48,349 nt of DNA, from NCBI GenBank assembly GCA_028287865.1, contig JAQBOU010000264.1, positions 1 through 48,349 of the forward strand. Reading direction: 5' to 3'. Position 1 is the stretch's first letter; each line of letters begins with the position of its first letter. Made by a program: the position numbers and the translations under genes. This DNA comes from Mucilaginibacter sp. (GTDB lineage Bacteria > Bacteroidota > Bacteroidia > Sphingobacteriales > Sphingobacteriaceae). Positions 1-48,349 of this stretch are shown here, piece by piece. The notes below the pieces were generated by a model. That model saw only the letters and a program-made list of their open reading frames with translations, did not search any database and was not told the origin of the DNA.

Positions 1-138
1 AATATTGTACTTTGCGGGGGCGACAGTATTTTTTTTGATACGCTGTTAAAAAATAGCATCTTTGCCCCCTGTATTAAAATTGAGCCTTATTTGGTTTTAA
101 AGGGATTAAACGCAGCCATACACAACAATAATGATTAA
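1..138 (+). CDS. coaX: Type III pantothenate kinase, C-terminal fragment (5' end outside window)
   Basis: Frame 1 is open from the first base to a TAA at 136-138 and encodes the last 45 residues of a protein. It contains VLCGGDS near the start and a YLVLKGLNAAI segment near the end. These match the C-terminal pattern of type III pantothenate kinases (a GGD motif, then a hydrophobic L-x-L-x-GLN tail), which phosphorylate pantothenate in the first step of coenzyme A synthesis. The stop overlaps the start of the next gene by 8 bases, so the two are probably co-transcribed. CoaX upstream of this porin-like gene and lptC is an order I recall from related Bacteroidota. Only the tail is visible, so catalytic residues cannot be checked. 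Confidence 0.72.
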   Translation, partial: NIVLCGGDSIFFDTLLKNSIFAPCIKIEPYLVLKGLNAAIHNNND

Positions 139-1459
139 ATATACAAGGTTATTTATACTATTTTTACTTGCCCTCAGCACCGTTGCAGTAAAAGCACAAA
201 CAACTGCTACAACCAGCTCTCCTTATTCCCGGTATGGCCTTGGTGATTATAGTCCTTCTCTGTTGCCTCAAAATGATGCTATGGGTGGCATAGGTACGGC
301 TGTAAACAGGATAAGTGGTTATAACAATATCAATCCGCTCAATCCGGCGTCGTATGGAACTATAAATTATACAACAATTGATGCTGGTATTTATTCAACC
401 ATAGTAAATTTAAGTCAAACAGGGCAAACAGGCGCTACCAATACTAATTTCAGGTTAAGCCATATAACCTTTGCTGTCCCTGTTACTAAACACTCTGCGC
501 TTAGTTTTGGATTATTGCCCTATAGTGAACTGGGCTACAATTATAAGCAAACACTCAGCAAAGGATTCGGGTCAGGTTCACCTGCAGATACAAATGCCGT
601 AAATTATCTTTACAGTGGAAGCGGCAGTTTATCAAAGGCATATTTGGGATACGGAGTAACCATTGCGAAGCACCTGCTCATTGGCGCAAACATATCATAT
701 ATATTTGGTAACCTTTCACAATCCGCTTCAACCGAGGTGCCAAATTATAATAATAACGGTTTTTTAAGTTCCAAAGCGCAGCAAAGCAATTCAATTCGGG
801 GTTTAAACTATGACTATGGCATTCAGTACATATTTGATTTTGGTGAATTGAAACACCTTACGCTCGGTTATTCTGCCTCGGCCAATTCAACTTTAAGTAC
901 AACAAATACCTATCTGTTAACGCAATATACGTTTGATAGCTCCGGAAATCCCAACATTGCGGCAGATTCCCTTGTAAACAGACAGGGTGCAAAATCTAAA
1001 ATCCAGCTCCCCCAGATTAATCACTTTGGTATCTCGTTTCAAACCGACGGAAAATTTTTAGTAGGCGCCGATTATACGATGAGTAACTGGTCGGCTTTAA
1101 CCATTGCCGGACAAAATGCAGGGCTTAAAAACAGCAACACATTTAATGTAGGAGGACAGTTTACGCCTGATATTAATGCTTTGAGAAGTACATGGGCCAG
1201 AACAGATTATCGTTTAGGATTTAAATACGATGATACCTATCTTAATGTAAATAACACACCTATTAAAACTTACGCGGTAACTTTTGGACTTGGCGTTCCA
1301 TTAGCGCCTAACTACGGCAGCTTTTATAAAATTAATTTTTCAGCCGAAATAGGTAAAACCGGAACGTTGACAAACGGCCTTATCAAAGAAAATTTTGTTA
1401 ACTTACACTTGGGCTTTACCCTTAATGACAAATGGTTTCAGCGATTTAAATTTGATTAA
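131..1459 (+). CDS. Outer-membrane beta-barrel protein of unknown substrate
   Basis: The 442-residue product begins with a clear signal peptide (basic MIKYTR, hydrophobic core to about residue 20, AQ cleavage site near 22-23). The mature protein starts with SSPYSRYGLGDY, a motif I recognise from a Bacteroidota family of porin-like proteins. The remainder alternates polar and hydrophobic residues with many Gly, Asn, Tyr and aromatic-ended strands, and ends in an aromatic-rich strand (KWFQRFKFD), as expected for a BAM-inserted barrel. It resembles the FadL/OmpP1-like group loosely, but I cannot assign a substrate. It overlaps coaX by 8 bases and lies 8 bases upstream of lptC, suggesting one transcript linking it to outer-membrane assembly. 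Confidence 0.7.
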   Translation: MIKYTRLFILFLLALSTVAVKAQTTATTSSPYSRYGLGDYSPSLLPQNDAMGGIGTAVNRISGYNNINPLNPASYGTINYTTIDAGIYSTIVNLSQTGQTGATNTNFRLSHITFAVPVTKHSALSFGLLPYSELGYNYKQTLSKGFGSGSPADTNAVNYLYSGSGSLSKAYLGYGVTIAKHLLIGANISYIFGNLSQSASTEVPNYNNNGFLSSKAQQSNSIRGLNYDYGIQYIFDFGELKHLTLGYSASANSTLSTTNTYLLTQYTFDSSGNPNIAADSLVNRQGAKSKIQLPQINHFGISFQTDGKFLVGADYTMSNWSALTIAGQNAGLKNSNTFNVGGQFTPDINALRSTWARTDYRLGFKYDDTYLNVNNTPIKTYAVTFGLGVPLAPNYGSFYKINFSAEIGKTGTLTNGLIKENFVNLHLGFTLNDKWFQRFKFD

Positions 1460-1467
1460 CCTCCTTT

Positions 1468-2058
1468 ATGTTTAGTCGGGCAAAAAAGTTTTCAAATCTG
1501 TATTTGCCGGCATTGTTTGTTTGCATGCTGATGCTAAACGCATGCGAAAACTCTTTGGATTCCATTAAACAAGTAACCTCCACAGAAGGAGATAAGCCTT
1601 ATTCACGGTCTACGGGTGTTGACGTAATTTATAGTGACTCCGCCAAAGTAAAGTTGCACCTTACAGCGCCGTTGATGATTGACTTTGCCGACGCGAAAAA
1701 GCCTTACCGTGAAATGCCTAAAGGCGTCAAAGTAATTTTTTATGACGAAGATATGAGTGTAAAGGGCACTATTATATCAGATTATGGCATTATGCGGGAA
1801 AAGGAAAACATAATCGAGTGTCGCAAAAATGTAGTTGCAACTAATGCCCAGGGTGAGATATTTAAGTCTGATGAGCTGATCTACGATATCGGCCAAAAAA
1901 AGCTTTACTCAAGTAAATCAGTTCAGATTACCATGACCAATGGCAATGTAATGAACGGGACCGGGTTCACAAGTAACGAAACTTTATATCCCTGGCACAT
2001 TGATGATTCAAAAGGAACATTTCATGTAACCGAAAATCAGGGGCAGATTGGTCAGTGA
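1468..2058 (+). CDS. lptC: LPS export ABC transporter periplasmic protein LptC (lipoprotein form)
   Basis: The 196-residue protein has a lipoprotein signal with lipobox LNAC (Cys26). It is followed by a beta-rich LptC/OstA-type domain with repeated strands such as GTIISDYGIMREKENIIEC and KSDELIYDIGQKKLYSSKSV, the usual LptC pattern in which a 'precursor' form is compared with modified target positions. LptC passes lipopolysaccharide from the inner-membrane LptBFG transporter to LptA in the periplasm. In Proteobacteria LptC is held by a transmembrane helix; a lipid anchor instead is what I would expect in Bacteroidota. It follows the porin-like gene by 8 bases. An LptE-family gene occurs elsewhere in the window (45264-45788). 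Confidence 0.85.
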   Translation: MFSRAKKFSNLYLPALFVCMLMLNACENSLDSIKQVTSTEGDKPYSRSTGVDVIYSDSAKVKLHLTAPLMIDFADAKKPYREMPKGVKVIFYDEDMSVKGTIISDYGIMREKENIIECRKNVVATNAQGEIFKSDELIYDIGQKKLYSSKSVQITMTNGNVMNGTGFTSNETLYPWHIDDSKGTFHVTENQGQIGQ

Positions 2059-2175
2059 ATTTGTTGATTAAACGAATAAGGGAGTGATTGATTGAGTGAA
2101 CGATTAGGAAATGTACCTTGATTATCTGTTTAATCTTAATTTAACCAACTTAATCTAACTCAATCAACTACTCAT
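2059..2175. repeat. Intergenic word-type inverted repeat after lptC
   Basis: The spacer between lptC and the ppiD-like gene is built of short related words (TTGATTAAACGA, GTGATTGATTGAGTGAACGA) and their complements downstream. The clearest arms are TTGATTGAGT at 2088-2097 and ACTCAATCAA at 2158-2167, a perfect 10-bp pair about 60 bases apart. Flanking words match imperfectly. No coding potential is visible. It resembles the elements found after scpA, glyA and rlmN. Confidence 0.55.
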
Positions 2176-2263
2176 AAATAACACAAATTTAGTATTATAG
2201 TATTTTACTAAAAATTGTATCTTGCGCCCTCTTTTTAACAGTATAAAATAATTTTATAAGTAT

Positions 2264-4372
2264 ATGGGTATAATGAGTTTTTTGCGCGAAAGGATGGGGA
2301 AAATTCTCGCATTTTTTATTGGCTTCGCGCTGCTTGCTTTTATTATTGGTGAAGTGGTACGGTCTGGCGGATCTTTTTTTAGAGATGACCGCAACGAATT
2401 AGGTGAAGTGGGCGGTGAAAAAATTGCTTATGATGAATTTGGGAAAAAAGTTGATCAAAACAGCGCCCAGTTTAAACAGCAATCAGGCCAAAGTAATTTA
2501 ACACCTCAAATTACCAGCTATTTACAGGAAACTGCCTGGAACCAGATGGTTGCACAAAAAGTTCTTCAAAAAGAAGTAGACAGGCTTGGACTGGTTGTTG
2601 GTGATGATGAGATAAAATCAATGGTGAGCGGTGATCATCCCAATCCGCAGATAGTGCAGGCTTTTGGTGACCCTAAAACCGGGCAATTGGACAGAAACAG
2701 GCTAAATACATTTTTAAGTAACCTGAATACAGCCAAAGCTGATGATCCGCTGAAACAGCAATGGACAGATTTTGTGACACAAATGATCGATGCAAAACTA
2801 TCTGAAAAGTATATATCTCTTGTAACTAACGGCTTATACGTTAATTCGCTCGAAGCTAAGGATGATTACGAAGCCAAAAATAAACTGGCTGATTTCAAAT
2901 ACACGTTACTTGAATATGCGTCAGTTCCTGATAATAAAATTACTATCACAAACGATGATTACCAGTCTTATTATGACGAGCATAAAAGCGAGTTTAAAAA
3001 TAAGCAGGAATTAAGGACCTTTGATTATGTAAGCTTTAATGCTGCACCTTCAAAGGACGATACTGCTGCTATTAAAAAACAGGCTGATAAATTGGCGGTT
3101 GATTTTAAAGCAAGTACCGATGATTCAACCTTTGTACAACTCAATGCGGAGACTAAAACTCCTTTAACCTTTCAGCACAAGGGACGTCTTGATCCAAAGT
3201 TAGATTCAATAATGTTTGGTGCCGCTAAGGGATTCATTTATGGTCCATATGTATCAAACGGAAGTTTTAAAATAGCAAAGCTGGTTGATTCGCGTGTTGA
3301 ACCCGATTCAGTAAAAGCGCGCCATATATTAATTGATGATAAAACCATCGGTGTTGACAAGGCGCTTGCTAAAGCTGATTCAATTAAAAAACAAATTGAA
3401 GGCGGGAAATCATTTGCCGATATGGCTAATATGTTTTCCATTGATAAAAACTCTGCCGTAAAGGGAGGTGATTTAGGAACATTTGCCCGTGGCGCAATGA
3501 TCCCGGTATTTGAAGATGCCGTGTTTAGCGGTAAAAAAGGCGAAATAAAAATTGTGACTACGCAATATGGTGTCCATCTGATACAGATAGAAGATCAAAA
3601 AGGATCATCGAAGGTTGTAAAAGTAGGAATAGTTGATGTTCCTTTAAAGGCCAGCAGTGCAACACAAACAACGGTTTACAGTAAAGCGCAGGGATTTTTA
3701 GGCGCATTAACCAAAGATAATTTTGATGAGCAGGTAAAAAAAGAAGGGTTAAAAAAGAAAACAGCTGCAGATGTAAATGGTATAGCTGCAACATTACCCG
3801 GATTAGATAATGCTCGTGAACTTGTAAGATGGGCATTTAGCGCCGAAACAGGCGACTTTGCCGACAAGGTATATATTATTGGCGATCAATACGTAATAGC
3901 GCATTTGGTGCAGATTAAACCCATTGGGACATTATCGCTTGATGCTGTTAAAAAACAAATTGAGCCACTGGTTAAAAACCGGGTAAAAGGGAAATTATTA
4001 TCTGATAAACTACAGGCTGCATTAAACGGATCTTCAAATATTGACCAGGTTGCGCAAAAGTCAGGTGGTAAGGTGCTTCCAATTCAAAATATTGTTTTTG
4101 CTAACCCGGTTATCCCTGGTTCTTCGGCAGAATACAAGGTGATAGGTGCCGTTTTTGGTTCGCAGCCTAATAAGCTTTCGAAACCGATTGAAGGACAACA
4201 GGGTGTTTATGTGTTTGTTTTGAACAGCTTCACAAACCCGGCACCGCTTACTAATGCAGTGAGAGAAAAACAACAATTAGGTCAGGCTATCCTTCAGCAG
4301 GCAGATGCTCAGATATTTGATGCGCTAAAAGATAAGGCGAATGTAAAAGATTACAGGGCCAAGTTCTTATAA
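2264..4372 (+). CDS. PpiD/SurA-like membrane-anchored peptidyl-prolyl cis-trans isomerase
   Basis: The 702-residue protein has a short cytoplasmic N-terminus, one transmembrane helix at about residues 13-33, and a large periplasmic part. An N-terminal SurA/PpiD-type chaperone domain (about 36-270) precedes a parvulin (PPIC) domain at about 347-445, recognisable from VKARHILI, GGDLGTFARGAMIPVFEDAVF and TTQYGVHLIQIED. A further C-terminal helical and SurA-like region follows. By family, it folds newly exported outer-membrane and periplasmic proteins. Two start codons are possible (2264, 2273); the upstream one is kept because both leave the membrane helix intact. Length is close to bacteroidotal PpiD homologues (about 700). 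A terminator follows at 4395-4432. Confidence 0.85.
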   Translation: MGIMSFLRERMGKILAFFIGFALLAFIIGEVVRSGGSFFRDDRNELGEVGGEKIAYDEFGKKVDQNSAQFKQQSGQSNLTPQITSYLQETAWNQMVAQKVLQKEVDRLGLVVGDDEIKSMVSGDHPNPQIVQAFGDPKTGQLDRNRLNTFLSNLNTAKADDPLKQQWTDFVTQMIDAKLSEKYISLVTNGLYVNSLEAKDDYEAKNKLADFKYTLLEYASVPDNKITITNDDYQSYYDEHKSEFKNKQELRTFDYVSFNAAPSKDDTAAIKKQADKLAVDFKASTDDSTFVQLNAETKTPLTFQHKGRLDPKLDSIMFGAAKGFIYGPYVSNGSFKIAKLVDSRVEPDSVKARHILIDDKTIGVDKALAKADSIKKQIEGGKSFADMANMFSIDKNSAVKGGDLGTFARGAMIPVFEDAVFSGKKGEIKIVTTQYGVHLIQIEDQKGSSKVVKVGIVDVPLKASSATQTTVYSKAQGFLGALTKDNFDEQVKKEGLKKKTAADVNGIAATLPGLDNARELVRWAFSAETGDFADKVYIIGDQYVIAHLVQIKPIGTLSLDAVKKQIEPLVKNRVKGKLLSDKLQAALNGSSNIDQVAQKSGGKVLPIQNIVFANPVIPGSSAEYKVIGAVFGSQPNKLSKPIEGQQGVYVFVLNSFTNPAPLTNAVREKQQLGQAILQQADAQIFDALKDKANVKDYRAKFL

Positions 4373-4394
4373 GAGAAATAAAAGGTAATTTTGT

Positions 4395-4432
4395 ATCCGG
4401 GTATAGCGTTATTGTCTGTACCCGGATTTTTT
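4395..4432 (+). terminator. Rho-independent terminator after the ppiD-like gene
   Basis: A perfect 9-bp stem pairs ATCCGGGTA (4395-4403) with TACCCGGAT (4419-4427) around a 15-nt loop and runs directly into six T residues (4427-4432). It sits 22 bases after the stop codon, in the sense orientation for that gene. Confidence 0.8.
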
Positions 4433-4443
4433 ATTTTATAACG

Positions 4444-4959
4444 ATGGAAATACAGGAAAATATTGTGAATAAGGTGGCGCAAAGTGGCCTGGCTACTTTG
4501 GATCCCGCTGCTTTTTACCCTGCCGGAGAGCGCATGGTTTATGATATAAAAGATAACCTGTTTATGGGCCTTATGCTAAAAGAAAAGGATTTCAGGGAAT
4601 TTGTGAAAGGACATGACTGGACGCAATATACAGGTAAATATGTGGCAATAACCTGCACAGCCGATGCAATTGTACCGGCCTGGGCATATATGTTATTGGC
4701 AAATAAAATGGCGCCTTACGCCCTTGAGGTTGTTTTTGGGGATCAGGAGATCCTGGAAACAGTATTGTTTATAAAAAACATAGCTAAAATGGACATAGAA
4801 CAATACCGCGATCAACGGATCGTTATTAAAGGCTGCGGGGATATACCTGTGCCGGTATCGGCGTATGTTGAACTTACAAAAAAGCTTACTCCGGTTGTAA
4901 AAAGCCTGATGTTTGGCGAACCGTGCTCTACTGTGCCTATTTATAAAAAGAAAGATTAA
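4444..4959 (+). CDS. DUF2480 family protein
   Basis: This 171-residue soluble protein has no signal peptide or membrane segment. I recognise it as the DUF2480 family, which is confined to Bacteroidota as far as I know. Typical stretches are an early LDPAAFYP, a DWTQYTGKYVAI strand, an AIVPAWAYMLLANKM helix, and a C-terminal GEPCSTVPIYKK. Two conserved-looking cysteines (in KGCGD and EPCSTV) and the acidic FGDQE could be functional, but no catalytic motif is established. It begins 12 bases after the upstream terminator, so it probably has its own promoter. No function is assigned. Confidence 0.7.
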   Translation: MEIQENIVNKVAQSGLATLDPAAFYPAGERMVYDIKDNLFMGLMLKEKDFREFVKGHDWTQYTGKYVAITCTADAIVPAWAYMLLANKMAPYALEVVFGDQEILETVLFIKNIAKMDIEQYRDQRIVIKGCGDIPVPVSAYVELTKKLTPVVKSLMFGEPCSTVPIYKKKD

Positions 4960-4967
4960 ATGATTAA

Positions 4968-5057
4968 GTCAAAGCCTTGTATAAACAAACGTTTGAAATT
5001 TATAATTTTCCTAAGTCAGAACGCTATACAAATAAAGACAGATACCAAGGCTTAGAC
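4968..5057. repeat. Spaced inverted repeat upstream of the DUF3108 gene, with an internal palindrome
   Basis: Arms GTCAAAGCCTTG (4968-4979) and CAAGGCTTAGAC (5046-5057) are complementary at 11 of 12 positions. Between them lies the perfect 10-bp palindrome CAAACGTTTG (4986-4995). The pair nearly fills the 103-base spacer and ends 5 bases before the downstream start codon. It could be a folded leader or an operator; the sequence alone does not decide. Confidence 0.4.
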
Positions 5058-5062
5058 TGCAA

Positions 5063-5842
5063 ATGAAGAAGCTTTTATTTACCACCTTTTTGTTAGCTGC
5101 AGTTTTTAACAGGTCTTTTGCACAGGAAATGACCAGCATTGAAGAGCCGGTTTTTAAAGTTGGCGAGCAGTTAAGCTACACCTTAAAATATGGCTTCTTT
5201 ACAGCTGCGCAGGCTGATATACATGTTGAGGAAAGCGAAAAAAAGTTTAACGGACATCCGGCATTTCACATCATTGCCGACGGGAAAACTGCCGGCACAT
5301 TTGATATTTTTTATAAAGTGCGCAATCGTTACGAAACCTATGTGGATGAAAAAACATTGCTGCCCTACTTTTATACCGAAAACCGCCACGAATCAAACTA
5401 TAAGCATACTGATAATGTGACATTTAATCACCAGGATGATAAAATTACTGCTGCAAAGGGTGTATTTCCGTATAAAGGCAAAGTATTTGATTTTTTGTCG
5501 GCATATTATTTTTCCCGCAGCATCGATGTTTCAAAGATCCATATCGGCGAAAAGTTTGAGCTGCAATATTTTTTAGAAGATGGCATACATACCCTGGGGA
5601 TTACTTATGCCGGAAAAGAAAGGGTGAATTGCGCCATGGGCAATTTTAATTGTTTAAAATTTAACCCTACAATTATACCCGGCCGCGTTTTCAGGAAAGA
5701 CAGTAAATTATACCTTTGGATAACGGATGATAAAAACAGAATACCGGTTAAAGCTCATGTTGAGTTGGTTGTTGGTAGTGTAACCATGGATCTGACGGGA
5801 GCCAAAAATTTAAAATATCCTTTAAATCCCTTAAAAAAATAA
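5063..5842 (+). CDS. Secreted DUF3108 domain protein
   Basis: The 259-residue product has a signal peptide (MKKLLFTTFLLAAV..., cleavage after about Ala20). The mature part is a single beta-rich DUF3108 domain. Visible family features are the opening FKVGEQLSYTLKYGFF, the central FYKVRNRYETYVDEKTLLPYFY, and the late RKDSKLYLWITDDKNRIPVK strand followed by a predicted final strand. Such proteins are exported and sit in the periplasm or at the outer membrane; no enzymatic role is known to me. It ends 2 bases before the DUF3109 gene, so the two are very probably co-translated or at least co-transcribed. Confidence 0.75.
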   Translation: MKKLLFTTFLLAAVFNRSFAQEMTSIEEPVFKVGEQLSYTLKYGFFTAAQADIHVEESEKKFNGHPAFHIIADGKTAGTFDIFYKVRNRYETYVDEKTLLPYFYTENRHESNYKHTDNVTFNHQDDKITAAKGVFPYKGKVFDFLSAYYFSRSIDVSKIHIGEKFELQYFLEDGIHTLGITYAGKERVNCAMGNFNCLKFNPTIIPGRVFRKDSKLYLWITDDKNRIPVKAHVELVVGSVTMDLTGAKNLKYPLNPLKK

Positions 5843-5844
5843 AT

Positions 5845-6408
5845 ATGATAGAGGTGGGAAGTGTTTTACTGCATGAAGATGTAGTAAAGGAAAATTTTGT
5901 ATGTAACTTAAATAAATGTAAAGGCGCCTGCTGTTTGGAAGGTGATTCTGGTGCGCCCCTGGATGCGAACGAACTGGATATACTGGATGAAATATATCCG
6001 AAAGTTAAACCATTTATGAACGCTAAGGGAATAGCAACTATTGAGAAGGTGGGTACTTATGTAAAGGATTTTGAAGGCGATTATACTACCCCTTGTGTAG
6101 ATGTAAACAAGGAATGCGCCTATGTGATTTTTGAAAACGGCATTACCAAATGTGCCATTGAAAAAGCATATGAGCACGGAGCCATTAGCTGGAAAAAACC
6201 TATCTCATGCCATTTATATCCGATCCGCATTACAAAATATCCCGAATTTGATGTGCTGAACTATGATCGTTGGAGCATTTGCAGCCCCGCGTGTTCTTTT
6301 GGCGATGAGCTTAAGGTGCGCGTGTATGAATTTTTAAAGGCACCTTTAATCCGCAAGTACGGTGAAGAATGGTATCAGGAACTGGAAGAGCAACTGACGG
6401 ATATTTAG
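5845..6408 (+). CDS. DUF3109 family cysteine-rich protein (YkgJ-like metal-binding)
   Basis: The 187-residue cytoplasmic protein carries ten cysteines at residues 20, 25, 29, 30, 84, 91, 103, 122, 146 and 150. The first cluster is C-x4-C-x3-CC and the last C-x3-C, with the SCHLYPIRI segment between them. This is the DUF3109 pattern, related to YkgJ-type cysteine-cluster proteins thought to bind a metal or an Fe-S cluster. The binding is an inference from cysteine spacing; no substrate is known. It directly follows the DUF3108 gene (2-base gap). The separate gmd gene begins 90 bases downstream. Confidence 0.75.
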   Translation: MIEVGSVLLHEDVVKENFVCNLNKCKGACCLEGDSGAPLDANELDILDEIYPKVKPFMNAKGIATIEKVGTYVKDFEGDYTTPCVDVNKECAYVIFENGITKCAIEKAYEHGAISWKKPISCHLYPIRITKYPEFDVLNYDRWSICSPACSFGDELKVRVYEFLKAPLIRKYGEEWYQELEEQLTDI

Positions 6409-6443
6409 CACGTTAACTGCATTTTGATTATACCGATGCGTCT

Positions 6444-6472
6444 TTTACAATTAAATTGGATAATATTGTAAA
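6444..6472. promoter_or_regulatory. Dyad upstream of gmd (possible operator)
   Basis: TTTACAAT (6444-6451) and ATTGTAAA (6465-6472) form a perfect 8-bp inverted repeat with a 13-base spacer, 26 bases upstream of the gmd start. The right half overlaps TAATATTG (6461-6468), one mismatch from the Bacteroidota -7 consensus TAnnTTTG, so a bound protein could block a promoter. In AT-rich DNA such dyads also arise by chance. Confidence 0.3.
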
Positions 6473-6498
6473 TTAATCAGTGCTTGTTGATATAATCT

Positions 6499-7635
6499 AT
6501 GAAAATTGCTTTAATAACAGGTATTACCGGTCAGGATGGTGCATATTTAGCAGAATTTTTGCTGAAAAAAGGATATGAAGTTCATGGCATAAAACGCAGG
6601 TCTTCATTATTTAATACCGATCGCATAGATCATCTTTATCATGATCCGCATGATCCGGATGTGAAATTTAAATTGCATTACGGCGACCTTACCGATTCTA
6701 CCAACCTGATAAGGCTTATACAGGAAGTTCAGCCTGACGAGATCTATAATTTAGCAGCACAAAGCCATGTAAAGGTTAGTTTTGATACCCCCGAGTACAC
6801 CGCTAATGCCGATGGTATTGGTACTTTAAGGATATTAGAGGCGGTGCGGCTATTAGGATTAACCAAAAAGACCCGGATCTACCAGGCATCCACATCCGAA
6901 CTATATGGGTTGGTTCAGGCAGTTCCTCAAAGTGAAACTACTCCGTTTTATCCAAGGTCACCATATGCGGTGGCTAAACTATACGGTTACTGGATAATTG
7001 TAAACTATCGCGAAGCTTATAATATGTATGCCTGTAATGGTATATTGTTTAATCATGAAAGTCCGATAAGGGGCGAAACTTTTGTAACCCGTAAAATTAC
7101 CCGTGCAGCTTCAAAAATAGCTATGGCTTTACAGGATTGTTTGTATGTGGGCAATCTGTCAGCTCAGCGCGATTGGGGCCATGCAAAGGATTATATTGAG
7201 GCTATGTGGCTGATGTTGCAGCAGGATAAGCCCGAAGACTTTGTGATTGCTACCGGAGTAACAACTACTGTTAGGGAGTTTATTAAAATGGCGTTCAACG
7301 AGCTTGGAATAGAAGTTGAATTTAGCGGAAAAGACGAAAACGAACGAGGGGTGATTATCGATATTGATGAGGAGAAGTTTGAGCAGTTAGGTTTAAACGC
7401 GGATGCTTTAAAATTTGGGCAAACTGTAGTGAAAGTGGATTCAAAATATTTTAGGCCGACGGAAGTAGACCTGTTAATAGGAGATCCGGCAAAAGCGAAA
7501 GAAAAATTAGGATGGGTGCCCAAGTATAACCTGCAGGCTTTGGTGAGTGATATGATGCAATCAGATCTGCATATGGTAAAAAAGGACGATTATTTAAAAA
7601 AGGGGGGCTTTAAAACCCTTAATTATTTTGAATAA
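6499..7635 (+). CDS. gmd: GDP-mannose 4,6-dehydratase
   Basis: The 378-residue protein converts GDP-D-mannose to GDP-4-keto-6-deoxy-D-mannose, the branch point to GDP-fucose and related sugars. It is an extended short-chain dehydrogenase: the NADP-binding [11 protein letters not shown] is at residues 7-17, the Ser/Thr-Glu part of the active site is STSELYG (about 131-137), and the Tyr-Lys pair is in SPYAVAK (Tyr156, Lys160). [16 protein letters not shown] and the GDLTD motif are also typical. Length matches the family (about 370). The usual partner, GDP-fucose synthase (fcl), is not next to it; instead a Wzi-like outer-membrane gene follows 21 bases later, linking it to surface polysaccharide. 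Confidence 0.93.
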
Positions 7636-7656
7636 TAAACATAATTGCGTTTAAAT

Positions 7657-9276
7657 ATGAAGAAAGTTTTTACCATTATATTATTATCGTTTTCAATAGT
7701 TAGCATTGCTAATGCTCAGTCAGAATATCAGCCTTATTCATACCAGTTTTATCAAAAACTTAACGAGGATGTTTATTCAACAAGCACCCGGGAGCATACC
7801 GCTATAAAACCCTATTTTGTAGACGATTCCCTGCTAAGGCATCACCATGATTCTTTGATGAATTATGGATCAGATGGTAAGCAGCACAGCTGGGGATATC
7901 GCAAATTATTTAACGAGCATTTAATTGACATTCGTAAACCGGGCTCAACTTTTTATGCTGATCTTTTGCCTGATTTTGGCGTAGGCAGAGATTTTTCGGG
8001 CAAAGAAAATACCAGTATTACCTCATTGGGCGCACAGGTTGGCGGTACGGTGGGCAATAAAATTTATTATAACATCAGCGGCTACCAAAGCAGTGCTGTT
8101 GAACCCTTGTACGTTTCAAACTATATAAATCAGGTTGGAATAATACCGGGGCAGGCATATGCTAAAACTTACAGCACAAACGGGTACGATTGGTCGTACG
8201 TTACAGCAGTTTTATCCTATACTCCTTCAAAATATTTAAATATCACAGCAGGCCGGGATAAAACTTTTATAGGTGATGGTTACCGTTCCGAGTTGTTATC
8301 AGATTATGCCTCTCCTTATCCATTTGCCAAACTAACGGCAACCTTAGGAAATGTAAGGTACATGGTGATATACGCCTATATGAACGACCCGGTAGCTACC
8401 TCGAATGCAGCTGACAATGTTTACAGAAAGAAATTTGCAGTTTTTCATTACCTGGATTGGAATATAAGCAACAGGCTAACCTTTGGCTTTTTCGATTCTT
8501 TAATTGGATATACGGTGGATGACAAGGGGACAAAACGGCCTTTTGATTTCAGCCTGATCAATCCACTTATATTTTTACGAACAGTAGATGCCTCAAATGG
8601 TTCACCCGACAATGCCTTAATTGGTCTTACAGGAAAATATAAGATCAATGATTTTATTACTGCGTACGGACAATTCGCACTGGATGAATTTCAATCAGCT
8701 CAATTTTTCTCCAATACCGGCAGTTCCCGTAATAAATATGGCTGGCAATTGGGATTCCGGGGTTCCCAAATGTTTAATGTAAAAGGTTTGAACTACCTTT
8801 TAGAATATAATACTGCCAAGCCTTATACTTATTCCGAGCATTCATATATCGAAAATTATTCAGACAACGGCGAACCTCTGGCGCATCCATGGGGCGCAAA
8901 TTTCAGGGAATTGGTTGGCTTGCTTAATTATTCTTACAAAAGGTTTGACTTTAGTGGTGAAGCTGATCTGGGGCGGTATGGCTATGATCTTAACGGCTTA
9001 AACTACGGAAAGGATATTTTTGAACTTTACACACAGGCGGCTAAGTTTATCGGGAATTATACAGGGCAGGGAATAACTACAAACCTGGTTTATTTAGAAG
9101 GAAAAGTAGCATACGTACTGAATCCTAAATATAACTTAAGAATTGAGTTAGGTGCTATTTACAGAACTGAAGATAATAGCCTTTATAAAGACAAAACCAC
9201 GTTATTTACCATCGGTCTCAGAAGTTCCTTCCGGAATTTGTATTCGGATATTACGGGTTACCAGGCCCATAAATAA
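7657..9276 (+). CDS. Wzi/RemB-like outer-membrane protein
   Basis: The likely start is ATG 7657 (539 residues), which gives a clean signal peptide, MKKVFTIILLSF...ANAQ. An upstream TTG at 7645 adds only four residues. The mature protein looks like an outer-membrane beta-barrel, with many alternating strands, aromatic residues and Gly/Asn turns. Its architecture and phrases such as LPDFGVG, the ITAGRDKTFIGDGYRS segment and FGFFDSLIGY resemble the capsule-assembly Wzi family and the related gliding-motility protein RemB of Flavobacterium. Wzi-type proteins bind surface polysaccharide; RemB is linked to gliding. Position directly after gmd favours a polysaccharide role. I cannot separate the two from sequence alone. 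Confidence 0.62.
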   Translation: MKKVFTIILLSFSIVSIANAQSEYQPYSYQFYQKLNEDVYSTSTREHTAIKPYFVDDSLLRHHHDSLMNYGSDGKQHSWGYRKLFNEHLIDIRKPGSTFYADLLPDFGVGRDFSGKENTSITSLGAQVGGTVGNKIYYNISGYQSSAVEPLYVSNYINQVGIIPGQAYAKTYSTNGYDWSYVTAVLSYTPSKYLNITAGRDKTFIGDGYRSELLSDYASPYPFAKLTATLGNVRYMVIYAYMNDPVATSNAADNVYRKKFAVFHYLDWNISNRLTFGFFDSLIGYTVDDKGTKRPFDFSLINPLIFLRTVDASNGSPDNALIGLTGKYKINDFITAYGQFALDEFQSAQFFSNTGSSRNKYGWQLGFRGSQMFNVKGLNYLLEYNTAKPYTYSEHSYIENYSDNGEPLAHPWGANFRELVGLLNYSYKRFDFSGEADLGRYGYDLNGLNYGKDIFELYTQAAKFIGNYTGQGITTNLVYLEGKVAYVLNPKYNLRIELGAIYRTEDNSLYKDKTTLFTIGLRSSFRNLYSDITGYQAHK

Positions 9277-9295
9277 TAGGGCACATTGTAACCGT

Positions 9296-9319
9296 GCAGA
9301 TGTGTTGTATATCATCTGC
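9296..9319. terminator. Hairpin between convergent genes (possible bidirectional terminator)
   Basis: GCAGATG (9296-9302) pairs perfectly with CATCTGC (9313-9319) around a 10-nt loop, in the 46-base gap between the converging Wzi-like gene and dxs. No T tract follows on either strand, so termination by this hairpin is uncertain. Confidence 0.35.
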
Positions 9320-9322
9320 TCA

Positions 9323-11251
9323 TTACGAAGCTATAGTATGCTTATTCTCCTTGATGCCTAATTTTTTAACCTGTGCGGCAATGCTCTTTGCATCGTAACC
9401 ACAATCGGCCCAAAGTTCGGGCTGTTCTCCGTGCTCTATTATTATATCAGGTATGCCCAAACGTACAATCTGCACGCTATAGTTATTATCAGCCATAAAT
9501 TCCAGTACAGCACTGCCCATCCCGCCTTCCAAACAACCGTCTTCTACGGTAATAACCTTTTTGTATTTTTTAAAAACATCATGTAACAAAGCTTCATCTA
9601 AAGGCTTCACAAAACGCAGATCGTAATGGGCCGGATACAATCCTTCCGAATTTAACTCGGCAGTCGCTTTTACAACCTCGTTACCAATATGACCTATGGA
9701 TAAGATGGCAATTTCTTCGCCGTCACATATTTTTCGCCCTTTGCCAACTTTAATTGGTTTTAAAGGCCGCTGCCAGTCAACCATAACACCGTTGCCGCGT
9801 GGGTATCTGATAACAAAAGGCCCCATATCGTCCTGTTGGGCGGTAAACATCAGGTTTCTAAGCTCCTCTTCATTCATAGGTGCCGAAACCGTCATATTAG
9901 GAATGCAGCGCATATAAGCCAGGTCATAAGCTCCGTGGTGCGTCGGCCCATCGGCACCTGCAATGCCGGCCCTGTCAAGGCAAAATACAACATTCAAATT
10001 TTGTATGGCCACATCATGTATAACCTGGTCATAGGCCCTTTGCATAAAGCTGGAGTAAATATTGCAAAAAGGTATCAATCCCTGGCTGGCCAACCCTGCC
10101 GAAAATGTAACAGCATGCTGCTCGGCTATGCCTACGTCAAAGGCACGGTTGGGCATTGCCTTCATCATCAGGTTAAGTGAGCATCCCGACGGCATGGCAG
10201 GGGTTATTCCCATTATTTTGGGGTTCTGCTCTGCCAGCTCTATTATCGTATGCCCAAATACATCCTGGTATTTTGGGGGTTGTGGTTTGTCGTGCTTTGT
10301 TTTTTTTATTTCGCCGGTTATTTTATCAAATAATCCCGGAGCATGCCACTTGGTTTGGTCTTTTTCTGCTAATGCATAGCCTTTGCCCTTTACAGTTATA
10401 CAATGCAGTAGCTTCGGCCCGGGTATATCCCGTAGATCACGCAGTACGCGTACCAGGTGTTCTACATCATGCCCGTCTATCGGCCCAAAATACCTGAATT
10501 TTAGCGCCTCGAAAAAGTTGCTCTTTTTAAGTAAAGTACCTTTTATGCTTTTTTCAAGTTTTTGAGCAATTTTAAAAGCGTCAGGCCCAATGGCTGATAT
10601 TTTAGCCAATATATGTGCAATATCGTCCCGGAAGCGGTTGTAAGGTTTTGAGGTAGTAATATCAGTTAAATATTCCTTCAAAGCGCCTACATTTGGGTCG
10701 ATAGACATGTTGTTGTCATTCAATATAACAAGCAGGTTTGAGTTTTCGATCCCTGCGTGATTAAGGGCCTCAAAGGCTATGCCTGCTGTCATGGCGCCAT
10801 CGCCAATTACAGCCACATGCTGCCGGTCGGTTTCGCCTTTATACTGAGAGGCTACGGCCATACCCAATGCTGCGGAAATTGAAGTAGATGAGTGGCCAAC
10901 GCCAAAAGTATCATATTCGCTTTCTGAACGTTTTGGGAAACCGCTCATTCCTTTATAGATCCTGTTTGTATGGAAAGTATCACGCCGCCCGGTAAGTATT
11001 TTATGGCCGTAAGCCTGATGCCCTACATCCCATACCAGTTGATCATAGGGCGTGTTTAATACATATTGTAAGGCCACGGTTAGCTCAACAACGCCTAAGC
11101 TTGCAGCAAAATGCCCGCCATTTACCGATACCACATCAATTATATACTGACGAAGTTCCTGGCAAACCTGTTTAAGATCGTCAACGTCAAGCTCCTTTAA
11201 ATCAGAGGGATAATTTATGGTTTCCAATAATTTCCCGGCGGGTACCTTCAT
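9323..11251 (-). CDS. dxs: 1-deoxy-D-xylulose-5-phosphate synthase
   Basis: The 642-residue enzyme condenses pyruvate with glyceraldehyde 3-phosphate using thiamine diphosphate, the first step of the methylerythritol phosphate route to isoprenoids. The cofactor-binding motif starts with GDGAMTAG (150-157) and closes with LNDNNMS (177-183). Other family landmarks are NGGHFAASLG (44-53), DVGHQAYGHK (75-84), a transketolase pyrimidine domain with GIAEQHAVTFSAGLA, and a C-terminal domain with TVEDGCLEGGMGSAV. The length is normal (620-640). It is divergent from scpA with a 185-base shared upstream region. Confidence 0.96.
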   Translation of the reverse strand: MKVPAGKLLETINYPSDLKELDVDDLKQVCQELRQYIIDVVSVNGGHFAASLGVVELTVALQYVLNTPYDQLVWDVGHQAYGHKILTGRRDTFHTNRIYKGMSGFPKRSESEYDTFGVGHSSTSISAALGMAVASQYKGETDRQHVAVIGDGAMTAGIAFEALNHAGIENSNLLVILNDNNMSIDPNVGALKEYLTDITTSKPYNRFRDDIAHILAKISAIGPDAFKIAQKLEKSIKGTLLKKSNFFEALKFRYFGPIDGHDVEHLVRVLRDLRDIPGPKLLHCITVKGKGYALAEKDQTKWHAPGLFDKITGEIKKTKHDKPQPPKYQDVFGHTIIELAEQNPKIMGITPAMPSGCSLNLMMKAMPNRAFDVGIAEQHAVTFSAGLASQGLIPFCNIYSSFMQRAYDQVIHDVAIQNLNVVFCLDRAGIAGADGPTHHGAYDLAYMRCIPNMTVSAPMNEEELRNLMFTAQQDDMGPFVIRYPRGNGVMVDWQRPLKPIKVGKGRKICDGEEIAILSIGHIGNEVVKATAELNSEGLYPAHYDLRFVKPLDEALLHDVFKKYKKVITVEDGCLEGGMGSAVLEFMADNNYSVQIVRLGIPDIIIEHGEQPELWADCGYDAKSIAAQVKKLGIKENKHTIAS

Positions 11252-11422
11252 GGATATTAAAAAGATTATTTAACTTACAAAGTAAGACATTTTTATAACA
11301 AAAAACAGGATAAATGTTCCCGAATAATTTATTGAATTGTTCACAAAGGCTGAGTTCATAATTCGGGTAAATCAAAATTCATTTAAATTTCCACATTTAC
11401 AATGCTTTAACCTTTTTAACTT

Positions 11423-11430
11423 TATTTTTG
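11423..11430 (+). promoter_or_regulatory. -7 promoter element before scpA (possible leaderless start)
   Basis: TATTTTTG matches the Bacteroidota -7 consensus TAnnTTTG at every fixed position. It ends only 6 bases before the preferred ATG at 11437, so transcription would start at or very near the start codon. No -33 TTG/TTTG lies at the usual spacing, which lowers confidence. Confidence 0.4.
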
Positions 11431-11436
11431 GGTTCC

Positions 11437-12189
11437 ATGACCGAAGAAAGCTTTGAAATAAAATTACCCCAGTTTGAAGGCCCCTTCGACCTGCTGCTTT
11501 TTTTTATTGAACGCGACGAACTGGAAATACATGACATCCCTATTGCCCGTATTACCGATGACTTTTTAAATTACATACATCAAATGGCCATCCTCAATAT
11601 GGAGATAGCCAGCGAATTTATTTTTGTTGCCGCTACCCTTATGCGTATTAAGGCCAAAATGCTGCTGCCGCGATACGAAGCGGAGGATACGGGTGATCAA
11701 ACAGACACGAAAGAAGATTTGATCAGAAAGCTGATTGAGTATAAAAAATTCAAGGAAATTTGCGAGGAGCTTCATCCTTTTGAAGATGAACGTTTTAAGC
11801 AGGAAAAGCGCGGGAATATAATGTTTGATATAGAGCAGGCAGAAACAGCTGCTGTTCCGGGCGAGGAGTTGTCTGAAATTAATTTATACAAATTAATGGT
11901 GGTTTATGACAGGTTAATGAAACGCTGCCTGAACCGGAGTGAAGAAGTAACACATACCGTTATCCAGTATCCATACACTATTGAACAGCAAAAAAAAGCG
12001 ATCGAAAATTTGTTAAAGATCAACAAAATGATGGATTTTAAAGCCATTGCCAGCCATTCAGAAAACAAGGTGCATTTTGTATATAACTTTTTAGCCGTGC
12101 TCGAAATGTTGCAGCAGGAATTAATTGATATACAGGTTGGCTTGGGGTATAATAATTTTTGGATATCGGGTAGGGAGATTAGTGGTTAG
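11437..12189 (+). CDS. scpA: Segregation and condensation protein A (ScpA)
   Basis: The 250-residue product is the kleisin subunit that bridges SMC with ScpB in the chromosome-condensation complex. It opens with the typical ScpA signature FEIKLPQFEGPFDLLLFFIE and continues with AATLMRIKAKMLLPR, then a middle acidic linker and a C-terminal winged-helix-like region. ATG 11437 is preferred: an in-frame TTG at 11428 overlaps a perfect -7 promoter element. The C-terminus (EISG then TAG) lies inside the left arm of an inverted repeat that pairs with sequence 75 bases downstream, so the repeat has probably set the end of the protein. No scpB is adjacent. Confidence 0.9.
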   Translation: MTEESFEIKLPQFEGPFDLLLFFIERDELEIHDIPIARITDDFLNYIHQMAILNMEIASEFIFVAATLMRIKAKMLLPRYEAEDTGDQTDTKEDLIRKLIEYKKFKEICEELHPFEDERFKQEKRGNIMFDIEQAETAAVPGEELSEINLYKLMVVYDRLMKRCLNRSEEVTHTVIQYPYTIEQQKKAIENLLKINKMMDFKAIASHSENKVHFVYNFLAVLEMLQQELIDIQVGLGYNNFWISGREISG

Positions 12190-12307
12190 AGACTGGCGAT
12201 TAGTGACTGGTAAAGAATATAGGGTAACTAACCTATAAGTTCCACCAAAATCTCAGGTTTCTCTCTAAAAATTAATATCTAATCTTCAAACTCTAACCTC
12301 TAATCTC
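12175..12307. repeat. 29-nt inverted repeat that contains the scpA stop codon
   Basis: The left arm, 12175-12203, begins GAGATTAGTGGTTAGAG; the right arm, 12279-12307, reads CTCTAACCTCTAATCTC at its end. The arms are complementary at 24 of 29 positions. The scpA stop codon TAG (12187-12189) is within the left arm, and the word TTAG recurs in it. The right arm is followed by five T residues (12308-12312), so the whole may fold as a terminator-like stem with a 75-base loop. The remaining spacer before glyA holds no gene. Confidence 0.72.
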
Positions 12308-12341
12308 TTTTTATTACCTTAGCGCCGTTTTTAAATATCAC

Positions 12342-13628
12342 ATGAAAAGAGACAAATTAATTTTTAAGCTATTAGATGAAGAGGAGCAACGCCAGGAAGA
12401 AGGTATTGAACTTATTGCATCTGAAAATTTTGTAAGCAAGCAGGTTATGGAAGCCGCAGGATCTGTAGCCACCAATAAATATGCCGAAGGATTACCGGGA
12501 AAGCGCTATTACGGCGGTTGCCAGGTGGTAGACGAAATTGAAACGATAGCTATTGAACGTGCGAAGCAGCTGTTTAATGCCGAATGGGCAAATGTGCAGC
12601 CACACTCTGGCGCCCAGGCCAATGCGGCGGTTATGCTTGCGGTATTGCAGCCGGGCGATAAAATTTTAGGTTTTGATCTTTCTCATGGCGGCCATTTAAC
12701 CCATGGCTCCCCGGTGAATTTTTCGGGTAAATTATATCAGCCGCATTTTTATGGGGTTAAAAAAGAAACAGGTTTGGTTGATTATGACCAGCTTAAAGCA
12801 GTGGCGCTTAAAGAAAAACCAAAATTAATTATTTGCGGTGCATCGGCATACTCACGCGATTGGGATTATGAATTTATCCGTAAAGTGGCTGATGAGGTTG
12901 GTGCTTTGGTATTGGCGGATATCTCGCATCCGGCGGGCCTGATTGCCAGGGGTTTGTTGAAAGATCCACTTCCGCATTGTCATATTGTTACTACTACAAC
13001 GCATAAAACCTTGCGCGGCCCGCGTGGAGGGATGATATTGTTAGGGAAAGATTTTGAAAACCCATGGGGCTTAAAAACGCCAAAAGGCGAAGTGAAAATG
13101 ATGTCATCCTTATTGGATATGGCTGTTTTCCCGGGTACGCAAGGCGGTCCATTGGAACATATTATTGCAGCAAAGGCAATAGCGTTTGGTGAGGCTTTGT
13201 CTGATGGTTATATGAAATATATTTTACAGGTTAAGAAAAATGCGGCAGCTATGGCTGAAGCATTAACTAACCGTGGTTATGAAATAGTTTCGGGCGGAAC
13301 AGATAATCATTTAATACTGATAGACCTGCGCAATAAAAACATCACCGGAAAGGCAGCTGAAAACGCATTAGTAGCTGCGGAGATCACAGTAAATAAAAAT
13401 ATGGTGCCCTATGATGATAAATCACCGTTTGTTACCTCAGGCATCCGTGTGGGTACATCAGCCATAACTACAAGGGGGATGAAGGAAAAGCACATGGAGG
13501 AAATTGTAGAATTAATAGATTTAGTGATCAATGATCCAGACAATGAACATTCGTTGAAAAAGGTTAAAAAACGGGTTCATAAGCTCATGCACGATTTTCC
13601 GTTATACCGCGAAAAAGATCTTGACTAA
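12342..13628 (+). CDS. glyA: Serine hydroxymethyltransferase
   Basis: The 428-residue PLP enzyme interconverts serine and glycine with tetrahydrofolate and supplies one-carbon units. The N-terminal [11 protein letters not shown] and [16 protein letters not shown], the substrate-site [10 protein letters not shown] and the PLP lysine in [14 protein letters not shown] (Lys222) are all intact. Length is normal for the family. TACCTTAG at 12315-12322, one mismatch from the -7 consensus, lies 19 bases upstream of the ATG and may be its promoter, downstream of the scpA-associated repeat. The gene stands alone, with repeat-rich spacers on both sides. Confidence 0.97.
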
Positions 13629-13637
13629 GATAGATTT

Positions 13638-13699
13638 GGTTGATTATGTTATGATAGAGTTAAGTTTTTTAACTTAATCAACTACTTACATAATCAACC
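13638..13699. repeat. Nested stem-loop element after glyA
   Basis: GGTTGATTATGT (13638-13649) pairs perfectly with ACATAATCAACC (13688-13699). Inside it, TTAAGTT (13660-13666) and AACTTAA (13671-13677) form a second perfect stem with a TTTT loop. It starts 9 bases after the glyA stop codon and could act as a transcript end, though it is AT-rich and lacks a terminal T tract. Confidence 0.6.
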
Positions 13700-13769
13700 A
13701 CTCACCAATTAGCTTTCATACAACCTTTTTTTGTTTTTAACGTTTAACGAAGCTGATTAATTTAAAAAA

Positions 13770-14162
13770 TTGGAAACCGAATTGAAAATAAACATCCTTG
13801 TTGTTGATGATAACCATATAAACAGGTTACTATTAAACAAGGTGATATCAAAATGGGGTGCAACCGCAGATTTTGCCGAAAACGGATTAGAGGCTGTTGA
13901 GAAGGTGACAACTAACCGCAACTATGATGTGGTATTGATGGATGTTTATATGCCCGAAATGGGCGGTATTGAGGCCACACAAGCAATCCGGGCTATTAAT
14001 GAGCCATACTTTCAGCAGCTGCCAATCATTGCCCTTACTGGTTCAGTATTCAGCAGCGAACGCGACCAGATTGTGGAAGCCGGCATGAATGATTATATCT
14101 TAAAACCTTTTGATCCTAAAGGTTTATTTGATAAGCTCAGCGTTTATCAGAAAGTTAATTAG
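13770..14162 (+). CDS. Stand-alone response-regulator receiver protein
   Basis: The 130-residue protein is a single CheY-like receiver domain with no output domain. The acidic pair is Asp13-Asp14, the phospho-acceptor Asp58 (in VVLMDVYMPEMGG), the switch Thr90 (ALTGS) and the conserved Lys112 (LKPFDP). The start is TTG 13770: an in-frame TAA lies 12 bases upstream (13758-13760) and no ATG is available before the first strand. It resembles receivers of hybrid histidine kinases (VVDDNHINRLLL). No kinase is nearby, so its partner is unknown; it may act as a phosphorelay or protein-interaction element. It converges on the ComF-family gene with a 26-base gap. Confidence 0.88.
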   Translation: METELKINILVVDDNHINRLLLNKVISKWGATADFAENGLEAVEKVTTNRNYDVVLMDVYMPEMGGIEATQAIRAINEPYFQQLPIIALTGSVFSSERDQIVEAGMNDYILKPFDPKGLFDKLSVYQKVN

Positions 14163-14188
14163 ATGTGCAATTGCTAAATCAGCGATCT

Positions 14189-14896
14189 TTATTCTGCGTA
14201 AGCAATAGTAGCTATACTCAACTTTAATCCCTCAATTTTTAATAGTTGCGTACCGCAAGCTTCCAGTGTTGAGCCTGTTGTTATAATATCGTCAACCAGT
14301 AAAACGTGTTTATTCACCAGTTTTTCGGGGTTTTTAATAATAAACACTTCCTGCATATTCTCAAACCGGGCAAAACGCGATCTATGGGTTTGTGTTTCAG
14401 TGGCAATCACCCTTACCAGGTTATTTTCCTCAACTGGGGCTTTTAATTTATCTGACAAGCCTTCAGCGAAACAAGCGCTTTGATTATATCCGCGTTGTTG
14501 CATCCTTTTTTTATGTAAGGGTACCGGGATTATAACGTCGATAGTTTTAAACACATCATTTTTAATTAACTGTTCGCCGGCAATTCTTCCAAGTAAGTTT
14601 CCAATTTGCTTTACACCCTTATATTTAAACCGGTGCATTAAGTTCTGAATTTTACCGCCTTTTGTAAAATAATAAAGCGCATAAGCCCCCTCCAGTTGAA
14701 TTTTGCCCCAAAACTGCCTCGCAACTATATTATCAGCCTGTAAATGAAAATTTGTAAAGGGTAAATTATACCTGCAATCGGTACATATTAAATGCTCATT
14801 GACTACCAGGCTTTCCTTGCATGCAGCGCAAAGTTCAGGAAACAATAAAGAAACAAAATCAGCTAAATAACCCTGTTGGAGTTTCATGTTTATCAA
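14189..14896 (-). CDS. ComF family phosphoribosyltransferase-like protein
   Basis: The 235-residue protein has an N-terminal zinc-ribbon-like segment (CAACKESL, then CTDC about 16 residues on) and a C-terminal type I phosphoribosyltransferase fold with the PRPP-binding HVLLVDDIITTGSTLEACG motif. IDVIIPVPLHKKRMQQRGYNQ is characteristic of ComF/GntX. ComF takes part in natural DNA uptake in Bacillus and Haemophilus; the biochemical activity and its role in Bacteroidota are not established. Two nearby ATGs (14896, 14887) can serve as start. It lies downstream of rlmN on the same strand, separated by 155 bases of repeat-rich DNA. Confidence 0.85.
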   Translation of the reverse strand: MINMKLQQGYLADFVSLLFPELCAACKESLVVNEHLICTDCRYNLPFTNFHLQADNIVARQFWGKIQLEGAYALYYFTKGGKIQNLMHRFKYKGVKQIGNLLGRIAGEQLIKNDVFKTIDVIIPVPLHKKRMQQRGYNQSACFAEGLSDKLKAPVEENNLVRVIATETQTHRSRFARFENMQEVFIIKNPEKLVNKHVLLVDDIITTGSTLEACGTQLLKIEGLKLSIATIAYAE

Positions 14897-14939
14897 TGTA
14901 GACTTATATAAGATATAAGAGTCAAGTATAAGGTATAAG

Positions 14940-15022
14940 AGTCAGGAAATCAAGAATCAAGAATCAGGATGAAAAAAAGGTAGTGGTGATTTGTCTTCTA
15001 TTCCTTCTCTTGATTCCTGACT
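14940..15022. repeat. Word-type inverted repeat between rlmN and the comF-family gene
   Basis: AGTCAGGAAATCAAGA (14940-14955) pairs with TCTTGATTCCTGACT (15008-15022) with a single one-base gap. Extra copies of the words surround the arms: TATAAGAGTCA occurs twice at about 14917-14941, and AATCAAG recurs at about 14948-14962. On the minus strand the rlmN stop lies in TTCTTGA, the same word that recurs in the element. No gene is seen in this 155-base spacer. Confidence 0.62.
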
Positions 15023-15051
15023 ATCGATTTCTTGGCTCTTAATATCGGCTC

Positions 15052-16113
15052 TCAAGAAGCTTTTGCTTCCTCTTTTATTGCCAGCTGCCCGCAGGCGGCA
15101 TCAATATCTTTACCGCGGCTGCGGCGTAAATTGGTGGTAATGTCCTGTTTGCGTAAATAATCGGCAAATGCTTCAATTTTATCTTCACCTGCATTAATGA
15201 AACTCGCAAATGCTATAGGATTATATTCAATTATATTTACTTTGCAGGGCAGGTGTTTGCAAAACCTGGCTAATTCCATTGCATCCTGCAGCGTGTCATT
15301 AAAACCATCAAAAACAATATACTCGTAAGTTACCGGGTTTTTGGTTTTGGCGTAGTAATATTTTAAGGCTTCGGCAAGTGCCTTTAAGGAGTTTTGCTCA
15401 TTAATAGGCATAATGGTATTCCGCTTTTCGTCATTTGCGGCATGTAATGATAAAGCAAGATTAAATTTCACCTGGTCATCTCCCAGCTTTTTAATCATTT
15501 TAGCAATACCGGCTGTAGATACAGTAATGCGTTTGGATGCCATGTTCAACCCGTCTTCCGAAGTGATCTTTTCAATCGACTCCAAAACATTCTTGTAATT
15601 CAGCAATGGTTCGCCCATGCCCATATATACAATATTTGATAAGGGAATGCCGTAATTTTCGCGCGATTGTTTATCAATCAGCACCACCTGGTCATATATT
15701 TCGTCAGGGTTTAAATTCCTTTTGCGCTCCATATAACCCGTTGCACAAAATTTACAGGTTAGGCTGCAACCTACCTGTGACGATACACAAGCAGTCATTC
15801 GATCAGAAGTTGGAATTAAAACGCCTTCAATTAAGTGACTATCGTGTAAAATAAAAGAATTTTTTATAGTTTTATCCGCGCTGAACTGTGAGTTGTGTAT
15901 TTTAACATTGTTTATGATAAAATGCGCATCAAGTTTGGTACGAAGTTCTTTTGAAATATTACTCATCTCGTTGAAAGAAAAGCAAGATTTTTTCCAAAGC
16001 CACTCGTAAACTTGTTTTGCCCTGAAACTTTTTTCCTCCATTTGGATAAAATGTTCCTGCAAGGCTTCAAGGCTAAGGCTACGGATATCGATTTTATCTT
16101 TGGTATGATTCAC
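15052..16113 (-). CDS. rlmN: Dual-specificity 23S rRNA/tRNA adenine-C2 methyltransferase RlmN
   Basis: The 353-residue radical-SAM enzyme methylates C2 of A2503 in 23S rRNA and A37 in certain tRNAs, supporting translational accuracy. The cluster-binding motif CSLTCKFC gives Cys116, Cys120 and Cys123, and the C-terminal catalytic cysteine is Cys341 in DAACGQL. YMGMGEPL and STAGIAKMI are also diagnostic. The start is GTG 16113; the next methionine is at residue 25, inside the conserved N-terminal domain. A perfect -7 element ends 4 bases before this GTG. The gene is divergent from the amidohydrolase gene. Confidence 0.95.
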   Translation of the reverse strand: MNHTKDKIDIRSLSLEALQEHFIQMEEKSFRAKQVYEWLWKKSCFSFNEMSNISKELRTKLDAHFIINNVKIHNSQFSADKTIKNSFILHDSHLIEGVLIPTSDRMTACVSSQVGCSLTCKFCATGYMERKRNLNPDEIYDQVVLIDKQSRENYGIPLSNIVYMGMGEPLLNYKNVLESIEKITSEDGLNMASKRITVSTAGIAKMIKKLGDDQVKFNLALSLHAANDEKRNTIMPINEQNSLKALAEALKYYYAKTKNPVTYEYIVFDGFNDTLQDAMELARFCKHLPCKVNIIEYNPIAFASFINAGEDKIEAFADYLRKQDITTNLRRSRGKDIDAACGQLAIKEEAKAS

Positions 16114-16117
16114 CTTG

Positions 16118-16125
16118 CAAAGGTA
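16118..16125 (-). promoter_or_regulatory. -7 promoter element before rlmN (possible leaderless start)
   Basis: On the minus strand this reads TACCTTTG, a full match to TAnnTTTG, followed by only 4 bases and then the GTG start codon of rlmN. A matching -33 box is not visible. The spacing implies a transcript with little or no leader. Confidence 0.42.
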
Positions 16126-16255
16126 CGAAATAAAAAAAACTATCGTTTTTAATCGAATTCTTTTTACTATTTAAAAACAATACCTAAAAGTTAAGTGTAA
16201 TTAATATTTAATTGGATTGTTAAAAACCGTCACGAGAAGTGTTATCAATACATGA

Positions 16256-17425
16256 ATGAAAAGTTTTAGAGCCGATTACGTTTTCCCTGTTAGTGCCGAT
16301 CCAATTAAAAACGGAATAGTAACCATCGATGATGATGGCAGGATTATATCCGTTACTGATCAAAATACAACATTGCCGGATGTTCCGATTGAACAGCTGA
16401 ATGGCATTATCTGCCCCGGTTTTATTAATACGCACTGCCACCTCGAGCTTTCGCACCTTAAAGATAAAGTTAAACAGCGAACAGGCCTGGTTAATTTTAT
16501 TATTGATATTCAAAAAACACGGGGTGCGGATACCAAACAGGTTATGGAGGCCGCTATAAATGCTGATAAGGAAATGTACGAAAATGGTATTGTTGCTGTA
16601 GGCGATATTTCAAATACCAATATCAGTGTTTCTATCAAAGCTTCAAGTAAGCTGTATTACCACAGTTTTATTGAAACTTTTGGCTTTTTGCCTTCACAGG
16701 CTGCTGAAACTTTTAATAAGGCGCTCGCTTTATTAAACGAGTATAAACCGCAACCCTGTTCAATAACTCCTCATGCACCCTATTCGGTATCAAAAGAGTT
16801 ATTTAAACTCATCTATAAACACTGTGATGATGGCCATAACCTGCTCAGTATCCATAACCAGGAATGCGACGATGAGAATAAATTTTTCAGGTACAAATTA
16901 GGAAGCTTTAACGATCTGTACGCTTCTTTCGGAATTGATATTTCGTACTTTAAGCCGCAGGCGCGCAACTCCCTGCAATCAATCATTCCTTTGTTGTCCT
17001 CAAAACAAGAAATTTTGCTGGTACATAATACCTGTACTAATTTAAAAGATATATATTTTTTAAAGCGTTTTGATCGTAAGGTAAATTTTTGTTTTTGCCC
17101 TAACGCAAACTTGTACATTGAGAACAAACTGCCTAAAATAGAGCTTTTTATTGGTCAGGGCTATAATATAACACTCGGTACCGATAGTTTGGCTTCTAAT
17201 AGCAAACTGTGTATTTTAAGTGAGATGCGTACCATACAAGAAAGAATCCCTGCAATAAGCACCGCTCAATTAATTGAGTGGGGCACTATTAACGGGGCTA
17301 TGTTTTTAGGGATTGATGATGATAAAGGGACGCTGGACGTGGGCAAAAAGCCGGGTTTAAATTTAATAACCGGCTTGGACGGGTTAAAGATCACGCCGGA
17401 TACTAAAGTTAAAAGGTTGATTTAA
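16256..17425 (+). CDS. Amidohydrolase-superfamily deaminase (ATZ/TRZ/aminofutalosine-deaminase-like)
   Basis: The 389-residue cytosolic protein has the metal-dependent amidohydrolase fold: HCH motif in GFINTHCHLELSH (His60, His62), a third His in ITPHAPYS (about 173), SIHNQE (about 200), LVHNTC (about 258) and the metal aspartate in LGTDSLASN (about 310). The HNQE and HAPYS motifs point to the deaminases of the chlorohydrolase/S-adenosylhomocysteine deaminase group, which hydrolyse an amino group from a purine-like ring. One member of that group, 6-aminodeoxyfutalosine deaminase, works in the alternative menaquinone pathway, and this is a reasonable candidate role. No other menaquinone gene is in the window. 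A short unrelated ATG at 16252 is out of frame. Confidence 0.72.
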   Translation: MKSFRADYVFPVSADPIKNGIVTIDDDGRIISVTDQNTTLPDVPIEQLNGIICPGFINTHCHLELSHLKDKVKQRTGLVNFIIDIQKTRGADTKQVMEAAINADKEMYENGIVAVGDISNTNISVSIKASSKLYYHSFIETFGFLPSQAAETFNKALALLNEYKPQPCSITPHAPYSVSKELFKLIYKHCDDGHNLLSIHNQECDDENKFFRYKLGSFNDLYASFGIDISYFKPQARNSLQSIIPLLSSKQEILLVHNTCTNLKDIYFLKRFDRKVNFCFCPNANLYIENKLPKIELFIGQGYNITLGTDSLASNSKLCILSEMRTIQERIPAISTAQLIEWGTINGAMFLGIDDDKGTLDVGKKPGLNLITGLDGLKITPDTKVKRLI

Positions 17426-17523
17426 TATTGTTGGGAATGTTTGTAAGGTTAAATGTTGTAGCGTTAAAACTTATAGCTTTACAATTAAAGAAGTGGTATA
17501 AACCATCCGGGTATCTGCAATAA

Positions 17524-17805
17524 ATGATAAAACATATAGAAATAGTGGTAAAAGGTAAGGTACAAGGAGTATCTTACCGGGCGGCAACCAAAGCCGTGGC
17601 AGATCAGCTTGGAGTTAAAGGAACCATTAAAAACGAACCTAACGGCGATGTCGCTATCGTTGCTGAAGCGGATGATATATCGCTTGAGATGTTTATGGAC
17701 TGGTGTAATGAAGGGCCCCAGGGCGCTGTTGTAACTTCTGTTGAAAGTTTTGAAGGCGAATTGAAAAACTATCGTAATTTTGAAATCGTAAAAAAGAGTT
17801 TATAG
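17524..17805 (+). CDS. Acylphosphatase
   Basis: The 93-residue protein hydrolyses carboxyl-phosphate bonds such as acetyl phosphate and 1,3-bisphosphoglycerate. The active-site loop GKVQGVSYR holds the catalytic Arg19, and GTIKNEPNGDV holds the catalytic Asn37, both intact. The length is that of a single-domain acylphosphatase (about 90). The usual Phe before the Arg is Tyr here, a common variant. It stands 98 bases after the amidohydrolase gene and 39 bases before the flippase gene, all on the plus strand. Confidence 0.93.
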   Translation: MIKHIEIVVKGKVQGVSYRAATKAVADQLGVKGTIKNEPNGDVAIVAEADDISLEMFMDWCNEGPQGAVVTSVESFEGELKNYRNFEIVKKSL

Positions 17806-17844
17806 CTGTTATAAACTTAAATATCAATTTGCTTTATATCATCA

Positions 17845-19332
17845 TTGTCAACCGCTAAAAAATTCGCCGGACAAACAGCCTTATATGGTTTAAGCACAAT
17901 CGTGCAGCGTTTGCTGAGTTCTTTACTTACACCTCTCTATACTTCGGCATACAAACCTTCAGTATATGGTATTTTCAGTACCATGTTTAGCTATGCTTCT
18001 ATACTTAATGCCATACTGGCATTTGGCATGGAAACAACATTTTTCAGGTATCTTAATAAGGCCGGTGGTAACAAAAAGCAGGTTTATAATAACGGCTTTT
18101 GGGTGGTATTCATGCTGTCGGTTTTGTTTTTGCTTTTTACGCTGCCATTTACAAATAATATTGCAGGCCTTATAAAAATAGGTAAAAACACCCCCCAGCA
18201 TGAGTTTCAATTGTATATCCGCTATTTTATTGGAATCCTGGTTATAGATGCTTGGTGCGTTATTCCATTTGCTAAATTGCGCGCAGACGGCCGGCCGGTA
18301 CAATACGGCGTAATTAAGCTGATAAATATTTTTGTGATGGTTGTACTAAACCTCATTTTTATATTCGGAATACCCTTTTGGATTGCGCATAACCTGCCAG
18401 GCGCCGTATGGTTTAAGCAATGGTATGTACATGGCTATATAGCTTATGTTTTTTTATCAAATCTTGTTGCAAGCTTTATTACACTTTTATTTTTATTGCC
18501 GCAGTTATTTGAATTGCGTTTCACTTTTGATAGGCCAATGTTTAAAGATATGCTCATTTATAGCTGGCCCATTCTGATAGCTAATCTTTCCTACATTATT
18601 AATGAAAACCTCGATAAACTATTGCTTGGTAAATTGCTCCCTGCTAACATAAGCGAGCACGAAGTTGGCGTTTACTCGGCATGTGCCAAAATATCTATTT
18701 TCCTCAGCATATTTATACAGGCATTCCGTTTGGGTGCCGAGCCTTTTTTCTTCAGTCATGCTAAAAACAAAAATGCCAAACAAACGTACGCCCGCATTAT
18801 GGACTATTTTGTGATTACCGTGTGTTTGATTTTTTTAGGTGTGATAGCAAACATCCAGGTGTTAAAATATTATGTTAATGATAAATCATATTGGGTAGGG
18901 CTCGATGTAGTACCGCCACTGCTTTTTGGTTATGTAAGCCTTGGTATCTATATGAATCTGTCCGTATGGTACAAACTGTCTGATCAAACCAAATATGGCT
19001 TGTATATCTCCGGTGTAGGTGCTATCCTTACCATCGTTTTAAATGTGCTGTTTATCCCTAAATACAGTTATATGGCATCGGCGTGGATTTCATTGATCGC
19101 CTATGCTACCATGATGGTATTATCATACATCTGGGGGCAAAAGAACTATCCAATTCCATATAATTTAAAAAAGAACCTTGCTTATATTATTATTTCAATT
19201 GTACTCGTTTATTTATCATTCAGTGTATTTAAACGTAATATATTTTTAGGTAACCTGCTGCTGTTGTTATTTGCTGCCGGTGTTATTTATTTTGAAGGGA
19301 AAGATTTAAAAGCTATATTTAGTAAGCGATGA
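17845..19332 (+). CDS. Polysaccharide flippase (Wzx/MurJ-like, MOP superfamily)
   Basis: The 495-residue integral membrane protein has about 12-14 hydrophobic helices across its length. The N-terminal [21 protein letters not shown] and the [10 protein letters not shown] segment are typical of the oligosaccharide flippase branch of the MOP superfamily, which moves lipid-linked sugars across the inner membrane. The start is TTG 17845: no ATG is available upstream of the first helix. The substrate cannot be read from sequence. The last codons overlap the dut start by 4 bases (19329-19332, ATGA), so translation of the two is probably coupled. Confidence 0.85.
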
Positions 19333-19763
19333 ACATAAAGATTATTAACCGCTCAAAAAACAGTTTACCGGCTTATGAAACGCTGCATGCCGCCGGTATG
19401 GACCTCAGGGCCGATCTGGAAGAAACACTTTCTCTTAAACCAATGGAACGTAAACTTGTTCCAACGGGGTTACATATTGAATTGCCTGAAGGGTTTGAAG
19501 CGCAGATCCGGCCCAGGAGCGGTCTGGCATTTAAACATGGTATTGGCATAGTAAATTCACCGGGAACTATTGATGCCGATTACCGGGGAGAGATTAAAGT
19601 ATTGCTCATTAATTTTTCTGACCAGGTATTTGAGATCAATACCGGCGACAGGATAGCTCAAATGGTAATTGCCCGGCACGAAAAAATAAACTGGGATGAA
19701 GTGGAGGTTTTGACTGAAACTTTGAGGGGCGTTGGTGGTTATGGACATACAGGGTTAAGTTGA
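19329..19763 (+). CDS. dut: Deoxyuridine 5'-triphosphate nucleotidohydrolase
   Basis: The 144-residue trimeric dUTPase hydrolyses dUTP to dUMP, keeping uracil out of DNA and feeding dTMP synthesis. All five motifs can be read: AGMDLRADL, the [12 protein letters not shown] segment, [26 protein letters not shown] and the C-terminal GVGGYGHTG, the flexible arm that closes over the nucleotide. The last motif usually reads GxGGFGSTG, so Tyr and His are mild substitutions. It overlaps the flippase gene by 4 bases, and the TPR gene follows 49 bases later. Confidence 0.95.
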
Positions 19764-19812
19764 TTTTAAAGGAGCTTACAAAGAAATAGCTGGTCTTAAA
19801 GCTGATAAATAT

Positions 19813-21603
19813 ATGATAGAACAAGGGCTGAGATATAGCACAATAAAAGCAAACAGGGGTGTTAAAATTACTTGTACTGCCTTGGTTATTGCCTGTTTTT
19901 TCTTTTTTCAACAGCCGGTTTTCGCTCAAAGTCCCAAAAAAAGTAATGGAATTGCAATTGGAGCCACAAGGCCGATGACCAATTCGGATAGCGCCATGGT
20001 AAAAAGCCTTTTCTTTGCTGCCCTGCGGGAAAAAATGAGCGAAAATCCTTCTTCAGCTGCCGAATTGTTTAGCAAAATAATACAGATTGATCCTGCTAAT
20101 GATGCTTCAATGTATGAGCTTGCTAATCTTAAAAGATTAAAAAACAATTATAACGAAGCACAGCAATTATTAGAAAAAGCTGTTACAATCAAACCGGATA
20201 ATGAGTGGTACTGGTTAGCGCTGGCCGACTGCTATGAAAAAAGCAATGATCTGGCTAAGCTTGAAACGGTGTTTAATGAATTAATAAGGATTAACCCAAA
20301 CAGGCCCGACTATTTTTTTGATAAAGCCAATGCTTATTACCAGCAAAAAAAATATGATGCCGCTTTGCAGGCGTATGACCAGCTGGAACAATTAACCGGC
20401 CCAAGTGACGATCTGCTTGCCAACCGGCAGAAAGTGTATCTTAAACAGGGGAAAGTTGATCTGGCTGCCCAACAACTCGAAAAAATGATATTGGCCAATC
20501 CGTCGCAGATAAGATATTATTTGTTCCTGTCTGAACTCTATAACGCCAACAATTTTAGCGATAAGGCGCTCAAAGTATTGCTTAATGCCGAAAAAATCAA
20601 TGCGAATAATGGCCTGGTTCACCTTGCTTTGGCGGACATTTACAGGGATAAAAAAAATTACGAAGCTTGTTTCAGCGAACTTAAATTAGCCTTTGCCGTA
20701 CCTGAGCTGGATATAGACCAGAAAATAAAAATCATTTTAGGCTATCTGCCAAAATTTCCAGACCCGGATGCGAAAGCCAGCGCGCTCGAATTAAGCAGGA
20801 TCCTTACAGTTGCGCACCCAGGCGATTCTAAAGCTTATGCAGTTTACGGCGATATGCTGCTTCAAAATAACAAACTTAAAGAGGCTAAGGAGGCATACCA
20901 AAAATCGGTTACGCTAAATAACCAGGTGTATGAGGTGCAGGAACAGGTTGTACGCATTGAGTTGGGCGAAAACGATTTAAATAGCGCTATTAAAGATGGG
21001 GAGAGCTCATTGTCGCTTTTTCCGAACCAGGCCTGGATGAATTATCTGGTGGGGGTTGCCTGGCTCCAAAAAAAGGACGTCAATAAAGCCTTGGGATATA
21101 TTAAAAATGCAGCATCATTAGAGACTCAGGATAAGGAGTTACTTTCGCAAAGCTATTCTTCATTGGGCGATTGCTACCATGATCTGAAAGATAACAAAAG
21201 CGCAGATAACGCTTATGATAAGGCGTTAGGCTATAATCCCGATAATGTTTATACGCTAAACAATTATGCTTATTATTTATCGTTAAGGGGTGAGCAATTG
21301 GATAAAGCTGCAAGAATGTCAAAACACTCGAATGATTTGCAACCCAATAATGCTTCATTTGAAGATACTTATGCATGGATCCTTTTCAAACAAAAGGACT
21401 ATGCCAATGCAAAACAATGGATAGAAAAAGCAATAGCTGATGATAAGGATAACAGCGCGGTAAAATCTGAACATTACGGGGATATCATGTTTTACCTGGG
21501 TAATGTGGATGCCGCTGTTGAGAACTGGAAAAAAGCCAAAGCACATGGGGATCAGTCGCCCGCTTTAGAAAGAAAAATAAATGAGAGGAAATACACAGAA
21601 TAA
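19813..21603 (+). CDS. Exported tetratricopeptide-repeat protein
   Basis: The 596-residue protein has an N-terminal hydrophobic segment at about 19-36 ending in VFAQ, consistent with a signal peptide after an unusually long basic n-region. A shorter start is possible, but no better ATG is obvious before the hydrophobic core. The rest is a series of about ten TPR-like helical pairs (for example NEWYWLALADCYEKSNDLAK and NVYTLNNYAYYLSLRGEQLD). TPR proteins serve as scaffolds. Its 3' end overlaps the DUF4292 gene by 23 bases, and the order with dut, DUF4292 and envC is one I recall from Sphingobacteriaceae. A role in envelope assembly is an inference. Confidence 0.8.
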   Translation: MIEQGLRYSTIKANRGVKITCTALVIACFFFFQQPVFAQSPKKSNGIAIGATRPMTNSDSAMVKSLFFAALREKMSENPSSAAELFSKIIQIDPANDASMYELANLKRLKNNYNEAQQLLEKAVTIKPDNEWYWLALADCYEKSNDLAKLETVFNELIRINPNRPDYFFDKANAYYQQKKYDAALQAYDQLEQLTGPSDDLLANRQKVYLKQGKVDLAAQQLEKMILANPSQIRYYLFLSELYNANNFSDKALKVLLNAEKINANNGLVHLALADIYRDKKNYEACFSELKLAFAVPELDIDQKIKIILGYLPKFPDPDAKASALELSRILTVAHPGDSKAYAVYGDMLLQNNKLKEAKEAYQKSVTLNNQVYEVQEQVVRIELGENDLNSAIKDGESSLSLFPNQAWMNYLVGVAWLQKKDVNKALGYIKNAASLETQDKELLSQSYSSLGDCYHDLKDNKSADNAYDKALGYNPDNVYTLNNYAYYLSLRGEQLDKAARMSKHSNDLQPNNASFEDTYAWILFKQKDYANAKQWIEKAIADDKDNSAVKSEHYGDIMFYLGNVDAAVENWKKAKAHGDQSPALERKINERKYTE

Positions 21604-22417
21604 AGGTTTGCATAGCAGTGCAGTTAAATGCATTGGATATATAAGGTTATTTACAATTGGCTGCTTATTGCTGATTGTGAGTTGTAAAGCAAAGAAACAA
21701 CTTGTTGTCAGAACGGCTACTCCGGAGATTTCGGCTAAGACGGCCGATAGCAAAATGCTTAAATTAAATGCAATCCGGTCAGCGCAAACAGTTTTTTCTA
21801 CATTCTCTGGTAAAGCGCATACTAAACTTGATATTAACGGAGATAGCAATGATGTTACCCTGAATATCCGCATAAAGCGCGATAAAAAAATATGGGTTTC
21901 TATTACTGCAATAGCAGGTATTGAGGTTGCGCGCGCTTTAATTACTCCAGATAGTATTATGCTCATTAACCGCCTGCAAAGCCTTTATGTAAAGCAACCT
22001 TTTAGTTATATCAATAAATTTGCCGGCAACCAGGTAAATTATAAAACATTGGAGTCATTGCTGGTTGGCAATGCTATACCCGAACTGTTAAATGAAAAAG
22101 CCGATCTGCTTACAGGTACTAATAATACTACGTTAACCGGTAACCTGCAAAACGTGGTTTATAAAATTATTTTAGGCGCTGATATGAAGGCAGATCAAAC
22201 AAACCTCGACAATCAAAGTGCCGGTCAGTCGCTTCAAGTGATCAACCATTCTTTTATTCAGCAAAGCAACAAGGTGGTGCCGGCACAAATAGATATGTCA
22301 TCCATAGTAAAAGATAAAAAAATACTGGTTAATTTGCACTACAGTAAAGTAGACTTTGACCAGGCGCTTGAATTTCCGTTTAATATTCCTTCAAGGTATA
22401 CGCCTGCCAGTTTATAA
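21581..22417 (+). CDS. DUF4292 family lipoprotein
   Basis: The 278-residue protein has a lipoprotein signal whose lipobox IVSC gives Cys35, after an extended N-terminus (MRGNTQNKG...). A shorter start is not obvious. The mature domain, with IRIKRDKKIWVSITAIAGIEVARALITPDSIMLIN-type strands, is the DUF4292 family, which has an LolA/LolB-like half-barrel pattern in my reading (a lipid-binding fold); this link is an inference. It overlaps the TPR gene by 23 bases, so expression is coupled, and precedes the EnvC-like gene by 71 bases. It may shuttle or bind lipid or lipoprotein in the periplasm. Confidence 0.75.
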   Translation: MRGNTQNKGLHSSAVKCIGYIRLFTIGCLLLIVSCKAKKQLVVRTATPEISAKTADSKMLKLNAIRSAQTVFSTFSGKAHTKLDINGDSNDVTLNIRIKRDKKIWVSITAIAGIEVARALITPDSIMLINRLQSLYVKQPFSYINKFAGNQVNYKTLESLLVGNAIPELLNEKADLLTGTNNTTLTGNLQNVVYKIILGADMKADQTNLDNQSAGQSLQVINHSFIQQSNKVVPAQIDMSSIVKDKKILVNLHYSKVDFDQALEFPFNIPSRYTPASL

Positions 22418-22437
22418 AAACCGATATAAGAAAAATG

Positions 22438-22457
22438 TAAAGGGATAATCCCCTTTA
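22438..22457. repeat. Small palindrome before the EnvC-like gene
   Basis: TAAAGGG (22438-22444) pairs with CCCTTTA (22451-22457) around a six-base loop. It lies in the 71-base gap between the DUF4292 and EnvC-like genes, has no T tract, and resembles the core of the larger CCCCTTTAGGGG-type repeats near miaB. It may be a degenerate copy or an mRNA hairpin. Confidence 0.4.
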
Positions 22458-22488
22458 AACAGCCAGGTAAAACGGGCAATATATAAGA

Positions 22489-23784
22489 ATGAGATTTTTA
22501 AAAATATTATTTTTTTTAATATGTGTATTTGCTGCCCTTAATGTGCATGCACAAAGCAGCGCGGAATTAAAACACCAGCGGGAAATTTTAACACAGCAGC
22601 TGGAAGAGCTCAACCACGAATACCAGCAAACAGTAAGCAGCAAGAAGGCTACCTTAAAACAACTCAATTTATTAAAACAGCAGATAAACCTGAGGGAAGA
22701 AAAGATCAATAACATAAATTCGGAGGTAAGAAACCTGGATAACCAGATCTCTGAAAGCAATCATGTGGTACATAACCTGCAAAGCCAGTTAGATCAGCTA
22801 AAAAAAGAGTATGCAGCAATGGTGCTTTTTACCTACCGCAATCAAAGTGCGTATAATAAGCTGATGTTTATTTTTGCATCAAAAGACTTTAACCAGGCTT
22901 ACAAACGTTTAAAATATTTACAGCAGATAGGTACTTACCGCGAGCGACAAGCCAATTATATACAGGAAACTCAAACAGAGTTACACGTTAAGATAAAGGA
23001 ACTCGACAAAAATAAAAAAGAAAAAAACAATTTGCTGGCTGATCAGGAAAAAGAAAAGGCCACACTGGGTGTTGAAAAAAACAACCAGGTGCAGGTGGTA
23101 GCGGATCTTTCAAAACATGAAGGTTTATTAAAGCAGCAGCAGCAGGATGTTCAAAGAAAGATAAGCAAAACAAATAAAGAAATAAATGCAGCAATACAAA
23201 GAGAAATTGCGGAAGCGAGGCGCAGGGCCGAGGAGCAAGCCAGGGCCGAAGAACGGGCTGCAGCAGCAAGGGCAAAAGCTGAAAACAAAGAGGTTGTTGC
23301 TCCAAAAATAAAAACGATAACAAAAAACTCAACTACCAGCGAGGTGTTAAATGCTACGCCGGAAGCAGCCAGGTTATCCAGCGATTTTTTAGAAAACAGG
23401 GGAGCTTTACCATGGCCGGTTACAAACGGGAGCGTTAAACAAGGTTTTGGTATTTATTATGATAGCGAAGGTATAAAAAATGAAAGTTACGGCTGGGATA
23501 TAAAAACAAACTCCGGCGCTTCAGTACGTACAGTGTTCCAGGGAGATGTGGCAAGTGTTTCAAATATAAGTGGCACATATTTGGTGGTTATAAAGCACGG
23601 TGAGTATTTCACAGCTTACTCAAACCTTCGTTCTTATAATGTAAAAGTAGGGCAAAAAGTAAGCACCAAGCAAGTAATTGGAACGGTAGCTACTGATTCA
23701 ACAACCGGAGAGGCAATAGTTACCTTTGATTTGTACAAGGGAAAAACTCCGGTTAACCCTAAAATTTGGCTTGCGCCAAATTAG
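22489..23784 (+). CDS. EnvC-like murein hydrolase activator (degenerate M23/LytM domain)
   Basis: The 431-residue exported protein has a signal peptide ending in VHAQ (residues 19-22), a long coiled coil at about 23-265, a low-complexity Arg/Glu/Ala helix, then an M23 LytM domain at about 305-431. The usual metal ligands are replaced: the N-terminal HxxxD-type histidine region reads ESYGWDIKT, the YxHL motif reads YSNL, and the final HxH region reads VTFDLYK. E. coli EnvC has a similar loss and acts as a non-catalytic activator of amidases in cell division. The same role is likely here. It follows the DUF4292 lipoprotein and precedes the Tat-like genes. Confidence 0.82.
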   Translation: MRFLKILFFLICVFAALNVHAQSSAELKHQREILTQQLEELNHEYQQTVSSKKATLKQLNLLKQQINLREEKINNINSEVRNLDNQISESNHVVHNLQSQLDQLKKEYAAMVLFTYRNQSAYNKLMFIFASKDFNQAYKRLKYLQQIGTYRERQANYIQETQTELHVKIKELDKNKKEKNNLLADQEKEKATLGVEKNNQVQVVADLSKHEGLLKQQQQDVQRKISKTNKEINAAIQREIAEARRRAEEQARAEERAAAARAKAENKEVVAPKIKTITKNSTTSEVLNATPEAARLSSDFLENRGALPWPVTNGSVKQGFGIYYDSEGIKNESYGWDIKTNSGASVRTVFQGDVASVSNISGTYLVVIKHGEYFTAYSNLRSYNVKVGQKVSTKQVIGTVATDSTTGEAIVTFDLYKGKTPVNPKIWLAPN

Positions 23785-23813
23785 TTTTTAAACTATATAA
23801 TATTAAAATTGTC

Positions 23814-23821
23814 TATATTTG
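23814..23821 (+). promoter_or_regulatory. -7 promoter element before the first tatA-like gene
   Basis: TATATTTG is a full match to TAnnTTTG, 19 bases upstream of the ATG at 23841. No -33 TTG/TTTG is seen at the usual spacing. It suggests the two Tat genes can be transcribed apart from envC. Confidence 0.38.
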
Positions 23822-23840
23822 TAAATTCAACTTTAAAAAG

Positions 23841-24305
23841 ATGCATTATTCTGTTCTTTTATTTTTAAGCAATCTTTTTTCGTCGGACATGATAATTATC
23901 ATTTTTGTCGCCTTATTGTTATTTGGCGGCGAAAAACTTCCGGAAATTGCGCGCGGACTGGGAAAAGGGATACGTGATTTCAAAGACGCATCAGAAGGTG
24001 TGAAACGTGAAATCAATGAACAAATAAATAATTATGAGCGAAAGGTTGACGATAAAAAAGCTGAAGAAGCCATAGTTGCCAACCAGCAAACCGCTCAAAG
24101 TGAGTTGCCGGAGCACACAGAGACCTCTACAGGAACCGTTATCCGCCCCGCTGAAAATACAATGCCGGTAAGTGAAAGCCATTTTACGGCAGATGTAAGC
24201 AGTGAAACGGAAAATAGTGAAGCTGTTAAAGCCGAACCGGTAACTGAAACGCATGAACATGTTGATGTTCAGCATAAAGGTGACGGGATACCGGCAAATA
24301 ATTAA
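23841..24305 (+). CDS. TatA/TatB-type twin-arginine translocase subunit with long acidic tail
   Basis: The 154-residue protein has one transmembrane helix (about 16-29, MIIIIFVALLLFGG) followed by EKLPEIARGLGKGIRDFKDA, the hinge and amphipathic helix typical of TatA/TatB. The tail of about 100 residues is polar and Glu-rich, longer than in TatA and closer to TatB. ATG 23841 is chosen over a TTG at 23766, which would overlap the envC end and add a poor N-terminus. TatA/B subunits form the pore and receptor for folded-protein export. No tatC is nearby. It may play the TatB-like role alongside the shorter subunit downstream. Confidence 0.85.
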   Translation: MHYSVLLFLSNLFSSDMIIIIFVALLLFGGEKLPEIARGLGKGIRDFKDASEGVKREINEQINNYERKVDDKKAEEAIVANQQTAQSELPEHTETSTGTVIRPAENTMPVSESHFTADVSSETENSEAVKAEPVTETHEHVDVQHKGDGIPANN

Positions 24306-24347
24306 GAATCAATAAATAATATTAACCATATATAAAAAAATTAAATC

Positions 24348-24551
24348 ATGGGACTCTTAGAACCACAACATATTCTTTTAATTGTACTGGCTCTTTTGCT
24401 GTTTTTTGGCGGTAAAAAAATTCCTGAACTAATGAGAGGTCTGGGAAAAGGTATGAAAGAATTTAAAGATGCTCAGAATGGTGAAACCAGCGCACCAACC
24501 AACACTACCACAAATACTACAGGTAATGTTGAAGAAAAACCTAAAGCTTAA
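24348..24551 (+). CDS. tatA: Twin-arginine translocase subunit TatA
   Basis: The 67-residue protein has a short N-terminal stretch (LEPQHI), a transmembrane helix at about 8-20, and the classic FFGGKKIPELMRGLGKGMKEFK amphipathic helix, then a short polar tail. The length and motif match TatA, the pore-forming subunit of the Tat system that exports folded proteins. It follows the TatB-like gene by 42 bases and the two share the LGKG-x-FKDA motif, so they are an adjacent paralogous pair. A terminator follows at 24604-24648. Confidence 0.92.
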   Translation: MGLLEPQHILLIVLALLLFFGGKKIPELMRGLGKGMKEFKDAQNGETSAPTNTTTNTTGNVEEKPKA

Positions 24552-24603
24552 CCTTTGTAATTAGGGTTAAAAAGTGTTTTTATTAGCTTCTGTAATACAT
24601 TAT

Positions 24604-24648
24604 AACTTATCTGTTGATAATTTTTTATTTTCGACGGATAAGTTTTTT
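24604..24648 (+). terminator. Rho-independent terminator after tatA
   Basis: AACTTATCTGTTG (24604-24616) pairs with CGACGGATAAGTT (24632-24644), 13 bp with two G-U pairs, and the T run 24643-24648 follows in the sense direction. It ends 11 bases before the gatA start, so gatA must have its own initiation very close by. Confidence 0.72.
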
Positions 24649-24659
24649 ATTTTAGCCCC

Positions 24660-26084
24660 ATGACTAAATCTTATACCTCTTTAAGCGAAATAAGGAGAGA
24701 GATTGCAATTGGAGAAGTTACTGTTGAAAAACTGGTTAAAGGCTATCTTAATAACATTGCTATAAATGCTCATCTGAATGCTTTTAACGAAGTATTTGAA
24801 AACGAAGCGCTTGTCTGTGCGCAAAAAGTTGATATACGTATAAAACAAGGCATTGCCGGCAAGCTTGCCGGTATGGTTATCGCCATTAAAGATAATATCT
24901 GCTATAAAGGTCACCAGGTAAGTGCATCTTCAAAAATTTTAAAAGGTTTTACTTCAATTTATTCATCAACTATAGTTGAGCGTTTACTGGCAGAAGATGC
25001 TATAATAATTGGCCGCTGTAACTGCGATGAGTTTGCAATGGGTGCATCTAACGAAAATTCATTTTTTGGCCCTGTAAAGAACTATGCCGATGAAACGCGT
25101 GTTTCCGGTGGTTCATCCGGCGGATCTGCCGTAGCAGTACAAGCCGGGATGTGTCACGCTGCAATCGGTACCGATACAGGCGGTTCTGTAAGGCAACCGG
25201 CTTCGTTTTGCGGGATGATAGGCCTCAAACCTACTTATGGCCGTATTTCAAGGCATGGTGTAATTGCCTATGCATCTTCATTTGACCAGGTAGGCCTTAT
25301 TACACAATCAATTGAAGATGCAGCCCTTTTATTGGAAGTTATGGCCGGTCCTGATGAGTACGACAGTACATTGGCCAATGTGCCCGTCCCGTCCTACGCT
25401 AATGATCTCAAGGCGCCCGGGATTAAAAAAATTGCTTATTTACAGGAAGCCTTATCAAGCCCGGGTGTTGATGCAGAAGTTAAAAACGCACTGGTAAATT
25501 ATATTGATAAACTGCGTGCCGAAGGCCATACCGTTAAGTCAATAGCTTTCGATCACCTGGATTATTTGGTCCCTGCCTATTATATTTTGGCTATGGCCGA
25601 AGCATCGTCAAATCTTTCAAGGTATGATGGTGTCCATTACGGTTACCGCAGCCCTGCGGCAACTGATTTGATATCTACCTATAAACGTTCACGGTCTGAA
25701 GGGTTTGGCAAGGAAGTTAAGCGCCGTATTATGCTGGGCACATTTGTGTTGAGCGCCGGATACTACGATGCTTATTTTGCGAAAGCCCAAAAGGTACGGC
25801 GATTAATAAGGGAAAAAACAGATGCTATTTTAAGTGAATACGATTTTATTTTGGTTCCTACCGCTCCTGAACCGGCCTTTCCGATAGGCAGGGTTGAAAA
25901 AGATCCGGTTACAACGTATCTTTCTGACATTTTTACCGTACAAGCATCATTAACTGGCGTACCGGCTATTTCTTTACCTGCAGGCAATAACAACAAGGGA
26001 TTGCCGTTAGGTCTACAATTATTAGCCGGGCATTTCAAGGAGCAAGAATTGTTAAATTTTTCTAAATATTTCCTTGAACTATAA
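24660..26084 (+). CDS. gatA: Aspartyl/glutamyl-tRNA amidotransferase subunit A
   Basis: The 474-residue amidase releases ammonia from glutamine to convert Glu-tRNA(Gln) or Asp-tRNA(Asn) to the amidated form, as part of GatCAB. The catalytic triad is Lys77 (AIKDNICYKG), Ser152 (RVSGGSSGGSAVAV) and nucleophile Ser176 (GTDTGGSVRQPASFCG), all intact. Length is normal (about 475-490). gatB and gatC are not in this window, so the subunits are unlinked here. TATTTTAG (24648-24655), one mismatch from the -7 consensus, ends 4 bases before the ATG, hinting at a leaderless transcript. The upstream terminator separates it from the Tat genes. Confidence 0.95.
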   Translation: MTKSYTSLSEIRREIAIGEVTVEKLVKGYLNNIAINAHLNAFNEVFENEALVCAQKVDIRIKQGIAGKLAGMVIAIKDNICYKGHQVSASSKILKGFTSIYSSTIVERLLAEDAIIIGRCNCDEFAMGASNENSFFGPVKNYADETRVSGGSSGGSAVAVQAGMCHAAIGTDTGGSVRQPASFCGMIGLKPTYGRISRHGVIAYASSFDQVGLITQSIEDAALLLEVMAGPDEYDSTLANVPVPSYANDLKAPGIKKIAYLQEALSSPGVDAEVKNALVNYIDKLRAEGHTVKSIAFDHLDYLVPAYYILAMAEASSNLSRYDGVHYGYRSPAATDLISTYKRSRSEGFGKEVKRRIMLGTFVLSAGYYDAYFAKAQKVRRLIREKTDAILSEYDFILVPTAPEPAFPIGRVEKDPVTTYLSDIFTVQASLTGVPAISLPAGNNNKGLPLGLQLLAGHFKEQELLNFSKYFLEL

Positions 26085-26143
26085 AAAGTTAATATATTAG
26101 TAAAATTGTAAGTTAATAACACCCCCTAGTTAAACCCAATAAA

Positions 26144-27514
26144 ATGAAGAGATTATTTACTGTAATCATCTGTTTTGTTTCATTACAAATTGTTAAGGCC
26201 TCTCCCTCTTTTGTTCCAGCATCAATACCCTTAACACCAGCTCATTCAGATACCATTATAGCTCCGGTTATCAACCCGCCTGTACCGCTTACCTTTCAGG
26301 GTGGAATTTTTAAACGGCGGCTGGACTCCATTAAAAAGGATGTACCGATGGATTACAACGAGTACGTACAGAACTATATTGATATCTATACACATAACCG
26401 GGATGAAATGGGACATGTGTTGGGGTTAACAAAATATTACTTCCCTATTTATGAAAAGGCTTTTCGCGATGCCGGGATCCCTGATGAAATAAAATACCTT
26501 TCGATAGTTGAATCAAAGCTCGATCCGATGGCGGTTTCCAGGGTGGGCGCTACCGGTCCGTGGCAATTTATGTTTACAACCGGCAAGCTATACGGATTAA
26601 GTATTGACGATTATGTAGATGACCGCCGCGACCCTATACAAGCCAGTTATGCTGCGGCAGCCTATTTAAAGGATGCATATGAGGAATTTGGCGACTGGTT
26701 ACTGGCCATAGCATCGTACAATTGTGGTAAAAGTAATGTTGAGCATGCCATTGAAAGAGCAGGGGCAAATGATTTTTGGTCGATAAGGCCGTACCTGCCT
26801 GTAGAAACCAGGGGATATGTACCCGCGTTTATAGCTGTTGCTTACATAATGAACTATTATAACAAGCATAATATTATACTCCAGGATTGCGGCTTTGCAA
26901 TAAAAACAGACACCGTTTTAGTGAATAAATATGTATCATTAAGTACCGTTTCGCAGGTATTAAATATTGATATAAAAAGGTTAGCCATTTTAAACCCTGC
27001 TTATAAAAGGCAAATTATAAATGGCACAGCAACGGCCCCGCGAAGACTGGTAATACCGCAGATAGACAAAAATAAATATAGTGCTCTGTACGATGCATTA
27101 AATAGTTCAACTGCGGTGGCTTATGTGCCGCAACCGGAGCATGTTGCTTACACCGAAAAAAAGATTGATAAAATGCCGTCTTATCACAAGGTAAGGCACG
27201 GTGAAACACTGCGGGATATAGCCGATACTTATGGCGTTGAAGTACAAGATCTTAAAGTCTGGAACCACTTGCATAGCAATAAAGCGGCTGTCGGGCAAAA
27301 ATTAAAATTAAGTGAGAATACAGATGAGCCTGTTGAAACGGAATCAGCTAAGCATCACGATAATTATTTTACTTACAAGGTAAAAAGCGGGGATACGCTC
27401 AGCGGAATTGCATCTAAGTTTGAGGGCGCCTCAGTTGAAAAGATCAGGTCGATAAACGGGTTAAAGAAGAATCATCTTCAACCCGGCATGACGATCAGGA
27501 TTAACCGTGGGTAA
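26144..27514 (+). CDS. MltD-like lytic transglycosylase with two LysM repeats
   Basis: The 456-residue exported protein has a signal peptide (MKRLFTVIICFVSLQIVKA), a lytic transglycosylase (SLT/GH23) domain at about 100-225 and two C-terminal LysM repeats, at about 349-392 (YHKVRHGETLRDIADTYGV) and 407-453 (YKVKSGDTLSGIASKFEG). The catalytic acid is Glu123 in SIVESKLDP, and GATGPWQFM and ASYNCGKSNV are diagnostic. The enzyme cleaves glycan strands of peptidoglycan to 1,6-anhydro products; LysM domains hold it on the wall. It follows gatA by 59 bases, with no terminator in between. Confidence 0.92.
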   Translation: MKRLFTVIICFVSLQIVKASPSFVPASIPLTPAHSDTIIAPVINPPVPLTFQGGIFKRRLDSIKKDVPMDYNEYVQNYIDIYTHNRDEMGHVLGLTKYYFPIYEKAFRDAGIPDEIKYLSIVESKLDPMAVSRVGATGPWQFMFTTGKLYGLSIDDYVDDRRDPIQASYAAAAYLKDAYEEFGDWLLAIASYNCGKSNVEHAIERAGANDFWSIRPYLPVETRGYVPAFIAVAYIMNYYNKHNIILQDCGFAIKTDTVLVNKYVSLSTVSQVLNIDIKRLAILNPAYKRQIINGTATAPRRLVIPQIDKNKYSALYDALNSSTAVAYVPQPEHVAYTEKKIDKMPSYHKVRHGETLRDIADTYGVEVQDLKVWNHLHSNKAAVGQKLKLSENTDEPVETESAKHHDNYFTYKVKSGDTLSGIASKFEGASVEKIRSINGLKKNHLQPGMTIRINRG

Positions 27515-27652
27515 TGATTTGATCCCACGGGAATTATAAACCATTTCTATAAATAAAGGAAGGCATTCACGTTGGTGTACTTGCTTCCGGAGACGTTTTT
27601 TTTATTCTGTTATTTATCGGTTTGCCTTTACCCTTTCCGCCGAAAAGAGTTG

Positions 27653-27660
27653 TAATTTTG
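27653..27660 (+). promoter_or_regulatory. -7 promoter element before the malic enzyme gene
   Basis: TAATTTTG fits TAnnTTTG fully and ends 18 bases before the start codon. The nearest upstream TTTG (27621-27624) is 28 bases away, more than the usual 17-23, so the -33 part is unconvincing. The rest of the 164-base spacer (27515-27678) shows no gene; its run of eight T residues near 27596-27603 could belong to a weak terminator. Confidence 0.4.
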
Positions 27661-27678
27661 TGTACTTGAAACTGAGCA

Positions 27679-29979
27679 ATGAATAAACCTACCCGCAACC
27701 AGGACGCCCTGAACTATCATTCCAAAGGACGCCCAGGCAAAATACAAGTAGTACCTACAAAACCTACCAATTCACAAAGGGATTTAAGCATGGCTTACTC
27801 CCCGGGCGTAGCCGAGCCGTGCCTGCGCATTGCCGATAACATTGATGATGTTTATAAATATACAGCAAAAGGCAACCTTGTTGGCGTAATCAGTAACGGA
27901 ACTGCAGTGCTGGGGCTGGGTAACATCGGCCCTGAGGCAAGTAAGCCGGTGATGGAAGGTAAGGGCCTGTTATTTAAGATTTACGCTGACATAGATGTTT
28001 TCGACCTGGAAGTGAATGCCAAAACGGTTGATGAGTTTGTAAATATTGTAAAGGCGCTTGAGCCTACATTTGGCGGCATTAACCTTGAAGATATATCGGC
28101 GCCAACCTGCTTCGAAATTGAACGCAGGCTAAAGGCCGAAATGAAAATACCGGTGATGCATGATGATCAGCACGGAACAGCCATCATATCCGGAGCAGCA
28201 CTGATCAACGCCTGCGAAATTCAGGGTAAAAAGCTCGACAAAATAAAAATGGTTGTTAATGGTGCAGGTGCCGCCGCTGTATCGTGCTCAAAAATGTACC
28301 TGGCTTTAGGCGTAAAAAGGGAAAACCTTGTAATGTTTGACATTAACGGTTTAATATCACCCGGACGTACTGATCTTGATGATATCAGGATGGAATTCGC
28401 TACCTCACGTAATGATGTTAAAACACTGACAGAAGCAATGAAAAATGCTGACGTTTTTGTAGGGCTTTCGGCGGGCAATGTTGTTACCCCGGATATGCTC
28501 CGTGGTATGGCTAAAAATCCTATTGTTTTTGCAATGGCAAATCCCGAACCTGAAATAAGCTATGAACTGGCCGTAAACGCCCGTAAGGATATAATAATGG
28601 CAACCGGCCGGTCTGATTTTCCAAATCAGGTTAATAATGTATTGGGCTTTCCTTATATCTTCAGGGGTGCGCTTGATGTAAGGGCAACCGCCATTAATGA
28701 AGAAATGAAGATAGCTGCTGTTAAAGCAATAGCTGAAATGGCAAAAAAACCAATTCCTGAAGCGGTTAATCTTGCTTATAATACCACCAATTTAAAGTTT
28801 GGGCGGGATTACATCATCCCAAAACCAATGGACCCGCGGCTTATTACTGAGGTTTCATCAGCAGTAGCAAAAGCGGCTGTAGCATCAGGGGTAGCCAGGA
28901 AGGTAATAACTGATTGGGATGCTTACCTGGAAGAGCTGAGGTTACGGATAGGGATTAATGATAAGCTGTTACGCAACTTAACCAATAAAGCAAGGCAAAA
29001 CCCCAAACGGATCGTTTTTGCAGAAGCTGATACCTATAAAATTTTACGTGCCGCACAAATTGTTAAGGAGGAAGGTATTGCTACACCGATTTTGCTGGGT
29101 AACATAGAAAAGATAAGGCAAATAATGCGTGAAAACGATATTGAGCTGGGGGATGTGCACATTATTGATCCGAAAGAGAACTGTGAAAGAATGGATGAAT
29201 ATGCCGCTTACCTGTACAATAAACGGCAGCGGAGGGGAGTAACCCTGTTTGAATCAAAAAAATTGCTAAGCGACCGTAACTATTACGGAGCCTGTATGGT
29301 ACAATTCGGTGAGGCTGATGCGCTGATCTCCGGCTTAACCAAGGATTATGTAACTACCATTAAACCGGCATTACAGATTATAGGTACAGATGAAGGCGTA
29401 ACGCGTGTAGCCGGGATGTATATGATGATCACCAAGAAAGGGCCTGTGTTTTTTGGTGATACCACCGTAAATATAAATCCTTCTGTACAGGAACTGGTTG
29501 ATGTTACCGTTTTGATAGAGCGATCCGTAAGGCGTTTCAATATCAACCCAAGAATTGCGATACTTTCTTATTCAAACTTTGGCTCCAATACCGGCCCTAT
29601 ACCCGAAAAAACAAGGGAGGCGGTGCGCATTTTGCATGAGAATTATCCTGATATGATAGTTGACGGTGACATGCAGGCAAATTTTGCTTTAAATGCAGAT
29701 CTGCTGGAAGATAATTTCCCTTTCTCCACATTGGTAGGCAAACCGGCAAATACACTGATCTTTCCAAACCTCGAGTCGGGGAATATAGCTTATAAACTAT
29801 TGCAGGAAATGGGTGGCGCTGAAGCAGTTGGTCCTATTTTATTAGGATTAAAAAAACCGGTACACGTACTGCAGCTGGGAAGTTCAGTAAGGGAGATAGT
29901 TAATATGATAACTATAGCGGTTGTTGATGCGCAGGCAAAAGAAAGTGAGCATTTAAAAATTAAATCTGTAGCTAAATAA
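27679..29979 (+). CDS. maeB: NADP-dependent malic enzyme, MaeB-type fusion with phosphotransacetylase-like domain
   Basis: The 766-residue protein decarboxylates malate to pyruvate with NADP. The N-terminal malic enzyme part (about 1-425) includes [42 protein letters not shown] and the nucleotide-binding [12 protein letters not shown]. The C-terminal part (about 430-766) is a phosphotransacetylase-like domain ([37 protein letters not shown]), which in MaeB is regulatory, responding to acetyl-CoA, not catalytic. Length is normal for the fusion. ruvA follows 11 bases later, so the two and sprA may be co-transcribed. Confidence 0.95.
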
Positions 29980-29990
29980 TTTGAATAAAT

Positions 29991-30575
29991 ATGTACGCTT
30001 ATATTGATGGTAAATTAGCTTTTAAAAGCGCTGCGTTTGTGGTGATTGATGCCGGCGGCGTGGGTTATCACATCAATATTTCTTTAAACACTTATTCAAA
30101 GCTGGGTGTCTCTGAAAGATGTAAACTTTTTACATGGCTTCACGTAAAAGAGGATGCGCATACATTGTATGGTTTTATAGATGAAGGAGAGCGGCGCCTG
30201 TTTTTACACCTGATATCCATTTCAGGTATAGGGCCTAACACCGGCCGGATGATGCTGTCGTCCATTACACCCGAAGAAATTCAGAATGCTATAATTTCAG
30301 GTAACGTTGCAATCATTCAACGAATAAAGGGCATAGGGCCTAAGTCGGCACAACGGGTTATCCTGGAGTTACAGGACAAATTACGCAAAGAAGGCTCAGA
30401 AACGTTAAACCCAATATCAATAAACAAAACAGTTAAAGAAGAGGCGCTATCGGCGCTGGTGATGCTTGGATTTGTGCGGAATGCTGCTGAGAAGGTGCTT
30501 GAACAGGAATTAAATAAAAATAGTGGAGAATTAACTGTCGAACAGCTTATTAAAGCTGCATTAAAAAGTTTATAA
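29991..30575 (+). CDS. ruvA: Holliday junction branch-migration protein RuvA
   Basis: The 194-residue protein binds four-way DNA junctions as a tetramer and loads the RuvB helicase. It has the three usual parts: an N-terminal OB fold (MYAYIDGKL... ending with HTLYGFIDEGERRLF), a helix-hairpin-helix pair (LISISGIGPNTGRMML and IKGIGPKSAQRVILEL), and a short C-terminal helical domain (EEALSALVMLGFVRNAAEKV). Length is normal. ruvB and ruvC are not adjacent. It lies 11 bases after maeB and 23 before sprA; this neighbourhood is one I recall as conserved across Bacteroidota. Confidence 0.96.
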   Translation: MYAYIDGKLAFKSAAFVVIDAGGVGYHINISLNTYSKLGVSERCKLFTWLHVKEDAHTLYGFIDEGERRLFLHLISISGIGPNTGRMMLSSITPEEIQNAIISGNVAIIQRIKGIGPKSAQRVILELQDKLRKEGSETLNPISINKTVKEEALSALVMLGFVRNAAEKVLEQELNKNSGELTVEQLIKAALKSL

Positions 30576-30598
30576 TTACTTTAATTTAAGCCGGATCC

Positions 30599-33500
30599 TT
30601 GACTAATACTTTTACTAAAAGAATTTTTATTTATATCTTTTTAGTTTCTGCATTTTGCGGGTCTGAAACTGTATTTGCACAGCAACAAGGTACAAAGAAG
30701 GATTCGCTCCCTATCCAGATGCCTGTTAATAATAAAGAGTCTGAGAGTTTGCGTTTGCGTGAGGGAATATTTGATAAAGACCCGCCCAACCTTGTCCGTA
30801 CCATCGAATATGATCCGGCTACCAACAGGTATATTTTATACGAACGCGTTGGCAACCTGCTATATCGGCCACCCCAGTACCTTACCTTTGATCAGTATCT
30901 ACATCTTAAAGAAAGAGAGAATCAACGCATTAATTTTCAACAACTTTCGGATAACTATGCTTATCAGTCCCAGCAGCCAGGTTTTATTCCGCAGATACAG
31001 GTACGCAGCCAAACATTTAACCAGATTTTTGGCGGCTCAACCATTGATATCCGGCCACAGGGTTCGGCGGAAGCTATTATGTCGGGTCAGTTAAATCAAA
31101 ACAATAACCCACTTTTTAATACGCAGCAACGCAACCAGTTTAATTTTAATTTTGATCAAAAAATTCAGTTAAATGTAACGGGTACCATAGGTGATAAATT
31201 AAAAATTACTACTAATTATAATACAGATGCCCAGTTCCAGTTCGAAAACCAGATAAAACTGGAGTATACCGGCCATCAGGATGAGATAGTTCAAAAGATT
31301 GAAGTTGGTACAGTAAGCATGCCGCTTAATACTACCCTGATAACCGGTAGCCAGGCACTGTTTGGGGTAAAAGCCCAGTTTAAATTTGGCAAATTGGATG
31401 TGACGACTATTTTTTCGCAACAACGCTCACAACCGCAAACTATTACCATAAAAAATGGCTCACAGCAGGGTTCTTTTAAGATTTCGGCAAGCGCCTATGA
31501 TGCTAATAAGCACTTCTTTTTATCACAGTTTTTCCGCAATAACTATAACAAGGCGCTGGCAAATATCCCTCTCATCAGCTCAAATGTAAATATTACCAAA
31601 ATTGAGGTATGGACCACCAATAGGACAAATAGTACAACCGGCTCAAGAGATGTGCTGGCATTGATGGACCTTGGTGAAAATCAGCCCTATAATACCAAAC
31701 TAATTCAGGGTGGGGCTGGGTTTACCGGCCTGCCTGCTGGTTTTAAAGGACCGGGTTTCCAGCAGCAATCAAACTCTTTGCTTAATAACTTACCGGCAAA
31801 TACGCGCTTAACAAACGATCCGCAGAATACGATAGCGTCCTATTTCGCATCTTCCGGTGCGGCAAATAACTATGCGAAGTTAACTTATGCACGTTTGCTA
31901 ACCGCTAAAGAGTACACGCTGCATCCGCAATTGGGATATATTTCATTGAATTATCCCCTTAATAATGACGAGGTGCTGGGTGTTGCTTACCAATACACTT
32001 ATAATGGCGTGCAATACCAGGTTGGTGAATTCTCAAGCGATGTACCTGTTGATCCTAACACGCCTAAGGTTTTATATGTTAAACTGCTAAAAAATCAGCT
32101 GTTAAAAACCAGCCTTCCTACCTGGAACCTGATGCTGAAAAATATTTATTCACTAAACGCATTTCAGATAAGTCCAAATAATTTCAGGTTGAACATAACC
32201 CGGCTTAATGATAAAACAGATATCCCCGAAGAAATAATGCAGGAAGGGCAGAATACCAAAAGTAAACTCTGGATCCAGTTAACCAACCTTGATAACCTGG
32301 ACGCACAGAATAATAAACAACCTGATGGCGTTTTTGACTATTTAGAAGGAATAACAATTGATTCGCAAAACGGACTGGTCATTTTTCCGGAGCTTCAACC
32401 CTTCGGTACCGATCTGGCAAGCAAGTTCACTGCCGGCGAACAGGATCTGAAAAGCCGGTATGTTTATCAGCCTTTGTATGATTCGACCCAAACCATTGCC
32501 CAACAGTTTTTCCCGCAATTAAACCGGTATACCATCCAGGGAACTTATTCTTCCACCGGAGGATCAGATTACCAGTTAAATGCTGTTAATATTCCGCAAG
32601 GCTCGGTAATAGTAACCTCGGGGGCTTTAAAATTAGTTGAAGGAACTGATTTTACGGTTGATTATAACGCCGGGCGCATTCGCATCCTTAACCAGGCTTT
32701 GCTTTCATCCGGCCAGCCTATTACGGTTACCGTAGAAAATAATGAGTTATTCGGCGTGCAGCAAAAATCACTTTATGGCGCCCGGTTGAATTATCATGTT
32801 AGTGATAACCTTATCCTGGGAGCCACAATAATGCATTTAACAGAGCAACCCATAACGCAAAATGAGATCGTAGGCCAGGAGTCAATTTCAAATACGATGT
32901 ATGGGTTTGATGCCAACTACAATTCGCCTTCAAGATTTTTAACCAGGCTGGTTGATAAAATACCTTTCGTGCATACCAAGGTGCCCTCGTCGTTAAACTT
33001 TAGCGGAGAATTTGCTCGGTTAGTGCCCGGAAGCCCATCTGTGCTTAATTTTGCCGGTTCGCAAAATGGCACCTCCTATCTTGATGATTTTGAAAACAGC
33101 CAGTCGGTTATATCGGTAAACAACTTTAACGGCTGGCAAATCTCCGGAACCCCACAGCAATTTACTGAATCGCAGGCGTTTAATGACCTGAGTTACGGCT
33201 TTAACCGCGCGCGCCTTGCATTTTATAATATCGATCCTATTTTTTATACCGGTACCACCATCCCTGTTAGCCGTACGGAGCTTTCCAATCATTATGTAAG
33301 GCAGGTGCTTGAAACGGAGGTGTTTCCTTATAAGCAGTCGCCTACCGGCCAGCCTTTGCCTATTTCTACATTCGACCTTGCCTATTATCCAATGATCCGC
33401 GGCCCTTATAACTATACAACAACAGGTATAAATAACGACGGAACACTGCAAACCCCGCAGTCGCGTTGGGGCGGCATTTTCAGAGGTATAAATTCAAATG

Positions 33501-36500
33501 ATTTTGAGGCATTAAATGTTCAGTACATTGAGTTTTGGGTGCTTGACCCTTTTATCTATAAACCCACCGGAGCGGGAGGCGATCTTTATTTTAACCTTGG
33601 TAATATATCCGAAGACATATTAAAGGATGGTCAAAAAAGTTTAGAAAATAGTTTGCCTGCCGATGGCAATTTCAGCACCGTAGGCGAAACCGCCTGGGGC
33701 CGGGTTAGCAAACTGCAACCGGTTGTAAACTCATTCGACAGCGACCCAAATGTGCGCAAGTTGCAGGATGTTGGTTTAGACGGTTTAAATAATGCTGATG
33801 AACAAACAAAATTTGCTACGGTAGTTCAGCAGGTAAAAGGACAATTATCCCCTGTAGCTGCAAGCGGTTTTGTTGCCGATCCCTCATCAGATGATTACCA
33901 ATATTACCAGGGCCCGGCTTTGGACAGGGCAGGGGCGGGTATTTTACAACGGTACAGCAGGTATAACGGTACGGATGGTAACTCACCAACAGCACAGCAA
34001 TCGCAAGCGCTACTGGGGCTGCAAACATCGGCCGCTACATCAATACCCGATGGGGAAGATATTAATCATGATAATAACATGGACCGGGATGATGAATACT
34101 TTCAATATAAAGTATCAATTCGCCCCAAAGACATGGTTGTTGGCCAGAACTTTATTACGGATAAAGTTACTTCTAACGTGAAGCTTGCCAATGGAACCAC
34201 CCAGGCCGTTACCTGGTACCAGTTTCGTGTGCCGATAAATTCCCCTACATCGACTGTTGGAGGCATTCAGGATTTTAAATCTATCCGCTATATGCGGATG
34301 TTCCTTACGGGTTTTGTTGACACAGCCATATTGCGTTTTGCAACGTTACAGCTGGTGCGCGGCGAATGGCGGGCCTTTAATTTAGAGAACAATCCGTCAA
34401 ATGTAATAGCTGATCCGTCTATCATTAATCCGCCGCTTGATAACTCAACTATTGATGTTGAAACAGTAAATATTGAAGAGAATGGTAACCGCACTCCCAT
34501 TCCTTATGTGGTGCCTCCGGGTATCCAGCGGCAAACCAATTATAGTAATATACAAACCACTACCAAGTTAAACGAACAGTCGCTTTCAGAACTGGTATCA
34601 ACACTGCGTGATGGTTATTCGAGAGCTGCTTTCAGGTTATTCAATAATGATTTAAGGCAGTATAAGCAGCTTCAGATGTTTATTCATGCTGAAGGTTTAA
34701 ATTTGAGAAATAACGATGTGAGCGCATTTATCCGTTTGGGAGCCGATTACGTAAATAACTATTACGAATACGAAATACCGCTTACAATTACGCAACCCGG
34801 CACCTCAGATCCTAACGCCATATGGCCTGCAGCTAATGAGCTTAATTTGCAGCTTACTTTATTAACTAACGCCAAGCTTGCCCGTAACAATGCTAAATAT
34901 AACGGACAACCCTGGCCATTAACATTGCCATATACTTTAACTGACGGGCATAATAAAATTACCATTATGGGCGAACCGGACCTAAGCAAAGTTTCGACAG
35001 TAATGCTGGGTGTGCGCAATCCATTAAAAACGCCGGCCACGGCAAGTACAGATGACGGCCTTGATAAAACGGCAACAGTTTGGTTTGACGAATTGCGCCT
35101 GACAAATTTTAATGAACAAGGTGGATGGGCTGCGATAGGCAGGGTGAATGCGAAACTTGCGGATTTTGCAGATGTAACCATATCGGGGAACAAAACTTCG
35201 GTAGGCTTCGGTACGCTGGACTCAAAAATAGGCGACCGCAGTCTTAACGATGTGTCAGGTTATGATGTAGCAGCCAATGTAGAACTCGGAAAGTTTTTTC
35301 CGGATAAGAGCGGAATGCATATTCCTGCATACATTGACGTATCAAAGCAAATCAGTATACCACAATACGATCCCGCATCGGGAGATATCTTACTGACACA
35401 ATCACTTAACGCTGCTCCAACAACTAAAAAGCGGGATTCTATACTTAACGCTGCTGAAGATTATACAGAACGTAAAAGCGTCAATTTTACCAATATTCAT
35501 AAATCTAAAACTGATTCCAAAGCACCAAACCACCTTTGGGATATTGAGAACTGGAATGCAACCGTTGCCTATACCGAATATGATCATCACGATTTTACAA
35601 CCCAGAATGATTTTGAGAAGACCTACCGGGTTGCTTTAGCTTATAACTACTCCAACCAGCCAAAGTATCATAGTCCGTTTAGCAAGATCATCAAAAAGAA
35701 CACGTTGGCTTTGCTGCGCGATATCAATTACAGCCTGCTGCCTTCAAGATTAAATTTTGGTATCAGCTTTGATCGTTTTTACTCAGAGAATACACTGCGC
35801 AATAATGACCCGAGTAACTATATCCCGATACCTACCACATTTGATAAAACATTTACCGTTAACAGGGTGTATGGCATTGGCTGGAACTTATCAAAATCAC
35901 TTACCATGGATTTTGATGCCACAAACCTTTCAACTATTGATGAACCGGCCGGTCGTATAAATGGCTTAAAAGTGGATACGTTATGGAATAATATTTTAAA
36001 ATTAGGACGTACCACAAACTACAATCACACTGTAAATTTTAATTATACTGCCCCCATCAATAAAATACCGGGAATGGACTGGGTAACTTTAATTGCACAC
36101 TACAGCACTCATTTTACCTGGCAGGCACAACCGCTTTTTGCTATTAATACTCCGCAGTTTGATGTTGGTAACAGTATTCAAAACTCGCGAACGATTCAGC
36201 TTAATCCATCACTCAATTTTGACGGGTTTTATAATAAATTCCCGTTTTTGAAAAAAGCAAAAACTAATAAGGATATAGATCCCTGGAGCCGGTTTTTTAT
36301 AGGTTTATTAACCAGCATTAAAAATATTAGCGGAACTTATACAAAGACCGATGGTACATTTATTCCCGGATATCTTCCGCAGTCAACGTTTTTGGGTCAG
36401 GATCTGACTTATAATTCGCCTGGCATAGGATTTTTATTAGGAAGCCAGGCTGATTTACGGCAAACGGCGCTTTCACATGGGTGGATAAGCACCGATACGC

Positions 36501-37645
36501 TTCAAAACCAGCTGTATGTAACCACGGTAAATGAAGATTTGCACCTGAAAAGCACAATTGAGCCCATTAAAGGCTTGCGGATTGAGTTGAGTGCCTTTAA
36601 AATTCAGGACCACACCTATCAAACAAATTTTAAATCGGTTGACGGGTCAAATAATATTCAGAGTTATAACCCGGTAACCACCGGGGATTATAGCATTTCC
36701 TATTTAACCATCGGTACTGCCTTTTCAAAAATAAGCGGGATCAACAATACATCGCCAACATACCAGAAGTTTATGGACGACCGCCTCATAATTTCGCAAA
36801 GGCAGGGGAAACTTAATCCAAATTCTGGTGGTTTGGTTGTTGGCGGATATGCTGATGGCTATAGCGCTAATTCGCAAAATGTGGTGATCCCCGCATTTTT
36901 GGCTGCTTATACCGGTAAAAACGCTACCTCTTCAAATTTGAGCCAGTTTCCGAATATTCCTATTCCAAACTGGCAATTAACCTATAACGGCTTAAGCCAT
37001 ATTCCTTTTTTTAGCGATATTTTTGATTCGTTTGATGTTACGCATGGTTACCGTTCCTCCTACAATGTGGGCGGTTATACCACTTTGCTGCAATACCAGG
37101 CAGCTAACGGGGCCGTAAGCTCAAGAGATGCAAATAATGACTTCCTGCCGCTTTACCAGTTTTCATCAATAACTATTCTTGAACAGTTTGTGCCATTAGT
37201 TGGCTTTAATGCCCGGTTTAAAAACAGCATGACCGCAACGTTAGAATACCGCCAAAGCAGGTCGTTAAATTTAAGCGTGTTAAACAGCCAGCTTGCGCAG
37301 CAAAATCAAAGCGTATTGGTTTTTGGCTGGGGTTATCACACCAAAAGTTTCAGATTTCCGTTTGGCTGGTTTAGTGCCACCAAACAAAATAATGATGTAA
37401 ACTTTAAGATAGATTTCTCGCTGCAGGATAACAAAACCCTTATTTACCAGGCAGATCAGCTGGCGGCCCAGGTATCATCAGGTGCGCAAAATATTACGGT
37501 TAGACCGACAGTTGATTATGTTATTAACCAGCGTTTTAACCTGAGCTTATTTTATGATTCAAATATAACCAGGCCTTATACATCCCAAACCTTTAATACG
37601 GCGTTCACCAATTTCGGGATCAATATGAAACTATTGCTGCAATAG
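30599..37645 (+). CDS. sprA: Cell-surface protein SprA, type IX secretion outer-membrane translocon
   Basis: The 2348-residue protein is by far the largest in the window and matches SprA (about 2400 residues in Flavobacterium), the very large beta-barrel that forms the outer-membrane channel of the type IX secretion system. Signature stretches are the early YDPATNRYILYERVGN, the LPLNTTLITGSQALFG segment and the late domain with LNFGISFDRFYSEN. It has a signal peptide (hydrophobic 9-20, FAQQ cleavage near 28). The start is TTG 30599: an in-frame TAA lies at 30587-30589 and no ATG intervenes. The stop codon is inside a heptad repeat array. I see no C-terminal type IX sorting domain among the neighbours. 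Confidence 0.95.
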   Translation: MTNTFTKRIFIYIFLVSAFCGSETVFAQQQGTKKDSLPIQMPVNNKESESLRLREGIFDKDPPNLVRTIEYDPATNRYILYERVGNLLYRPPQYLTFDQYLHLKERENQRINFQQLSDNYAYQSQQPGFIPQIQVRSQTFNQIFGGSTIDIRPQGSAEAIMSGQLNQNNNPLFNTQQRNQFNFNFDQKIQLNVTGTIGDKLKITTNYNTDAQFQFENQIKLEYTGHQDEIVQKIEVGTVSMPLNTTLITGSQALFGVKAQFKFGKLDVTTIFSQQRSQPQTITIKNGSQQGSFKISASAYDANKHFFLSQFFRNNYNKALANIPLISSNVNITKIEVWTTNRTNSTTGSRDVLALMDLGENQPYNTKLIQGGAGFTGLPAGFKGPGFQQQSNSLLNNLPANTRLTNDPQNTIASYFASSGAANNYAKLTYARLLTAKEYTLHPQLGYISLNYPLNNDEVLGVAYQYTYNGVQYQVGEFSSDVPVDPNTPKVLYVKLLKNQLLKTSLPTWNLMLKNIYSLNAFQISPNNFRLNITRLNDKTDIPEEIMQEGQNTKSKLWIQLTNLDNLDAQNNKQPDGVFDYLEGITIDSQNGLVIFPELQPFGTDLASKFTAGEQDLKSRYVYQPLYDSTQTIAQQFFPQLNRYTIQGTYSSTGGSDYQLNAVNIPQGSVIVTSGALKLVEGTDFTVDYNAGRIRILNQALLSSGQPITVTVENNELFGVQQKSLYGARLNYHVSDNLILGATIMHLTEQPITQNEIVGQESISNTMYGFDANYNSPSRFLTRLVDKIPFVHTKVPSSLNFSGEFARLVPGSPSVLNFAGSQNGTSYLDDFENSQSVISVNNFNGWQISGTPQQFTESQAFNDLSYGFNRARLAFYNIDPIFYTGTTIPVSRTELSNHYVRQVLETEVFPYKQSPTGQPLPISTFDLAYYPMIRGPYNYTTTGINNDGTLQTPQSRWGGIFRGINSNDFEALNVQYIEFWVLDPFIYKPTGAGGDLYFNLGNISEDILKDGQKSLENSLPADGNFSTVGETAWGRVSKLQPVVNSFDSDPNVRKLQDVGLDGLNNADEQTKFATVVQQVKGQLSPVAASGFVADPSSDDYQYYQGPALDRAGAGILQRYSRYNGTDGNSPTAQQSQALLGLQTSAATSIPDGEDINHDNNMDRDDEYFQYKVSIRPKDMVVGQNFITDKVTSNVKLANGTTQAVTWYQFRVPINSPTSTVGGIQDFKSIRYMRMFLTGFVDTAILRFATLQLVRGEWRAFNLENNPSNVIADPSIINPPLDNSTIDVETVNIEENGNRTPIPYVVPPGIQRQTNYSNIQTTTKLNEQSLSELVSTLRDGYSRAAFRLFNNDLRQYKQLQMFIHAEGLNLRNNDVSAFIRLGADYVNNYYEYEIPLTITQPGTSDPNAIWPAANELNLQLTLLTNAKLARNNAKYNGQPWPLTLPYTLTDGHNKITIMGEPDLSKVSTVMLGVRNPLKTPATASTDDGLDKTATVWFDELRLTNFNEQGGWAAIGRVNAKLADFADVTISGNKTSVGFGTLDSKIGDRSLNDVSGYDVAANVELGKFFPDKSGMHIPAYIDVSKQISIPQYDPASGDILLTQSLNAAPTTKKRDSILNAAEDYTERKSVNFTNIHKSKTDSKAPNHLWDIENWNATVAYTEYDHHDFTTQNDFEKTYRVALAYNYSNQPKYHSPFSKIIKKNTLALLRDINYSLLPSRLNFGISFDRFYSENTLRNNDPSNYIPIPTTFDKTFTVNRVYGIGWNLSKSLTMDFDATNLSTIDEPAGRINGLKVDTLWNNILKLGRTTNYNHTVNFNYTAPINKIPGMDWVTLIAHYSTHFTWQAQPLFAINTPQFDVGNSIQNSRTIQLNPSLNFDGFYNKFPFLKKAKTNKDIDPWSRFFIGLLTSIKNISGTYTKTDGTFIPGYLPQSTFLGQDLTYNSPGIGFLLGSQADLRQTALSHGWISTDTLQNQLYVTTVNEDLHLKSTIEPIKGLRIELSAFKIQDHTYQTNFKSVDGSNNIQSYNPVTTGDYSISYLTIGTAFSKISGINNTSPTYQKFMDDRLIISQRQGKLNPNSGGLVVGGYADGYSANSQNVVIPAFLAAYTGKNATSSNLSQFPNIPIPNWQLTYNGLSHIPFFSDIFDSFDVTHGYRSSYNVGGYTTLLQYQAANGAVSSRDANNDFLPLYQFSSITILEQFVPLVGFNARFKNSMTATLEYRQSRSLNLSVLNSQLAQQNQSVLVFGWGYHTKSFRFPFGWFSATKQNNDVNFKIDFSLQDNKTLIYQADQLAAQVSSGAQNITVRPTVDYVINQRFNLSLFYDSNITRPYTSQTFNTAFTNFGINMKLLLQ

Positions 37646-37721
37646 GTTGTGGGTTGTAGGTTGCTGCAGTAGGTTGTGAGTTGTAGGTTGTAGGTTGTAG
37701 GTTGTGAGTTGTGAGTTGTAG
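37634..37721. repeat. Heptad repeat array and 27-bp duplication that contains the sprA stop codon
   Basis: From 37643 the sequence is a run of heptads, TAGGTTG, TGGGTTG, TGAGTTG, ten units in all, with one six-base interruption (37664-37669). The first heptad contains the sprA stop codon TAG (37643-37645). In addition, 37634-37660 and 37661-37687 are a tandem duplication of 27 bases with 25 identities, and the copy includes the last two sense codons of sprA. No gene is seen here. Confidence 0.8.
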
Positions 37722-37727
37722 AAAGAG

Positions 37728-37760
37728 AGACTTCCGAAGTTTTGGAAACTTCGGAAGTCT
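37728..37760. terminator. Perfect 15-bp hairpin between convergent sprA and GIN-domain gene
   Basis: AGACTTCCGAAGTTT (37728-37742) pairs without mismatch with AAACTTCGGAAGTCT (37746-37760) around a three-base TGG loop. It sits 15 bases beyond the stop of the minus-strand GIN gene and 82 beyond the sprA stop, so it may terminate both. It lacks a T tract, and its strict symmetry also fits an interspersed palindromic repeat. Confidence 0.65.
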
Positions 37761-37775
37761 GATTAACGTTCTGAT

Positions 37776-38477
37776 TTAGTCGGCCTTGCTAACGCGGCCC
37801 GAACCAACAGTCCTGCTATTAGATACAGTAGCATTGCCGGTGTACACTACGTTTCCTGAGCCTGCTATGCTTGCTGAAATTTCTTTTTCAGCATCGAAAT
37901 AAGCACTTCCGGAACCTGCGATCGCAACGGAGGCCGAGCCTGTTTTAAATTCTTTCGCATTCATTTCGCCCGACCCGGCGATGGATAACTTTGTTTCGCC
38001 GGCGCTGCCGCTTATGTGCAGAGAGCCTGATCCGCTAATGGAAGCATGAAAATTGCCTGATTTAACCGCCGAAAAGATACTGCCCGACCCGCTCAGGTTG
38101 ATGTTTACCTCTTCCCCACTTACCACGCCCTCTACCTTAATAGAGCCCGAACCTGCATTTGCCAGCGACGAGAGCGATTTTGCAGTAACGTAAACGTCAA
38201 TCCTGCCCATATGGTCGCGGTCCCATTCGTGGTGCTTAAATTTAATCTCTAACCTGCCATCTTCCACCCTTGTTTCAATTTCTTTAATAATATCGGGGCT
38301 GGCACTGATCTTTAAACTTTCTGTCCCGTCAATTTTTACATGTACTTCAAACGGCCCTGATGAGCCAATACTGTGAAAACCTGAAACCTGCCGGCTCTCT
38401 TCAGACTGTGCGGATACTTTTAGTGTTGCCGATACTAAAAGTACAGCAGCAAACATAGTGTAAACAATTTTTTTCAT
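37776..38477 (-). CDS. Secreted head GIN domain protein (DUF2807)
   Basis: The 233-residue exported protein has a signal peptide ending in KVSAQ (cleavage near 24). The mature part is a single-stranded right-handed beta-helix-like GIN domain with a glycine-serine word, (A/S)GSG, at regular spacing: AGSGSIKVEG, SGSGSIFSAV, SGSGSLHISG, AGSGEMNAKE, AGSGSAYFDA, AGSGNVVYTG and VGSGRVSKAD, seven rungs about 18-20 residues apart. The function is unknown; similar proteins are outer-surface adhesin-like in Bacteroidota. It is transcribed on the minus strand, convergent with sprA, and separated by 106 bases from the AsmA-like gene downstream of its start. Confidence 0.85.
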   Translation of the reverse strand: MKKIVYTMFAAVLLVSATLKVSAQSEESRQVSGFHSIGSSGPFEVHVKIDGTESLKISASPDIIKEIETRVEDGRLEIKFKHHEWDRDHMGRIDVYVTAKSLSSLANAGSGSIKVEGVVSGEEVNINLSGSGSIFSAVKSGNFHASISGSGSLHISGSAGETKLSIAGSGEMNAKEFKTGSASVAIAGSGSAYFDAEKEISASIAGSGNVVYTGNATVSNSRTVGSGRVSKAD

Positions 38478-38583
38478 GATGTTTGTTTATTACATAAGAT
38501 GCAGCGAGTGGATGATATGTTGCATAGGTTAGGTTTTTTTGTGGACAAACTAAAAGGCTTTACAGCTTTACAGGTCTGATTAG

Positions 38584-40401
38584 TCAGGCTTCACTCTTTT
38601 CTAATTTCTTTTCTGCCCTTTTTGCTCTTCGTGCGGCCCTGCGTTCTTTTCGCTGCTCCTTTTTAATTTTGTGGTTTTGCTTATTTATAGCCTGCTTGCT
38701 TATCATGGCGGTAGCCGCGTCCTGTGTTTGTTTATTTAAACCAACAGACGGTTTAATACCGCTCAGCAGGGTTTGCCAAACAAATTTAAAAAATGGTATC
38801 TCGAACGTTCGGGAATAATCGGTATAAAATACGCGGGGCTGACCACCTGCTATATCAGGGTTGTCGTGTTTAATAATAAATGTATTGGCATAAAACGAAG
38901 CAATTGTCTGGCTTTTTAAATTATCATGGGTGGTATCGGCTTTTAATATAGTAACTTTAAGATCATTGTATAAAACATCCACTTTTCCTCTCGCCTTTTC
39001 TTTGTCTGCCTTAAGGTCGAAGTCAAGCTGCCTTAATTTTCCTGAGGTGATTTTTACCATTGTTAACGGCATGATAGCTGAATTTACCGCTTTTAAGTCC
39101 ATGGAGCCCAGGGTGCCTTTACAGGTGAAGCTATTGTTTTTATCTGTTAAATTAAAAGTAAGCCAAAGGTTAAGCTTTCCGCGGTTCATAAAGTAACTGC
39201 TAAGCTGTATAGCACTGATGTTATTTTTTTGAAGCGCCGCCGGGTTAGTGGTAACATTTAAAAAGCGCCCGCTGGTGTTATTGAAAGAAATAGAGCCTGT
39301 TTTATTTGATTTTTTATTATATTCAGTATAAACCACATTTATGTGATTTACCCTAACGGTATCTATCTTCATATCCGCGTTTATTTTAAAAAGGCCAACG
39401 TTTGGGAATGTTGCTACCCGGTCTGTTTTAGGTTGGGTTATATTAGGATTCCCAAAAATTTCAATATTCCCCTTGCTTAAAACCAGGCTTGATGCATTAA
39501 GGATGCGGTATTTATGATAATTTAAAAAATCGAAATGATTTAGCCGCACAGAATCCAGGTGCATGGTAAACTTGTCTTTTTTGCTTTTTGAAAAGAATGT
39601 ATTGCTGCCAACGGGCTTTAGCGTTAACCCCTCTACATCCAATTGAGATTTTAAGGTGGAAAGTTTAAGGTGATTGATATGATAGGTGTATAAGCCGTTG
39701 GTTGATTTAGCTGTATAATTATTTAATTCGGCTATAACATCCTTGCAATAAAGCAACCTCGAACGGTCAGTTTGTGTGGCAGAATCTATTAACAGATCGT
39801 GTGCGCTTAAATTCATCTCTTTAAGGGTGGAGATAGCCACTTTATTGCCCGAATAATCTTCGTATCTGAATTTAACATCGCCTAAAACAATATTCCCAAT
39901 ATGAATGGAATGCAGGCTTTTAGAAATTTTTTGCCATGGAGTGCGGTTGTCTTTTACTACAGTATCTTTAGTGTGGTTTAGCTGATAGCTGACATTTAGC
40001 TCCGGATTGTTCAAAATAATTTCACCAATCTCCAGCCGATGCTGAAAGTATAATGTAAAGGGATGGATATGCAGTATGGTAAGCCTTTTGATATGAAGCT
40101 CCACCAAATTATTGGGAGCCAGATGCTGTTCTTTTTTTCGGTTATAAACTGCAGTATCAGGCTTTAATGTGATATTATAAATTACTACACTGCCACGCAG
40201 CACATGCAGTTCGGCATCTGAAAAATCAACATTATATAACCCGTCGCTACTGGTTGAAACCACATCCTTTACCTTAGCGGCTAATATGGGCGACCAATAG
40301 TTATTTATAAATATTGCGATAATTAAAATAAGGGAGATGACTATAATAGAAATAACGGCCGTTACCTTTTGCCATTTATGCTGTAAAAATTTAACTGTCA
40401 T
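38584..40401 (-). CDS. AsmA-like membrane-anchored periplasmic protein, second of a tandem pair
   Basis: The 605-residue protein has one N-terminal transmembrane helix (about 14-34) and a long beta-rich periplasmic region. Its pattern of repeated strands with DLKAVNSAIMPLTMVKITSG and GKLRQLDFDLKADKEKARGK fits the AsmA/DUF748-like family, which in other bacteria helps move lipids between membranes. It is a paralogue of the gene just upstream: both share W-x-PIL, SS-D-x-LY, LxPDTxVYN and a C-terminal KPSVG motif. The last 35 or so residues are strongly basic (Lys/Arg/Glu-rich). Start and the upstream stop share one base (TAATG), so translation is coupled. Substrate unknown. Confidence 0.7.
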   Translation of the reverse strand: MTVKFLQHKWQKVTAVISIIVISLILIIAIFINNYWSPILAAKVKDVVSTSSDGLYNVDFSDAELHVLRGSVVIYNITLKPDTAVYNRKKEQHLAPNNLVELHIKRLTILHIHPFTLYFQHRLEIGEIILNNPELNVSYQLNHTKDTVVKDNRTPWQKISKSLHSIHIGNIVLGDVKFRYEDYSGNKVAISTLKEMNLSAHDLLIDSATQTDRSRLLYCKDVIAELNNYTAKSTNGLYTYHINHLKLSTLKSQLDVEGLTLKPVGSNTFFSKSKKDKFTMHLDSVRLNHFDFLNYHKYRILNASSLVLSKGNIEIFGNPNITQPKTDRVATFPNVGLFKINADMKIDTVRVNHINVVYTEYNKKSNKTGSISFNNTSGRFLNVTTNPAALQKNNISAIQLSSYFMNRGKLNLWLTFNLTDKNNSFTCKGTLGSMDLKAVNSAIMPLTMVKITSGKLRQLDFDLKADKEKARGKVDVLYNDLKVTILKADTTHDNLKSQTIASFYANTFIIKHDNPDIAGGQPRVFYTDYSRTFEIPFFKFVWQTLLSGIKPSVGLNKQTQDAATAMISKQAINKQNHKIKKEQRKERRAARRAKRAEKKLEKSEA

Positions 40402-42266
40402 TAATTCCCTTTGTTTACCTTACTTTGTTTTATTGAATCTTTTTTAGCCTGCCGTTCTTTTTTACGTTCGTCTCTTTTTGCTTTCCTGTCTGCTTTAAAC
40501 CGGTTAAATTTATCAACTAAATTACTAACCTTTACTATTGCATTGTCAACTTTAGTCTCGGTTTTTTTATCAAAGCCTACGCTGGGCTTCAATCCATCCA
40601 GCAATCCTTTGTATAAAAAACTAAAAAAAGAAATGGTTGGGTCACGCTTTAAATCAATAGGCCCCGGTCTGAAATTACCTTTATTATCGGGATTATTGTT
40701 GGCAATGATCAATTTATTAGCCAGCATAGAAACCAACCCCTGTTTTTGCAGTCCGGGTTTGCCCTCCACTTTTTTAAGCAACTGGATATTTAAGTTTTTA
40801 TAATAAAACTCAAGTTTGCCCTTCCCGCTATAATTACTTGCATTAACGTTAAATGTTAGTTTTTCGATATCAGCTGATTGTACGTGCACAAGGGCCAATG
40901 GTTTTACCAATTTATCCAATATTTTACCGTCAAACTTACCCAGCTCTCCCGAATAATTGAAAGCTCCGTCTTTAGCTCTTAAATTAAATTTAAAATTTAC
41001 CTGCAAAGACCCGGCGTCCATAAAACGGGTATTAATATAGGCCCGCATATAGGGGTTTATTTTTTTTTGGTCATCATCATTGGTAACGTTTAAAATATAA
41101 CCGTTTGTATGGGTAAACAGTATCTCACCTGTTGCGCCGGAAGTGGCATCAGTTTCTGAATAATTGATAGTAGCGTTTTTTATGTTTAACCGCTGTAACC
41201 GCATATCCAGTGCTACGTTTTGAAGGGCCTGTTGCGGATCTTTACCAACTTTGCTTGTTTTTTTGCCTTTATAAGCATTGTTACTATATATCTGCACGTC
41301 GGGTTTTATAATATCCATTGTGCCGGCGTATAATACCTGGTCGCGCAAAAAACTTTGCAGGTCGATATCGTTAATAGCTATTTGCTTAAACTTTAGGGTA
41401 TAAATATCACCTGCAACCCCGGTTTTTTTATAAAAATCAATACGGTTGTAACGGGGCAAAAACGTTACTTTATCAAGCACTATTTTTCTTTGCGAGGTAG
41501 AAAAATAAATTTTTTTCAAATCAGCTTCATACAAACTGTCCGGTGTTGCTATATGATAATCATGCACGGTAACATCCACTCCCTTGGTATAATAAAAACG
41601 ATTGGGATCTTTGCCCGACAGGGAATCAATAACAATATCAGAAATATTTATGTCCAGGTGCTTTAAAGCGGTGCTTTTAGTTACCGGCTTGCTCTTATTT
41701 ATATAATTTAAACTGATGTCCTTAAGTGAAATAGAATCAATCCGAACCTGCTTAAAGATGCTTTTAATGATCTGATAAGGGCTTTTTGGTTTACCTACTT
41801 TTACCGTGTCATTAAAGGCATATCTTTTGTTTATAATAGTGAGGCTTGGTTTTTCAATGGAGATATTATCAATATTCAATATTTTTTCCTGGTAGGCCTT
41901 TCTGGCCCCTACGTTTTGGATGGAGAGTTTTTTTACACTTAATATAAATAAATTATCAGGCGCTTTTTTTAAGGCGACTAATTTATTGTAAACGTTGGTA
42001 TCGGGCACCAGCCTGAAATCAGAGAGCGTTGCGTTGCCTGATGTAATGTTAAGGTCAAAATCTGAATATTCAATATGATATAAACTATCACTTGATTGTA
42101 CCACCAGCTCTTTTAACCTTTGCTGTAAAATAGGTTTCCACCTGTTGCCGGCAAGGTAATTATGATACAAATAATAGCCTGAGCCGCAAATAATAACAAC
42201 TATTGTTAATAAAACAAAAGGCCATATTCTCCTTATTTTTTTTGGGGGTATCTCTGGTGGTATCAC
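40401..42266 (-). CDS. AsmA-like membrane-anchored periplasmic protein, first of a tandem pair
   Basis: The 621-residue protein has a Pro-rich cytoplasmic N-terminus (MIPPEIPPKKIRR), one transmembrane helix (about 14-33) and a beta-rich periplasmic region. Diagnostic similarity to the following gene is seen in RWKPILQQRLKELVVQSSD, LVPDTNVYN and GLKPSVGFDKK. AsmA/DUF748-like proteins are implicated in lipid transport across the periplasm; that is family-level knowledge, not shown here. The C-terminus is basic, rich in Lys and Arg, as in its paralogue. The stop overlaps the next start by one base. The gene is divergent from miaB across 117 bases. Confidence 0.7.
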   Translation of the reverse strand: MIPPEIPPKKIRRIWPFVLLTIVVIICGSGYYLYHNYLAGNRWKPILQQRLKELVVQSSDSLYHIEYSDFDLNITSGNATLSDFRLVPDTNVYNKLVALKKAPDNLFILSVKKLSIQNVGARKAYQEKILNIDNISIEKPSLTIINKRYAFNDTVKVGKPKSPYQIIKSIFKQVRIDSISLKDISLNYINKSKPVTKSTALKHLDINISDIVIDSLSGKDPNRFYYTKGVDVTVHDYHIATPDSLYEADLKKIYFSTSQRKIVLDKVTFLPRYNRIDFYKKTGVAGDIYTLKFKQIAINDIDLQSFLRDQVLYAGTMDIIKPDVQIYSNNAYKGKKTSKVGKDPQQALQNVALDMRLQRLNIKNATINYSETDATSGATGEILFTHTNGYILNVTNDDDQKKINPYMRAYINTRFMDAGSLQVNFKFNLRAKDGAFNYSGELGKFDGKILDKLVKPLALVHVQSADIEKLTFNVNASNYSGKGKLEFYYKNLNIQLLKKVEGKPGLQKQGLVSMLANKLIIANNNPDNKGNFRPGPIDLKRDPTISFFSFLYKGLLDGLKPSVGFDKKTETKVDNAIVKVSNLVDKFNRFKADRKAKRDERKKERQAKKDSIKQSKVNKGN

Positions 42267-42352
42267 GGCTTTCTGTGTTATTGTAAGTTACAACAATATA
42301 TTTTAGATTTTGTTATTGCTGACAATCTGTCACGCTGTATTTAAATTTTATG

Positions 42353-42360
42353 TATTTTTG
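42353..42360 (+). promoter_or_regulatory. -7 promoter element before miaB
   Basis: TATTTTTG fully matches TAnnTTTG and ends 23 bases before the miaB ATG. A -33 element is not obvious at the usual spacing. The 117-base region also serves the divergent AsmA-like operon. Confidence 0.42.
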
Positions 42361-42383
42361 CAGTCTAAATTTTTATAATAAAG

Positions 42384-43892
42384 ATGGATTTGCTTATTCC
42401 GGATAAGGTACATGATGAGAGCAGGCAGGGTGAGGCCTTGGTTTTAGGGCAGGTTAGCGGTAAACACAATGGCCGTAAACTTTACATTGAAAGTTATGGT
42501 TGTGCCATGAATTTCTCTGATAGTGAGATCGTAGCTTCCATTTTGCTGGAACAGGGATTTGAAACTACATCAGATTTTAACGTGGCCGATGTTATTTTTA
42601 TAAATACCTGCTCCATTCGTGAAAATGCTGAACAACGCGTTCGTAACCGCTTGCGCGAATTTACGATAGCCAAAGTTAAAAATCCGGGCCTGGTGGTAGG
42701 TGTGCTGGGTTGCATGGCCGAGCGTTTAAAGGCCAAATTTTTAGAAGAGGAAAAATTGGTTGATGTAGTGGTGGGCCCGGATGCCTATCGTGATCTGCCT
42801 AATTTAATAGAACAGGTTGACAGCGGTCAGAAAGCAGTGAACGTTCTTTTATCCCGCGAAGAAACATATGCAGACATAAGCCCGGTACGTTTAAACAGCA
42901 ACGGGATTAATGCTTTTGTATCTATTATGCGAGGCTGCGACAATATGTGTTCATTTTGCGTAGTGCCGTTTACCCGTGGCCGCGAACGCAGCCGCGACCC
43001 GCAATCAATTGTTAAAGAATGTACCGACCTGTTTAACCAGGGATACCGTGAAGTTACCTTACTTGGGCAGAATGTGGATTCTTATAAATGGGGACAGCAA
43101 AGTCCGAAAGTAGGGGAGTCCGAAAGTCCGGAAGCAGGAAGTTATAATTTAGAAAATCAAAAAGTCTCCCCAACAGGGAAAGATTTAGAGGGGGCAGGAG
43201 TTGTTAACTTTGCCAGCCTGCTGGAGATGGTTGCCTCTATAAACTCTGAACTGCGGGTGCGTTTTTCAACATCCCATCCAAAGGATATCACTGACGAGGT
43301 TTTGTACACCATTAAAAAATACGACAACATCTGCAAATACATTCATCTGCCTGTACAATCTGGCAATAGCAGGGTATTGGAGCTGATGAACCGTACTTAT
43401 GACCGGGATTGGTATACCGGGCGTATTGATGCCATCCGTCGTATTATACCTGAATGTGCTATCTCAACGGATGTAATTACGGGTTTTTGTACCGAAACCG
43501 ACCAGGAGCACCAGGATACTTTGAGCATGATGGATTACGTGAATTACGATTTTGCTTACATGTTTATGTACTCTGAACGACCGGGGACCTTAGCTGCCAA
43601 ACGATATGCTGATGATATACCCGATGCTGTTAAACGCAGCCGTTTAAAAGAAATAGTAGCAAAGCAGCAGGAGCACTCTTATTTAAGGTTACAAAAATTG
43701 GTAGGCACAACACAAAAAGTATTGATTGAAGGTTTCTCTAAAAAGTCGGATAACGATTATTGCGGCAGGAGCGATCAAAATGCCATGGTTGTTTTCCCGG
43801 TAAGCGAAAACTATAAACCTGGTCAATATGTAAAAGTGAAAATAGAAAGAAGCACAACGGCAACGTTGATAGGCGTCCCCCAAACCCCCTAA
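42384..43892 (+). CDS. miaB: tRNA-2-methylthio-N6-dimethylallyladenosine synthase MiaB, with an in-frame repeat-derived insertion
   Basis: The 502-residue radical-SAM methylthiotransferase adds the 2-methylthio group to i6A37 of tRNAs. The N-terminal UPF0004 domain has Cys40, Cys76 and Cys110; the radical-SAM motif GCDNMCSFC gives Cys185, Cys189 and Cys192; a TRAM domain ends the protein. All key residues are intact. Homologues are usually 440-480 residues. The excess lies at about residues 237-273, between [11 protein letters not shown] and [10 protein letters not shown], where Ser/Gly/Glu-rich sequence is encoded by word repeats. The last residues and the TAA stop (43890-43892) lie within a palindromic repeat. 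Confidence 0.93.
43092..43198 (+). repeat. In-frame repeat insertion inside miaB
   Basis: Two parts can be seen. First, AGTCCGAAAGT occurs at 43101-43111 and again at 43117-43127, with further near-copies to 43142. Second, 43161-43198 contains AAAGTCTCCCCAACAGGG and then GATTTAGAGGGGGCAGG, which resembles palindromic intergenic repeats of this group. There is no stop in the miaB frame, and the flanking protein sequence resumes normally. Confidence 0.7.
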
Positions 43893-44021
43893 AGGGGAGT
43901 TACGTCCTGGGGGTACCGGATGGGATTGTTTTTTTGAAGAATAATAATTAATCAAGTCAACTCCCCTTTAGGGATGGGGCTAAAACATTTAAATTAACTC
44001 CCCCTTTAGGGGGTCGGGGGG
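43877..44021. repeat. Three-copy CCCCTTTAGGGG-type palindromic repeat between miaB and the sigma-54 activator
   Basis: A copy at 43877-43902 is inverted relative to one at 43995-44021; apart from one inserted base and one or two substitutions they are complementary. A third, shorter copy is at 43959-43979. Each holds a C4-5 TTTA G4-5 core (or its complement) with a G-rich flank. The first copy supplies the miaB stop codon; the third ends one base before the ATG of the next gene. No gene is seen in the 130-base spacer. Confidence 0.82.
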
Positions 44022-44022
44022 T

Positions 44023-45255
44023 ATGGAAATACAAGAAATAAAACAACGCTTTGGGATCATCGGCAATTCGCCTTTGCTTAACAGAGCTATAAATATAGCA
44101 AACCAGGTTGCGCCCACTGATATTTCCGTTTTAATAACCGGGGAAAGCGGCAGTGGTAAGGAAGTGTTTTCGCATATCATCCATCAAATGAGCCCACGCA
44201 AGCATGGGCCTTTTATTGCGGTTAACTGCGGTGCTATACCCGAGGGAACAATTGATTCAGAACTATTCGGCCACGAAAAAGGGGCATATACGGGTGCTGT
44301 TGGCGAGCGCAAAGGATATTTTGAAACGGTAAACGGCGGAACCATATTTTTAGACGAGATTGCCGAAATGCCGTTAGGTACCCAGGCCCGTTTATTAAGG
44401 GTGCTGGAATCCGGGCAATATATAAAAGTGGGCTCATCAAAGGTCGAAAAAACCAATGTGCGGGTAATTGCTGCTACCAACGTTGATGTTTATGAAGCTG
44501 TTAAAAATGGCAAATTCAGGGAAGATCTTTATTATCGTTTAAATACGGTTCCCTTACGCATTCCACCCCTGCGCGACAGGAAAGAGGATGTTTATTTGTT
44601 ATTCAGGAAATTTACTTCTGATTTTACAGATAAATACCGCACGCCGCCAATCCAGCTGGATGAGGATGCACAGCAGATATTGATTAATTATTCGTGGCCG
44701 GGTAACATAAGGCAATTAAAAAATATGGCCGAACAGTTGGCGGTATTAGAACGCGACAGAATAATTACAGGTCAAACTTTGTTATCCTATATTCCGGCGG
44801 AAGCAACCGGTAGAAACTTGCCGATGCGTTTGGACAATCAGCCAAAAGAAGATTTCTCTGAACGGGATATTTTGTATAAGGTGTTGTTTGACATGAAGCG
44901 GGATATGGTCGAGCTAAAAAAACTAGTTGCGGATATTATTGAGCATGGAGGTGTTTCTGTTAATCATGCCACTCATTCTCAAACATTAAACCAGTTATAC
45001 CGCGATATTGAATTGCCCGGTACAACTGATACACAATTTACACTACAGCAACCCGTTAACAATAACAGTACAAATCCGTATAATATAACCCATGAGGCTG
45101 AAGAGGTTGAAGAGTCGCTGTCTTTGATTGATAAAGAATCGGACTTGATCCGTAAGGCCTTAAAAAAGCATAAAGGCAAACGCAAACTCGCAGCAAATGA
45201 ATTGGGAATTTCTGAAAGGACCTTGTACAGGAAGATAAAAGAATTAAATTTATAA
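44023..45255 (+). CDS. Sigma-54-dependent transcriptional activator, receiver-less NtrC family
   Basis: The 410-residue protein starts almost directly with the AAA+ domain: Walker A GESGSGKE (40-47), GAYTGA (87-92, a GAFTGA variant that contacts sigma-54), Walker B GGTIFLDE (105-112), and the ELFGHEKGAYTGAV and RLLRVLESG signatures. It ends in a Fis-type helix-turn-helix (about 385-408, KLAANELGISERTLYRKIKEL). No N-terminal sensory or receiver domain is present, so activity may be set by expression or by a partner protein. Its ATG is one base after a palindromic repeat, which leaves no normal leader. The lptE gene starts 8 bases after it. Targets are unknown. Confidence 0.92.
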   Translation: MEIQEIKQRFGIIGNSPLLNRAINIANQVAPTDISVLITGESGSGKEVFSHIIHQMSPRKHGPFIAVNCGAIPEGTIDSELFGHEKGAYTGAVGERKGYFETVNGGTIFLDEIAEMPLGTQARLLRVLESGQYIKVGSSKVEKTNVRVIAATNVDVYEAVKNGKFREDLYYRLNTVPLRIPPLRDRKEDVYLLFRKFTSDFTDKYRTPPIQLDEDAQQILINYSWPGNIRQLKNMAEQLAVLERDRIITGQTLLSYIPAEATGRNLPMRLDNQPKEDFSERDILYKVLFDMKRDMVELKKLVADIIEHGGVSVNHATHSQTLNQLYRDIELPGTTDTQFTLQQPVNNNSTNPYNITHEAEEVEESLSLIDKESDLIRKALKKHKGKRKLAANELGISERTLYRKIKELNL

Positions 45256-45263
45256 TTAAATTA

Positions 45264-45788
45264 ATGAAGAATATCCGGGGTATATCTATTGCACTTATTG
45301 GTTTTATATTAGTTATTGTGCCATATTCCTGCACAATAAAATTAACCGGGTCATCAATTCCCATTAATATGAAAACCATAAGGGTTGATTTTTTCGAAAA
45401 TAACGCAGCATTAGTAGTAAATACTTTAAGCACGCAGTTTACGGAAACTTTAAAAGCACTTATCAGAAACACCACCCGTTTAAGTATTGTAAGGACTGAA
45501 GAGGCGGATGCTTCCCTTTCGGGATCTATTACCGATTATAATATTTCACCGGTATCAGTAAATGCTACAGCAAACAATGTGGCGCCTATTGCAGGTGCCA
45601 GCCAGTTAACTATTACAGTTAGTGTAAAATATGTAGATAACATTAATAAAAAAAATAGTTTCCAGCAATCGTTTACTAAGTCTGAACCCTTTACAGGTGA
45701 TATCGCAACACATGAGCAAACTTTGATAACAGATCTTAATAAACAGATAACCGAAGATATTTTTAATAAGGCCTTTGCAAATTGGTAA
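45264..45788 (+). CDS. lptE: LptE family LPS-assembly lipoprotein
   Basis: The 174-residue protein has an N-terminal hydrophobic signal with a weak lipobox ending at Cys23 (PYSC). The mature domain has the LptE pattern: short strand KTIRVDFFEN, a helix ending in LSTQFTETLKALI, LSIVRTEEADASLSGSITDYNI, and a C-terminal helix (THEQTLITDLNKQITEDIFNKAF). LptE plugs and stabilises the LptD channel that places LPS in the outer leaflet. The protein sits between the sigma-54 activator and an acidic protein, an order I recall from other Bacteroidota. lptC is at the far end of the window, about 43 kb away. Confidence 0.85.
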   Translation: MKNIRGISIALIGFILVIVPYSCTIKLTGSSIPINMKTIRVDFFENNAALVVNTLSTQFTETLKALIRNTTRLSIVRTEEADASLSGSITDYNISPVSVNATANNVAPIAGASQLTITVSVKYVDNINKKNSFQQSFTKSEPFTGDIATHEQTLITDLNKQITEDIFNKAFANW

Positions 45789-45809
45789 TCAATTAGTAGT
45801 TTCAACCAC

Positions 45810-47399
45810 GTGGATCAATATAGCAATAACAGTGAGAATGAATTTTTATGGGCACTATTAGCAACTCCTGCTAGTGATGCTCGTTTATATGCCAATAAAT
45901 TACAAAGGCTGGTTGATGATTTTCCTCAAAGCGGCATTTTACATGCTTTGCTGGCCCATGCAAGTGATGACAAAAATCTGAAACAGGCATCTGTTTATTT
46001 TAATCCAACCTCGTTATATAAGTTAATTAATGCCCCGGCTTCTTTTAAAGGAGTATCGGACGAAAATATTGTTACTCAGGGTATCAGCGGCAATGGTAAC
46101 AGCCATCGGCCCATTGATGAAGCTTTTAAAGACGAACCGGTTTTTAGAGAAAGTTATTTTAATGAACCGGCTGAAACCAGCGCGGAGGTAAATGAACCGG
46201 TTCAAACCCCCAACGGGGATGAATCATCAGAATCTTATATAAATGAAGAGGAAGGGCATCATTTTACCGAAGTAATCGAGGAACCCCAGGCTGAAGCTCC
46301 GGCAGAAACTACAGATGCGGATGTGCATTCCTCTTTTTTTTCGGAGCCGAAACCGGAGGTCGAAGGTGATGACCATGAAGAATCAATCATTGATGACCAT
46401 GTTGATGAAGCATACGATGCGATGTCGTCCCGTATAAAAGCTGCATTGGAAGGTCATTCAATAATGAATAATGGCAGTGCCGTGCAAGTTGAAACCGCTA
46501 AGGATGCGACTCAGGAACAACCGGTTGTTGAGCCTGCAGATGAACATCCTCAGGATGAAGAAGAAAAGCATCCGGTTGAAGAAGACGTTTACGACGAGAT
46601 AGTTAGTATTGAAAATATAAGCTTGGAGCAGGCTGAGGCAGCAGATCATGATAAAAAAGCATTAACGCCTGCTGAAGCTACTTCGGCAAATGAAGGTGAT
46701 ATTCAAAATAAAGAGGAAGAACCATCCGGCAATGTGGAAAGTTTTACCGGAAATGATCAGACCGAGACGGAACATTTTACTTTTGCCGAAAGTGAACCCG
46801 CTGAACAGGAAGAAAGCCACGCATCCTTCTCAATGGAAAATGTTGGCGCTTCAACGAAACCAGATACGGAGCAACAGGATTTATCAAAGTACCACGACGA
46901 AAAAATGCCTTATAGCTTTATGTGGTGGCTTGATAAAACCCGGAGGGAACATGCAGGGATATCCCAACCCTATGCGAAACCTGAAACATCCGCAGCTGTT
47001 AGTAAGGGGAAAGACCCTGCTGATGAATTGCAGCAGCAGTACTACGAAAATATTTTTCATATCACCTCGGTTGAAGAGTTGGATAAAAGCACTGCGCCAT
47101 ACGCGCCAACTGCTAAATTTACCCCAAAGCGCAAAGAGCAGATTATTATTCAACGCTTTATTGAAGAAGAGCCGCAGATACGGCCTCAAAGCAGTGATAA
47201 GTTAGATAACGAAAACAAGGCCAAGAAAAGCTCGGAAGACCGCGATGAACTGGTAACGGAAACATTAGCTGCTATTTATACAGATCAGATGCTTTATCAC
47301 AAAGCAATAGCCTCTTACAAAAAATTGATCTTGAAATTCCCGGAAAAAAGCCGTTACTTTGCCGGGAAGATTGAACAGTTAGAAAAGAAAACCAACTAA
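45810..47399 (+). CDS. Conserved acidic cytoplasmic protein with disordered middle and a TPR-like C-terminus
   Basis: The 529-residue protein has no signal peptide. Start is GTG 45810. Three regions are visible: an N-terminal helical part (about 1-75, FLWALLATPASDARLYANKL), a very acidic Glu/Ala/Pro/Ser-rich middle (about 100-350) that is probably disordered, and a C-terminal part with PYSFMWWLDKTRREHAG (about 368-384) and a final TPR-like helix pair (about 478-527, ETLAAIYTDQMLYHKAIASY). I do not know its function. It is encoded 21 bases after lptE and 10 bases before secG, so a role near LPS assembly or protein export is possible, but that is an inference from position alone. Confidence 0.75.
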   Translation: MDQYSNNSENEFLWALLATPASDARLYANKLQRLVDDFPQSGILHALLAHASDDKNLKQASVYFNPTSLYKLINAPASFKGVSDENIVTQGISGNGNSHRPIDEAFKDEPVFRESYFNEPAETSAEVNEPVQTPNGDESSESYINEEEGHHFTEVIEEPQAEAPAETTDADVHSSFFSEPKPEVEGDDHEESIIDDHVDEAYDAMSSRIKAALEGHSIMNNGSAVQVETAKDATQEQPVVEPADEHPQDEEEKHPVEEDVYDEIVSIENISLEQAEAADHDKKALTPAEATSANEGDIQNKEEEPSGNVESFTGNDQTETEHFTFAESEPAEQEESHASFSMENVGASTKPDTEQQDLSKYHDEKMPYSFMWWLDKTRREHAGISQPYAKPETSAAVSKGKDPADELQQQYYENIFHITSVEELDKSTAPYAPTAKFTPKRKEQIIIQRFIEEEPQIRPQSSDKLDNENKAKKSSEDRDELVTETLAAIYTDQMLYHKAIASYKKLILKFPEKSRYFAGKIEQLEKKTN

Positions 47400-47409
47400 T
47401 ATATAAGAA

Positions 47410-47790
47410 ATGTATTTACTATTGCTGATCATAGCGATCATTGTGTGCGGCCTTTTGATACTTATGGTATTGATACAAAACCCTAAAGGCGGTGGCTTAT
47501 CATCAAATTTTTCAAGTTCGTCACAATTGATGGGCGTTCAAAAAACAGGTGATTTCTTAGAAAAAGGAACCTGGATACTTGCCATAACTTTAATGGTTTT
47601 ATCACTGGCAATGAATGTTGCGGTAAAAAATGGTACAGAAAAGTCTGGTAACGCTGATTTAAACGAGAAAATTCAAAAGGCTTCTAAACCAACAGCTTCA
47701 CCGGCAACTGCTCCAATGACGATGCCGGTTACCCCACAGCCAACTACTACGCAACCGGCTGCAAAGCCCGCTGCTCCTGTAAAGAAATAA
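47410..47790 (+). CDS. secG: Preprotein translocase subunit SecG
   Basis: The 126-residue protein has two transmembrane helices (about 1-22 and 55-76) with the family motif LIQNPKGGGLSSNFSSSSQLMGV between them, which identifies SecG, the small SecYEG subunit that aids SecA-driven export. The C-terminal tail (about 85-126) is rich in Pro, Thr and Ala, longer than in Proteobacteria. It lies 10 bases after the acidic protein gene and is followed by a strong terminator at 47812-47838, so it ends the lptE-containing transcript. Confidence 0.93.
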   Translation: MYLLLLIIAIIVCGLLILMVLIQNPKGGGLSSNFSSSSQLMGVQKTGDFLEKGTWILAITLMVLSLAMNVAVKNGTEKSGNADLNEKIQKASKPTASPATAPMTMPVTPQPTTTQPAAKPAAPVKK

Positions 47791-47811
47791 CTATTTTAAC
47801 ATATTTATTTA

Positions 47812-47838
47812 AAGGCTCCGTAATCCGGGGCCTTTTTT
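47812..47838 (+). terminator. Rho-independent terminator after secG
   Basis: AAGGCTCCG (47812-47820) pairs with CGGGGCCTT (47826-47834), nine pairs including one G-U, around a 5-base loop, and is followed by T residues (to 47838). The rest of the 291-base spacer before groES (47839-48081) holds no gene that I can see and no clear CIRCE element. Confidence 0.85.
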
Positions 47839-48081
47839 ATTGGCGGTGGTGTGGGTTGTAGCTAATCCAAGTTTATAGGAGCTCGTTTTATTCGGGAAAA
47901 GTTACTGACACGATGGCATTTGATGTTAAACTAATATTAACTTGAATCCCGCCGGACAGTCAAATCTGACAATAAAACAGTATTATATGTCAATTAGCCT
48001 GCAAGCCTGCTGCTTGGCATAATTGATGAGCAATTGCCAGCGAAACTTAAATTATTATAAAAATTTAAATATTGTATAACT

Positions 48082-48349
48082 ATGTCATTAAACATTAAAC
48101 CTATCGGAGACAGGGTAGTAGTGGAAGCTGCTCCGGCCGAAGAAAAAACTGCCTCTGGAATCATCATTCCGGATACTGCAAAAGAAAAACCTCAGCGCGG
48201 AACTATCGTTGCTGTTGGTGACGGAAAAGTAGATGAGCCTTTAACTGTTAAAGTTGGTGACCAGGTTTTATATGGTAAATATGCCGGTACCGAAATTACT
48301 TACGAAGGCAAAGAGTACTTAATTATGCGTGAAACTGATATCTACGCAG
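48082..48349 (+). CDS. groES: Co-chaperonin GroES, 3' end cut by the window
   Basis: The ATG at 48082 opens a frame with no stop to the window end (89 full codons). The product starts [16 protein letters not shown] and has the mobile-loop segment [19 protein letters not shown] and the [15 protein letters not shown] strand, which identify GroES, the lid of the GroEL chamber. Only a few C-terminal residues are missing (family 91-97). It has its own transcript start after the secG terminator; groEL most likely follows beyond the window. Confidence 0.95.

Follow-up and report, generated by a model that had tools for sequence, protein, structure and literature searches.

The miaB gene in a 48,349-nucleotide stretch of a Mucilaginibacter contig, the window of this analysis, contains a 38-codon in-frame loop that is almost certainly a repeat-derived insertion, at a site that has very probably been colonised recurrently. 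Across species, the same core-enzyme loops (in MiaB, AlaRS, LeuRS and a methylmalonyl-CoA-mutase fusion) host different elements, gain and loss have been repeated on the tree for MiaB and the mutase fusion, and in some loops palindromes bracket a DUF559 (Vsr/EDxHD-like) domain with no splicing domain found. The overall explanation that we favour with good confidence is a roaming repeat that enters permissive loops, a homing-type nuclease, and turnover by recombination. The whole analysis is sequence inference, conducted partly on MAGs. The relevant features of the window are as follows.

42384..43892, + strand: miaB, 502 residues, radical-SAM tRNA methylthiotransferase and host of the insertion (open reading frame, HMM, Pfam, Foldseek).
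43092..43205, + strand: repeat-derived in-frame loop of 38 codons, residues 237-274, between W236 and N275 (HMM, structure alignment, pLDDT).
43099..43136, + strand: short tandem units, AGTCCGAAAGT and variants, in the left part of the loop.
43154..43195, + strand: right half of a palindromic element with consensus AAAGTCTCCCCTACCGGGGGAGATTTAGAGGGGGC and core TTTAGAGGGGGC.
43876..43900, + strand: second, different palindromic stretch CCCCCAAACCCCCTAAAGGGG, encoding the last miaB residues and the stop codon.

The miaB product was assigned to TIGR01574 (MiaB) by HMM search, with 436.7 bits against a cut-off of 355.3; UPF0004, radical SAM and TRAM domains are all present (Pfam), and the top Foldseek matches of its model are 7mjv-7mjz. 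An earlier reading of the DNA letters alone (the sequence-only reading) had stated that the frame is kept and the cysteines are intact, and this holds: the frame is open over 42384-43892 and the six cysteines of the two clusters (C40, C76, C110, C185, C189 and C192) are invariant in a 55-row MiaB alignment. We infer that MiaB with the loop is still functional. The insertion had been placed at 43092-43198, about 35 residues; its presence is upheld, and its true extent is seven bases greater (43092-43205, 38 residues). The best-matching stretches of two MiaB HMMs stop at residue 235 and resume at 258, and the alignment to the solved Bacteroides MiaB is broken at residues 237/273 (chain residues 223 and 229), with about five residues in the solved protein where the Mucilaginibacter protein has its extra stretch. 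In an AlphaFold model derived from 55 MiaB sequences, the extra stretch follows a strand (223-227) and precedes a helix (276-284), and residues 240-269 are predicted to be disordered with pLDDT below 50, in agreement with the tolerated loop proposed earlier. Many relatives' MiaB matches stop at residue 497, near the CCCCCAAACCCCCTAAAGGGG palindrome, and G/C-rich palindromes like that at 43876-43900 can be followed through the intergenic DNA as far as about 44020.

The loop is a composite of two repeat classes rather than one repeat. The direct repeats reported by the sequence-only reading are confirmed in its left part, where AGTCCGAAAGT is found exactly twice (43101-43111 and 43117-43127); at up to one mismatch it has three matches in the window compared with 0.41 expected, and three or more were obtained in 1 of 100 shuffles. 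Stretches resembling the left tandem part (43099-43136) are located elsewhere in the same genome (G000), at G000:C199:20214 and G000:C114:5514. The right part contains GATTTAGAGGGGG at 43182-43194, which within the window gave two matches at up to two mismatches, a number reached by 22 of 100 shuffles and not significant; the meaning of the right half derives from its whole-genome copies and not from window statistics. The complete element consists of a left and a right half able to pair into one long palindrome. The piece described earlier as palindrome-like is thus correctly seen as part of a palindromic element, but MiaB holds only the right half of its two parts. The loop of this MiaB folds no better than shuffles (z -0.5), whereas the 39 MiaB loops of the genus that contain both halves fold better than simple base shuffles, with a median z of -5.1. 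A reversed-string control for GATTTAGAGGGGGC is invalid, as the mirrored string occurs in the element itself (read from the consensus).

The 191-bp MiaB region has 21 other matches in its own genome at E<=1e-3, mostly to the right half and at two places to the left tandem part, which supports the earlier description of an interspersed repeat. This 4.03-Mb genome has 27 exact copies of the core TTTAGAGGGGGC, counting the one in MiaB. Based on a six-frame reading of each copy and naming of the hosts, seven of these 27 copies are in frame inside genes, namely those for MiaB, IspG/GcpE, an AMP-binding/NRPS-like protein (AMP-ligase), AlaRS, a methylmalonyl-CoA-mutase/MeaB fusion and LeuRS (two copies). 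Six of these internal copies share one frame, coding for KVSPTGGDLEGA, with a variant of the peptide in MiaB, and the seventh is reversed, in the sole reverse frame open in that copy. Two further core copies lengthen proteins at the N-terminus, namely a Gfo/Idh/MocA oxidoreductase and the small subunit of an acetolactate synthase. None of the remaining 18 is traversed by a long open frame, and one of these directly precedes the start of an AroC-like frame. We also take HGPWTMDHGQ in IspG (L276), QISDFRFE at the LeuRS editing-domain site (L275) and GERLKAKGEESEK in the mutase fusion (L279) to be further repeat-like peptides of the hosts. Insertion of the element leaves the frame open with a frame-preserving length, such that MiaB becomes longer and is not broken.

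MiaB was found in 142 of the 149 genus genomes searched, and 141 of the 142 loops were readable in frame; one (L161) was dropped, ending at a contig end with no loop. The readable loops range from 21 to 192 nt. Recognisable palindrome halves are present in 60 (51-192 nt in length), short tandem units only in 21, and no recognisable repeat in 27 loops of at least 60 nt; 21 loops are near-empty (21-39 nt), one of them also counted as tandem-only. The right halves are of types A3 (20), B3 (23), A2 (8) and F3 (5), and the left halves of types B5 (25), A5 (13) and S5 (5), both halves being present in 39 of these loops. A B-type pair of about 84 nt forms a hairpin of -54 kcal/mol. Hybrids with a B-type left and an A-type right half (L050, L064) and a single fused hairpin (L116) were also found, and at least four classes of tandem units occupy the site alongside the palindromes. 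Outside the genus, the LLGQ-to-TSHP stretch mostly spans 40-55 residues, compared to 74 in the MiaB of the window; that of Pedobacter puniceum (L194) contains ASEDGTEK, and two outgroup records (L188, L219) show palindromes at the MiaB site by eye. The sister genome G117 carries the same loop (94% identical, with a flank dS of 0.69); hence, of the recent insertion proposed by the sequence-only reading, the repeat origin stands, while a very recent event in this lineage does not.

The history of the site was traced on a FastTree phylogeny of the MiaB flanks without the loop, which represents one protein (153 rows) and has support below 80 on 58 of its 150 inner branches. The three-way loop state requires at least 44 changes on this tree; the minimum is 17 for the A3/B3 type and 16 for the left half. 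Filled and empty loops are found in close neighbours, as in G025 (102 nt) and G116 (30 nt) at a tree distance of 0.009, G109 and G061 at 0.023, and G110 and G101 at 0.030. Conversely, the loops of G023 and G087 are 90% shared while their flanks differ by 47% at third positions.

Loop type was also compared with the repeat load of each genome, in counts that include each loop's own copy. Genomes with A3 or B3 loops (43) have a median of 27 copies, versus 6 for those without a palindrome in the loop (81) (P 6e-8, uncorrected for kinship), and the A3/B3 type tracks the genomic A/B ratio (P 0.003, likewise uncorrected). With the own copy subtracted, 15 of the 20 genomes with A loops and 11 of the 23 with B loops have more A than B. 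Kinship-independent pairs show the same direction without significance (3.8 versus 1.2, median p 0.375; 4.8 versus 0.7, median p 0.125). A plain read-out of the dominant genome repeat by loop type was rejected, as it holds only when kinship is uncorrected.

Two other host enzymes were compared across species. The methylmalonyl-CoA-mutase fusion was found in 96 of the 149 genomes, and its insertion site was classed in 85 of the 96 (11 unclassed): 37 are empty (e.g. RPEYVGGLPKGNDGLGL; called mostly from contiguous coordinates and sequence-checked in 18), 17 contain palindromes only, as in the genome of the window, and 31 contain DUF559. Three of the 85 are absent from the MiaB flank tree, and the states of the 82 mapped sites require at least 28 changes on it, with nuclease-bearing and empty sites separated by tree distances as short as 0.012 (G020 versus G042) and 0.015 (G004 versus G107). 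In G054, the left palindrome leads into RGYETADPALWG, with which the nuclease module begins, and the genome has no DUF559 match; this stump is what a past loss has left. The nuclease of G020 has one full palindrome pair to its left and another to its right, so that palindromes may settle independently in the linkers around an inserted domain. In the closed genome G022 (L382), the frame of the fusion is broken behind the nuclease, with open frames of 924 and 422 residues. The AlaRS genes of G062 and of the genome of the window contain a B-type pair and an A-type half, respectively, at the same insertion point. Among 30 inspected B-type copies of the 45 in G062, five are continued in both directions by long open frames; the mutase fusion holds two of these, and MiaB, LeuRS and AlaRS one each.

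In the LeuRS of the genome studied here, two inverted palindrome copies enclose an in-frame DUF559 domain, and Pfam recognises LeuRS domains alongside it. DUF559 is present in 132 of the 149 genus genomes, and the 150 matches listed, from a larger number, are divided by open frame into 59 of at least 900 residues, 45 of 300-899 and 46 of less than 300. The hosts, named by sequence inspection with Pfam confirmation on one or two examples each, are LeuRS (two sites), the mutase/MeaB fusion (L312), an Lhr-type DEAD helicase (L284), a methionine synthase (L407, from another genus) and a Type ISP specificity protein (L405). DUF559 is also fused to the N-terminus of a His_biosynth protein (L301), which we take to be HisF. 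The LeuRS of G191:C58 (L406) contains DUF559 in frame at both sites, with palindrome-coded peptides around each domain, and TruB (Pfam) has a C-terminal DUF559 between such peptides (L418, L419). A Pfam search for the Hint splicing domain expected of an intein detected none in the LeuRS, mutase fusion or MiaB of this genome, nor was a splicing domain found in eight DUF559-bearing proteins of relatives. DUF559 is found in none of the 141 readable MiaB loops (up to 192 nt). An apparent DUF559 inside MiaB in G234 (597-residue open frame) was rejected, the protein being a Type ISP specificity protein.

The association between palindromes and DUF559 was scored in the 250-nt flanks of 28 readable loci among the 30 best-scoring DUF559 loci, which are not a random draw; frames were accepted only with an RRQ-type motif, and L287, L300 and the free-standing gene of the genome of the window (L274) were not read. 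Scores of at least 15 on both sides were obtained for 22 of the 23 DUF559 copies in LeuRS, mutase or helicase, as well as for the LeuRS of this genome; the lone exception (L310) has a left score of 12.5. The 168 control stretches, of which a few hold palindromes themselves, have a mean of 8.9, a 95% quantile of 12.0 and a maximum of 35. Five N-terminal HisF fusions among the 28 loci score only 8-13.5 against these consensus halves, and for 20 free-standing DUF559 genes, picked from the listed short open frames, only 1 of 40 flanks reaches 15. With these 20 genes lacking palindromes, DUF559 in general was rejected as a palindrome mover. The other DUF559 gene of the genome of the window, free-standing at G000:C258:1299-2174, has two core copies nearby, at distances of about 260 and 550 bp, and thus adjoins palindromes, unlike the 20 checked in relatives.

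The embedded domains cluster by host site, with 7 changes compared to 21.0 in shuffles for 35 domains, a set from which most free-standing ones were left out and in which L296 is labelled free, its host actually being the mutase. RRQH, D, E-x-DG and other positions are invariant in 25 aligned domains, and 30 of 30 domains fit a motif that was written after inspecting them, which makes this count partly circular. The dN/dS ratio is 0.03-0.11 in six of ten pairs (rough values, at dS of 0.5-2.4; the other four pairs are saturated), and the embedded domains are under purifying selection. The fold matches NGO0050 (3hrl, E 1e-6), I-Bth0305I (3r3p, E 5e-4), which we take to be of the EDxHD/Vsr-like class, and, weakly, Vsr (1vsr, E 0.07). 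The nuclease fold and conserved catalytic residues of a homing endonuclease are therefore both found, except in the G020 copy (L364), which has lost the conserved Asp (IAAF for IADF) and is alone in this among 48 listed copies inspected by eye. Because of this loss, not all DUF559 copies can be active. No description of embedded DUF559 stood out in the open-licence full-text literature.

The MiaB stretch is best explained as a translated copy of a palindromic repeat that roams the genome, joined by a short tandem repeat, in a permissive surface loop. In the most likely mechanism, an embedded nuclease would cut empty alleles in the manner of homing, and repair would copy the insert in, while recombination with the genome copies would swap or erase palindromes. 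The palindromes may be the borders of the nuclease or its followers, and MiaB would carry a nuclease-free form, its loop being fed from the same repeat pool. The chances that embedded DUF559 is a mobile homing-type element are about even. An action of DUF559 on the MiaB site itself appears quite unlikely, the link being drawn by analogy because no readable MiaB loop holds the domain. A bolder version, which we advance only tentatively, is that palindrome-DUF559-palindrome cassettes are non-splicing, protein-embedded homing elements that are translated within their hosts, home into empty alleles, lose the nuclease and leave palindrome-only scars; the MiaB loop would hold such scars and be constantly overwritten from the repeat pool. 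The proposed cassette hosts are LeuRS (two sites), the mutase fusion, the Lhr-type DEAD helicase and methionine synthase, with the HisF and TruB ends.

Alternatively, slippage, template switching and ectopic recombination might fill tolerant loops and linkers, including those of DUF559, passively and with no dedicated enzyme. The sharing of the MiaB site by palindromes and at least four tandem-unit classes, the hybrids and the fused hairpin, and the palindrome pairs in both nuclease linkers of G020 are consistent with such accumulation, as is the presence of GAAGTCN (C) heptads in the genomes of seven of the eight C loops versus 20 of the 133 others (P 3e-5, uncorrected for kinship). However, the same sites are filled time and again across the genus, and of the 60 palindromic loops 39 contain both halves, which points to insertion as a unit, and we consider passive filling rather doubtful.

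Somewhat less likely still, the elements could be REP/BIME-type repeats mobilised by a RAYT (tyrosine transposase) that land in genes occasionally, with DUF559 unrelated. Their short palindromes and paired halves, the 18 of 27 copies without a long open frame and two Y1_Tnp matches in the genome of the window would suit this origin, and in-frame intragenic cases in other species are described in PMC3733652. However, no half-element with a score of at least 15 lies within about 1.5 kb on either side of the two Y1_Tnp genes, and for this genome the RAYT hypothesis was rejected on that ground. The REP tag GTAG/CGTC is absent, by eye, from the stem foot of both consensus halves; the A half has GTAG on the reverse strand, at its loop end, and the B half has no tag. 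A REP/RAYT origin also leaves the palindrome bracketing of embedded DUF559 unexplained.

A clade of 15 species (L073, L075, L080, L083, L093, L098 and others) has related loops of 132-138 nt (e.g. EKPVLGMDLLDKVLASGEDL), perhaps old decayed, perhaps retained, insertions. The sequence-only reading had named the same segment with non-repeat codons in close relatives as the mark of an ancient loop; such a segment is not found in the nearest relatives, and 12 of the 15 loops of this clade lack a recognisable repeat. Although these long related loops would fit an ancient functional MiaB loop whose likeness to repeats is incidental, this origin is highly improbable given that the kind of loop differs between sister species, that 21 of the 141 loops have at most 39 nt, and that the region has 21 other matches in its own genome.

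On the favoured reading of roaming repeats in permissive loops, core proteins here seem to be landing sites for unspliced mobile DNA. Filled, half-emptied and empty alleles coexist at fixed sites in 149 species genomes, which makes their turnover measurable. The data suggest that self-splicing may not be required for a selfish nuclease in a core gene and that a tolerant loop may suffice. Additionally, the sites in MiaB, LeuRS, AlaRS and methylmalonyl-CoA mutase form a natural list of insertion-tolerant points for protein engineering.

Coding palindromes were known earlier from Rickettsia (PMC10969869) and as intragenic REPs (PMC3733652); what is new here is that fixed sites are colonised recurrently and that some contain a homing-endonuclease-like domain, and both go beyond the analogy to the Rickettsia palindromic elements (RPE). 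The comparison to RPE drawn by the sequence-only reading is apt in kind, with an in-frame repeat in several unrelated genes. RPE, described by Ogata et al. and summarised in PMC10969869, are likewise palindromic repeats in frame in unrelated genes, coding for a conserved peptide, and are about 150 bp long, whereas the Mucilaginibacter elements are paired halves and shorter; the likeness drawn here is one of kind. Unlike RPE sites, the Mucilaginibacter loops are reused with different elements between species, and at some sites a nuclease domain lies between the halves.

Intragenic REPs, according to PMC3733652, are small palindromes, more than half of them in dimers or groups that add 20-30 residues, with tRNA synthetases and TruB among their hosts. 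The same paper places REPs at about the same recB site in two Xanthomonas species, and notes that TruB hosts RPE-1 in Rickettsia and REPs elsewhere. The Mucilaginibacter elements are similar in being small palindromes in core genes, including tRNA synthetases, but a nuclease-bearing state is additionally found at their mutase and LeuRS sites.

Inteins and homing endonucleases share with the present elements an in-frame nuclease in a core gene, a patchy presence at a fixed site and, through I-Bth0305I, the fold match. In contrast to inteins, no splicing domain was detected by Pfam, the insert apparently stays in the mature protein, and the borders are palindromic. The domain and fold are the same as those of DUF559 (PF04480) proteins such as NGO0050 (PDB 3hrl), which are free-standing, whereas the domains described here are embedded in other proteins.
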